From: Solidesulfovibrio aerotolerans
Lineage (GTDB): Bacteria; Desulfobacterota; Desulfovibrionia; Desulfovibrionales; Desulfovibrionaceae
Assembly (NCBI RefSeq): GCF_009856865.1
Contig: NZ_WVUD01000031.1
Span: forward strand, 1 to 44,503
Length of the DNA stretch: 44,503 bases
Reading direction: 5' to 3'
Part shown: piece after piece, positions 1 through 44,503 of the stretch
Layout: each line of letters starts with the position of its first letter
Numbering within the stretch: the first letter of the stretch is position 1
Position numbers and translations under genes: made by a program
Notes under the pieces: model-generated
Database searches by the model: none
The model's input: the letters and a program-made list of their open reading frames with translations, nothing else
Told to the model about the DNA's origin: nothing

Positions 1-886
1 CCGACGGGGCTGCCGGCGTCGCCACAGCCGGGGGGCTGGCCGCTGGCGGGGTCGTGCCGGGTTCGCCCGCCGGCGTCACGCCGGCGTCTGGCCCGCCCGA
101 AAGCCCGGAACCGGCCGGTGGCGCGGTCTGGCGCAACGGCTCGCCGCTTGCTCCCTCTTCCTCTTCAGCGGCCTTGTCTGGATGGCCGGGCACCGTTCCC
201 CGCATGGACTGGGACCCGGTTTCGCCGGCCAGAAGCGGCACGTCGGCCACAATGATGTCCACACGGCGATTTTCCTGCCGGCCTTCGGGTGTGGTGTTGC
301 TGGCCACTGGCTGGTAAAAAGCCCGGCCCATGGCGGTGAAGCGTTCCGGCGACAGGCCCGTTGCCTCGGACAGAAGGCGGATGACCGAGGAGGCCCGGGC
401 CGAGGACAGTTCCCAGTTGGACGGGTAGAGCGCCGAATGGATGGGCATGTTGTCGGTGTGCCCGACCACATAAATGCTTTTGCCCTTGACCTTGCCCAGC
501 ACCGCTCCGACCCGGCTTAAGATATCGCGGCCCTTGGGTGTGACCTCGGCGCTGCCCGAAGCGAACAGCACCTTGTCCACGAAATTGATTTCGAGCTTTT
601 CCCGAAACTGGCGCACCCGAATATCGCGACTGTCGACTTCGCCGCGAAGATCCGCCACCAGGGCGTCGTAAGCGGTTTGCAGTTCCTCGGTTTTGCTTTC
701 CAAGGCTTTGGCCCGGATTTCCGCCTTGCGCTCTTCCTCCTTGGAGCGAAACAACTGCTTGGTCAAATTCTCCAGGGCCTCGGGCACCCCCTTGCGGTTA
801 TACAGCGAATTGGCCAGATAGCCGGTCAGGCCCACAGGCAGCAATACAAGGAGCACCATGAAAATTTTGAGCACGCGTCCACGCAT
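1..886 (-). CDS. OmpA/MotB-family envelope protein, 3' end beyond window
   Basis: An open frame runs from ATG at 886 off the left edge, giving at least 295 residues. GGGAGG lies 5 bases before the start. One hydrophobic helix (about residues 7-27) is followed by a charged coiled-coil segment (about 45-95). An OmpA-type peptidoglycan-binding domain follows (about 100-215), with GHTDNMPI near 142-149 and the NWELSSARA motif near 157-165. The rest is a Pro/Ala/Gly-rich tail. The family anchors inner-membrane or periplasmic proteins to peptidoglycan; MotB is the flagellar stator member. No motA is adjacent, and the canonical MotB plug with its membrane aspartate is not evident. I therefore call it OmpA/MotB-like rather than a stator. 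It diverges from the pabBC gene. Confidence 0.85.
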   Translation of the reverse strand, partial: MRGRVLKIFMVLLVLLPVGLTGYLANSLYNRKGVPEALENLTKQLFRSKEEERKAEIRAKALESKTEELQTAYDALVADLRGEVDSRDIRVRQFREKLEINFVDKVLFASGSAEVTPKGRDILSRVGAVLGKVKGKSIYVVGHTDNMPIHSALYPSNWELSSARASSVIRLLSEATGLSPERFTAMGRAFYQPVASNTTPEGRQENRRVDIIVADVPLLAGETGSQSMRGTVPGHPDKAAEEEEGASGEPLRQTAPPAGSGLSGGPDAGVTPAGEPGTTPPAASPPAVATPAAPS

Positions 887-1039
887 AAAGGCCTCCCGAA
901 AAAGCCGTGTCGCCGCCGGTCCCACGCCGACGACGTCCGGACAAGGCCGGATCGGTTGCCCGCAGCTTTACCCGCAATCAAGCCAAAAGGCCACCGCACC
1001 GCGCTTTGCCCGCTGGCTGCGGCAGGAAACGCCGCGCCT

Positions 1040-2794
1040 GTGATCGGCGACGCCATCTTTTGCTCCACGGCCCGCCCCGGCAGCCGCCCCGGCCTGGACT
1101 GGTCCCGCGCCTTTGCCGGACCGTGCTGGACGCGCACGGCCCTTTGCCTGGACACGGTGCTCTCAACCATTAAAGACGCCCAGGAACAGCAGCGCCAGGG
1201 ACGCTGGCTGGTGCTGGCCCTGGCCTATGAAGCGGCCGCCGCCTTTGACCCATGTCTCCCGGTCCATCCCCCAAACGGCGAACCGCTGGTTTTTGCCGCG
1301 GCCTACGACGCCCCCCTTGCGGCCCTGCCGCCCAACCCGGCCGGTCCGGCTACGGCCGCCCCCTGGACGCCGCTTGTTTCACGTGAGGCCTACGACCGGG
1401 CCATCGCCGCCATCCGTTGCCAGATAGTCCTTGGCGAATACTATCAGGTCAATTTCACCTTTCCTCTGGAAACCCGTTTTGCCGGCGACCACAACGCCTG
1501 GTTTGCCGCCCTGGCCGCCCGGCAGCAGGCCGCCCTGTGCTGCCGCCTGGATATGGGCGAGGCGTCGCTGTTGTCGTTTTCCCCGGAAATTTTTTTTATG
1601 CGACACGGCGAGCGCCTCACCGTGCGGCCCATGAAAGGCACCATGGCTCGGGGCAGCACGCCCGAAGCCGATGCCGGGGAGGCCGCGGCCCTGGCCGCCT
1701 GCCCGAAAAACCAGGCGGAAAATCGCATGATCACCGATCTCATGCGCAACGACCTGGGCCGTATCGCCCGGCCCGGCAGCGTGGCCGTCAGTGACCTTTT
1801 TGCCGTGGAGCCGCTTGGCGCAGCCTGGCAGATGACCACAACCGTCACCGCCGAGGTGTCCCGCAGCCAGGATCTGCTCGCCATCCTCACCGCTCTTTTT
1901 CCGTGCGGCTCGGTCACCGGTGCCCCCAAACGCCGGGCCATGGCCGCCATACGCGAGCTGGAACCCCATCCGCGGGGCTTTTACACCGGCACCATCGGCT
2001 GGGTGGCCCCAAACGGCGACTGCCTGTTTAACGTGGCCATCCGCACCATCAGCCTCAACCACGCCGACGGGCGCGCCCGCTTTGGCGTCGGCGGCGGCAT
2101 CACCCATGATTCCCACCACGCCGAGGAATACGCCGAGTGCCAGCTCAAAGCCCGGTTCCTGACCGATCCGGCACCGGATTTCGCCTTGCTGGAAACCCTG
2201 CGCCTGGATAACGGGCGCTACGCGTTTGCGGCGCAGCACCGCGCCCGGCTCATGGCCTCGGCGCGGATACTCGGATTTCCCGTCCATGAGCCGGCCATCG
2301 ACGCCGCCCTGGCTGCCGCCGTCCTGGACGCGTCCGGTGCTCGCCGCCGGGTGCGGCTGCTGCTGGCCCCAAACGGCTCGGTCACCTGTGAATCCTTCCC
2401 GCTGCCGCCCCGCCTGGCCCGACCGGCCGTGCTGGGCTTTTGCCCCGAGCCGGTGAACCCCGCCGACCCGCAACTTTTCCACAAAACAACCCGGCGGGAG
2501 CGCTACGACCGCGCCCTGGCGGCCCGCCCGGACTGCGATGATGTGTTGCTGGTCAACACCGACGGCTCTGTGACCGAGAGTTGCCGGGCCAATCTCGTTG
2601 TCCGTCTGGACGGGCGGCTACTGACCCCGGCGCTTGCCTGCGGTCTGCTTCCGGGTGTGTGCCGGGGGCGTTTGCTCGCCCAAGGCATTCTCACCGAAGC
2701 GCAGCTCACCCCGGCCGATCTGGCCCGGGCCGAGGCGTTGTGGCTGATCAATTCCGTGCGGCTGTGGACCCGGGCCGTTTTGGCCGACTCTTAG
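1040..2794 (+). CDS. pabB: Aminodeoxychorismate synthase component I fused to aminodeoxychorismate lyase (PabB-PabC)
   Basis: This 584-residue bifunctional enzyme would convert chorismate to 4-amino-4-deoxychorismate and then to p-aminobenzoate for folate. The N-terminal chorismate-binding domain (about 115-375) has PEIFF at 182-186, MKGT at 198-201 (the lysine typical of PabB rather than anthranilate synthase) and GSVTGAPK at 290-297. The C-terminal part (about 383-584) is a PLP-dependent class IV aminotransferase/lyase fold with HKTTRRERYD and a GSVTESCRANL segment. The start is taken as GTG at 1040, with AGGA 12 bases upstream. The frame stays open further upstream, but that would run into the divergent OmpA-like gene. 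The glutamine amidotransferase subunit PabA is not in the window. Confidence 0.88.
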   Translation: MIGDAIFCSTARPGSRPGLDWSRAFAGPCWTRTALCLDTVLSTIKDAQEQQRQGRWLVLALAYEAAAAFDPCLPVHPPNGEPLVFAAAYDAPLAALPPNPAGPATAAPWTPLVSREAYDRAIAAIRCQIVLGEYYQVNFTFPLETRFAGDHNAWFAALAARQQAALCCRLDMGEASLLSFSPEIFFMRHGERLTVRPMKGTMARGSTPEADAGEAAALAACPKNQAENRMITDLMRNDLGRIARPGSVAVSDLFAVEPLGAAWQMTTTVTAEVSRSQDLLAILTALFPCGSVTGAPKRRAMAAIRELEPHPRGFYTGTIGWVAPNGDCLFNVAIRTISLNHADGRARFGVGGGITHDSHHAEEYAECQLKARFLTDPAPDFALLETLRLDNGRYAFAAQHRARLMASARILGFPVHEPAIDAALAAAVLDASGARRRVRLLLAPNGSVTCESFPLPPRLARPAVLGFCPEPVNPADPQLFHKTTRRERYDRALAARPDCDDVLLVNTDGSVTESCRANLVVRLDGRLLTPALACGLLPGVCRGRLLAQGILTEAQLTPADLARAEALWLINSVRLWTRAVLADS

Positions 2795-2863
2795 GGAGGC
2801 AAGCCGGGCAGCCTTGACGCACCGGCCGGGCTGGACTCGGACCCCAACACCCCGCCCCCCCTC

Positions 2864-2892
2864 TCGACGGGGCAAGGCCGATCTGCTAGCCT
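2864..2892 (+). promoter_or_regulatory. Possible sigma-70-type promoter for dapF
   Basis: A TCGACG element at 2864-2869 and TAGCCT at 2887-2892 are 17 bases apart, about 30 bases before the dapF start. Both hexamers are weak matches to consensus, so this is only a candidate. Confidence 0.25.
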
Positions 2893-2921
2893 CGCGACAC
2901 TACATCCGAAAGGAGACTGGC

Positions 2922-3779
2922 ATGGACATTGAGGCCGTTTGCGGCGCTTCCGTTCCCTTTTATAAGATGCAGGGCTGCGGCAACGATTTCGTGTGCGTGG
3001 ACAACCGCGCCCTGGAAATCGATCCGGCAGCCATGCCCGAGCTTGTCATGGCCGTGTGCCGCAAGGCCTTTGGCGTCGGGGCCGATGGCATGATCTTTAT
3101 CGACCACGCCCCGGCCGGGTCCGGGCTTGCCTATATCTGGCATTTTTTCAATGCCGACGGCTCCCGGGCCGAGATGTGCGGCAACGGCTCGCGCTGCGCC
3201 GCCCGGCTTGCCTGGCTGCTCGGCATCGCCCCGGCCAGACATACCTTTGGCACCGACGCCGGTCCCATCGAGGCCGAGGTTGACGAAGACTCCACCCAGG
3301 TGACGGTGCTCCTGACCCCGCCCAAGGATTTGCGGCTCAATCTGGAAATCGAGATCGAGGGCCGGCCGTTTCATCTGCACAGCGTCAATACCGGCGTGCC
3401 CCATGTGGTGGCCGTCATGGACCATATCGAGATGGTCGAAGTCTGGAAGCTCGGTCGGGCCATCCGCCAGCATCCGGCCTTTGCCCCGGCCGGGACCAAC
3501 GCCAATTTCATCAGTTCCGAGGCCCATGGCTCCCTGTCGCTGCGCACCTACGAGCGCGGCGTGGAAGACGAAACCTACGCCTGCGGCACCGGGGCCGTGG
3601 CTTCGGCCATCGTTGCCCGGGAACTCGGCATGACCGGCGAGGAAACGGAAATCATCACCACCGGCGGCGAGGTGCTCGGCGTTATCCTGCGCGATGGCAA
3701 GACCTATCTGCGCGGCGCGGCCGAGCTGGTCTTTCAGGGCGTTTTTTACCCGCAAAGCCTGGGGATCGAGACCGATTGA
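2922..3779 (+). CDS. dapF: Diaminopimelate epimerase
   Basis: DapF converts LL- to meso-diaminopimelate, the precursor of lysine and of the peptidoglycan cross-link. The 285-residue product has the two conserved cysteine motifs that act as the acid/base pair: MCGNGSRC with Cys86 and YACGTGA with Cys221. It also has the N-terminal GCGNDFVCVDN signature. The start at 2922 is set by AAAGGAGA at 2909-2916; the frame is open upstream, but that stretch lacks family similarity. Length is normal for the family. The VOC gene follows 20 bases after the stop and is probably co-transcribed. Confidence 0.97.
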   Translation: MDIEAVCGASVPFYKMQGCGNDFVCVDNRALEIDPAAMPELVMAVCRKAFGVGADGMIFIDHAPAGSGLAYIWHFFNADGSRAEMCGNGSRCAARLAWLLGIAPARHTFGTDAGPIEAEVDEDSTQVTVLLTPPKDLRLNLEIEIEGRPFHLHSVNTGVPHVVAVMDHIEMVEVWKLGRAIRQHPAFAPAGTNANFISSEAHGSLSLRTYERGVEDETYACGTGAVASAIVARELGMTGEETEIITTGGEVLGVILRDGKTYLRGAAELVFQGVFYPQSLGIETD

Positions 3780-3799
3780 TCCACACGCGGAGTCCGTGC

Positions 3800-4378
3800 A
3801 TGCACTACACCGGCATAAACCACCTGGCCCTGGCCACGGCCGACATGGACGCCACCATCCGCTTCTGGCGCGATCTGCTCGGAATGCGGCTGGTGGCAGG
3901 TCTTGGGCGTCCCGGCTATCGCCATTATTTTCTGGAGCTTTCCGGGACAGACATGCTGGCCTTTTTTGAGTGGCCCAATGTCACGCCCATCGAGCCCAAG
4001 GATCACGGGGTGCCGGTTGCAGGCCCGTTTGCTTTCGACCATGTCTCCATCGGCGTACGCGACCGCAACGACCTGTGGGACATCCGGGACCGCCTGGAAG
4101 CAGCTGGCTTCTGGGCGTCGGAATTGATCGACCACGGCTTTATCTTCTCGCTCTATTCGTTTGATCCCAACAATATCGCCATTGAATTCAGTTGCCCGGT
4201 GCCGGGTGTGGATATTCGCGCCCATCCGGTCATGGCCGACCGCAATCCGTCCCCGGTGGCCCGGGAAGGGTCCGAGACCCAGCCCGGCAAATGGCCCGCG
4301 CCGACGCCCACCCCTTTTTCAGAGCGGCGCATCTATCCCGGCGAAGGCCGCGAACTGGTGCAGGGCGAGGATGACTAG
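3800..4378 (+). CDS. VOC-superfamily (glyoxalase-fold) protein
   Basis: The 192-residue product has two beta-alpha-beta-beta-beta modules of the vicinal oxygen chelate fold. The candidate metal ligands are His8 (in INHLALAT), Glu46 (in YFLELS), His81 (in FDHVSIGV) and Glu129 (in NIAIEF). This H/E/H/E quartet is typical of glyoxalase I-type and related dioxygenase or epimerase enzymes. The tail after about residue 140 is Pro-rich and extra to the fold. Substrate cannot be told from sequence. The ATG at 3800 has CGGAG about 8 bases upstream. A TTG at 3776 overlapping the dapF stop is an alternative start. The gene ends 8 bases from a convergent AT-rich gene, leaving no room for a terminator. 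Confidence 0.85.
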   Translation: MHYTGINHLALATADMDATIRFWRDLLGMRLVAGLGRPGYRHYFLELSGTDMLAFFEWPNVTPIEPKDHGVPVAGPFAFDHVSIGVRDRNDLWDIRDRLEAAGFWASELIDHGFIFSLYSFDPNNIAIEFSCPVPGVDIRAHPVMADRNPSPVAREGSETQPGKWPAPTPTPFSERRIYPGEGRELVQGEDD

Positions 4379-4386
4379 GAAGTCAA

Positions 4387-4764
4387 TCACTGGTATAACT
4401 GCGTTGCATAGACCATACTTAGCAGCATACAAGACAACAAAGCGACCACTGACACAAAGGCAGCTGGTGCATACTTTGCCAAAACGTCAGTTCTGTCTTT
4501 GAATAACACCCCAGTGAGCATGGTCAAAATGGGGACAACGAACCCCAGGATACTTCCCAACAATGGAGAAGCGCTTGCGCCAACGCAGAATCCAAAAAAA
4601 ACACCAAGCGATGCATATGCTCCGACAATGACAGTGCCTTCTGCAACACGTAAATCAAAAAATAATTTCAAAATCAACCCACCGAGAAACGTGACCACTG
4701 CTACTGTTGCAATTAATGGAGCAAAAACACTTAATGCCGTTATAAAATGCAATTGGCTTTCCAC
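4387..4764 (-). CDS. Small integral membrane protein of unknown function
   Basis: I do not recognise this 125-residue protein. It has about four hydrophobic segments (near 10-35, 40-62, 65-88 and 97-122) with small loops, and few charged residues outside the D/R-containing turns. The start is GTG at 4764, with AGGAG six bases before it. The stop codon of the upstream cysteine-rich gene lies between the AGGAG and the GTG, so translation of the two is probably coupled. Base composition is visibly AT-rich compared with every neighbouring gene, which suggests recent acquisition. It may be the membrane partner of the exported protein encoded just upstream. Confidence 0.7.
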   Translation of the reverse strand: MESQLHFITALSVFAPLIATVAVVTFLGGLILKLFFDLRVAEGTVIVGAYASLGVFFGFCVGASASPLLGSILGFVVPILTMLTGVLFKDRTDVLAKYAPAAFVSVVALLSCMLLSMVYATQLYQ

Positions 4765-4769
4765 AGCTC

Positions 4770-5225
4770 CTACTCCTTTCGATTAAGTGGGATCAATCGC
4801 TTCAAACATGCTTTCGACTCTTGCTTACAAAAATCCATCTTTTGGCTGTAACTATTATTGGCTAGCCTGTAGTCTCTGATGCAGGCATTATACTCCAGCA
4901 TTTTTCCGCGGTAATCCGCAAGTCGTTGCCTGTATATTTCATCGGTTATTGAGCCGTCCTTCCGGCTTATTTCCATCTCATTCCTTTCTTCATCAACGGA
5001 CGCATTAAAATTTTCACACCTCCCTCTGAACGCTTCGGTTTCGCAGCGAAAATTCTCCAATTCCTGTCGTTTCCCTTCCCAACAAACCCGACACGTTTTC
5101 GCTTGATCACCACAAACAACGCTGGGGCTGGTTTCCAGTGTTTTTGCACTCGGAGCAACGGGCCAAGCCCATGCGGATCCACAGTTCCCGATGAGCATTA
5201 AGATCACAATGGCTTGCCTGTACAT
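4770..5225 (-). CDS. Exported cysteine-rich protein of unknown function
   Basis: This 151-residue protein starts at ATG 5225 with GGAAG nearby. It opens with a Sec-type signal peptide (MYRQAIVILMLIG onward, probable cleavage after AWA at 18-20). The mature part has eight cysteines (38, 45, 48, 61, 70, 115, 133, 140), including a CRVC pair at 45-48. The middle (about 60-125) is highly charged and probably helical. An even number of cysteines in an exported protein suggests disulfides. Cys15 lies in the signal peptide, but the preceding Asn makes a lipobox unlikely. I recognise no family. An upstream in-frame ATG at 5267 would give an N-terminus without a signal peptide. It forms a two-gene unit with the following membrane protein. 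Confidence 0.7.
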   Translation of the reverse strand: MYRQAIVILMLIGNCGSAWAWPVAPSAKTLETSPSVVCGDQAKTCRVCWEGKRQELENFRCETEAFRGRCENFNASVDEERNEMEISRKDGSITDEIYRQRLADYRGKMLEYNACIRDYRLANNSYSQKMDFCKQESKACLKRLIPLNRKE

Positions 5226-5255
5226 ATTTACGCTTCCATATATTTGTGTATATCT

Positions 5256-5286
5256 ATTAAAATCCATATATCGGAGAAAATGTCAA
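5256..5286 (-). promoter_or_regulatory. Possible promoter of the AT-rich two-gene unit
   Basis: On the minus strand a perfect TTGACA (5281-5286) is followed after 19 bases by TTTAAT (5256-5261), a 5/6 match to the -10 consensus. The long spacer weakens the call. It lies about 30 bases ahead of the ATG at 5225. Confidence 0.4.
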
Positions 5287-5370
5287 GCCACCTTCCTGAG
5301 TAGAGCCTTGCCTTGCATGCACATGTTTCCCGCTAGTACCGTCAGAGGCGCCCTGCCGGGTGCTCAACGC

Positions 5371-5404
5371 AAAAAGGCCCGCCTCCTCACGGAGACGGGC
5401 CTTT
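5371..5404 (-). terminator. Rho-independent terminator of the dsr operon
   Basis: On the minus strand a 14-pair stem (AAAGGCCCGTCTCC pairing with GGAGGCGGGCCTTT, one G-T wobble) closes a GTGA loop and runs into a TTTTT tract. It lies 22 bases after the dsrP stop. Confidence 0.9.
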
Positions 5405-5426
5405 ACCTTAAGCAGGTCGGCTGGCG

Positions 5427-6620
5427 CTATTCGGCAGCCGGGGGCGGAACCATGGACAGGTTGCCGCCTTCGACTTCGACGCGCACTTCGATGGCGATCT
5501 TCCACAACACGGTGAGGACAATGCCGCCGAGGGAAAAGATCATGAGCGAAATCATGATCTCGGGAATCGTCGGCGAATACACCGTCACCGTCTCAAACGG
5601 GTTGGGGGTGAACCCGCCGATCAAAAGGCCCAGGCCCTTGTCGATCCAGGAGGCGATGACCAGCATGATCAGTCCCGTCACCAGGGCCGGCGTCTTCTGA
5701 CGTATCGGCGTGGGGATCAGGAACAGCAGGCTGCCCAGGCCCAGGACCACGGCGGTCCACATAAACGGCACCATCATGGTGTGGCCGTCGATCCCCTGAA
5801 ACAGGTAGATCAGCGGGGCCATGTGGCCGGGCATGTTGCTGTAAAACGAGGTGAACACTTCAAGCAAAAAGAAGAAGATGTTCACGCACATGGCGTAGGT
5901 GATGATGACGGCCAAACGGTTGATGGCCTTCTGGCCCGGGTCAAACCCGGTCAGGCGGCGCAAAAACAGCACCAGCAGCAGCAGGATGGCCGGACCGGAA
6001 CAGAACGCGGAAGCCAGGAACCGGGCGGCCATGATGGCCGTCAGGAAGTAGTGGCGTCCGGGCAGGCCGGCGTACAAAAAGGCCGTGACGGTGTGGATGG
6101 AAAAGGCCCAGATGACCGACACGATGGCCAGGATCTTGACCCACTTGGGCGGGGTCATGTCGTTTTTAAAGTACTGCAGGCTCGTCCAGCCCACGATGAT
6201 GTTGAGGAACAGATAGCCGTTTAAGACCACCATATCCCAGAACAGGACCGAATGCGGCGTGGGATTGAGCAGCACGTTGAGCATGCGCTGGGGCTGACCA
6301 ATGTCAACGACGATAAAGCCCAGGCACATAACCACGGCGGCAATGGCCAGGAATTCACCCAGGATGATCATCTTGGAGAATTCTTTGTAGTGGTGGAAGT
6401 AATAGGGCAGGACGAGCATGACGGCCGAGGCGGCCACGCCGACCAGATAGGTGAACTGGGCGATGTAAAAGCCCCAGGACACGTCACGGTTAAGCCCCGT
6501 AATCTGCATGCCGAAGGTCAACTGGTAGAGCCAGAAACCCAGCCCCAACAGCATGACCATGCCCAGGGCCGTCAGCGTGCCCCAGTAACGGGGACTTCCT
6601 TTGAGTGCTTTTTCCAGCAT
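5427..6620 (-). CDS. dsrP: DsrP, NrfD-type integral membrane subunit of the DsrMKJOP complex
   Basis: The 397-residue product is a polytopic protein with about ten hydrophobic helices of the NrfD/PsrC family. These subunits exchange electrons between membrane quinones and an attached iron-sulfur protein, here DsrO. Family features include SWGFYIAQFTYLVGVAASA near the N-terminus and the GLPGRHYFLTAIMAARFLAS segment. The C-terminal tail is cytoplasmic and charged. It starts 8 bases after the dsrO stop and is the last gene before a strong terminator. In sulfate reducers DsrMKJOP is thought to link menaquinone and periplasmic electrons to sulfite reduction through DsrC. Confidence 0.96.
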   Translation of the reverse strand: MLEKALKGSPRYWGTLTALGMVMLLGLGFWLYQLTFGMQITGLNRDVSWGFYIAQFTYLVGVAASAVMLVLPYYFHHYKEFSKMIILGEFLAIAAVVMCLGFIVVDIGQPQRMLNVLLNPTPHSVLFWDMVVLNGYLFLNIIVGWTSLQYFKNDMTPPKWVKILAIVSVIWAFSIHTVTAFLYAGLPGRHYFLTAIMAARFLASAFCSGPAILLLLVLFLRRLTGFDPGQKAINRLAVIITYAMCVNIFFFLLEVFTSFYSNMPGHMAPLIYLFQGIDGHTMMVPFMWTAVVLGLGSLLFLIPTPIRQKTPALVTGLIMLVIASWIDKGLGLLIGGFTPNPFETVTVYSPTIPEIMISLMIFSLGGIVLTVLWKIAIEVRVEVEGGNLSMVPPPAAE

Positions 6621-6628
6621 GGCTTACC

Positions 6629-7405
6629 TCACAGGATGTAATACACGCTCGGCGAGGTGCCGGCGTCCGGTTTGCGGCGGATGGCGAAGTTCTCGCGCAG
6701 CGCCTTGCGGATGTCGGACTGCTCGTCTGACAGGTCGCCGAACACCAGCGCGCCCTCGGCCGCTTCCACACACACAGGCAGCTTGCCGATGGCAAGGCGC
6801 TCGGCGCAGAAGTTGCATTTTTCCACAACGCCGCGCATGCGGGTGGGGAATAGGGGGTTAAACTCTTTGATAAACGGGCGCGGATCCTGGAAGTTGAAGC
6901 TGCGGGCCCCAAACGGGCAGCCGGCCATGCAGTAACGGCAACCGATGCAGCGGTGGAAGTCCATCATGACGATGCCGTCAGGGCGCTGGAAGGTCGCCTG
7001 GGTGGGGCAGACCTTGACGCACATGGGGGCTTCGCACTGGTTGCAAAGGAGCGGGAACTGGCGATGCTCAACCTTCTCGGCCATGTAGTGGCCGTGCTCG
7101 GTGGGGAAGGATTCCTCGTAGGAGGCTCCCCAGAACCACTTGATCTCTTTTTGCCCGGCAATGTCAGGCACGTTGTGTTCGGTGTGGCAGGCCGTGCGGC
7201 ACTTGGCAATCAGTTCAGGCGTGAACTTGGCGGAGAAAACCGCCATGCCCCAGTGCTTGGCTTTGAGGCCCTCCTCAAAATTGGTCGCCGTGGGCAGATC
7301 GCCGGCCAAGGCCGGGGCGTCGCCCAGGAAACCGAGCCGGGCGGCACCGATTCCCATGGCGGAAACGGCGGCCAGCTTTATAAACTTTCGTCTGCTGCTT
7401 TTCAT
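6629..7405 (-). CDS. dsrO: DsrO, Tat-exported periplasmic iron-sulfur subunit
   Basis: This 258-residue ferredoxin-like subunit is exported folded: the N-terminus carries a twin-arginine signal (SRRKFIK at 4-10, then a hydrophobic stretch ending near ALAG). Clusters are bound by CRTACHTEHNVP, CNQCEAPMCVKVCP, CIGCRYCMAGCP and CNFCAERL, typical of multi-[4Fe-4S] HybA/NrfC-type proteins. It should sit in the periplasm on DsrP and accept or donate electrons with the cytochrome DsrJ. The start is the ATG at 7405, preceded by AGGGGA. An in-frame start 30 bases upstream would displace the Tat motif. Confidence 0.96.
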   Translation of the reverse strand: MKSSRRKFIKLAAVSAMGIGAARLGFLGDAPALAGDLPTATNFEEGLKAKHWGMAVFSAKFTPELIAKCRTACHTEHNVPDIAGQKEIKWFWGASYEESFPTEHGHYMAEKVEHRQFPLLCNQCEAPMCVKVCPTQATFQRPDGIVMMDFHRCIGCRYCMAGCPFGARSFNFQDPRPFIKEFNPLFPTRMRGVVEKCNFCAERLAIGKLPVCVEAAEGALVFGDLSDEQSDIRKALRENFAIRRKPDAGTSPSVYYIL

Positions 7406-7447
7406 GGTATAAGTCCCCTTGAATGGAGGTGTCACCGGCGCGCCGGC

Positions 7448-7864
7448 CTAGTGTCCGCCCGCAGCCGCCGAGGCAACCGGGGGTATGGGCGACTTCTGGT
7501 TCGGCGAGAGATTGTGGCAATCCCAGCAATAGGGGGCCACGCCTACCGTTTCGTGGCAGCGGTCGCAGAACTTGGTCTTGTCCGGGTGGCAGGACATGCA
7601 CGTGTTGGTGAGGCTTTTGACGTACTTCTGCCCCTTGGCATTGATAAAGATACGGCTACCGTCACGCACGGCTTCGTTGCGCCATTCATTTAAGAGCTGC
7701 ATGTGCTTGTCGCGCATTTCCGTGGTGGGCAGCACGCACTCTTTCTGGTCCTTGGGCAGTTCCGGCTTGACCTCGAACACATGTCCCTGGTTGTAGATCA
7801 CAGGAACAAAGGCGAGGGCCAGGAAGAACAGAATGCCTGGTATGATATATTTGGCATTGTACAT
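7448..7864 (-). CDS. dsrJ: DsrJ, membrane-anchored triheme cytochrome c
   Basis: The 138-residue product has an uncleaved N-terminal anchor (about residues 6-24) and three CXXCH heme sites: CMSCH at 89-93, CDRCH at 100-104 and CWDCH at 113-117. DsrJ from other organisms has three hemes with unusual axial ligands, one of them reported as His/Cys. Cys43 (in KECVLP) is a candidate for that ligand. It ends in a short Ala/Gly/His tail. It begins 3 bases after the dsrK stop, so translation is probably coupled. Confidence 0.96.
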   Translation of the reverse strand: MYNAKYIIPGILFFLALAFVPVIYNQGHVFEVKPELPKDQKECVLPTTEMRDKHMQLLNEWRNEAVRDGSRIFINAKGQKYVKSLTNTCMSCHPDKTKFCDRCHETVGVAPYCWDCHNLSPNQKSPIPPVASAAAGGH

Positions 7865-7867
7865 AGG

Positions 7868-9481
7868 TTATTCCTCCTCGTCCTCCATCCCCGGCAGGGG
7901 GTTTTGCCTGAGATCGGTGGTACGCTTTTTCTCGCCATCGAGAATGATGGCATTGCCCACCAACTCATGCACACCGGAGACGCCGACACCGGGAGCCCAA
8001 TAATCGCAAAGGGGCGGCAGGGTGGCGCGGTCGATGGCGCAGATGCAGGCCAGGTTGTTGACGCCGTGACGATCGCGCACATACTTGACGGCATTGCCCC
8101 GGGGCAGACCGCCGCGCAGACGCGTTTCAGTGAACTCTTCGTTGTTGAGACCTGCGCCGCCGCCGCAGCAAAAGGTCTGCTCGCGGATGGTGTTCTCGGG
8201 CATTTCGTAGAACTGCCGGCACACGTTTTTCATGATGTAGCGGGGTTCTTCGAGCAGACCCATGCCCCGGGCGGGGTTGCAGGAGTCGTGGAAGGTGCTG
8301 ATGAAGTTGTCGTTGCGCGACGGATCGAGATTGAGCTTTTTGTTCTTGATCAGGTCGGCGGTAAACTCCGCGATGTGCAGCATCTTGGTGCCGGAGGCGG
8401 CGTCGAACTTGGTGCCGGTAATGGGCGACACCGGGGTTTCCAGGAAATCCGCCGGGCCGTTCATGGTGGACATGTACTGGTTGATCACGCGCCACATGTG
8501 GCCGCACTCGCCGCCCAGAATCCACTTGACACCCAGGCGCTTGGCCTCGTTGTACATCTTGCCGTTGATCTTCTTCATCATCTTGTCAGAGGTGAAGAGA
8601 CCGAAGTTGCCGCCTTCGGACGCGTAGGTGCTCCAGGTGACATCCAGTCCGAGGTGCTCGAACAGGATCAGGTAGCCCATGTAGGTGTAGATGCCCGGAT
8701 CAGCGAAGATGTCGCCCGAGGGGGTGATGAAAAGGATTTCGCAACCCTTTTTGTTCACATTGGGGCGGATGCGCTTGCCGGTGATGTCCTCGATGTCGTC
8801 ACAGAGGAAATCCATCATGTCTTTGTAGGCATGGGGCTGGATGCCGAGGTGGTTGCCGGTGCGGTTGCAGTTGGCAGCCGGTTCGAGAATCCAGTTGATG
8901 TTGCAGCCGACTTCGTGGAGCAGCTCGCGGGCCATCATGGTGATTTCGGCGGTGTCGATGCCGTAGGGGCAGAAAAGCGAACACCGGCGGCATTCCGTGC
9001 ACTGGTAAAAGTACAGGAACCATTCCTTGATGACGTCTTCTTCAAGCTTGCGGGCACCGGCCAGCTTGCCGAGCACCTTGGCGGCTGCCGAGAATTCGCC
9101 CCGATAGATCGAGCGCAGCAGCTCGGCGCGCAGCACCGGCATGTTCTTGGGATCGCCGCCGCCGATAAAGAAGTGGCACTTGTCCGCGCAGGCACCGCAG
9201 CGCACGCAGATGTCCATAAAGACTTTAAACGAGCGGTACTTCTTTAAAAGCGAACGGAACTTCTCCATGACGAGGCGCTGCCAGTCGGGCGGCAACTGCC
9301 AGTCGTCGTCGGTGGGGCTCCAGACGCGCGGATTGGGCATGCCCAGATACTTAAGGATATCGGGCTTGCCGGGGTAGCTGAAATTGCCGGGTTTAAACGG
9401 CGTCTTAGTGTCCATCCACGACTTGACCGGCGTGGAGTAGTTGATCTTAATGAGTTCTTCCGGTGGCGGATACTTGGCCAT
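7868..9481 (-). CDS. dsrK: DsrK, HdrD-like cytoplasmic iron-sulfur subunit
   Basis: This 537-residue protein resembles the catalytic heterodisulfide reductase subunit HdrD. Two [4Fe-4S] motifs are visible, CVRCGACADKC (Cys92, 95, 98, 102) and CTECRRCSLFC (Cys161, 164, 167, 171). The C-terminal half carries CCG-type cysteine clusters (HDSCNPARGMG and TFCCGGGAG), which in the Hdr family hold the unusual catalytic cluster. Its expected partner is DsrC, whose trisulfide it may reduce. It is anchored by DsrM, encoded 44 bases upstream. The short acidic C-terminus ends in DEEE. Confidence 0.97.
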   Translation of the reverse strand: MAKYPPPEELIKINYSTPVKSWMDTKTPFKPGNFSYPGKPDILKYLGMPNPRVWSPTDDDWQLPPDWQRLVMEKFRSLLKKYRSFKVFMDICVRCGACADKCHFFIGGGDPKNMPVLRAELLRSIYRGEFSAAAKVLGKLAGARKLEEDVIKEWFLYFYQCTECRRCSLFCPYGIDTAEITMMARELLHEVGCNINWILEPAANCNRTGNHLGIQPHAYKDMMDFLCDDIEDITGKRIRPNVNKKGCEILFITPSGDIFADPGIYTYMGYLILFEHLGLDVTWSTYASEGGNFGLFTSDKMMKKINGKMYNEAKRLGVKWILGGECGHMWRVINQYMSTMNGPADFLETPVSPITGTKFDAASGTKMLHIAEFTADLIKNKKLNLDPSRNDNFISTFHDSCNPARGMGLLEEPRYIMKNVCRQFYEMPENTIREQTFCCGGGAGLNNEEFTETRLRGGLPRGNAVKYVRDRHGVNNLACICAIDRATLPPLCDYWAPGVGVSGVHELVGNAIILDGEKKRTTDLRQNPLPGMEDEEE

Positions 9482-9525
9482 GATCGCTCCTCACTTCTCT
9501 CCAGAAATAGTTGATTCAGGCCCTT

Positions 9526-10527
9526 TTAGGCCTTTTTATCCACGGGGAGTCCGGCTTCGATCATCTTCTCGCGGAAGTCGTCCTCGTAGGCTTCATAGGA
9601 ATGGGCCTTGACGGCGGGGTCGTTCCAGGGGTTCACCCACTGGGCCCGGCGGCTCATGTTGGGGAGAACGCGGGTGGGCGAGAGGAAGATGCCGCCCATG
9701 TGCATGAGCTTGGAGAAGGGAAAGTAGATGAAAAGCGCGCACACCAGGGTCAGGTGGGCGTACACCGAGGGATCGATGGGCGCCGTGGGCATGTGCGGCC
9801 GCAGCGTCACAATGCTCATGGTCAGTTCCTTGACGGCGATGACGTCAACCTTGACCACATAGCGCATCCAGACGCCGGTCAGCACGATGCCCAGCAGCAG
9901 GAACAACGGGAAGTAGTCCTGCATGAGGGTGATGTAGCGGACCTTGCCATCGAAAACGCGGCGGGCCAGCAGAAACAGCAGACCGACCATAATGAGCGCG
10001 TCGGACTGGTACATCACCGGCAGGCCGATCTGGAGGATGGAATCCAGGAATTCGGCGATACCGACCGCACCAGGGATCGGCATCAGGAAAAAGCGCAGGT
10101 GGCGCACCAGGATCAGCAGGAAGCAGTAGTGGAAGATCAAGGAGAACAACCACAGGGACTTTTCCGAACTGTAGCCGACCTTGGGGCCATCCTGCTGGAG
10201 CTTGACCGACGTGTTGCGGAAAAGCGACCGGAAGCAGAGCACTTCCAGGACCATCCGCATGAACACGCCTTTTTTGTCAACCGGATTGTCCCAAGGGCTC
10301 CATTTGATCCAGGGCAGCGATTTCTGCTGCCCGCCGGTGGTGGGTATGCAAAACGGAACCGGGCTTTTGGCCCAATCCACGATGCGCATGGTAAAACCCA
10401 CCATGAAAATGATGATTGCGATGTACGGGAGTGCTATCCCGAACAGCGCGCTCATCCCCATCCCCACGCCCAGCCACGGGATGACGATAAGCGCCAATAC
10501 CGCGAGAAAGGAGTAAAACGCTGCCAT
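9526..10527 (-). CDS. dsrM: DsrM, NarI-type membrane cytochrome b
   Basis: The 333-residue product is a membrane protein with about five to six hydrophobic helices, similar to the gamma subunit of nitrate reductase. Histidines in LVRHLRFFL and SVYAHLTLV, and in the KLMHMGGIF helix, are the likely heme b ligands. It should take electrons from, or give them to, menaquinone and pass them to DsrK on the cytoplasmic face. GGTGAGG precedes the ATG at 10527. It lies 36 bases after the RsbRD-like gene, with no terminator between them. Confidence 0.96.
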   Translation of the reverse strand: MAAFYSFLAVLALIVIPWLGVGMGMSALFGIALPYIAIIIFMVGFTMRIVDWAKSPVPFCIPTTGGQQKSLPWIKWSPWDNPVDKKGVFMRMVLEVLCFRSLFRNTSVKLQQDGPKVGYSSEKSLWLFSLIFHYCFLLILVRHLRFFLMPIPGAVGIAEFLDSILQIGLPVMYQSDALIMVGLLFLLARRVFDGKVRYITLMQDYFPLFLLLGIVLTGVWMRYVVKVDVIAVKELTMSIVTLRPHMPTAPIDPSVYAHLTLVCALFIYFPFSKLMHMGGIFLSPTRVLPNMSRRAQWVNPWNDPAVKAHSYEAYEDDFREKMIEAGLPVDKKA

Positions 10528-10563
10528 GTACCCTCACCTCGTTAAAGGTTTCCCCATTGACGC

Positions 10564-11106
10564 CTACTGGTCCTCCCCTCCCTCGGCGGAGAGGTCGCAG
10601 ACGAGATTGGCCCGTTTAAGGAGCCGGTCGTACTGTTTCTTGATCTGATCGATCCGAAGGGCGGCAATCTTTTCACGGCACTGGCAGTAGATATCCAAGG
10701 CAAACAGGGCCAGTACGTCGATGGAGGATTCCAGGGCCAAAAGTTCCACGAAGAGGTTGTCCTCCGCAATCTTTGGCCACAGGACTTCCCGAATCGCTTT
10801 TTTGAGCAGAAAAACAAAAGACGTGGCCTGGGACGGCGTGAAGTCCTGGACAGCGCGAACCCGCACGATCTCATCGAGCAGCGGCGTGAACGTGGCCGCG
10901 TCGGGCACCGGGCCGCAGGTGGCCAGATTTGTCACAATGCCGCGCATCCCGGCTTCGAACCGGTGGCGCACGGGATTGGCAAAGGGGTCGTCCCGCTTTT
11001 TCCAGAGCACGGCCGTGCTCTCGGCATAGGTGCCGAGCACAAGATCGAACCAGGCGTCCAGGACGGCCTGCTGTTCGAGGACGAGATAGTCCACCAATTT
11101 GAGCAT
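10564..11106 (-). CDS. RsbRD N-terminal-domain-like protein heading the dsr operon
   Basis: This 180-residue, largely alpha-helical soluble protein resembles the RsbRD N-terminal (non-heme globin-like sensor) domain found in stressosome proteins. Recognisable parts are the N-terminal LKLVDYLVLEQQAVLDAWFD helix and the FTPSQATSFVFLLKKAIRE helix. No STAS or output domain is attached. The gene directly precedes dsrM in the same orientation. As I recall, a comparable gene sits in this place in other Desulfovibrio genomes. It could sense a signal and tune or assemble the Dsr complex; that role is inference. The start has AAAGG about nine bases upstream. Confidence 0.75.
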   Translation of the reverse strand: MLKLVDYLVLEQQAVLDAWFDLVLGTYAESTAVLWKKRDDPFANPVRHRFEAGMRGIVTNLATCGPVPDAATFTPLLDEIVRVRAVQDFTPSQATSFVFLLKKAIREVLWPKIAEDNLFVELLALESSIDVLALFALDIYCQCREKIAALRIDQIKKQYDRLLKRANLVCDLSAEGGEDQ

Positions 11107-11223
11107 GGAAATGTACCTTTCTTCACAAATGCTTAACAGGCTGGTTCCTTACCAGAAAAGCGCAAATTGTAAAGGACGGAAATCCTCTGGCCGGGGCGGA
11201 AATCGTCAGGAATTCCCGGAGGG

Positions 11224-11253
11224 TTGCCGCTTTATCGCGCTTTTTGCTAGGCT
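11224..11253 (+). promoter_or_regulatory. Possible promoter for the winged-helix-like gene
   Basis: TTGCCG (11224-11229) and TAGGCT (11248-11253) are separated by 18 bases and end 21 bases before the ATG at 11275. The -35 fits moderately and the -10 weakly. Confidence 0.35.
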
Positions 11254-11274
11254 CGGAAAAAAAAGGGGGACGCC

Positions 11275-11787
11275 ATGCAGCCCACCACCGCCCAGATCAG
11301 TATCCTGCGCGCCGCCGCCGCGTTTTCCACGGTGCAGCGCTATAACGGAACCTTGCCGAAACGGCAGGCCCTGCACTACGACAAGACACAATTGGCGGTG
11401 CTTGAAGATGCCGGATTTTTGGAACGGGTCAAGCTTTCATTTCCCTGCGGCGCGGCCATAGAAGGCTGGCGGCTGACGGAACCCGGACGCCATCTCCTGG
11501 CCGACGGTGCCGCCGACCCGGCCCTGGAGCCCGAGCATCTGCGCCTGCTGTCCGACGTGTACCATTACTCCCGGCTGTCCCAGAACCGGGGCATGATGCC
11601 CAAGGAGTTGGAGAAGGCCTTTGATGCCGATGACCTGCGCGATCTCTTTGAGCACGGCTATCTGCTGCGCATCAAGCTCAAGGGCCGGGTCACCGCCAAG
11701 GGCTGGGTCGTGTCCGACAAAGGACTTACCGCCCTGCGCCGGGCTGCCGGCACCGCTGCGACGCCCCCGTGCGCCAAAAGCCACTAA
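11275..11787 (+). CDS. Protein with two related winged-helix-like modules, function unknown
   Basis: This 170-residue protein seems to contain an internal duplication. Segment one (about 27-75) reads LPKRQALHYDKTQLAVLEDA, then a GFLERVKL turn and a GWRLTEPGRHLL end. Segment two (about 107-155) reads MPKELEKAFDADDLRDLFEH, then GYLLRIKL and GWVVSDKGLTAL. Each has the helix-turn-helix-wing pattern of MarR-like or archaeal-type winged helices, including the basic wing and the T/SxxGxxxL close. A DNA-binding role is plausible but not shown. It diverges from the dsr operon across a 168-base gap. The start has GGGGGA five bases upstream. Its stop overlaps the stop of the convergent amphi-Trp-like gene. 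Confidence 0.7.
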   Translation: MQPTTAQISILRAAAAFSTVQRYNGTLPKRQALHYDKTQLAVLEDAGFLERVKLSFPCGAAIEGWRLTEPGRHLLADGAADPALEPEHLRLLSDVYHYSRLSQNRGMMPKELEKAFDADDLRDLFEHGYLLRIKLKGRVTAKGWVVSDKGLTALRRAAGTAATPPCAKSH

Positions 11788-12041
11788 AACTCGCCGCGCA
11801 GTCCCGACTCCCCAGGCTGGTGCGGACGCCACGACAGGCGCACGTCGACACCTTCCCGATCCGGCCGCTTGGTGGCTTTGATCTCCACATCGAGCATCAC
11901 CGCCGGAGCCAGTTCCATGGACACCCGGCCGACCGCCACGCCGAGGCTGCCGGCCCGCAAGGCCCGGGCCATGGCCTCCAGCCGATCCGCCGCCTCCGCC
12001 ACTCCCATGACCCCGCCCAGGCGGGCTGTCTGTATGGTCAT
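11784..12041 (-). CDS. Small amphi-Trp-domain-like protein
   Basis: The 85-residue product fits the small amphi-Trp domain pattern. It has a helical segment (VAEAADRLEAMARALRAGSL), then beta strands (GVAVGRVSMEL, then AVMLDVEIKATK) and a final VDVRLSWRP strand with the tryptophan. These proteins are widespread in bacteria and archaea and have no firm function. The start is ATG at 12041, with GGGAGG five bases away. The stop codon overlaps that of the convergent upstream gene, so the two transcripts must overlap at their ends. Confidence 0.65.
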   Translation of the reverse strand: MTIQTARLGGVMGVAEAADRLEAMARALRAGSLGVAVGRVSMELAPAVMLDVEIKATKRPDREGVDVRLSWRPHQPGESGLRGEF

Positions 12042-12205
12042 CCTGCCTCCCCGGCCGCCGGCGAGGCGGCCCAGCCGCCCCCTACACGGCCAGGGTGACC
12101 AGCCGGCAACGGCCCGGTTACGACGGTATGGGAAATACGGCCCACGGCACCGGCCGGCAACACCCGGCGACCAGCCGCCACGCCCGCCACCGCCAACCAC
12201 CGGGC

Positions 12206-12709
12206 TCATTGGGCCGGCGCGCTGCCACCGCCGGCCAGGGCCAGCACACCGGCCAGGGCTTCCCGCACGGCCAGCCGCTTGACCGCCAGCCGGTCTCCGG
12301 CAAATTCAAAGCGCGCAACCGTTGCGCCCTGCGGTCCCTCCCAGGCCATCCACACCGTGCCCACGGGCTTTTGCGGCGTGCCGCCCGTCGGTCCGGCAAT
12401 GCCGCTGATGGCCACGGACACGTCGGCCCGCAGCACGCCGCGCGCGCCCTTGGCCATGGCCAGCACGGCCTCGCGGCTGACCGCCCCCTTGGCCTCGAGC
12501 AGCGCCTGGGACACCCCCAGCACGTCGCGCTTGACGGCATTGGCATACGCCACCACGCCGCCGCAGAACCAGGCCGAGGCACCGGAGGCGTCGGTCAGGA
12601 CGCTGGCCAAGAGCCCCCCGGTGCAGGATTCGGCGCAGCCAAGCAGCCAGCCTTTGGCGGTCAAGGCCTGGCCCACGGCCTGGGCCAGTTGGTGCAATTG
12701 GTCTTGCAT
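12206..12709 (-). CDS. pncC: CinA C-terminal-domain protein, nicotinamide-nucleotide amidase
   Basis: This 167-residue stand-alone CinA C-terminal domain belongs to the PncC family, which deamidates nicotinamide mononucleotide in the pyridine nucleotide salvage cycle. Motifs seen are AESCTGGLL (catalytic Ser/Cys region), VVAYANAVK and SGIAGPTGGTPQKPVGTVW. The N-terminal MoaB-like half of full CinA is absent, as is common. The gene diverges from serS. The 164 bases between it and the small downstream gene hold no gene I can see. Confidence 0.92.
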   Translation of the reverse strand: MQDQLHQLAQAVGQALTAKGWLLGCAESCTGGLLASVLTDASGASAWFCGGVVAYANAVKRDVLGVSQALLEAKGAVSREAVLAMAKGARGVLRADVSVAISGIAGPTGGTPQKPVGTVWMAWEGPQGATVARFEFAGDRLAVKRLAVREALAGVLALAGGGSAPAQ

Positions 12710-12898
12710 GCTGCCTCCTGGAAATACTTTCGCCCCGAGTAGCGTAATTGCCGGGGGCTGTCATTGCCCTTTCGCCCGGCCACTTTCCATAATTGTCAAT
12801 TGTGGCAAGCTGATCCGACCCGCCGCTGCCAGCGGGCTTGACGCGGCAACAACCGGCCGCGTACAGGGCATGGCGACCGATACGACAAGGAGCGAGTC

Positions 12899-14188
12899 AT
12901 GCTGGATCTTAAATTCCTGCGCCAAAACCCGGCCGCCGTGGCCGACGGCATGGCCAGACGGCGATTTCCCTTCGATATGGCTGCCTTTTTGGCCCTGGAA
13001 GAAAAACGACGGGCCTTGCTCACAGCGGTCGAGCAGAAAAAGAGCCAGCGCAACGCCGCTTCGGCCGAAGTGGCCAAGGCCAAGCGGGCCGGCAGCGACG
13101 CCGCCCATATCCTGGCCGGGCTGGGCACCCTGTCCGACGACATCAAGGCCTTAGACGAAACCGCCAAGGCCATCGACGCCGAAGTGGCCGAACTGCTGCT
13201 CGGTGTCCCCAACATCCCCCACGCCACCACGCCCGACGGGGCGGGTGAAGCCGACAATCCCACCGTGCGCACGGTCGGCACCCCCCGAGCGTTTCCCGAT
13301 TTCCCCGCCCGCGAGCATCAAGACATCGGCGCGGCTCTGGGGCTGGACGCCGAACGGGCGGTCAAACTCTCCGGGGCGCGCTTTGTGGTGCTGCGGGGGC
13401 AGCTGGCCCGTTTGGAGCGCGCCCTGGCGGCCTTTATGCTCGATACGCACATAGCAGCCCACGGCTATCTTGAAGTGGCCACGCCCTACATCGTTTCGGA
13501 TGAAAGCCTCATCGGCACGGGCCAGCTCCCCAAATTTGCCGACGAACTCTTTAAGATCGAAGGCGCGCCCGCCTATCTGATCCCCACCGCCGAGGTGCCG
13601 GTGACCAACCTGCACCGGGGTGAAACGCTGCCCGAGTCGGCCCTGCCCATGGGCTACGTCTGCCACACCCAGTGCTTTCGCTCCGAGGCCGGCTCCTACG
13701 GCAAGGACACCAAGGGGCTTATCCGCCTGCACCAGTTCGGCAAGGTGGAACTGGTACGCTTTGTCCATCCCGACACCTCCTACGACGAGCTGGAAAAGCT
13801 GACCAGCCACGCCGAGGCCATTTTGCAAGCCCTCGAACTGCCGTATCGGGTGGTGGCCTTGTGCGCAGGCGACCTGGGCTTTTCCTCGGCCAAGACCTAC
13901 GATCTGGAGGTCTGGCTGCCCGGGCAAAACAAGTACCGCGAAATTTCCTCGTGCTCCAATTTCGAGGACTACCAGGCCCGGCGGGCTGATATCCGCTTTA
14001 AGCCCGAGGGCGGCAAGAAAACCGCCTACGTGCATACGCTCAACGGCTCAGGGCTGGCTATCGGGCGCACCATGGCCGCAGTCCTTGAGAACTTTGTCCA
14101 GGCCGACGGCTCCGTGGTTGTCCCCGGGGTGCTTGTTCCGTATATGGGTGGCATCGGCGTTTTGGAACCAGAGGGGAAACGGGCATGA
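12899..14188 (+). CDS. serS: Seryl-tRNA synthetase
   Basis: SerRS charges tRNA-Ser, and also tRNA-Sec where selenocysteine is used. The 429-residue product has the N-terminal antiparallel coiled-coil arm (about 27-105), which holds the tRNA long variable arm. The class II catalytic core follows, with TAEVPVTN, motif 2 [20 protein letters not shown] and motif 3 [16 protein letters not shown]. Length is normal. A GGAG about 9 bases before the ATG is consistent with this start. The next gene overlaps its stop (ATGA). Confidence 0.98.
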
Positions 14189-14373
14189 TGGCAGGCGGAA
14201 AACGTCAGGCCTTGTGGGCCGAGATCAAGCGCGGCCTGCTCATTGGCGGGGCTGTGGGTGTTTTGGGCGGCCTGTTTTTCATGGACATGCGCCGGGGGCT
14301 GGCCCTGGGCCTTATCGGCGGTTTTTTCGCCGTGCTGACCCGGCGCACCATCGACAGGCGCCGGGGCGAATAG
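14185..14373 (+). CDS. Small membrane protein coupled to serS
   Basis: A 62-residue product with a basic N-terminus, two hydrophobic stretches (about 18-33 and 38-53) and a strongly basic C-terminus ([10 protein letters not shown]). The ATG overlaps the serS stop as ATGA, indicating translational coupling. I recognise no family. Glycine-rich helices suggest a small hairpin in the inner membrane. Confidence 0.65.
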
Positions 14374-14391
14374 CCGCCGGACGCACGCCCG

Positions 14392-14462
14392 GCCCCACAG
14401 GGTGCGCCCTGTGGGGCGCAATCTGCAAAAAAGGCGGCAGGCCGTTTGGCCTGCCGCCTTTT
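14392..14462. terminator. Tandem hairpins between serS unit and tolC-like gene
   Basis: A first perfect 11-pair stem lies at 14392-14402/14407-14417, and a second perfect 13-pair stem at 14431-14443/14448-14460. The second is flanked by AAAAAA on its left and TTTT on its right, so it can terminate transcription in both directions. It lies between convergent genes. The first has no T run. Confidence 0.85.
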
Positions 14463-14483
14463 GGCGTTGCAAAATCCCGCGAA

Positions 14484-16100
14484 CTAATTGGTCATGAGGC
14501 TTAAATTCTTCACGCCCATGGACACGTAGAGGTCGGCCAGGGCGCTCTGGTAGTCGGTGAGCGACTGGGTCAGGTTGAACTCGGCGGTGCTGACGCGGGC
14601 CTGGGCATCCAGCACGTCGGTGCTGGTGCCGACTTGCGCCTGATAGCGGGCCACGGCCATGCGAAAGCCTTCCTTGGACGCTTCCAGGGCCGTGCGGGCC
14701 ACGGAGATGCGTTTGGCGGCGTCTTGCAGGTTGAGATAAAAGGTCTTGACCTGATAGCCGATGTCCAGGCGCAGCTTGGCCAGATCGGCCTGCAGCTTTT
14801 TGACCTGATCGCGCGCGGCCTGCAGGCCGAAGTAGGTCGAACCCCAGTCCCAGGCCTGCAGGGACGCCGTGATCCCCACTGTGGTGTTCTGGGGCGTGGT
14901 GGAGCCGGAATTGTCCTTCAGGTCGAGGTCCAGGGTATTGCCGCTTTTGGTGTAGGTCCCCTGGGCCTGGACTTGCGGATACAGCGGACTGGCCGCAATC
15001 TTGGCATCGCGCTCGGCGATCTGCACGGATTTGACGGCCATGTAGAGGTCGGGGCGCTGTTTGTAGGCCTGATCGAGGCAGTCCTCGATCTTCATGGTAA
15101 AGGGCAGAAAGGACAGTTCACCCAGATAGTTGGTCTGTTGGTTCAGCGGCAGGTTGAGCAGGGAGTTGAGCTGGGCGATCTGCACCAGGACGCTGTTTTC
15201 CGCCTTGAGCAGATCCTGTTCGGCCTGGGCCAGATCGGATTCGGCCTGCAACACGTCCAGGCGGGGCTTGAGACCGACGTCATAATAGGCCTGGGCAACT
15301 TTGTACTGGGATTCCAGCCGGGCCACGGAATCCTTGTTGCTGAGCACATTGGCCCGGGCCTGCAGCAAGGTCAAAAAGGCCTGCTGCACCCCTTTGACCA
15401 GGGTCAGCTCCGTGTACTTGATATTGGCTTCAGCCTGCTCTTTGGTCAGGGCGGCTTTTTGATAGGTGCTTAACAGCCGGAAACCGGTGAAAAGCGGCTG
15501 GGTGACCTGCAACTGGAGCTGGTAGAGATTTTGCCAGTAGCCTTGCCGGGTGGAGGCGGTGCGGGTCGTGCTCAGGTTGGTGCCTTTCACCGCGTTGATG
15601 ATCTGGTTCCCCGGCAGGGTGAGGCTGGTCGAACCCACCGTGGTGGCGTCAGTGCGCTGGAAGGCGTAGCTGACGGTGCCCACGGGTCCGAAATTGGCCA
15701 GCGCCTGACGCCGGTATTCTTCGGAACCAGACAGGGTGGAGCGGGCCGCCTGCATCTGGGGGTTGGCATCCAGACCGCGCTGGACGCTTTGCTGCATATC
15801 AAAGGCCTGGCCCTCGGCGGTCATGGCCGCCGCAGCCTGGCCGGTGGCCTGGGCCACGGCCGGATCGGTCTGTTTCTGCTGGACGAAATCAGGCAACGGG
15901 ATCTTGTCGATCTTCGTTTCCAGTCCCGGGTCCGTGGACGCCGGGGCAGCGCTGGCGGGTTGCTGGGCGGCGCTGTAGCGCTTGGCCACGCGGTCCGTGC
16001 CACTGGCGGGGGTCTGGGCGCCAACGTGTCCAGCCGTCATGCCCAGAATGAATAAACCCGCTATGATAGCCAGATAAGGCCGTTTCGCATTTGCGCTCAT
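14484..16100 (-). CDS. TolC-family outer-membrane efflux/secretion channel
   Basis: The 538-residue product begins with a signal peptide (MSANAKRPYLAIIAGLFILG then MTAGHVGA; start ATG 16100 with GAGAGGA upstream). A low-complexity Ala/Pro/Gln linker follows to about residue 85, then two OEP repeats (about 95-290 and 310-520). Typical features are LNLPLNQQTNYLGEL, the ARVSTAEFNLTQSLTDYQSAL helix and a C-terminal LYVSMGV strand. Such proteins form trimeric outer-membrane tunnels for type I secretion or RND/MFS efflux. The N-terminal linker makes it longer than most TolC proteins. No pump or membrane-fusion gene is adjacent, so the transported substrate is unknown. Confidence 0.9.
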   Translation of the reverse strand: MSANAKRPYLAIIAGLFILGMTAGHVGAQTPASGTDRVAKRYSAAQQPASAAPASTDPGLETKIDKIPLPDFVQQKQTDPAVAQATGQAAAAMTAEGQAFDMQQSVQRGLDANPQMQAARSTLSGSEEYRRQALANFGPVGTVSYAFQRTDATTVGSTSLTLPGNQIINAVKGTNLSTTRTASTRQGYWQNLYQLQLQVTQPLFTGFRLLSTYQKAALTKEQAEANIKYTELTLVKGVQQAFLTLLQARANVLSNKDSVARLESQYKVAQAYYDVGLKPRLDVLQAESDLAQAEQDLLKAENSVLVQIAQLNSLLNLPLNQQTNYLGELSFLPFTMKIEDCLDQAYKQRPDLYMAVKSVQIAERDAKIAASPLYPQVQAQGTYTKSGNTLDLDLKDNSGSTTPQNTTVGITASLQAWDWGSTYFGLQAARDQVKKLQADLAKLRLDIGYQVKTFYLNLQDAAKRISVARTALEASKEGFRMAVARYQAQVGTSTDVLDAQARVSTAEFNLTQSLTDYQSALADLYVSMGVKNLSLMTN

Positions 16101-16344
16101 GCCGTGTCCTCTCCATCTCAAGAGATTACCTTGAACCAAGGTCCTCTCCGATAATACGATTAATTCAGAATGTACACTCATGTTAACAGGCATTCACCAG
16201 ACTGGCGCAGGCCCGTTTCCAGCGCGTTTTTAGCCGTCTTTTCGACCCTTGTCGAGGCTCCCCGTCGTTTGGTTGCAACCGGGCGCTCCCTGCCGTACAA
16301 GCGAAAGGCAGCGTAGCGGCCGCATTGCCGCCCAAAGGAGCCCC

Positions 16345-18987
16345 ATGACTCTGGCCCAACGACTTGGCTTGGCCAAGACCCCGCTTTTTCTCGTTGATGG
16401 CAGCGCCTACCTGTATCGGGGCTACCACGCCTTCCGGGACATCGCCCGGTCCGACGGTTTCCCCACCAGTGCGCTGTTTATGGTTTTCCGGCTTCTGTTT
16501 AAGTTGCTCAAAGAGCAGCAACCCAGCCATTTGATTTTCTTTCTTGACGGCAAGGGGCCAAATTTCCGCAGTACGATCTATGCCGACTACAAGGCCAACC
16601 GCGAAGCCATGCCCGAACCCCTGGCCCGGCAGATCGAACCCCTGCGCCAGGGGCTGGCCCTGCTCGGCGTGCCGGTCATCGTTCCCGAGGGAGCCGAGGC
16701 CGACGACGGCATCGCCAGTCTGGCCGCCCGGTTTCGCGACCAGATGCCCGTGGTCATCGTTGGCGCGGACAAGGATCTCAAGCAGTGCCTGAGCGAGCAG
16801 GTTGCCCTCTACGATCCCTCGGGCAAGGCCGAACGCCTCACCACCCTGGCCGATTTCACCGCCGACTGCGGCATAACCCCGGCTTCCTGGCCCGATTTGC
16901 AGGCCCTTGTCGGCGATACCAGCGACAACATCCCGGGCATCCCGGGTATCGGTCCCAAAACCGCCTTGGAGCTTTTGCGCCGGCTGCCCACCCTGGAAGC
17001 GGTGCGCGAGGGCCTGGAAACCGTCAAGCCCACGGTGCGCCAAAAAATCGCGCCGGCCCTGGCCGAGCTTTTCACCTACCGCGAACTGACGCGCCTTCGC
17101 ACCGATATCCTGCCCGACACGACCCTGTCAGACGCCGCCCTGACCCCGCCGGACCGCGACGCCCTGCGCGCCTTTCTGGAAGGCTATGAATTTCGCACCC
17201 TGGCCCGGGAGATTCCCGGTAGCCCGCCCGAGGCCGCCCCGAAAAAAGAACCGGCCAAATCGGCCCAGCTCTCTCTTTTCGATGCGCCGGGCACAGCTGC
17301 ATCCGCCCCGGCCGCACCAGCGGCCTCCGCTCCGGTTGCCGCCCAGGCCCCCCCCGCGCCGGTCGCCCTGGCCGACCTCCCGGACGCCGCCGGCCGTGCG
17401 CTCGCCCTGGTGCCGCTGGAAAACGGCTCCAGCCTGTCCTTTGGGCCGGACGAATTTTTTGTCGCCGCCGATCCGCCGGCCCTGGCCGCCTACCTAGCCC
17501 GGGCCAAACGCGTGGCCGTGCCCTCGGTCAAGGCGCTGCTGGCGGCCCATGCCGCCTTTGCCGCCCTGCCGTTGCCCCTGTGGTTCGATCTGGGGCTGGC
17601 CGCCTATCTGCTCAATCCCGAGGCCCGCTCTTATGGCTTTGACCGCTTGCGCGACAGCCTCTTTTCCGATCCGGCCGTGGACGCATCAACTATTTCCCCC
17701 AGCGATTGCGCCCGGGCCGGGGCGCTTTTGGCCGACACCCTGTCCGCCCGCCTGGAGACTGCCGGCCTGACCTCCCTGGTGGCCACCCTGGAACTGCCGC
17801 TCATCCCGGTTCTCCTCGCCATGGAACAGGCCGGTATCGGCATCGACCGCGAGGCCTTTGCCTCTTTTGCCACGGAGGTGGCCGGCAAACTGGCGGTCCT
17901 TGAGGCCGACATCGTCGCCCTGGCCGGCAAGCCGTTTAATCCCCGCTCCAGCCAGCAGCTCGGCGAGATCCTGTATACCGATCTGGGGCTAAAAGCCCAC
18001 GGCAAGACCCCGGGCGGTGCCGCCTCCACCTCCCAGGAAGCCCTGGAACGCCTGGCCGGCCTCCATCCGCTGGTGGACCGCATCCTGGAATTTCGCAAGC
18101 TCGAAAAACTGCGCTCCACCTATCTCGGCCCGCTGCCGACCGTGGCCGACGGGCGCGGGCGCATCCACACGACGTTTAACAACATGGCCACGGCCACCGG
18201 CCGGCTGTCGAGCTCCAACCCCAATCTCCAAAATATCCCCATCCGGGGCGAGTTCGGCCGGCGCATGCGCGACTGCTTTATTGCCGCGCCAGGGAACAAG
18301 CTCGTGGCGGCCGATTATTCCCAGATCGAACTGCGCGTCCTGGCCCACCTGTCCCGGGAGCCGGCCCTGCTTGACGCCTTTGCCAACGGGGCCGACATCC
18401 ACGCCCGCACCGCCGCCCTGCTTTTTGACAAGGAACAGGCAGCGGTGGCCCCGGATGAACGCCGTCAGGCCAAGACCATCAATTTCGGCCTGCTCTACGG
18501 CATGGGACCGCAGAAACTGTCCCGGGATCTCGGCATCAAGCTTGATGTGGCCAAGGCCTTTATCGCCCGCTATTTCGAGCGCCTGCCGGGCCTGTCGGCT
18601 TTTTACGACGGCATCGTGGAATCGGCCAAGGCCCAGGGTTTCGTCACCACCCTGGCCGGCCGGCGGCGGCTTTTGCCCGATATCCGCTCGGCCAACAGCC
18701 AGCTCGCCTCCCAGGCGAGGCGGCAGGCCATCAATACCGTGGTCCAGGGTGGAGCGGCCGACATCATCAAAATGGCCATGCTGGCCGCAGCCGGCGACCC
18801 GGAACTGGCCCGGGGGCAAGCCACGCTCGTCTTACAAATTCACGACGAATTGCTGCTGGAAACACCCGGCGAGACGGCCCAGGCTGCCGGAGAGCGGCTG
18901 GCCGGACTCATGGCCGGCGTCTATCCCCTGGCCGTGCCTCTTGAAGTCGATTGGGGAACCGGCCATACCTGGGGCGAGGCCCACTGA
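16345..18987 (+). CDS. polA: DNA polymerase I
   Basis: This 880-residue enzyme fills gaps and removes RNA primers. The N-terminal 5'-nuclease (about 10-290) shows the EADDGIASL and GADKDLKQ acidic motifs and the helix-hairpin-helix DNIPGIPGIGPKTA. After an Ala/Pro linker, the middle 3'-5' exonuclease-like domain lacks the usual DxE metal-binding motif, so proofreading is probably lost. The C-terminal polymerase has motif A DYSQIELRVLAHLS, motif B RRQAKTINFGLLYGMG and motif C QIHDELLLE. AAAGGAG four bases before the ATG at 16345 sets the start, although the frame is open about 95 bases further upstream. Confidence 0.97.
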   Translation: MTLAQRLGLAKTPLFLVDGSAYLYRGYHAFRDIARSDGFPTSALFMVFRLLFKLLKEQQPSHLIFFLDGKGPNFRSTIYADYKANREAMPEPLARQIEPLRQGLALLGVPVIVPEGAEADDGIASLAARFRDQMPVVIVGADKDLKQCLSEQVALYDPSGKAERLTTLADFTADCGITPASWPDLQALVGDTSDNIPGIPGIGPKTALELLRRLPTLEAVREGLETVKPTVRQKIAPALAELFTYRELTRLRTDILPDTTLSDAALTPPDRDALRAFLEGYEFRTLAREIPGSPPEAAPKKEPAKSAQLSLFDAPGTAASAPAAPAASAPVAAQAPPAPVALADLPDAAGRALALVPLENGSSLSFGPDEFFVAADPPALAAYLARAKRVAVPSVKALLAAHAAFAALPLPLWFDLGLAAYLLNPEARSYGFDRLRDSLFSDPAVDASTISPSDCARAGALLADTLSARLETAGLTSLVATLELPLIPVLLAMEQAGIGIDREAFASFATEVAGKLAVLEADIVALAGKPFNPRSSQQLGEILYTDLGLKAHGKTPGGAASTSQEALERLAGLHPLVDRILEFRKLEKLRSTYLGPLPTVADGRGRIHTTFNNMATATGRLSSSNPNLQNIPIRGEFGRRMRDCFIAAPGNKLVAADYSQIELRVLAHLSREPALLDAFANGADIHARTAALLFDKEQAAVAPDERRQAKTINFGLLYGMGPQKLSRDLGIKLDVAKAFIARYFERLPGLSAFYDGIVESAKAQGFVTTLAGRRRLLPDIRSANSQLASQARRQAINTVVQGGAADIIKMAMLAAAGDPELARGQATLVLQIHDELLLETPGETAQAAGERLAGLMAGVYPLAVPLEVDWGTGHTWGEAH

Positions 18988-19100
18988 AGCCCGGGGCTTT
19001 TCATCGTCGCCAAAGTTCCCTACGATTCGTTTTGCCGCAATCGGCCATCCACCCTCGACGGCTCGCCGCCGCCGACAAGCGCTTACAAGGAACAGACGGC

Positions 19101-19913
19101 ATGCCGCCAACCGGAAAATCCATCCGCGAAGACCTGGCCCGGGCCAAATCCGCCTATGCCAAAAACGACGAACTGCGGGCCGTGCAACTCGTTGCCATGG
19201 CCATGCGATCGTTTCTGTCCGTCAAACTCCCCGGCAGCGAGCGCACGACCATCGAGAGCCTCTTGCGCGAGTGCTTTGGCAACATAAGCAAACTGCCAAG
19301 CGTTAAAAAATACGTTCCCAACGGCATCCCCTACGTCAAAGGCCAGGAACAGAAACTGTCCGCCTTTGCCATGACGCTGGCCAAAAAAATCGAAAGCGAT
19401 CTGGGCAGCGAAGACATCGAGGCCATGCGCCAGCGCAAATTGCGCATCGATCATGCCGTCATCAAAGGGACCAAACTCCTGGCCGAAGGCAATCTGCTGG
19501 AGGCGCAACGCCTCTTCCGGGCTGCTGTTGAAGACTATGTGGACGAAAAAGGTTTGTTCCCGCTCATTGCCTCGCGCCTGATTGAAGCCGGTCAGCCCAA
19601 GGCCGCCTTTGAATATCTCAAACGCGCCCTGGAAGAAGCCCCGGAAAATCCCAGGGTCTATGATTTCATGCTGCTGGCCGCCGGCAAGGGCGAAGAATGG
19701 GCGCTGGCCGAACGGCTGCTCCTGGAAGCCAAGGACCGGGGCGGTGCTTCAGCCCTCCACGACCAGTCCCTGGCCCTTGCCGCCGCCAAACTCGGCCACT
19801 GGGATGTGGCCCAGGCCGCTGCTGCCCAGGCGCTGGCCGCCGATCCGAAGCTGGAAGACGCCAAACGCGTGCTGGCCGCGGCCCGCAAGCATGCGGCGGC
19901 CCAGGCGCAGTGA
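19101..19913 (+). CDS. TPR-like repeat protein, cytoplasmic
   Basis: The 270-residue soluble protein starts at ATG 19101 with AAGGAA nearby. The N-terminal third is helical and basic (SIREDLARAKSAYAKNDELR onward). The C-terminal half has TPR-like helical pairs, such as IKGTKLLAEGNLLEAQRLFR, AGQPKAAFEYLKRALEEAPE and LGHWDVAQAAAAQALAADPK. TPR domains bind partner proteins. No signal peptide, membrane segment or catalytic motif is seen. It follows polA by 113 bases and may be separately transcribed. Confidence 0.75.
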   Translation: MPPTGKSIREDLARAKSAYAKNDELRAVQLVAMAMRSFLSVKLPGSERTTIESLLRECFGNISKLPSVKKYVPNGIPYVKGQEQKLSAFAMTLAKKIESDLGSEDIEAMRQRKLRIDHAVIKGTKLLAEGNLLEAQRLFRAAVEDYVDEKGLFPLIASRLIEAGQPKAAFEYLKRALEEAPENPRVYDFMLLAAGKGEEWALAERLLLEAKDRGGASALHDQSLALAAAKLGHWDVAQAAAAQALAADPKLEDAKRVLAAARKHAAAQAQ

Positions 19914-19956
19914 AAAAATAGAAGTATCTCAGGAATAAAGAACGAGAATGCACCGA

Positions 19957-19982
19957 CGGCCAAAGGGCTGCCCCTTTGGCCG
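19957..19982. terminator. Hairpin between convergent TPR and methyltransferase genes
   Basis: A perfect 11-pair stem (CGGCCAAAGGG with CCCTTTGGCCG) closes a CTGC loop between the two stops. Neither side has a clear T run, so termination is likely but not certain. Confidence 0.55.
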
Positions 19983-20033
19983 CCGGAGGCCTCTTCTGCC
20001 TTCCGCCTTCTGCCTTTTCTTCCCTTCTGGCCG

Positions 20034-20672
20034 CTATTGTGGCTTGCGGGCGGTCATCAAAAAGACGGGGTAGGGTATGATCTGGCCGTTTTTTCCGGTT
20101 TTTTCGATGGTGGCGGCGGTGGCGGCATCGATGCCGGTAAAGCCGATGCCGGCCAGCATATCGGCCAGTTCGATGCGGTCGAAACCGTTGTGGTAGACGC
20201 CGGCCTTGTCCTCATGAAACGCGCCGCTTTCGCTGTCCAGATCGGCCAGGGCCAGATGCGCGCCGGGTTTGGCCGCGGCCCACAAGCGTTTGAGCACGAC
20301 GGCCGGGTCGGGGATATGGTGCAGGGCCATGGCGCTGGCGATGAGGTCGTAGTGGTCGGGCAGGGGGTCGCCGGCGGCCAGATCGGCGGAGAGCATGGCA
20401 ACGTTAGTCAGGCCGGCCCGTTCAATTTTGGTGGCAAGTTCGGCCAGCATGCCGGCAGAGGTGTCAAGCCCCGTGACCTGTTCGGCCTGTGCGGCCAGTT
20501 TCAAGGTGAGCAGGCCGGTGCCGCAGCCGAAATCCAGGGCCAGGGGGATGGGCTGGCGAAACAGGCCGGCAGCGGTCATGGCCGCAGCAATGTCGCGGGC
20601 GAGTTTTTGGCGCATGGGGTTGGCGTCCCAGGCGGCAGCCCGGGCGTCGAAGCGGGCGGTGTCGTCATCCAT
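20034..20672 (-). CDS. SAM-dependent class I methyltransferase
   Basis: The 212-residue product has the Rossmann-like SAM-binding motif LALDFGCGTGLLTLKLA (about 44-60), the acidic LDTSAGML post-I segment and a SAMALHHIPD motif resembling UbiE/Methyltransf_11 proteins. The start is ATG 20672, whose ATGGATGA overlaps the stop of the upstream receiver gene. GGAG lies about 11 bases before it. Substrate is unknown. Overlap with a receiver and a kinase suggests that the three are made together, but a functional link is inference. Confidence 0.87.
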   Translation of the reverse strand: MDDDTARFDARAAAWDANPMRQKLARDIAAAMTAAGLFRQPIPLALDFGCGTGLLTLKLAAQAEQVTGLDTSAGMLAELATKIERAGLTNVAMLSADLAAGDPLPDHYDLIASAMALHHIPDPAVVLKRLWAAAKPGAHLALADLDSESGAFHEDKAGVYHNGFDRIELADMLAGIGFTGIDAATAATIEKTGKNGQIIPYPVFLMTARKPQ

Positions 20673-21084
20673 TACAGCATACTCCTGCGTCGCCGGCAGC
20701 ACGGCCGGCGGCGGTTCGGTCCACGGCGGCTGTGATCTTGGCCAGCAGCTCGTCGATGTCGCAAGGTTTGATGAGATAATCCGCCGCCCCGGCCTCAAGG
20801 CCTTCGCGGACGGCCTCTTGGGAGCCGTGGCCGGTCAGCATGAGCACCGCCAGCCCCGGGGCCTGCTGCTTAAAATGCTGCAACACCGTGATGCCGTCCA
20901 TGTCGGCCATCTTGAAATCGATGACCGCCGCGTCAAAGGCGGCCTGGGCCAAGGCCGCCAGGGCCTCGCCGCCGGACAGGGCCACGGTGACGGTAAGGCC
21001 CCGGCGGCGCAGGCGTTTGGCCAGCACTTCGGTGAATCCCGCTTCGTCGTCAACCAGCAAAAGGCGCAGGGGGGCGGCAGTCAT
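20665..21084 (-). CDS. Single-domain response regulator
   Basis: The 139-residue product is a CheY-like receiver with no output domain. The acidic pair lies in LLLVDDE (about 12-14), the phosphoacceptor Asp in AAVIDFKM (about 56), Thr in MLTGHGS and Lys in YLIKPCD. The extension after about 125 is short. It overlaps the histidine kinase upstream (ATGA) and the methyltransferase downstream, so the kinase is the likely phosphodonor. Confidence 0.93.
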   Translation of the reverse strand: MTAAPLRLLLVDDEAGFTEVLAKRLRRRGLTVTVALSGGEALAALAQAAFDAAVIDFKMADMDGITVLQHFKQQAPGLAVLMLTGHGSQEAVREGLEAGAADYLIKPCDIDELLAKITAAVDRTAAGRAAGDAGVCCNG

Positions 21085-22067
21085 GGCGTCTCCGTGCAGT
21101 CCGGGGCCGGCGTGGCCTGGGCGGCCGCCGGCAATAGAATGTTAAAGATCGCTCCGCCGCCGGCCGGGGAGTGGACCGAGATTTCCCCGCCAAGCTCCCG
21201 CACGATGCCGGCGCAGATGGACAGCCCCAGGCCCGTCCCCTTGCCGGCGGCCTTGGTGGTGAAAAACGGTTCAAACAGCCGCTCCATGACCGCCGGGGAA
21301 ATGCCGGGGCCGGTGTCGGTCACGGTGAGCCCGACTTTGTCGCCGACCCGGCTGGTGGCGATGGCCAGTGCGCCGCCGCCCGGCTCCATGGCGTCTACGG
21401 CGTTGTTGATGCAGTTGAGCAGCACCTGCTGGAGCTGGGAGGCCGGAGCGGCCACCCGGGGAAGGTCCGCAGCCAGCGCGGTGGTCACCTGCACCCTGGC
21501 CGCCTTGGCCCGGGAACCGGACAGGGCGACCAACTGGGTGATCAGGGCGTTTAGATCGGTGTTGCTGCAGGCGTCGTCGGGCTTTCGGGCATAGGTCAGC
21601 AGCAGATGGGTGATTTCCTTGCAGCGCGCCCCCTGGACCCGGATCTGGGTCAGGGCCCGGCGCATCTCGGCCAGATTGTCCGGGGTGGCGAAATCGTCGC
21701 CGTCGAGGATATCCAGCACCCAGCCGGCTTCCTCCATCATGATGGCCACGGGGTTGTTGATTTCGTGGGCGACACCGGCGGCCTGCTCGCCCACCACCGC
21801 CAGCTTGCCCGAGGCCACGACCTGCTGGCGCAGGGCGGCCGCCTCCTGGCACAGGGCGGTCATATGCCGTGTCAGCCGTCGGGTGCGCAGCACGGCCACG
21901 GCCAGGGCGACACAGCCGCCCGCGCCGGCAACGGCCGCCACCGGGGCCAATATCTCGGGGCCAAGCCCCCACACGAGGGCCAGACAGCCGCCAAGGGGGA
22001 TGACGGCCGCTGCCAGCCAGGCTGTGGCGGTTCGCGCCAGGACGGGGTCCGCGCAAGGCTCGTTCAA
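21081..22067 (-). CDS. Membrane-anchored sensor histidine kinase
   Basis: The 328-residue kinase has two closely spaced N-terminal transmembrane helices (about 13-35 and 40-60) and almost no periplasmic domain. A coiled linker leads to the H-box AAGVAHEINNPVAIMMEEAG, then the N-box LNCINNAVDAM, G1 DTGPGI, FEPFFTTK and G2 GTGLGLSI. I prefer the TTG start at 22067, because CGGAGG lies six bases ahead. An in-frame ATG at 22160 would add 31 residues of unlikely sequence. It overlaps the response-regulator gene by ATGA. The signal is probably sensed within the membrane or cytoplasm. Confidence 0.92.
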   Translation of the reverse strand: MNEPCADPVLARTATAWLAAAVIPLGGCLALVWGLGPEILAPVAAVAGAGGCVALAVAVLRTRRLTRHMTALCQEAAALRQQVVASGKLAVVGEQAAGVAHEINNPVAIMMEEAGWVLDILDGDDFATPDNLAEMRRALTQIRVQGARCKEITHLLLTYARKPDDACSNTDLNALITQLVALSGSRAKAARVQVTTALAADLPRVAAPASQLQQVLLNCINNAVDAMEPGGGALAIATSRVGDKVGLTVTDTGPGISPAVMERLFEPFFTTKAAGKGTGLGLSICAGIVRELGGEISVHSPAGGGAIFNILLPAAAQATPAPDCTETP

Positions 22068-22195
22068 GCAAGGCCTCCGGCGAAAGACGGGGGAAACACA
22101 GTGGCGAAACGCATGGAAAAAGCATACGTGTCCGGGAGAGCTTTTACAAGGCGGCAACATTCGATCCTTTAAGCCTGGACCGCACGGGAGGCTTT

Positions 22196-22687
22196 ATGAC
22201 TGAAGGTGTCATCGATCTCATACGGCAGTTGCGCGACTTAAAGGCCCACGAGAAACTGGCCGGATTCTCCGGGTTTGCCCTTGATCTCGGCGACGGCGGA
22301 CCGGCCAAGGACGGCGTGCTCAAAATCGCCGAATTCGTGCGGCCCGACCACTCGGGCTACATCACCCTGACTTTCCAGACCGACCCTGACCCCGAACCGG
22401 CCCGGCGCGAGGCGCTGGGGGCCGTGTTTGACCGCTTCGCCCGCTTTGCCCAGGCGGCCGACGCCGCAACCGGACAGGCCCGATTCGGCCAGGGCTTTGA
22501 ATACCTTATGGTCGTCAGCGGCGGCCTGTCCGATGGCGACACCTGGTATGTGGTGGAATTCGACATCTATTACAAGCAGTTGGCCGGCCGGTTGCAGGCC
22601 CTTGTCGAAGGTTCGGTGCTGCCGGGGCTGTCAGGCGTTATGCCCGTGACCTTTGAGCCGGTGAACTGGTGGGAGGGCGCCGCCTGA
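22196..22687 (+). CDS. Conserved-looking hypothetical soluble protein
   Basis: I do not recognise this 163-residue acidic protein. It has an N-terminal helix (TEGVIDLIRQLRDLKAHEKL), alternating beta segments (GYITLTFQTD, EYLMVVSGG, TWYVVEFDIYY) and a helical C-terminal part ending VNWWEGAA. There is no signal peptide or membrane segment. GGGAGG precedes the ATG at 22196, and codon use matches the neighbours, so it is very likely real. It diverges from the histidine kinase and precedes cdsA by 108 bases. Confidence 0.65.
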   Translation: MTEGVIDLIRQLRDLKAHEKLAGFSGFALDLGDGGPAKDGVLKIAEFVRPDHSGYITLTFQTDPDPEPARREALGAVFDRFARFAQAADAATGQARFGQGFEYLMVVSGGLSDGDTWYVVEFDIYYKQLAGRLQALVEGSVLPGLSGVMPVTFEPVNWWEGAA

Positions 22688-22795
22688 GGCCGCACAAGGC
22701 CCGGTTCGCGGGGCCACCCGCAGGCGTTGCCCTGGCCGGGCAAATGGCCTAAGGAAACGCAGTGCGCCCCGCCAAGGCTGCCAGAAAACCACACT

Positions 22796-23584
22796 ATGCA
22801 AGCCCTATCGCAAAAAAAACGTGTCCTGACCGCCGCTGTCGGTCTGCCGGTCCTGGCTTTGGCCCTGGGCCTTGGCGGCTGGCCGCTGACCATCCTTATC
22901 GGGGCAGCCGCTCTGTGCGGCATGCGCGAATTTTTCGCCCTGGCCGGTCGGCCCGGGCTGGTCCTTGAAGGTGTGGGCTACGGGCTTGGCCTGGCCTGCA
23001 TCGTCTGCGTGCGCCTGGGCTTGTGGCCGGCCGTGGTGGGCCTGCTCGCCGGGGCGCTGTGGCTTGAGCAATTCGCTTTTCTGCGCCGCTTTGCCGCTTT
23101 GGGCGCGCAAGAGCCGCCGCGCGGGCTGCTGGCCGCCGCCATTCTCTATGTGGCCGTGCCACTGGGGCTGCTGACCGTTTTTGCCCCCCTGGAGACGGTT
23201 TTTATCCTGGCCGTGGTCATGGCTGCCGACACCGGGGCCTATTACGGCGGCCATGCCGTGGGCGGGGCCAAAGTCTGGCCGGCGGTGAGTCCGGGTAAAA
23301 CCTGGGCCGGCACCGTCAGCGGACTGGTGGCCGCTGCTGGCGTGGCCGCTTTATTCGCCCTGTTCACGCCACCCGGTGCCGCCGCTTTGGCTTTGGTCGG
23401 CGTCGTGATGGCCCTGGTTTCCCAGTTCGGCGATTTTTTCGAGTCGGCGCTTAAGCGTGTCGCCGGGGTCAAGGACTCCGGCGCGATTCTGCCCGGCCAC
23501 GGCGGCCTGCTCGACCGCGTGGACGGCTTGCTCCCTGCCATTTTGGTATACGCCGTCGGCCGGTCCCTGCTCGGACTGGGTTAA
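22796..23584 (+). CDS. cdsA: Phosphatidate cytidylyltransferase (CDP-diglyceride synthase)
   Basis: CdsA makes CDP-diacylglycerol from phosphatidic acid and CTP, the branch point of phospholipid synthesis. The 262-residue membrane protein has about seven hydrophobic segments. It carries the C-terminal family signature SALKRVAGVKDSGAILPGHG followed by GLLDRVD, with its metal-binding aspartates. The ATG at 22796 lacks a strong ribosome site. An in-frame ATG at 22727 would add 23 residues before the basic QKKR start of the first helix. It leads a tight run with the 504-residue unknown gene, dxr, rseP and tsaB. Confidence 0.93.
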   Translation: MQALSQKKRVLTAAVGLPVLALALGLGGWPLTILIGAAALCGMREFFALAGRPGLVLEGVGYGLGLACIVCVRLGLWPAVVGLLAGALWLEQFAFLRRFAALGAQEPPRGLLAAAILYVAVPLGLLTVFAPLETVFILAVVMAADTGAYYGGHAVGGAKVWPAVSPGKTWAGTVSGLVAAAGVAALFALFTPPGAAALALVGVVMALVSQFGDFFESALKRVAGVKDSGAILPGHGGLLDRVDGLLPAILVYAVGRSLLGLG

Positions 23585-23598
23585 AGGAGCTGCCAGCC

Positions 23599-25113
23599 AT
23601 GGACGATGCATCCCCATTGGACCGGGACGGCCGTTTTGCCGCCTGCCTGGAGCGACTTGAGGAACTCAAAGCCGTCAAAGCCCGCCGGGAAGTGCTGGAA
23701 GAGCGGGTGTTCCTGGAATTTTTGCGGGCCAATCGCGGCCGCATCAACGAGTTTCCTTTGCTTGAAACCGAGCAGCAAAGTCTCATGGACATGCTGCTGC
23801 GCCGGGCCGAGGGCCTGCACCCCGGCCATAGTTTTATCAAAGACCGGTTTTCGGCCTACCTGCTTGAACTCAACCACTACGGCAAGGCCAAGGCCGTGGG
23901 CGACGCCGCGGCCCAGGAAAAACTGGCCAAGCGCCTGGAACGCCAGGAAACCGTCCTGGCCAAGTGCCTGCAAGGCGCGGTCTATGCCTCGAGCCTGATC
24001 AAGGATAATTTCAGCGACGCCGTCATCCGCCATTTCGGCGAGGATTCCCTGGGCAAGATCGAGGAAATCACCGCCACCATGGTCTTTGACGAGCTGTACT
24101 GGCGCGCCTACATCGACCGCTTCATCAAGGAAGAGGTCCGCGGGGCCTACGATGACATCCTGACCGAGCGGCGCTACCGGCTGTTGCGCGAAGGCCAGCT
24201 CCTTATCGTGGTCTATCCCTTCGACGCCGTCCTTTCCAAGCTCAAAGGCACCACCAAGGCCATCTCCAAGACCCGCGTCCAGACCACCTTCGAGGGCACC
24301 GTCGATTCCGGGGAGGGCCGGGCCACGGCCGAAGCCGCCCTGGCGCTTTGTCTGCGGGCCGACCTGGGGGATGGCGACAAGCGCCTGGAACGCGACGAAC
24401 TGCAATTCGCCGCCCAGGTGGCCGCCATGGACCCCTTGATGGGCGAGTATCAGGCCGCCCTGGCCGATGACAGCCCTGAGGCCGAGGCCCAGCGCGAAGC
24501 CCTGGCCGACGCCGTGGTGGCCCTGTGTTTTGGGGCCATGGTGTCGCTGCGGGTGGTGCGCGAAGATTTTTCCCGGGCCTTGCGGGATTTCTCCACCCGG
24601 GAAATCGCCGTCCTCGTCCATGTGGCCGGCTTTTTTGAGGCCAAGCGGCTGGGCAACGTTCTGGAACAGATCATGGAACTCGACTTGGCCCATCTGCTGC
24701 GCGAAAAAGGCGCGGCCGACGCCGCCCGCATCCAGATCAAGTCCGTGCGTGCCCGCCGGGCCGGCAAGGCCGATGTGGACGCCCTGGCTGAAGCCGGGTT
24801 CAATAAAATCCGGCGCAAACAGTTTTTCGAGGACGACCCGGATCAGCCCGAGATGCTGTTGTGGCGGGTCAAAAACGCCGCCGAATTTGAAGAGAAATTG
24901 CGGCTGCTGCAAATCGAGCCGGAACTGACCCGGGCTCTGGCCGGTTTGTGGGAATACGCCGGCTACAAGGTCGAGCTGTATCTGTGCATCAATCTGGCGG
25001 CGCTCGGAAAGGTGGCCACCAACCTCTCCGCCCGCGTTGCCGAAATTCTCGGCCGTTACGGTATTGCCCCGCCCGGGGCCGCCGATCCGGCAAAGGCGCG
25101 ACGCGACGCATGA
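23599..25113 (+). CDS. Large soluble protein of unknown function between cdsA and dxr
   Basis: I do not recognise this 504-residue, mainly helical protein. It is rich in charged residues, has no signal peptide or membrane helix, and shows no nucleotide-binding or protease motif. Notable segments are FSDAVIRHFGEDSLGKIEEI, a central block (about 180-240) with TERRYRLLREGQLLIVVYPF, and a late REIAVLVHVAGFFEAKRLGN region. AAGGAG precedes the start, 14 bases after cdsA. The stop overlaps the dxr ATG as ATGA. The tight coupling to lipid and isoprenoid genes suggests a chromosomal core gene of this lineage rather than an insertion. Confidence 0.75.
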   Translation: MDDASPLDRDGRFAACLERLEELKAVKARREVLEERVFLEFLRANRGRINEFPLLETEQQSLMDMLLRRAEGLHPGHSFIKDRFSAYLLELNHYGKAKAVGDAAAQEKLAKRLERQETVLAKCLQGAVYASSLIKDNFSDAVIRHFGEDSLGKIEEITATMVFDELYWRAYIDRFIKEEVRGAYDDILTERRYRLLREGQLLIVVYPFDAVLSKLKGTTKAISKTRVQTTFEGTVDSGEGRATAEAALALCLRADLGDGDKRLERDELQFAAQVAAMDPLMGEYQAALADDSPEAEAQREALADAVVALCFGAMVSLRVVREDFSRALRDFSTREIAVLVHVAGFFEAKRLGNVLEQIMELDLAHLLREKGAADAARIQIKSVRARRAGKADVDALAEAGFNKIRRKQFFEDDPDQPEMLLWRVKNAAEFEEKLRLLQIEPELTRALAGLWEYAGYKVELYLCINLAALGKVATNLSARVAEILGRYGIAPPGAADPAKARRDA

Positions 25114-26390
25114 CCCCGATTTCCGCCGATCATCCGGCTACCCCGGCAAACGTCCCCGGCCTGCCTGGGGCCGGTTATATTTCAAGCCTCACCGTGCCTG
25201 ATGGCGGCCCTGCCAGCGGCCGGCCCCGGCGGCTGGCTGTGCTTGGTGCCACCGGTTCCATTGGCGTCAGCACGCTCAACGTTGCGGCCCAACATCCGGA
25301 CCAGTATCAGGTCGTGGCCCTGGCCGGCGCGACCAACGTCACCCGGCTGGCCGGGCAGGCCGCCGCGTTTCGCCCGCCGCTGCTGGCCGTTTTGACCGAA
25401 GAGCACGCCGCCGCCCTGGCCGGACTGCTGCCGGCCGGCTACCACCCGGAGATCCTTGTCGGACCGGCCGGGTATGCCGTCCTGGCGGCCCTGCCCGAGG
25501 TCGATCTGGTCGTTTCGGCCATTGTCGGCGCGGCCGGGCTGGTTCCGACCCTGGCCGCCGTGGCCGCCGGCAAGATCGTGGCCCTGGCCAACAAGGAATC
25601 CCTGGTTCTGGCCGGCGATCTCATCCGGGCGGCGGCCGCGCGGTCCGGGGCCGTCATTTTGCCGGTCGATTCCGAACACAACGCGCTTTTCCAAGCCCTT
25701 GGCGGCGTAGATCTGCCCGATCTGCCCCTGGTCGAGCGGCTGGTGCTGACCGCTTCGGGGGGGCCGTTTCGCGCGGCCTCGCGGCAGTCCCTGGAGTCAG
25801 TGACGCCGCAGATGGCGCTCAATCACCCCAACTGGTCCATGGGGCCTAAAATCAGCGTGGACTCGGCTACGCTTATGAACAAGGGCCTGGAGGTCATCGA
25901 GGCCTGCCGGCTCTACGGCCTGCCCGTTTCCCAGGTGGAGGTGGTGGTCCATCCCCAAAGCATCGTCCACTCCCTGGCCCAGCTCCACGACGGCTCCCTT
26001 TTGGCCCACCTCGGCCCCCCGGACATGCGCGTGGCCATCGCCTACTGTCTGGGCTATCCGCGCCGGCTGTCCCTGGACGTGCCCCGGGTGGATCTGGTCA
26101 AGCTGGCCTCGCTCACCTTCGAAGCGCCCCGTGAAGACGATTTTCCCTGCCTGGGACTGGCCCGGCAGGCCCTTGACTGCGGCCCCAGCCACACCGTGGC
26201 CCTTAACGCCGCCAATGAGGTGGCTGTGGACCTGTTTTTAAAAGGCCGGCTGCGCTTTTTGGGCATTGCCGCCGCCATTGCCGCCACCCTTGACGCCCAT
26301 GCCGGCGAACCCCTGGCCGATGCCGCCGCCGTCATGGACCTCGATGTCCGGGTGCGCCAAGAGGTCGCGGACTGGGTGATGGCGCGGTAA
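25110..26390 (+). CDS. dxr: 1-deoxy-D-xylulose 5-phosphate reductoisomerase
   Basis: Dxr is the NADPH-dependent second enzyme of the MEP isoprenoid pathway and the fosmidomycin target. The 426-residue product has LAVLGATGSIG for NADPH and NKESLVLAG. The metal-binding PVDSEHNALFQAL, the TASGGPF loop, NWSMGPKISVDSATLMNKGL and EVVVHPQSIVHS are also present. About 40 extra N-terminal residues precede the usual start, so translation might begin later. The ATG at 25110 is supported by the ATGA overlap with the upstream gene. Confidence 0.97.
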   Translation: MTPISADHPATPANVPGLPGAGYISSLTVPDGGPASGRPRRLAVLGATGSIGVSTLNVAAQHPDQYQVVALAGATNVTRLAGQAAAFRPPLLAVLTEEHAAALAGLLPAGYHPEILVGPAGYAVLAALPEVDLVVSAIVGAAGLVPTLAAVAAGKIVALANKESLVLAGDLIRAAAARSGAVILPVDSEHNALFQALGGVDLPDLPLVERLVLTASGGPFRAASRQSLESVTPQMALNHPNWSMGPKISVDSATLMNKGLEVIEACRLYGLPVSQVEVVVHPQSIVHSLAQLHDGSLLAHLGPPDMRVAIAYCLGYPRRLSLDVPRVDLVKLASLTFEAPREDDFPCLGLARQALDCGPSHTVALNAANEVAVDLFLKGRLRFLGIAAAIAATLDAHAGEPLADAAAVMDLDVRVRQEVADWVMAR

Positions 26391-26520
26391 GCATGTTGCT
26401 TTTTCGCCGTTGCCGCTTATTTACGCATAACGACAGGCCTTGCCGCGGATTTCCCGACCGCTCGGCCGTCGTCGAAACACCACGCCCGGACCTCCCGTCC
26501 CCCGGCGTTTGCGAGTGCCC

Positions 26521-27600
26521 ATGATCGAAAGTATCCTTGCCGTGGCTCTGGTCCTTGGGGGCCTCATCTTTTTCCACGAACTGGGACATTTTATCGCTGC
26601 CCGGGCCTTTGGCATGGGCGTCACCACGTTCTCTCTGGGATTCGGGCCGAAACTCCTCGGTTTCACGCGCGGCAAGACCCGCTACATCCTCTCGGCCATT
26701 CCCCTGGGCGGCTATGTTCAGCTCGTGGCCCAGGACCCCGACGATGTCGCCCCGGACGATTTCCCGCCCGAAACGCATTTCCGCCTGCGCCCGGCCTGGC
26801 AGCGGATGATCGTCGTGGCCGCCGGCCCGCTTTTTAACTTCTTTCTGGCCTGGCTGCTCTTCTGGGGCCTGCTGGCCGCCGAGGGCCGCTTCGAAATGCT
26901 GCCTGTCGTCGGACAGGTGCAGGCCGACAGCCCGGCCGCCGTGGCCGGTCTGGCTCCCGGCGATACGGTCCTGACCATCGACGGCGCGCCCGTGCCCAAC
27001 TGGGACACGCTGGCCACGGCCATCCGCGGCAGCAACGGCAAGGCCGTCACCCTGACCGTCAACCGCGACGGTAAGGACGCCGTCTTCACGCTCACGCCCA
27101 CGCTGCGCACGGTTAAAAACCTGTTTGGCGAAGAGGAAAGCGTCCCGCTGGTCGGCATCGTGGCCTCGGGCAAAACCCGGACCGTGCCCCTTGGCCCGGG
27201 TTCGGCCGCTTCCGAGGCCGTCAAACAGACCTGGAACGTTGTTGTCGTCACCTACACGGGACTTTTAAAGCTCATCGAGCGCGTGGTGCCCCTGGACAGC
27301 ATCGGCGGTCCCATCATGATCGCCCAGATGGTCAGCAAACAGGCCGGCGAGGGCCTGGGCAACGTTGTCGCCCTGGCCGCGCTCATAAGCGTCAACCTCG
27401 GCGTGCTCAATCTCCTGCCCATCCCGGTCCTCGACGGCGGCCATCTGCTCTTTTACGCCCTGGAAATCATCATGCGAAAGCCCGTCAGCCCGCGCATGCG
27501 CCAGCTGAGCACCAAGATCGGACTGGCCTTTCTCCTGGGGCTTATGATCCTGGCCACGGTCAACGACATCCGGCGGCAATTGAGCGTCTTAAATGGTTGA
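26521..27600 (+). CDS. rseP: RseP-type site-2 intramembrane metalloprotease
   Basis: The 359-residue product is a zinc protease within the membrane. HELGH (His19, Glu20, His23) lies in the first helix, and a C-terminal LNLLPIPVLDGGHLL supplies the third ligand. A single PDZ domain (about 125-195; GLAPGDTVLTIDGAPVPNWD) regulates substrate entry. The family cleaves anti-sigma factors such as RseA and remnant signal peptides. The ATG at 26521 has no good ribosome site, but the helix begins there. Longer starts add a basic Pro/Arg-rich sequence. It overlaps tsaB by 8 bases. Confidence 0.95.
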   Translation: MIESILAVALVLGGLIFFHELGHFIAARAFGMGVTTFSLGFGPKLLGFTRGKTRYILSAIPLGGYVQLVAQDPDDVAPDDFPPETHFRLRPAWQRMIVVAAGPLFNFFLAWLLFWGLLAAEGRFEMLPVVGQVQADSPAAVAGLAPGDTVLTIDGAPVPNWDTLATAIRGSNGKAVTLTVNRDGKDAVFTLTPTLRTVKNLFGEEESVPLVGIVASGKTRTVPLGPGSAASEAVKQTWNVVVVTYTGLLKLIERVVPLDSIGGPIMIAQMVSKQAGEGLGNVVALAALISVNLGVLNLLPIPVLDGGHLLFYALEIIMRKPVSPRMRQLSTKIGLAFLLGLMILATVNDIRRQLSVLNG

Positions 27601-28375
27601 TGCCGGCTCCCCGCCCGGTGCCGGGCCGCTGCTCGTCATTGACGGGGTGACCCCGCAACTCGGCATCACCCTCGGCCGGCCCGGCGAAGCCTTCCTGCAT
27701 CGCCGGGCCGCCACCTCGGGCAGCAGCGCCGAAACGCTGGTGCCGCGCATCGCCGACATGCTGGCCGAAGCCGGCGTCGCCCCCGCCGCACTCGGCGGCA
27801 TCGCCTGCGTGCGCGGTCCCGGCAGCTTCACCGGCATCCGCGTGGCCCTGGCCACCGTCCTTGGCCTGTCGCGCGGCTGCGGCGTGCCCATGGCCGGCCT
27901 GGACTACCTGCCACTTTTGGCCGCAACCGCCGCCCGCCAGGCCACCGGCGTCGTCGTGGCCATCACCTACGCCCGCACCGGGCAGGTCTATCTGCAAACG
28001 TTTCTCGCCGACGGCGAACCGCTGCCCATGGGACCGCCCGTGGCCCTGACCGTGGCCGCTGCCGCCGTGGCCGTGGCTGATGCCGCCGCTGTCGGCCCGC
28101 TGTGGCTGGTGGGCGAAGGAGCCCAGCGCTCCCGGGATGCCTTCCTGGCCGCCGCCTCCCTGGCCACCATCCTCGGTCCCGAAACCCACGATCCCGCTCC
28201 CGAAATCCTCCTGGCTGCCGCCGCCCGCGCCCGCTACAGCCACACACCCATCGAACCGCTGTATCTGCGACCCTGCGACGCCGAAGAAAACCTCGCCGCC
28301 TTCGCCGCCCTGCGCGGCCTAAGTCCCTCGGAAGCCGAAGCCCGCGTCCGCGACGCTACCAGCACGCTGGCGTGA
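27593..28375 (+). CDS. tsaB: TsaB, tRNA threonylcarbamoyladenosine synthesis partner
   Basis: TsaB is the inactive paralogue that partners TsaD, TsaE and TsaC to make t6A37 on ANN-decoding tRNAs. The 260-residue product shows the ASKHA fold: LLVIDGVTPQLGITLG, AETLVPRIADML and the RGPGSFTGIRVALAT signature (about 80-94). Late LYLRP is also typical. The Ala-rich middle is less conserved. The ATG lies inside the end of rseP (ATGGTTGA), showing coupling. The transcript then enters the hairpin-rich region. Confidence 0.92.
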   Translation: MVDAGSPPGAGPLLVIDGVTPQLGITLGRPGEAFLHRRAATSGSSAETLVPRIADMLAEAGVAPAALGGIACVRGPGSFTGIRVALATVLGLSRGCGVPMAGLDYLPLLAATAARQATGVVVAITYARTGQVYLQTFLADGEPLPMGPPVALTVAAAAVAVADAAAVGPLWLVGEGAQRSRDAFLAAASLATILGPETHDPAPEILLAAAARARYSHTPIEPLYLRPCDAEENLAAFAALRGLSPSEAEARVRDATSTLA

Positions 28376-28376
28376 C

Positions 28377-28464
28377 TGGGGCTTTGCCCCAGACCCCGCC
28401 GGGACGCTGTCCCGGACCCTACCAGGGCTTTGCCCTGGACCCACCGGGGGGATGATCCCCCCGG
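28377..28464. repeat. Chain of four short perfect hairpins
   Basis: Four palindromes follow each other: 28377-28391 (TGGGGC/GCCCCA), 28399-28415 (CCGGGAC/GTCCCGG), 28422-28438 (CCAGGGC/GCCCTGG) and 28444-28464 (CCGGGGGGAT/ATCCCCCCGG). Loops are one to three bases as drawn. Each is followed by a GACCC or ACCC spacer. The first and third share a GGCTTTGCC core. It looks like a REP-type intergenic element and is transcribed at the tsaB 3' end. Confidence 0.8.
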
Positions 28465-28534
28465 ACCCCCCGGCGGGGTGGGTGGGAATAGGGGGAGCGG
28501 TTGGGGGATAATTTGTTGCGTGGACGAACGAAAA

Positions 28535-28608
28535 TGGGGGTCGCAATTGGGGGTGCTGGCTCCGCCGGGCTTTGACGGCGGAGCCAGCACCCCCAATTGC
28601 GACCCCCA
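28535..28608 (-). terminator. Long perfect hairpin A, likely terminator for the minus-strand lipoprotein gene
   Basis: Two 33-base arms (28535-28567 and 28576-28608) are perfectly complementary around the loop GGCTTTGA (plus strand), or TCAAAGCC on the minus strand. Read on the minus strand, the stem is followed by TTTTCGTTCG, as in an intrinsic terminator. A stem of this length is unusual for a terminator. Confidence 0.75.
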
Positions 28609-28616
28609 AGTCGCCA

Positions 28617-28670
28617 GCGGCCCTCGGGGTTTTGCGCAATCAAAGCCTTGCGCGAAACCCCGAGGGCCGC
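28617..28670 (+). terminator. Long hairpin B, likely terminator for the tsaB transcript
   Basis: The 23-base arms (28617-28639 and 28648-28670) pair throughout, with one T-G wobble, around loop TCAAAGCC. Downstream is ATTTCGTTGG. The loop and tail match hairpin A as read on the other strand, while the stems are unrelated. Confidence 0.7.
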
Positions 28671-28719
28671 ATTTCGTTGGAGCCAGATCCGTTATGAAGC
28701 CAAGGCGTCGCCCCGTTGG

Positions 28720-29418
28720 TTATGAGCCTGCCGGCGCAGGGGCCGGCGGTGCCGGGTTGGGGCCGGCCGGGGGCGGGGCTTTGTAGCCGTAGTTCCAGTT
28801 GGTGATGGGGCCGCCCATATCCATGGCCAGGGTGGCGGTGACGGCCGAGACGGGTTCGGGGGGCATGCGGTTTTTCTTGGAAAAGATGATGTAATCTTCC
28901 GTGAGTCCGGTTTCCATCATGCCGGAGTGGGCCATGGACCAGAGGCGTTCGCCGCTGCGGGCGTCGATGACGTCGAAAGTGAACGACACGCCGGTATCGC
29001 CCCGGGTGCCGCCGGACATGACGTAGGTGATTTTGCCGACCACCACGACATCGATGCCCATTTTCCGGGCCAGGGCCACGGCTTGGGGGGTGGAGGCGGT
29101 TTTGAGGTTGGCTTCGTAGAGGAGTTTGGGGAAAACGCGGTCCCGGGTCCAGGTCTGCCAGACGACGCGGGTGAGTTGCTCGCCGAGATCCTGGGCGTAG
29201 GGGATGTCCTGGGTGACCTGGAAGGGCACGATGAGCGCCGAAACAGGCACGGGCGGCGCTTTCATGGGTTCGACGTAGACTTCTGGATTGTTGCGTTTGG
29301 TCCAGGCATCGACATAGACGGCGGTCTTGTCGCTCATTTTCGGTTGCACGGCGCAGCCGACGAGAACCAGGGCGGCAACGAGGGCGGCCAGAAGGCCGGA
29401 TTGTGTGGCAAGACGCAT
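28720..29418 (-). CDS. Outer-membrane-type lipoprotein, possibly FlgO/CsgG-like
   Basis: The 232-residue product has a lipoprotein signal: a basic start, a hydrophobic stretch and a VGCAV lipobox with Cys22. The mature part has alternating strands and helices. These include LIVPFQVTQDIPYAQDLGEQ, a central ALARKMGIDVVVVGKITYVM and DVIDARSGERLWSMAHSGMM. This pattern resembles FlgO/CsgG-type lipoproteins, where a repeated signature reports a version of the variable. The tail is Pro/Ala-rich. A flagellar role (FlgO family) would suit the nearby fliS-fliD-flagellin genes but is unproven. It lies 31 bases after the small gene upstream. Confidence 0.72.
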   Translation of the reverse strand: MRLATQSGLLAALVAALVLVGCAVQPKMSDKTAVYVDAWTKRNNPEVYVEPMKAPPVPVSALIVPFQVTQDIPYAQDLGEQLTRVVWQTWTRDRVFPKLLYEANLKTASTPQAVALARKMGIDVVVVGKITYVMSGGTRGDTGVSFTFDVIDARSGERLWSMAHSGMMETGLTEDYIIFSKKNRMPPEPVSAVTATLAMDMGGPITNWNYGYKAPPPAGPNPAPPAPAPAGS

Positions 29419-29449
29419 GGAAACCTCCAGCCTGGGCGCGGGTGGCCCG

Positions 29450-29785
29450 TTATTGGCGCGTGGTGGTGACCACGGGCGCTTCGGAGAGGGTCTTGAGCAG
29501 TTGCCTGCGGGAACTCAGCAGGCTTTCACGCAGTTCCTGGCGTTTTTTTGGCGTGAGCAGGCGGAATTCCGGCCGTGCGGTCATTTCCTGCAGATCAAGC
29601 ATCTCCTGGCGGATATGCCGGATCTTGAGCAGAAAGGCTTGTTCCTCCGGGCGTATCTTGGCGGCCACTGCGGCCATCTCAGCCAATTCGCCGGCCATGG
29701 CCCGGAAGGTCTCGGGATGCAACTCCCGGGCCTTTTGTCGCCAATCCGCCACGGCGCGCCATTTCGCCCGTATCCACATCCACAT
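29450..29785 (-). CDS. Small helical protein of unknown function
   Basis: The 111-residue product is predicted almost wholly helical and strongly charged (for example ELAEMAAVAAKIRPEEQAFL, then EMLDLQEM), probably a coiled coil. The first residues are Trp-rich (MWMWIR). There is no clear signal peptide or family motif. It sits 31 bases ahead of the lipoprotein gene in the same orientation, so the two are probably one transcript. The next 209 bases upstream (29786-29994) hold no gene I can support. Confidence 0.55.
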   Translation of the reverse strand: MWMWIRAKWRAVADWRQKARELHPETFRAMAGELAEMAAVAAKIRPEEQAFLLKIRHIRQEMLDLQEMTARPEFRLLTPKKRQELRESLLSSRRQLLKTLSEAPVVTTTRQ

Positions 29786-29994
29786 GGACCACCCCGTTGT
29801 CGCTGTTATGGCCCGTGCCGGTGGGTAAGCCGGTCGGCCAAGCCGTCCTTTAACACATTTGCACTGTGGCGCTTCATCCCCGCCGCGTCAAGGGTGGGGG
29901 CGGCAACCGGGCCGGAGAATGCCTCTGGGCCGGTTGGTTGCGGTCGTGAGGCTGGCCCGGCTCAGGCCGCGGTCGGTTGGCGCGCTAGGCCGCG

Positions 29995-31233
29995 TCACTC
30001 GGCCGGCCCCGGCAAGAGCAGCAGTCTGCCCTGGCTGGCTGGCGGGGCCAGGGCCGTGAAAAATTCCAGGGGCAGGGTGGGATAGTCGGCGCTCAGGCAA
30101 TGGGAGGCCGCCCCGGGCAGGCGGCTAAACGCCGCCAGTTTCTCCGACACGGCGGCCGGATCGGCCACCAGCCGGTTGCGGTGCAGGATGGGGGCGTTAA
30201 GGGCCAGCCCGGTGCTGCCGGTGGTGCCTTCCAGGCGTTCGTGCAGGGCGCGCACATACCGCAGGCTGCCCGGGGGGCCGGTGCGATACAGGCGCAGTTG
30301 CCAGTCCGGCCACAAACCATGGCCCACTTTGGCCCGGGTCTGGTCCGGGTACAGGGTCAGCCGTGGAAAATAGGCTGCGCCAAGACCGGGGGTGGCCATG
30401 AGGCGGGCGAGGCTGGCGGCAAAGCCCGGTCCGGGGCGTTCGTCGGGGTCCAGGGAGAGCACCCAGCCGGGCGGACAGGCCGCCAGCATGACGTTGCGTT
30501 GGGCCGCAAAATCGTTGCCCAGGGGCCGGGCCAGATGGCGCACCGGCACCCCGAGGGCCTGGGCCTGTCCGGCGGTGTCGGGAACGGCTGCGGCGTCCCA
30601 GACAATGACCGCCTGTCCGGCCAGGCCGCGAACGGCTGTGAAGAAAGCGTCGAGCTGGGGTTCGTCCGGTCGGGCGAGCAAGGCCAGGGTCAGCCCCGCT
30701 GGCGGCAACGGTGCGTCCGGCCGTTCCGGGAGGGGGGCCAGGCGGCTGGCGGTCAGCAAACGGCGCACGAAGGCCAGCCCCGGTTTCTCCCCGGGGTCAC
30801 CCGGTTCGGGATTGACCGTCACCAGGGCGTTTTGGGAAGAAAAGCCCAGGGAAAAGAGCAGTTGGCAGACGGCCTGGGGTGACGTGTCGGCCAACAGCCG
30901 GCAGGGACTGTCCGGGCCAAACCAGGGTAGCCGCCCGGCGGCAAGGAGGCTGCGGGCAGACTCAGGTGCCAGCGAAACGACGGTCAGCGGCATGCCCGCC
31001 GGCTGGCGGGCGGCCAGTGCGGCGGCCAGATCACCGCTGCCAAGGCCAAGCAGGATGATCTCGCAACGGCCGGTGCCGGCTCGCAGGATGCGTCCGACCC
31101 GGGCCTGGGTCTGCTGCGGCGTCGGGGCACAGGTTGGTGGCGGGCTGTCAGGGCGGCCGAGTCGCCAGGACAGCACCTCGGCGGTATAGGCGAAAAAGGG
31201 GTGGACCGGCGGGCCGGACACGGAGGCAACCAT
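29995..31233 (-). CDS. Family 2-like glycosyltransferase next to flagellin genes
   Basis: The 412-residue product has a C-terminal half resembling GT2 glycosyltransferases. It has RNVMLAACPPGWVLSLDPDE, which contains the nucleotide-sugar and metal-binding DPDE motif, and then KVGHGLWPDWQLRLYRTGPP and HERLEGTTGSTGLALNAPIL. The N-terminal part (about 55-150) has an ILLGLGSGDLAAALAARQPA segment like a Rossmann fold. This two-part layout suggests a motility-linked or flagellin-modifying transferase, which its place beside fliS/fliD/flagellin supports by context only. The ATG at 31233 is chosen with GAGG 12 bases away; longer in-frame starts up to 31356 exist. Confidence 0.75.
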   Translation of the reverse strand: MVASVSGPPVHPFFAYTAEVLSWRLGRPDSPPPTCAPTPQQTQARVGRILRAGTGRCEIILLGLGSGDLAAALAARQPAGMPLTVVSLAPESARSLLAAGRLPWFGPDSPCRLLADTSPQAVCQLLFSLGFSSQNALVTVNPEPGDPGEKPGLAFVRRLLTASRLAPLPERPDAPLPPAGLTLALLARPDEPQLDAFFTAVRGLAGQAVIVWDAAAVPDTAGQAQALGVPVRHLARPLGNDFAAQRNVMLAACPPGWVLSLDPDERPGPGFAASLARLMATPGLGAAYFPRLTLYPDQTRAKVGHGLWPDWQLRLYRTGPPGSLRYVRALHERLEGTTGSTGLALNAPILHRNRLVADPAAVSEKLAAFSRLPGAASHCLSADYPTLPLEFFTALAPPASQGRLLLLPGPAE

Positions 31234-31410
31234 GGCTGTTGGTACCTCGGGTGGCCCGTCGGAACAAGGGGCCGGATCGTGACAGTCGGTTCCGGGCTCC
31301 GGGAGTCCCGTATCGAGCCGGCAAATACCGGGCCGGCAGCTTCGCGACGCACGCAACGCAAGGCGCCGCTATTTTGAAAACAGATGCAGCCAAGGCCGCA
31401 CGATTGCACC

Positions 31411-32223
31411 CTACCCGTTGGGGCGGCTGGCACCGTAGGCGGCCATGACCCGGCGCACCGGGGAAACAGTGGGACGCGACGCCTGGGCGGCTTCCAGCGA
31501 CAACGCTTCGTCCGGCTCGTCGGCAAGTTCTGCAATCTGCGGCGGTATGGCCGAGGCAACCGGCAGTTCCTGCCGGGCGGCGGGGGCCTGGGCGGTCAGA
31601 TCGGCTGCTGGGGCTGCGGCGATGACCGGCGCGGCCGCTGGCTGGGCTGTGGGCATGGCCGCCGGTCGGGTTGTGGGCGTGGCGGCCGGTCGGGTTGTGG
31701 GCGCGGCAGCATAGCGGCCGGCCACCGTCTGGGGGGCCAGACCGCCAATGGGCATCGTGGCTGTCGAGCCGCCCACATGGCTGAGGCCCAGGGCGGCACT
31801 CGCGGAGACGCCGGTCCGGGTGGCCTGGGTGGCTGTTGTGGGCACGGCTTTGGTGGTCACCAGGGTGTTGGCTTCGCTAAACGCCTCGCGCAGGCCCGAC
31901 AGGATGCCGACCACTTCGTCGATCTTGGTAATATCCATCTTGAGGTTGGCGGTCAGCAGACGTGAACTGCAGAAAAAATAGAGCTTTTGCAGGCGGTCAG
32001 CCAGTTCGCCACCCTTGTTGATATTGAGCGAGCCCTGAAGTTCAGCAAGAATATCCAAGGCCTTGGAGATGAGGATGCCCTTTTGGGCGTAGTTTTTCTC
32101 GACGATTTTTTCCTTGGCCTGATGCAGATATTTGAGCGCCGCATCGAACAGCATGATGACAAGATCGCCCTGGGTGGTGGTGCTGACCTGGGTCTGGATA
32201 TAGTTCTTGACAGCGCTTTGCAT
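31411..32223 (-). CDS. fliS: FliS flagellin export chaperone with a long extra tail
   Basis: FliS keeps flagellin unpolymerised in the cytoplasm and delivers it to the export gate. Residues 1-125 form the usual helical bundle (AVKNYIQTQVSTTTQGDLVI, then MLFDAALKYLHQAKEKI and LNINKGGELADRLQKLY). The remaining 145 residues are a low-complexity Ala/Pro/Thr tail with PTTRPAA-type repeats, absent from typical FliS (about 125-140 residues). GGGAG precedes the ATG. A sigma-28-like promoter lies just upstream. Confidence 0.9.
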   Translation of the reverse strand: MQSAVKNYIQTQVSTTTQGDLVIMLFDAALKYLHQAKEKIVEKNYAQKGILISKALDILAELQGSLNINKGGELADRLQKLYFFCSSRLLTANLKMDITKIDEVVGILSGLREAFSEANTLVTTKAVPTTATQATRTGVSASAALGLSHVGGSTATMPIGGLAPQTVAGRYAAAPTTRPAATPTTRPAAMPTAQPAAAPVIAAAPAADLTAQAPAARQELPVASAIPPQIAELADEPDEALSLEAAQASRPTVSPVRRVMAAYGASRPNG

Positions 32224-32239
32224 GTCGCTCTCCCTTTTG

Positions 32240-32306
32240 GAGCTCTTATCGGACGAACTGGAAAAACTTGAGGAGGGCTGAGCAACTTTGAGCTCAAATC
32301 GGACGA
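32240..32306. repeat. 17-base direct repeat flanking the fliS promoter
   Basis: GAGCTCTTATCGGACGA (32240-32256) recurs as GAGCTCAAATCGGACGA (32290-32306), with two mismatches and a 50-base offset. One copy overlaps the -10 element of the fliS promoter. It could be a regulator site or a local duplication. Confidence 0.5.
32246..32271 (-). promoter_or_regulatory. Sigma-28 (FliA)-type promoter for fliS
   Basis: On the minus strand TCAAGTTT (32264-32271) and TCCGATAA (32246-32253) are separated by 10 bases. They match the sigma-28 consensus TAAAGTTT-N11-GCCGATAA at 7/8 positions each. Transcription would start about 15-20 bases before the fliS ATG. Confidence 0.65.
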
Positions 32307-32313
32307 TAATGGA

Positions 32314-34008
32314 TTAATCGTCGTTGAGTTTGGCGATGGCCGAAGTCAGCTGGGTTTGCATATTGTTGTAGGTGCCGAGCAGGGCATCGGTCTTGGCAAA
32401 CCGCTTGCGCAAGCTTGAGGCATAGTTGTTAATGCGGCGTTCTTCAAAAGCAATTTTCTTGTCGATCATGGCCGTGATGTCGTCGTAATTATTGTCCAGG
32501 ATGTGCAGGGGGCCGTCGGTTTCGTCGGTGAGCTCGCCGAGCAGATCGTTTAACTGGCCGGCCTTGCCCTGCTTGAGCGACACCTGCCCGGTGTGGACGC
32601 CGGCAGAGGTGTCGATGGCCCGGATGACCAGACCGGCTTCCGGGTAGCCGTACTTGCCGGTGATCGTGTTGGAATTGCTATTAAAAGCTGTAGGATTGCC
32701 ATTAATTGTGGCCGCTGTGATCTTGCCGCTGGCATCGGTGGTGTAGGACAGTTCGTAGGTGCCAAAGCCGGTGGTGCCACTGATGTAGGAACCAATGGAA
32801 AAATCCGAAGAACTGGTGCGCCCGGTGTACCGCGCGGCGAAAAGCTGACCCACGGCGTCGGCATTGGAGGTCAGCCTGGCATCTAAAATGGTGTCATCGA
32901 TGACGAGCAGCCCTTGCGTTTCGGAACCTTCTTCGGCGTCGGTGAGGATGCCGATCTGGGACAAGGTGGCATACTTGTCTGCGTCGTAATCAAAGCCCAG
33001 GCCGATTTCAGCCACAGCACTTTTGAGGTTGGAGCCGATGAGCTGTATGCCGTAGTTGCCGGTCAGGATGGACGCCTGCTTGGTGCTGCTGTCAACGTTG
33101 GTGATCTCTTTGATTGTCGTGCGCACGGCGTTCATTTGCTCGACAAAAGTGCTGATATGTTCCTTGATGGTCTCGGTATCGGTGGCCGTGGTGGTGGTGA
33201 CTGTGCCGGCGCTCTTGAGATTGAGAGTAATGCCCGCGAGGAGATCCGTAATGCTGTTGGTCTCCCGGGTTATATAGGCGTTAGAGGCTGTCGGCCAACC
33301 GTCCAGCTTGAGCTGGGCGCTTTGATTGGTGGAAATAGTGCTGAAATTGGCGGCGCTGAAACCCGACAGTGTGGTGGCTGTGTCGTCGATGACCAGACTG
33401 GCGCTGTCGCCGGTGTCCAGGCCGCGCAGTTGCAGGTAGTAGTTGGTTCCATCGGAGGTCACACTGGCCTTGACGCCGGGATTATTGGCATCGTTGTTGA
33501 TGAGGCTGGCCAGGTCGGTCAGCGTACCGTTGGCACCGATGCTGTTGGAGTAGGTGGTGCCCTTGTAGGTATAGGCGAAGGTCTGGCTGCTGCCGGACGA
33601 ATTGATGGCTGTGGTGGCGCTGGCATAGCCGGTGGTGGTGACCATGGCTTTGGACGTGGCCAGGCGGTTGACTTCGATCACGTGGGAGCCGTTTTCGGCT
33701 CCGGCGGTGGCAGTGGCCGTCAACACGGAGGAATCGGTGGTGTCCGTGGTCTTGGCCATGAACTCGTCCATGGTGTCCATGCCGCTCAAGGTCGTCTTAA
33801 GCGAGAGCATCTGCGTATTAAGCGTCTGAAAGGCGGTTTGCTTGGTGGTCCAGGATTTCTTCCAGGTTTGCAGGGAGGTTATGCGGGACTGTTCGACCTG
33901 GACGAGCTTTGTAATCAACGAGTCGAAATCGGTGCCGTTGCCCAGGCCCGTATAGGTGATCTGCCCGGAGGTGGAAGCCGGGGTGTAACTGCTGATGGTG
34001 CTCGTCAT
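32314..34008 (-). CDS. fliD: FliD flagellar filament cap protein
   Basis: FliD (HAP2) caps the filament and promotes flagellin assembly. The 564-residue product has the N-terminal signature ITYTGLGNGTDFDSLITKLV (about 18-37), a Thr/Ser/Ala-rich central part with D2-D3 insertions, and a C-terminal coiled-coil with KIAFEERRINNYASSLRKRF near the end. Length is within the normal range. AGGGGAG precedes the ATG, and a sigma-54 promoter lies about 50 bases upstream. The gene order flagellin-fliD-fliS is typical. Confidence 0.95.
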   Translation of the reverse strand: MTSTISSYTPASTSGQITYTGLGNGTDFDSLITKLVQVEQSRITSLQTWKKSWTTKQTAFQTLNTQMLSLKTTLSGMDTMDEFMAKTTDTTDSSVLTATATAGAENGSHVIEVNRLATSKAMVTTTGYASATTAINSSGSSQTFAYTYKGTTYSNSIGANGTLTDLASLINNDANNPGVKASVTSDGTNYYLQLRGLDTGDSASLVIDDTATTLSGFSAANFSTISTNQSAQLKLDGWPTASNAYITRETNSITDLLAGITLNLKSAGTVTTTTATDTETIKEHISTFVEQMNAVRTTIKEITNVDSSTKQASILTGNYGIQLIGSNLKSAVAEIGLGFDYDADKYATLSQIGILTDAEEGSETQGLLVIDDTILDARLTSNADAVGQLFAARYTGRTSSSDFSIGSYISGTTGFGTYELSYTTDASGKITAATINGNPTAFNSNSNTITGKYGYPEAGLVIRAIDTSAGVHTGQVSLKQGKAGQLNDLLGELTDETDGPLHILDNNYDDITAMIDKKIAFEERRINNYASSLRKRFAKTDALLGTYNNMQTQLTSAIAKLNDD

Positions 34009-34060
34009 AATGCTCCCCTGGCGGAAAAAAATTCCTGGTGCCAGAACCTGTCCGCTTCAG

Positions 34061-34076
34061 AGCAAGGGGAATGCCA
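34061..34076 (-). promoter_or_regulatory. Sigma-54 promoter for fliD
   Basis: The minus strand reads TGGCAT-TCCCC-TTGCT, with the GG and GC elements at exactly the spacing of the -24/-12 consensus (TGGCAC-N5-TTGCW). The start of transcription would be about 40 bases before the fliD ATG. It lies just after the flagellin terminator hairpin. Confidence 0.75.
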
Positions 34077-34082
34077 ATGCAA

Positions 34083-34111
34083 GGTCGGACCGCTTTTGAA
34101 GCGGTCCGACC
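34083..34111 (-). terminator. Hairpin terminating the flagellin gene
   Basis: A perfect 13-pair stem (GGTCGGACCGCTT with AAGCGGTCCGACC) has a 3-base loop and lies 15 bases after the flagellin stop. Only two Ts follow it on the minus strand, so it may also work by stabilising the mRNA. Confidence 0.7.
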
Positions 34112-34126
34112 GGAGTATGCGACGCG

Positions 34127-35020
34127 TTAACCCTGGATCAGCTGCATGGCCATTCTGGGCATGGAGTTGGCCTGGGAGAGCATGGCCACAGCCGACTGGG
34201 TGAGAATCTGGTTACGCACGAACTGGGTCATTTCCGTGGCCACATCGACGTCGGAGATCTGCGATTCGGCCGCCTGCAGGTTTTCGCTCTGGACCTGCAG
34301 GTTGGAGATGGTGTTCTCCAGCCGGTTTTGCAGGGCACCGAGGTTGGCCCGGATCTTATCCTTGGACACAATGGCGGTCTTTAAGGCGTCCAGGGCCTTC
34401 TGGGCCAGTTCCTGGGTGGAAATGCTCTTGCCGGCGGCACCGGCGGCGGCACCGACGCCGACACCCAGAGCCGAGGCCGTGGAAGTGCCGATCTGGACGT
34501 AGTAGTAGTCCTCGGACGAACTGTTGCCGGAACCAAAGTGGACCTTGAGCTTGCCGGAGGAGTTGATGCCGGCACCGCTATGCGTGTCACCTGACAGGTT
34601 GCCGTTGAGCAGATAGATGCCGTTGAAGTCGGTGGCGTTGGCGATTCGGGTGATTTCCGAAGCCATGGCCTGGTATTCGGAATCGATGATCAGACGCTGA
34701 TCCGAGGTGTAGGTACCGGTGGAAGCCTGTTCGGCCAGTTCCTTCATGCGGATGAGCTTTTCATCGACGACCTGGAGCGCGCCGTCCGCCGTCTGAATCA
34801 TGGAGATGGCGTCGTTGGCGTTGCGCACTCCCTGGTTGATGGAGGAAATGTCAGCCCGCATCAATTCACGAATGGCCAGACCGGCGGCGTCGTCGGCGGC
34901 GGTGTTGATGCGCAGGCCCGAAGACAAACGCTGGGTCGACACGGACAGGGCGCTATACGAGTTGTTCAGATTGCGGGCCGCGGTAGCGGCCATCATATTG
35001 TGGTTGATAACGAGCGACAT
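34127..35020 (-). CDS. Flagellin
   Basis: This 297-residue filament subunit has conserved D0/D1 ends. The N-terminus carries SLVINHNMMAATAARNLNNS and SSGLRINTAADDAAGLAIRE; the C-terminus carries AQKALDALKTAIVSKDKIRA, LGALQNRLENTI and MLSQANSMPRMAMQLIQG. The variable centre (about 165-215) is short and Ser/Gly/Ala-rich. The start is ATG 35020 with GGAGGAAA upstream. A sigma-28-like promoter lies about 100 bases ahead. Only one flagellin gene is present in the window. Confidence 0.97.
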   Translation of the reverse strand: MSLVINHNMMAATAARNLNNSYSALSVSTQRLSSGLRINTAADDAAGLAIRELMRADISSINQGVRNANDAISMIQTADGALQVVDEKLIRMKELAEQASTGTYTSDQRLIIDSEYQAMASEITRIANATDFNGIYLLNGNLSGDTHSGAGINSSGKLKVHFGSGNSSSEDYYYVQIGTSTASALGVGVGAAAGAAGKSISTQELAQKALDALKTAIVSKDKIRANLGALQNRLENTISNLQVQSENLQAAESQISDVDVATEMTQFVRNQILTQSAVAMLSQANSMPRMAMQLIQG

Positions 35021-35122
35021 GGTTGTTTCCTCCGTGAATGCTGCGGGCGTCCTTGCCCTTTGATAATTCGGTCCCGGTCGTGGGCCCTCGAGTACGGTTC
35101 CGAATTGTGCCTCTTTGATTTC

Positions 35123-35150
35123 ATATCGACTCCGCCCAAGCCGTTCTTTA
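35123..35150 (-). promoter_or_regulatory. Sigma-28 (FliA)-type promoter for flagellin
   Basis: The minus strand has TAAAGAAC (35143-35150) and GTCGATAT (35123-35130). TAAA plus six of eight positions of GCCGATAA match consensus, with a spacer of 12 rather than 11 bases. It gives a leader of about 100 bases. Confidence 0.55.
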
Positions 35151-35173
35151 GCCTCCCCCGTGGGGCGGCAGGC

Positions 35174-35205
35174 AAAAAAACGCCGCCGGGGCAAGACGGC
35201 AGGCG
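35174..35205 (-). terminator. Rho-independent terminator after the SPOR gene
   Basis: On the minus strand CGCC-T-GCCG pairs with CGGCGGCG (one bulged T) and runs straight into TTTTTTT. It lies about 90 bases after the SPOR-gene stop and isolates the flagellin transcript from the upstream signalling block. Confidence 0.8.
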
Positions 35206-35294
35206 TGCGGTGCATCAGAGGCAACGGGGAAGGAGGGGCGGGGGGGCGTCCTGGGGGCGCCGCCAGACCGAAGGGGTGTCGGGGCTTTTTGCGG

Positions 35295-36449
35295 CTACCG
35301 GCAGCGCAGCCGGGCAACTTCGGCCGCGTCAACGGCATAGAGGAGGGGGGACAGGCCCAGGATGGCCGTCACGGCCGCCCGGGCCTCCCCGGCCGCCCGT
35401 TTGTCGCCGAACCGGCCGGCCAGCACCCGATAGCGCCGTTTGCCCGCAGTTTCGGTGACAGCCACGCAGGCCGGCATACCCCGGGCGCGCAGCTTGGCGG
35501 CCTGGACAGCGGCGTTGTCGGCGTCGGTGAAAAGGCCCGTTTGCAGGGCCACGTACCCGGCCGGGGCAGCCGCTTTGGCTGTGGTTTGGGCGACGGTTTG
35601 GCCTGTGCCCGTGGCTGCGGGCTTGGCCGGGGCCGGGGCGGGCGCTTTGGCCGGGGGCGGGTCGGCAGGCTTGGCCTTGGCCGCAGCGGCCGGTTGGGTC
35701 TTGGCCGGGGCGACCTGGGGCATGGCAGCGGCCGGGGGCGAAAGGGGTGCCTCGGCTCTGCGGGCAGCCGAGGCCGGCGACCCGGCGGCCGGGGCGGACG
35801 CAATGGCGGCAGCCTCCGGTGCCGCAACGGTTGGGGCCGTTGCCTCGCCAACCAGGGGCGGTGGCAAGGGCGTTACGGTCTGGACCGTCACCGGGGTCGT
35901 CTTCGGGGCCGGCAGCGGCGGCCCGGCGGCCGCTGGCAGAGCCGACCCCGCCAATCCCGCCGCTTCCGGCTCGCCCACCGGGGCTGGCGCGTCAAAACGG
36001 GCCGTTACCGGCCCGGCCCCGTCTGCCGTCAGGGTCAGGCTCCAGGGGCCGGCGGCCACCGGCTGGCCAGGGGCAAAGCCGTAGACCGCCGCAGCTGCCT
36101 CGCCCCGGCGCACCGGCACGAACCAGTGGTCGTCCACCGGCGCGCCGCCAGGCCCGGGCCGGGTCAGCCGGACGGTCACCACGACCGCTGCCCCGGCCGG
36201 CTCCCCGGTCAGGGTGAAACGGCAGCCCAGTCCCTTGTCGCCGGGCAACAGCGTCCCGCCCGGGCGCACGGCTTTGCCCCCGGGCCAGGGGTCGCCCAGA
36301 CCCGGTTGGCGCAGCAAGGCCCCGCAGGCGTTAAAAACCAGCGTTGCGTCCCCGGCGGCCAGGGCCGGGCGACCGGCCCCGGGCCACAGCAGGGCCGCTG
36401 CCAGACACAGCGGGACAAGGCGTTGCACGAAAGGGAAAAGGGCCGGCAT
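35295..36449 (-). CDS. Exported SPOR-domain protein
   Basis: The 384-residue product begins with a signal peptide (hydrophobic LVPLCLAAALLWPG, cleavage near ALA at 30-32). The next 100 residues form a beta-rich region with three cysteines. A long Ala/Pro/Lys linker (about 150-300) follows. The C-terminal SPOR domain (about 305-375) has GYVALQTGLFTDADNAAVQA and RYRVLAGRFGDKRAAGEARA. SPOR domains bind glycan strands lacking stem peptides, often at division sites. It sits 9 bases after the TPR/pseudo-receiver gene and ends the block. Confidence 0.88.
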   Translation of the reverse strand: MPALFPFVQRLVPLCLAAALLWPGAGRPALAAGDATLVFNACGALLRQPGLGDPWPGGKAVRPGGTLLPGDKGLGCRFTLTGEPAGAAVVVTVRLTRPGPGGAPVDDHWFVPVRRGEAAAAVYGFAPGQPVAAGPWSLTLTADGAGPVTARFDAPAPVGEPEAAGLAGSALPAAAGPPLPAPKTTPVTVQTVTPLPPPLVGEATAPTVAAPEAAAIASAPAAGSPASAARRAEAPLSPPAAAMPQVAPAKTQPAAAAKAKPADPPPAKAPAPAPAKPAATGTGQTVAQTTAKAAAPAGYVALQTGLFTDADNAAVQAAKLRARGMPACVAVTETAGKRRYRVLAGRFGDKRAAGEARAAVTAILGLSPLLYAVDAAEVARLRCR

Positions 36450-36458
36450 GGGTACGGG

Positions 36459-37826
36459 CTATTGGGCCAGAGAGCCAAGCAGGCGGCGGGCCGGTTCGTA
36501 GCCGGGGTCCAGCTCCAGGGAGAGCTGGCAAAATTGGCGGGCGGCCTCCAGGTTGCGGCAGCGGTGGTAGGCGGTGGCCATATTGTAGCCCACGGTCGGC
36601 CCCTGCCGGATCAGGTCCGGGGCCAGGGCCAGGGCGGCTTCGAAATGGTCCAGGGCTGTGGCATAGTCCTTGCCCTCGGCATGGGCCACGCCGAGGTTGT
36701 AGCGCACGCCGGCGTCGTCCGGGGCCACGGCCAGGGCTTTGCGGTAGTTTTCCGCCGCCTCCTGCCAGTTGCCTTGCCGACGCAGCAGGATACCGCGATT
36801 GTTAAACATCCAGAGGTCTGCGCGGGTTATGGCCTCGCCCTTGGCGGCAATGGCCTCGGTGACGAAGCGCAGGGCCATCTCCGGGTCGCGCTCGCCGATC
36901 TTGCGGGCCATGTCCATGAGCGATTCGCTGACCATATCCACCGCCACCTTGCCCACCACCCGCCGGGCTTCCTCGAAAAAAATCTTGGCCTGCTCGGTGT
37001 CGCCCCGATCCAGATAGGCCTCGCCGATGGCCGCCTTGCGCTCGTAATTGAGCGGCGACAAAGCGTCCAGGCGGGTGAGGCAGGACAGGCGTTTTTCCGC
37101 GTTGCCGCTGGCCTCGTAGAGATCGACCAGGCGCTTGAGCGGCTCAATAAAGAGCTTCTCGGCCTTGACCGCCTCGGTGTAATGCCGCTCGGCCAGACCG
37201 TGGTCCCCCCGGCGCAAGGCCACATCGCCCAGGAGCAGATGGGCCTTTAAGCTGCCGGGCTTGAGCTCGAAAGCCTTGGTCGCCACCCGCTGGGCCTGAT
37301 CCAGATCACCCTGGGCAATGAGCGCGGCCGCCCGGTCCAGCAACACCCCAAGCTGGGTGTTGGGCCGGATGGCGAAGGCAATTTTTTCGATCAGCGCATT
37401 GGCCGAAATGGGCTTGGTGATAAAGCTGTCGGCCCCGACCTCGTGGGTGAGAATCATCTCATCGCGCGAGAGTTCGGTGCTTATGACCACCAGACGCACC
37501 TTGTCGCTGTAAAATTTTTTAAGCGTTTTGACGGTTTTCAGGCATGTGGTCTTGTGCAGGCGGCGTTCGAGAAAAACGAGCAGGGGGCTGGCCAACCGCT
37601 CCACGGTCTTGGCGGCCAGGGTGGCAACCTCGTCGAAGTCGGCGGTTTCGCGCAGGACGGTTTTGACGTCGATGCGCAGGGTGCTCAGGGCATATTTGAG
37701 CTGGCGGGTAAAACTTTCGTCGTCGGAACACACGACGACCAGCCCCGTTTCCGCGAAATACTCGGCCACGATGCGTTCGTAGTTTTTGGTGGCCTGTTCG
37801 GCTTTGATCCGCTGGACAGTGGACAT
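36459..37826 (-). CDS. Pseudo-receiver plus TPR protein
   Basis: The 455-residue protein has an N-terminal CheY-like receiver fold (about 27-150). LVVVCSDDE supplies the acidic pair, and FITKPI supplies the conserved Lys. At the beta-3 position where the phosphoacceptor Asp belongs the sequence reads LLVFLERRL, so normal phosphorylation is unlikely. About seven TPR-like pairs follow (150-455), for example DLDQAQRVATKAFELKPGSL and GNWQEAAENYRKALAVAPDD. It looks like a scaffold whose receiver fold serves for binding. It lies 20 bases after the receiver/HD gene upstream. Confidence 0.85.
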   Translation of the reverse strand: MSTVQRIKAEQATKNYERIVAEYFAETGLVVVCSDDESFTRQLKYALSTLRIDVKTVLRETADFDEVATLAAKTVERLASPLLVFLERRLHKTTCLKTVKTLKKFYSDKVRLVVISTELSRDEMILTHEVGADSFITKPISANALIEKIAFAIRPNTQLGVLLDRAAALIAQGDLDQAQRVATKAFELKPGSLKAHLLLGDVALRRGDHGLAERHYTEAVKAEKLFIEPLKRLVDLYEASGNAEKRLSCLTRLDALSPLNYERKAAIGEAYLDRGDTEQAKIFFEEARRVVGKVAVDMVSESLMDMARKIGERDPEMALRFVTEAIAAKGEAITRADLWMFNNRGILLRRQGNWQEAAENYRKALAVAPDDAGVRYNLGVAHAEGKDYATALDHFEAALALAPDLIRQGPTVGYNMATAYHRCRNLEAARQFCQLSLELDPGYEPARRLLGSLAQ

Positions 37827-37846
37827 GGGCAGGGCAATCCTTGGGA

Positions 37847-39064
37847 TCAGGCCGACGGGGCGGCGTTTTTGACCAGACGCAACAGGGCCAGCAAGTCGGG
37901 GTCGGCCAGACTCGACGATGCCGCCTCGTCTGCCGGTGGGGTCGCCACCCGGCAGGACGCTTGCGGGACGGCTTCGGCCAGCCGGGTCAGGAGGACGGCG
38001 TCAACCATCTGCCCGGCCGTGGCGGCGCAGGTTCCGTCCGGCAAGGGGATATCTTCTTCCAGGACCATGCCCGGGGTCAACGCCGAAACCGGAACCACCG
38101 CCCGGCAGGAGCCCTCCCGCTCGCCGGCCAGCAGCCCCACCAGCTCCAGCACCCGGGGATCGTAGAGTCCCTCCCGGCCGGCCATGACGGCCAGGGCCTC
38201 GGTGCGGCCCGTCCCCGAAGTCAGCAGCCGGTCAAAGTCCAAAGCGGCCTTTAAAAGCCTTGCGCCCAGGGGAATGTCCGTGCCCCGGGGGCCGCTCCCG
38301 CCGCCGGTCGTGGCGGCGTAGGGCATCTCCTGGCAGCGGATGATGGCGGCGACTTCCTGGAGTTTGGGGATGTTGTCCAGCAGATCGGCGGCAATGGCCG
38401 GATGGCGGAGAAAAAGCCGGGCTTCGTCGCCGCCAAGGGTTCCGGTCTGGCGCAGCCGGGCGAACAGGGATTCGGGCATGACCAGGGCTCCGATCTGGGA
38501 CAGGGACACGGCCAGGTCGATGCGCCAGGCGTCGGGGGCTTCCAGATAACGGGCCATGTCCATGACCAGCCGGCGCACCCGCAGGCCCCGGGCGTGGGCC
38601 TCGGGATTGGTCAGGGCCAGCAGATCGACGAACACCTTGATGATGCCGCGAAGCGCCCCTTTTAAAAAATCGCGTTCGGCCGTGGCCTGCTGGTAGAGTG
38701 CCGCCCCGGCGGCCAGGGCTTCGGCCAGTTCTTCCTCGGCGCAGGGCTTGGCCAGGAAGCGGAACACATGGCCGGTATTGACGGCGGCCATGGCGGCGCG
38801 CAGATCGGCGTAGCCCGTCAGCATGATGCGCACGGTGTCCGGGCAGGTCTTTTTGAGTTTGGTAAAAAATTCGTGGCCGTCAAGGCCGGGCATGCGCAGA
38901 TCCGACACCACCACGGCATACGGTCCCCGTTCGGCCACCGCTTCCAGGCCGCGGATAGGGCCAAGAGCCGTGTCCACCACAAAACGGCGGCGCAGGGTGC
39001 GCCGGAAAGCCGCCAATATTTCCGGATCGTCATCGACGAAGAGTATTTTAGCCTTGCCGCCCAT
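37847..39064 (-). CDS. Response regulator with degenerate HD-GYP-like output domain (copy 1)
   Basis: The 405-residue protein has an intact receiver: DDD at 11-13, phosphoacceptor Asp55 in VVVSDLRMPG, Thr in MLTGYAD and Lys in FLAKPC. Residues about 140-330 follow the HD-GYP pattern, but the HD pair is replaced by Ser189-Gln190 (SLSQIGALVMP). The later HHE/GYP motif is lost (CQEMPYAATTGGG), although HPAIAADLL remains. Cyclic-di-GMP hydrolysis is therefore unlikely. It is a paralogue of the protein encoded at 42473-43672. The kinase encoded upstream, 30 bases away, is a probable donor. Confidence 0.88.
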   Translation of the reverse strand: MGGKAKILFVDDDPEILAAFRRTLRRRFVVDTALGPIRGLEAVAERGPYAVVVSDLRMPGLDGHEFFTKLKKTCPDTVRIMLTGYADLRAAMAAVNTGHVFRFLAKPCAEEELAEALAAGAALYQQATAERDFLKGALRGIIKVFVDLLALTNPEAHARGLRVRRLVMDMARYLEAPDAWRIDLAVSLSQIGALVMPESLFARLRQTGTLGGDEARLFLRHPAIAADLLDNIPKLQEVAAIIRCQEMPYAATTGGGSGPRGTDIPLGARLLKAALDFDRLLTSGTGRTEALAVMAGREGLYDPRVLELVGLLAGEREGSCRAVVPVSALTPGMVLEEDIPLPDGTCAATAGQMVDAVLLTRLAEAVPQASCRVATPPADEAASSSLADPDLLALLRLVKNAAPSA

Positions 39065-39094
39065 GGGCCTGCCACACCTGCCGTTTGCCGGGCG

Positions 39095-40738
39095 TTACGT
39101 CGCCTCGTGTCGTGTCTTGCCGCCGTCTTCCAGAGGAAAACGAAGAAAGAAGGTGGTCCCCTCCCCAAGCCTTGTGCTGCAATCAATGCTGCCGCCGTGC
39201 CGGGCCATGACGGCCTGGCTGATGGCCAGCCCCTGTCCGGTGCCTTTGCCCACGGCCTTGGTGGTGAAAAACGGGTCGAACATCCGGCTGCTGACCGTCT
39301 CGTCCATGCCTGGTCCGTTGTCGGACACCGTCACTTCCAGCATCCCGGGTATGAGGCGGGAGCCGACGACGATGCGTCCCCGCTGCCACGGTTCCCGGAT
39401 CACGCGTTCCTCAACGGCCTGGGCGGCGTTGAGGACCACGTTTAATAAAACCTGGGACACCTCATGGGGCAGACCATACACCATGGGAAGCTCAGGGGAA
39501 AGCTCCAGGGCGACATCCGCCACATGTTTCCAGGCGTTGCGAGTGATGACGACAATATCGCGCACGCTGGCGTTGATGTCAAAAAAGAGCATTTCGCCTG
39601 TCCCCGGGTGGGACATCTGGCGCATGGCCCGCACGATGTCGGCCACCTGGCCGATGCCTTTGCGGGTGTTGGCGATGGCCGAGGGGATTTCCTGGCGCAG
39701 ATAGTCCAGGTCTGCCGCTTCGGCCAACTGCGCCGCTGCGGCCTCGGCTTCGGCCATGGCGGCGGCGTCGCCGCCACGCACGGCCTGGGCCAGCCGGCCG
39801 TAGCCGTCCAGGAGGGCCAGGACGTCGGTGAAGGCTTCGTCGAGGAAGCCGGCATTGTAGCCCACGTACTGCACGGGGGTATTGATCTCGTGGGCGATGC
39901 CCGCGGCCAAGTGGCCGATGGCCTGCATACGGCGTTCGTGGACGGCTTTGAGCTCCCGGGCTTTGATTTCGGCCAGGTCCTGGCCGAGGATGAGGACGCC
40001 GACGGCCTCGCCGTCGGCAGCAGGCACGGGATTGACGGTGAGGCCGAGCAGCCGCTCGGCCTTGCCCGGCGTGCGGCAACGCACCTCGTCCAGGCGCACC
40101 GGGGCCTGGCTGCGGCGGCTTTGGGCCACGGCGTCTTGCAGCAGGTGATCGTCCCAGCCAAGGCCCACGTCAAAAAAATCCCGGCCGGTCACGGCCCCGG
40201 CGGCCAGATCAAAGGCCGCCTCGGCGCTGGCATTGAAACGGCGGATGCGGTTTTGGCCGTCCAGACTGACCAAAATGGCCCGGATGGAGGCCAAAAGCAT
40301 CTCAATGTCCTGGGTGGCCAGGGCCATCTCGCGTTCGCCCCTCTCGCGTCGGGACACGTCGCGTACGATTTCGGCCACGCCGAAAATCGTTCCGGCAGCG
40401 TCGGCCAGGGGGTGGCACACGGCTTCGAGATGGCGCTGGGAACCGTCCGGGGCTGTCTCCGCCGCCCGGCGGGTGACGGAGCGTCCGGTTGCCAGGGCCT
40501 CGGCCGCAGGGCAGCGGCCGCACAGCCCGCACGAGGGGTCAAGAGCAGTCAGACAGGTTCCCGGAGCCTCGAAATCTTTGCTGGCGATCAGCCGACGCAT
40601 GGCCGCGTTGGCCGCCACCACCTGGCGGTTATGGTCCAGGAAACACAGCCCTTCGTCGAGGGCGGCAAAAAAGGCCTCCAGAAACGGCAGGAGCGGATCG
40701 GCCGCAGGACAGGCGGCCTTGGTGCGGGGCTTGCTCAT
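39095..40738 (-). CDS. PAS-domain sensor histidine kinase with cysteine motif
   Basis: The 547-residue soluble kinase has two PAS domains. The first (about 20-135) contains Cys62, then Cys70, Cys73 and Cys76 (SCGLCGRCP), a cluster that could bind iron-sulfur or metal or act as a thiol switch. The second lies at about 145-260. The H-box is LAAGIAHEINTPVQYVGYNA with His283. An inserted Ala/Glu-rich helix (about 305-345) separates it from the N-box LLNVVLNAAQAVE. FDPFFTTK and GTGQGLAI close the ATP site. No membrane segment is seen. Its ATG overlaps the previous stop (ATGA). Confidence 0.93.
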   Translation of the reverse strand: MSKPRTKAACPAADPLLPFLEAFFAALDEGLCFLDHNRQVVAANAAMRRLIASKDFEAPGTCLTALDPSCGLCGRCPAAEALATGRSVTRRAAETAPDGSQRHLEAVCHPLADAAGTIFGVAEIVRDVSRRERGEREMALATQDIEMLLASIRAILVSLDGQNRIRRFNASAEAAFDLAAGAVTGRDFFDVGLGWDDHLLQDAVAQSRRSQAPVRLDEVRCRTPGKAERLLGLTVNPVPAADGEAVGVLILGQDLAEIKARELKAVHERRMQAIGHLAAGIAHEINTPVQYVGYNAGFLDEAFTDVLALLDGYGRLAQAVRGGDAAAMAEAEAAAAQLAEAADLDYLRQEIPSAIANTRKGIGQVADIVRAMRQMSHPGTGEMLFFDINASVRDIVVITRNAWKHVADVALELSPELPMVYGLPHEVSQVLLNVVLNAAQAVEERVIREPWQRGRIVVGSRLIPGMLEVTVSDNGPGMDETVSSRMFDPFFTTKAVGKGTGQGLAISQAVMARHGGSIDCSTRLGEGTTFFLRFPLEDGGKTRHEAT

Positions 40739-41535
40739 GCCGGGGCCTGGGCCAGCCAAAAGACCAGGAGCAGGCCACCCGTGGGGGTATGCGCCTGCAC
40801 GGTCAGGCAGTCTTCGCAGCCGGCCGGGGGCAGCCCGCCACGGATGATCCGGCTCGATTCCAGGAGCAGGGCGGCGTCGCGCAGCATGTCGCCGAAATAG
40901 TGCAGCACTGTTTCGTAAAAGGCCGGCAGACTGCCCAGCCGCGCCGCCAGTGGGGTTGTGAGGCCAATGGCAGCCGAAAAACGTCGTCCGTCGAGGACTG
41001 TGCCTTCAAAGAGGGCCTTTTCGGGGTAATCGGCCGGGGTATACGCCTTGCCCAGGCTGACGATGGCCGTTTCTTCCTGGCTGGTGCGGGAAACGGCCCG
41101 GGTCAGGGCTGCAAACAGGCACTCGACCACCCGGTTTTCCGCGAAAAACTCTTGCAGATAGCGCAGGCTCACCCGCCCTTTGTCGCGCAGGGTGTAATGG
41201 CGGCCCATCAGCTCCTGGTAGCGCGCCCGGTCGATGTGGCCCAGGACAAGCAGGGCCTCGCCGAGGTAGGTGTGCTGGATTTTTTGGAAAAAGAGCAGAT
41301 TGTCCAGGTTGCTTCGGGACAATTGGCGCTCGCCCACGGCAATGTCGCCAAAAAGGCGCGGGTCATCGTCCTGCCGGCCCCGGATGACATCGACCTGGTC
41401 CGGGGTGAGCATGCCCCGCTCCACGGCCACCTCGCCGATGCGGCGGTTTTGTTCGTGCTGATAGCGCAGGCCGTCGGCCAACTGCGCTTCGGTGACGGCA
41501 CCCTGTTCCACCAGAAAGCGTCCGAGAAAGCTCAT
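40735..41535 (-). CDS. Protein with tandem T2SSE-N/MshEN-like repeats and unknown C-terminal domain
   Basis: The 266-residue product starts at ATG 41535 with TGAGGA upstream. Residues 1-115 show two related helical units: FLGRFLVEQGAVTEAQLADG, then RIGEVAVERGMLTPDQVDVI. A second LFGDIAVGERQLSRSNLDNL, then YLGEALLVLGHIDRARYQEL follows. This is the repeat of type II secretion ATPase N-termini and MshEN domains, some of which bind cyclic-di-GMP. The rest (about 125-266) has an FYETVLHYFGDMLRDAALLL helix that hints at a CheX-like fold; I am not sure of this. It is coupled to the kinase downstream. Confidence 0.68.
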   Translation of the reverse strand: MSFLGRFLVEQGAVTEAQLADGLRYQHEQNRRIGEVAVERGMLTPDQVDVIRGRQDDDPRLFGDIAVGERQLSRSNLDNLLFFQKIQHTYLGEALLVLGHIDRARYQELMGRHYTLRDKGRVSLRYLQEFFAENRVVECLFAALTRAVSRTSQEETAIVSLGKAYTPADYPEKALFEGTVLDGRRFSAAIGLTTPLAARLGSLPAFYETVLHYFGDMLRDAALLLESSRIIRGGLPPAGCEDCLTVQAHTPTGGLLLVFWLAQAPA

Positions 41536-41543
41536 GCCGGTCC

Positions 41544-42383
41544 TCATTGGGCGGCCGGGCCGCCGGGTTCGTCGTCAAGGCGGGAGCGCTGGTACTCCTC
41601 CCCGGCCGCAGGCGCTTCCCCGGCCTTGCGTTCGATGGCCCGCAAAAGGGTCGCGGCCTCGGGAAAGCTCGGGTTTATGGCTTGGGCCATGGCCAGAAAT
41701 TTCAAAGCAATGGCAAATTTGCCGCGTTCGAAATAGGTTCTGGCAATGTTGTACAGGAGGTGGTCATCGGTTTTGCTCAGTCGAAAGGCCCTGAAATAAT
41801 AACGCAGGGCCAGTTCGTACATGGCGTGCTTGCGCATCTTGATGCCGAATTCGTTAAACAGGTGCTTGTGTTCCTGGCCAAAGGCCGCTTCCAGGGTGAT
41901 GATGCGACGGCACACCAGCTTGGCGTTGGCCAATTCCCCCCGGTCCAGGTAGGTCAGCCCCAGCCCGAAGGTGGCCCGGATGTGTTCTTCGTCCACGCGC
42001 AGGGCGTTTTTGTATTCGAATTCGGCCGAGATGAGTTCGCCCTCGGCGCGGTGGGCGTCGCCGACATCCACGTTCTCGCGCACCCGGCGCATCATGGGCG
42101 CGACTTTGTTCATATACAGGTCGGGTTCGGGCAGGTACTCGGCGAGCAGTTGGTCCTTGGTGATGACGCGGACCTTGCCGGAGGGGACGGAATGCTTGTT
42201 AAGCGTGCGTACGGCGTAGGTGCCGTCGGCTTGCTCCTCGGCAAAAACATTGATGCTCTGCTTGACCTTGCGTTTGGTGGCCCCGAAACCGATGACAGAC
42301 TGGGTCTGCGTGGAAAAGGCCCCGCGAAACGGTTCGGCGGGCTGGGGCGGAGGGGTGTTCGGGGCGGGGGGTACTGCTTGCAT
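41544..42383 (-). CDS. TPR protein of the signalling block
   Basis: The 279-residue protein has a Pro-rich start (residues 1-20) and a short beta-like segment (KQSINVFAEEQADGTYAVRT). TPR-like pairs fill about 105-265, for example AEGELISAEFEYKNALRVDE and RGKFAIALKFLAMAQAINPS. It is probably a protein-binding adaptor. No ribosome site is seen before the ATG at 42383, so the true start may differ. Its stop lies 8 bases before the next ATG. The first ten residues suggest no export signal. Confidence 0.75.
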   Translation of the reverse strand: MQAVPPAPNTPPPQPAEPFRGAFSTQTQSVIGFGATKRKVKQSINVFAEEQADGTYAVRTLNKHSVPSGKVRVITKDQLLAEYLPEPDLYMNKVAPMMRRVRENVDVGDAHRAEGELISAEFEYKNALRVDEEHIRATFGLGLTYLDRGELANAKLVCRRIITLEAAFGQEHKHLFNEFGIKMRKHAMYELALRYYFRAFRLSKTDDHLLYNIARTYFERGKFAIALKFLAMAQAINPSFPEAATLLRAIERKAGEAPAAGEEYQRSRLDDEPGGPAAQ

Positions 42384-42472
42384 GGGGTCGCCGGTTTGGG
42401 GGTGTCACTTGTGCCCCGGGGGCCGGACACGCGGTTGTCAGCACGCTTCAATCTTTATTGGCGCAAAACCGT

Positions 42473-43672
42473 CTAGCCATCAAGCATCATGGCAAAGGCG
42501 AGCTGTTCCGGCGGCGGCGTCAGCACCCGCCAGCGTCCCTTGGTTCCCCGGTCGGCGTCGAGACGGGCCAGGCGGCGGATGGCCACGGCGTTGAGCTCGA
42601 GCCCCCGGCCCAGGGCCAGGTTGCCGCCCAGGTCGGCCACGTCCTGATCGAGGAGCATGCCGGCGGTCAGTTCTTCGGTGGGCATGAGCCTGGGCTGGTA
42701 GCCATCGGGCAGGGTGGCCAGGGATTCCAGGGCGTCCAGCACCTCGGGATCGTACCAGCCGCTGCGGTCGCGCATGCGGGCCAGGGCAGCGGCCACGGGA
42801 TTGTCCGAGCGGCGCTTGCTGTCATAGTGGACCTGCAGGGTGTCGAAGTCCAGGGCCACCTTGAGAATGCGCGCGCCCATGGGAATACTCCCGCCGGCCA
42901 GGGCATCCGGGGGGAGGCCGCCGCCGTCGAAGCGTTTTTCCTGATAGGCGATGATTTCCGAGACCTCGCGCAGCCGGGGGATGTTGGCCACCAGCTCGGC
43001 CGCAATTTTGGGATGCATGGCAAATTCAAAGGCCTTGTCCCCGGGGACCGGCTCGCCCCGGTAGGCCCGGCGCAAGGTTTCGGCCGGCATGGCGGCACAG
43101 CCGATCTGGGACAGCATGGCGGCCAGTTCCACCTGCCAGGCCTCGGCCACGCCGAGATAGGCGCCGAGGTCCACGGCCAGCCGCTTGACCCGCGAGGATT
43201 TGCCGAAGGCCTCGGGGTTGACCATTTCCAGCAGGTTGGTCAGCAGTTTTATGGTGCCGCGCACGGTGCCGCGCAACAGCTCCTTCTCGGCGGCCTGGAG
43301 CTGGTATTGGCGCAGGGCGGCGGCCAGGGCCTCTTCCAGGTCTGCCTCGGGGCAGGGTTTGGTCAGAAAGCTGAAAATCTTGCTTTTATTGACAGCGGCA
43401 ATGGCGACGCCGATGTCGGCAAAGCCGGTCAGGATGATGCGCACGGCCTCGGGGCGCGCTTCCCGGACCTTGCCGAGAAATTCCACCCCGTCCATGCCCG
43501 GCATGCGCAGATCCGAGACGACGACCGCCACCTCAGCCAGGGCGGCCAACCGCTCCAGGCCCACAACCGGCCCGGCCGCCGTCTCCACACGATAGCGCTT
43601 GCGCAAGGCGCGGACATAGGCGGCCAGTATTTCTTCATCATCGTCAACAAACAGGATGCAGGGCTTGTCCAT
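42473..43672 (-). CDS. Response regulator with degenerate HD-GYP-like output domain (copy 2)
   Basis: The 399-residue paralogue of the 37847-39064 protein starts at ATG 43672 with GAGG upstream. The receiver is intact (acidic DDDEE at 10-14, Asp54 in VVVSDLRMPG, Lys in FLTKPC). In the output domain the HD pair is again Ser188-Gln189 (MLSQIGCAAMP). Parts of the second motif survive (MHPKIAAELV, YQEKRFDGGGLPP), closer to canonical than copy 1. It probably acts by phosphorylation-dependent binding rather than hydrolysis. It is the first gene of the block; 89 gene-free bases separate it from the next gene. Confidence 0.88.
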   Translation of the reverse strand: MDKPCILFVDDDEEILAAYVRALRKRYRVETAAGPVVGLERLAALAEVAVVVSDLRMPGMDGVEFLGKVREARPEAVRIILTGFADIGVAIAAVNKSKIFSFLTKPCPEADLEEALAAALRQYQLQAAEKELLRGTVRGTIKLLTNLLEMVNPEAFGKSSRVKRLAVDLGAYLGVAEAWQVELAAMLSQIGCAAMPAETLRRAYRGEPVPGDKAFEFAMHPKIAAELVANIPRLREVSEIIAYQEKRFDGGGLPPDALAGGSIPMGARILKVALDFDTLQVHYDSKRRSDNPVAAALARMRDRSGWYDPEVLDALESLATLPDGYQPRLMPTEELTAGMLLDQDVADLGGNLALGRGLELNAVAIRRLARLDADRGTKGRWRVLTPPPEQLAFAMMLDG

Positions 43673-43737
43673 TGGGGGGCCTCGGGAAGGGCTGGGGTAA
43701 CCGGCCGGCCGGCAGGTCGCCTTTGTCCGAGGGTAGG

Positions 43738-44301
43738 TCATTTTGCGGCGCTGCTCAAGGAAGGGTTGCCACACTGCGGCCACACGATCCCGTCCCGGGC
43801 AGCCAGGACGCCGGTCGGATCGGTGGCCTCGGACACGGCTTTTTTCCCGGCCAGGCGGGCGCGCTCCACCAGCCGGCCAAAGGTGCGCCACTTTTCGGCT
43901 GCAGCCACGACGGCCATGGCCACTTCCCCGGCCGATGCGGCGGTGATGCCGATTTCATTAAAGATGTCCGGGTACTCGCCTTCGGTCGGGGTGGCGTCTT
44001 GCAGGAGCGCCCGGGCCTGTCGTTCCTTCTCCTGATAGGCGGCCATCTGGCCTGAGCCGGGGGTCAGGACGACGCTGCGCAATGCCTCGGCCCGGTCGTC
44101 AATGGCGGTGCAGGTGCCCGCTTGGGCGAGCGCCAGCCCGACCGCCGCCATCTGCTCCCCAGTCGGCCTCTCTCCCAGCACAGCCTCATCCCACCGAGCA
44201 AGATGCGGCTCTCCTCCCGGCTCGGCACAGACGAAATAAGGGCCGTCGAAGGTGTGGGGGACGCCAGTGATACGGGCCAGGATTGCGGAGAGGTCTACCA
44301 T
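43738..44301 (-). CDS. Phage tail-protein-like orphan (DUF4376-like pattern)
   Basis: The 187-residue product has a short N-terminal region, then a helical C-terminal part (about 85-170) of the type seen in phage tail-fibre assembly and DUF4376 proteins. It includes AAYQEKERQARALLQDATPT, YPDIFNEIGITA and EVAMAVVAAAEKWRTFGRLV. A good AGGAGG precedes the ATG at 44301. No other phage gene is visible in the window, so it is either a prophage edge just outside it or a domesticated remnant. The family call rests on pattern recognition only. Confidence 0.55.
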   Translation of the reverse strand: MVDLSAILARITGVPHTFDGPYFVCAEPGGEPHLARWDEAVLGERPTGEQMAAVGLALAQAGTCTAIDDRAEALRSVVLTPGSGQMAAYQEKERQARALLQDATPTEGEYPDIFNEIGITAASAGEVAMAVVAAAEKWRTFGRLVERARLAGKKAVSEATDPTGVLAARDGIVWPQCGNPSLSSAAK

Positions 44302-44503
44302 TGCACAACCTCCTGCACAGACAGATAGGGATATGGCAGCAACAACGTGTTAACTGCCGCTCCAGAATTATGTAATATCATTACTGTCCGGCTAAGAAAA
44401 GGCTTGACGCCTGAAAGCGACAACTGGTGCAAGCTCATGATGCCTTTCCACTTAGGCGATCAATTTTGAAAAAATGGCATAAATTGCCATGACATCAAGT
44501 TCA

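Follow-up and report, generated by a model that had tools for sequence, protein, structure and literature searches.

Two long hairpins between convergent genes

The window, a stretch of 44,503 nucleotides that forms contig C86 of the 4.6 Mb draft genome G000, carries two long hairpins at 28535-28670, in a gap of 344 bases between two genes that run towards each other. This locus raises the question as to whether such a pair of hairpins could have arisen by chance and, if not, what the pair does between two converging genes and how its stems are kept almost perfectly paired.

Hairpin A (28535-28608, read on the minus strand) consists of 33 perfect pairs. Its arms at 28535-28567 and 28576-28608 measure 33 nt each, are 100% complementary and are spaced by 8 nt, and it is the longest among the 22 inverted repeats listed for the window with a spacing of up to 30. 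The loop at 28568-28575 reads GGCTTTGA on the plus strand and TCAAAGCC on the minus strand. Hairpin B (28617-28670, plus strand) has 23 pairs, one of them a G-U wobble, with a GCG...CGC foot and the loop TCAAAGCC at 28640-28647; it is absent from the inverted-repeat list, and its description is based on the sequence, folds and hairpin scans. When folded, A reaches -79.8 kcal/mol (z -13.3) and B reaches -54.3 kcal/mol (z -8.6), energies which none of 200 shuffles attained in either case, so that both offer the stable, GC-rich hairpin of an intrinsic terminator. An earlier note on this DNA had described two hairpins sharing one loop word, and the inverted-repeat list (in the case of A), the loop positions and the folds confirm that description.

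The two hairpins are joined by a linker at 28609-28616 (plus strand, AGTCGCCA), which is ACTCGCCA in many other copies, and each is followed by an outward tail. That of A lies at 28525-28534 on the minus strand (TTTTCGTTCG after the stem), where A is read with TTTTCGTT behind it, while that of B lies at 28671-28680 on the plus strand (ATTTCGTTGG), where B is read with ATTTCGTT behind it. A, the ACTCGCCA-like linker and B are a single composite element.

Both flanking genes run towards this element. The gene call on the A side (27593-28375, plus strand) encodes a TsaD-family, TsaB-like protein of 260 aa (PF00814, E 2e-13), and the gene on the B side (28720-29418, minus strand) encodes a protein of 232 aa that matches no Pfam family and has a relative in 27 of the 31 genomes searched. 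Within 24948-28375, dxr, an rseP-like M50 protease gene with a PDZ domain and the TsaB-like gene stand in a row towards the element, and fliS and fliD lie beyond it on the opposite strand. The stop codon of the A-side gene is followed at once by a chain of short, GC-rich palindromes (28376-28480, plus strand; GGGGCTTTGCCCC / GGGACGCTGTCCC / AGGGCTTTGCCCT / GGGGGGATGATCCCCCC), which differ in their stems and are joined by GACCC-like linkers. GC palindromes resembling this chain are also present in sister loci, and in many other copies its place holds GATGCCTCCGGCGG[CCGGGGGGC-TCA-GCCCCCCGG] or a variant thereof. An Rfam scan of 27500-29500 returned 39 sub-threshold matches and none at the gathering score; many of these were microRNA models, which suit any long hairpin, and membership of an Rfam family was rejected.

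A dispersed family in related genomes

A search for the pattern CGCCAGCG-N-CAAAGC-N-GCAT across 31 genomes yielded clean copies in G000, G005, G006, G007, G008 and G013, with a match of any sort in 12 of the 31, part of which are plainly chance matches, judged by their sequence. In named genomes, 15 of the 19 loci with the B pattern belong to Solidesulfovibrio magneticus UBA7700 and Desulfovibrio sp. DV, the remaining four being found in unrelated taxa. Viral contigs returned no match to the B pattern, and a viral origin was rejected on that ground. When 59 genomes were scanned with a covariance model of B, seven gave matches: the six carriers, which are among 14 genomes of one genus (by inference, Solidesulfovibrio), and G055 from outside it, where the match is weak (30.8 bits). 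The 121 matches of this model comprise 86 distinct places in the six genomes, 34 second-strand duplicates of the same hairpins, which were left out of the copy count, and the one match outside the genus. With the exception of G006 C183:9463-9505, which fell outside the stretches fetched, all of these places were examined further, giving 85 copies.

By the length thresholds used, 51 of these copies have both long hairpins, 20 only B, 12 only A, and two neither, and long B hairpins number 7 to 18 in each of the six genomes. REP and BIME elements, too, are characterized by numerous extragenic palindromes in one genome. Copies with both hairpins share one order of modules: a purine-rich stretch (often GAGAGAA), A, the ACTCGCCA-like linker, B, and AT followed by T-rich sequence. 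The A hairpins mostly have 28-37 pairs and their usual loop is AAG. Copies with a long A only often possess a short B, for example GCGGCCCTTTGGGCCGC; three such copies in G000 (L155, L157 and L158) carry TCAAAGCC as the loop of A. A model of A matched in 15 of 38 genomes in all, including the eight other genomes of the genus at lower scores and one outside it; matches were counted on both strands, and the low-score matches are candidate A relatives or other long hairpins.

The family is also seen by routes that do not depend on the pattern. Orthologous loci found through their proteins have the same B loop in three cases (L005, L007 and L009) and the loop core in a fourth (L006), and when 844 kb of G000 and G008 were scanned for hairpins of any kind, some with 20 to 25 pairs proved to have TCAAAGCC-type loops. 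Assemblies are broken or gapped at these hairpins (the ends of C70, C77 and C109 in G000, the starts of C12, C52 and C125 in G013), and several loops in G006 hold N runs; copy numbers in these drafts are therefore lower bounds.

Since dozens of copies with the same architecture exist in related genomes, the hairpin pair is far beyond chance. A family whose loop is conserved while its paired stems change freely had been proposed from this one locus; it was indeed found, as borne out by the patterns, the pairing counts and the 85 copies. Bidirectional terminators and BIME-like repeats are known kinds of element; what is unusual here is that dozens of copies keep loop and feet while their stems differ widely in sequence and yet pair almost perfectly. 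No paper on the element was found in the open-licence PubMed Central literature, judging by titles, the starts of abstracts and some passages.

Genomic position and outward tails

Genes were called with a purpose-made codon model, and 10 of the 85 copies, at contig ends, could not be classified by position. Among the other 75, 66 lie between convergent genes and nine between tandem genes, with none between divergent genes and none inside a called gene, which is the position at gene 3' ends that an intrinsic terminator takes. For comparison, 93 of 601 gaps in samples of G000 and G008 are convergent, or 24 of 87 among gaps of at least 300 bp. When sites were merged on any common flanking gene, 26 of 30 were convergent (p 2e-11 against 24/87), and when they were merged only where both flanks match, 38 of 43. 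A hairpin of about 18 or more pairs, of any kind, occurs in few convergent gaps of at least 80 bp (5 of 36 sampled in G000, 5 of 34 in G008), and the element is therefore not the standard terminator of convergent gaps.

On the outward side, at least four T were present in the first 8 nt after 80% of A hairpins (n=59) and 62% of B hairpins (n=69). The inward side has so many T after 0% of A hairpins (n=60) and 3% of B hairpins (n=64), and 5.8% of random 8-mers reach this number. To judge from the letters, this is the layout of a putative two-hairpin bidirectional terminator. The outward T tracts are short and broken up by other bases. Scanned for consensus terminators with a method that counts at most 20 pairs, 28300-28800 gave none. 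Stems of 20 to 37 pairs exceed the length needed for termination.

The place of the copies and their tails suggest that the element probably acts as a terminator. Our main reading, to which we give a probability of about 0.65, is that of a dispersed intrinsic terminator which serves convergent gene pairs in both directions, whose arms would be kept paired by template switching and whose feet and B loop would be kept by selection. A transcript arriving from the A side would pass A and the linker and be released at the T-rich tail just past B, and the opposite transcript would pass B and be released, on the minus strand, at the T-rich tail just past A; RNA polymerase would thus be expected to stop at the element in either direction. 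The suggestion that the hairpins terminate both convergent transcripts agrees with the prevalence of convergent positions (66 of 75) and with the outward T-rich tails.

Conservation of the loop and tail

Of 71 long B hairpins, 61 retain the CAAAGC core, one has it flipped, eight have altered loops and one has an N run, a count biased by the fact that these hairpins were found with a covariance model built on the CAAAGC loop. In an alignment of 20 copies of B the feet (GCG...CGC, then AT) do not vary, the loop, (T/G)CAAAGCC, hardly does, and the stems vary; the invariance is partly by construction, as 18 of the 20 rows were drawn from, or match, a pattern that demanded feet and loop and left the stems free. 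The flipped B pattern gave no match in 17 genomes, including five of the six B carriers, although this pattern misses the flipped copy in G005. Dinucleotide shuffles of the window would lead one to expect the word TCAAAGCC 2.05 times, and it occurs 13 times. In 444 kb of G000 it occurs 55 times, 50 of them in called genes, with an observed-to-expected ratio of 1.06 under a maximal-order Markov model, and a genome-wide signal of the uptake or Chi-like sort was rejected for G000.

The tail fared differently from the loop. Tails are T-rich across copies, yet the word ATTTTCGTT itself is not conserved, and the pattern TCAAAGCC-N(12-42)-TTTCGTT matches only the two window sites in the genome, so that the exact tail word was rejected as a signature of the family. 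Of the search that the earlier note had suggested, for the loop and tail with any complementary stems, the conserved-loop family in relatives was recovered, while the loop with the exact tail was, within this genome, confined to the window, and the ATTTTCGTT-like tail that it had regarded as conserved is a shared T-richness.

It had further been suggested that the two loops could kiss on one transcript. In the window copy the loops of A and B are indeed perfectly complementary; complementarity of at least 6 bases is found in only one of the 44 copies in which both loops are readable. The A loop is inverted in three of 51 unique long A hairpins (the window copy, L174 and L224), and that of the window is inverted relative to the TCAAAGCC loops of A in L155, L157 and L158. 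The complementary loops thus look peculiar to the window copy, with its inverted A loop, and kissing is, therefore, not a feature of the family. As the usual A loop is AAG, a loop-loop interaction on a single transcript is a highly improbable account of the element.

Evolution of the stems

In 20 chosen copies of B, 102 pair changes are two-sided and three one-sided, a value as high as this being reached by none of 500 shuffles. In their alignment, 99.6% of 472 cells pair, leaving two unpaired, and 17 of the 25 pairs vary on both sides; the conserved stem sequence of REP and BIME elements is not seen here. In 21 chosen copies of A the figures are 157 two-sided changes to one one-sided, with 96.2% of 706 cells paired, and of the 27 unpaired cells 20 fall within the eight pairs nearest the loop. 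There are only seven G-U pairs among the 1370 pairs of 57 unique B hairpins, and in the 20-copy alignment the paired length of B changes in both arms.

Comparisons between relatives give a more graded picture. Close relatives differ not infrequently by one-sided changes in A (three, two and three of 32-34 pairs in some examples, such as three of 34 and two of 33), while between more distant relatives two-sided changes in A prevail over one-sided ones by 12 to 0 and by 12 to 1 of 35. At the window site, B compared with that of G008 has 10 two-sided to two one-sided changes among 23 pairs, and at one site G007 and G013 are mixed (11 to 5 of 34). Read on the sense strand and counted as distinct contexts, the imperfect pairs of A are 28 A-C and 14 G-U, and those of B seven G-U and three A-C. 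Such a raw lean towards the outward RNA strand is what selection at the RNA level would predict; in A it is limited to the eight loop-nearest pairs, beyond which there are seven A-C and nine G-U. Because the lean fits RNA selection but, in A, ends at these eight pairs, RNA selection and DNA-level copying may each account for the data.

Passages of a study of template switching (PMC8604942) describe how this process homogenises arms and inverts spacers, nine of 10 genes with inversions having possessed perfect arms beforehand. In the present family, the three A hairpins with an inverted loop all have perfect stems, compared with 14 of the 48 others (Fisher p 0.033, with no correction for relatedness). 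During replication, template switching between the arms would copy one arm onto the other, keeping the stems paired, and would sometimes invert the loop, as may have happened in hairpin A of the window. The stem arms are thus probably homogenised at the DNA level. The templated evolution proposed in the earlier note appears plausible in view of the few one-sided intermediates across copies and of A-loop inversions that occur only in copies with perfect stems.

Inheritance, mobility and associated modules

Both flanking genes are common to copies of different species at 23 sites, which hold 55 elements, and many copies must therefore have been inherited in place. Where both flanks match, 38 of 41 pairwise comparisons have the same orientation and three are reversed, and where one flank matches, 43 of 58 have the same orientation and 15 are reversed; an occasional reversal is what a direction-neutral function would allow. 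Two different sites in G000 (C30 and C78) have identical A and B, from which it follows that copying or conversion does happen. The best reading is that the element is largely vertically inherited, so that the mobile family suspected earlier is weakened by the 23 sites with the same flanking genes, even as the identity of C30 and C78 upholds copying or conversion.

REP and BIME elements have a cognate Y1 (RAYT) transposase nearby, and REP stems are conserved in sequence. Among 13 Y1-transposase loci in 10 of the 14 genomes of the genus (G010 to G013 left out), 12 had no hairpin of at least 15 pairs near them, the thirteenth (L261) lying outside the scan, and G006, which is 89% complete and has 14 long B hairpins, gave no Y1_Tnp match. 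Within these loci and genomes no transposase association was seen, and this candidate was rejected.

Further modules accompany the element. With regard to the terminal inverted repeats of a MITE or transposon, the outer modules GATGCCTCCGGCGG / CCGCCGGAGGCATC stand at both ends of some copies and are absent to the left of the window copy. The outer module GATGCCTCCGGCGGCC flanks many copies, its place in the window copy being taken by the chain of GC-rich palindromes. It is present 75 times in G000 and 24-214 times in each of the 13 other genomes of the genus, against none for the reversed control, and 1 to 19 times in six of 30 genomes outside it. A second group of long hairpins (L032:3664, L044:3040, L047:3561, L050:4634, L058:6606 and L067:16795) includes several flanked by CTCCC and AACAGGAAG-like sequence. 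Long hairpins with TGAA or TTCA loops occur in both orientations in other genomes (L230, L233, L234 and L237 of G004, and L016), and a third module, CCGGGCGAACC - long stem - ATGCGGCGCAGCCGCC-like, lies near several elements (L098:1741-1813, L159 and L179).

Known systems and alternative readings

DNA uptake sequences of Neisseria and Haemophilus are repeat hairpins at gene ends which act as terminators and in which the stem is the conserved word. The present element resembles them as a hairpin repeat family at gene ends, but conserves its loop rather than its stem, and its loop word shows no excess over expectation in the sequence sampled from G000. Modular intergenic elements such as BOX and Correia consist of several modules in many copies; the element shares this, together with inverted outer modules in some copies, but differs in its clade-specific B module. 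Parts of a report on Zymomonas mobilis (PMC7566282), which cites E. coli as well, describe bidirectional intrinsic terminators between convergent genes, with an enrichment of convergent genes at 34% of intrinsic-terminator ends versus 7.5% of other ends. Hairpin, outward T-rich sequence and convergent enrichment are common to those terminators and the element, which, in contrast, consists of two hairpins that keep one order around a conserved linker, has stems of 20 to 37 pairs and a B loop core that most copies retain, and forms a dispersed repeat family.

Of the alternatives to our main reading, the one that we regard as a serious, if less probable, contender accepts the paired stems and attributes them to RNA selection alone, that is, to compensatory evolution of a terminator or 3' UTR structure in the absence of template switching. 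The one-sided A changes, present between close relatives and a small minority between distant ones, and the lean of the imperfect pairs (28 to 14 in A, seven to three in B) argue for it. Set against this are the 259 two-sided and four one-sided changes in the chosen copies, with 29 unpaired cells, the scarcity of G-U pairs, a paired length that alters in both arms, and the company that inverted A loops keep with perfect stems.

A non-autonomous mobile palindrome of the REP/BIME kind, harmless between convergent genes and perhaps binding gyrase or stabilising mRNA 3' ends instead of terminating, is unlikely. The element is dispersed, extragenic, palindromic and modular, as such a palindrome would be, and the identical hairpins at C30 and C78, the abundance of GATGCCTCCGGCGGCC in G000 and several inverted pairs of this module a few hundred bases apart all accord with it; moreover, passages of PMC1525189 place REPs frequently between convergent genes, where they are not specific terminators. 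Variable stems around a conserved loop, the lack of long hairpins around the 12 Y1 loci scanned, the 14 long B hairpins of G006 in spite of its having no Y1_Tnp match, and the 23 sites common to different species speak against it, and it leaves the outward T tracts unexplained. More doubtful still is an RNA that acts through its conserved UCAAAGCC loop, as a protein-binding or base-pairing 3' UTR hairpin for which termination is secondary. While the retention of CAAAGC and the unmatched flipped pattern favour it, within the limits that the model and the pattern set, the flanking genes change from site to site, no Rfam family reached threshold, and 12 of the 85 copies possess no long B alongside their long A.

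Significance

The family offers 85 natural copies, mutually related (53 sites by the strict count), of one structure with a nearly free stem sequence. This makes it a good system in which to ask whether perfect terminator stems are kept by RNA selection or by template-switch copying, and whether there can be a conserved signal in the loop of a terminator. We also put forward, as a speculative idea with little chance of being correct, that these palindromes at convergent junctions may form a self-correcting transcription boundary, their arms rewriting each other by template switching and the UCAAAGCC loop being read by a host factor that enables both directions; if this were true, the sequence would drift widely while the structure hardly ever fails. 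As a bidirectional terminator, the element would mark a clade-specific way to wall off convergent genes.
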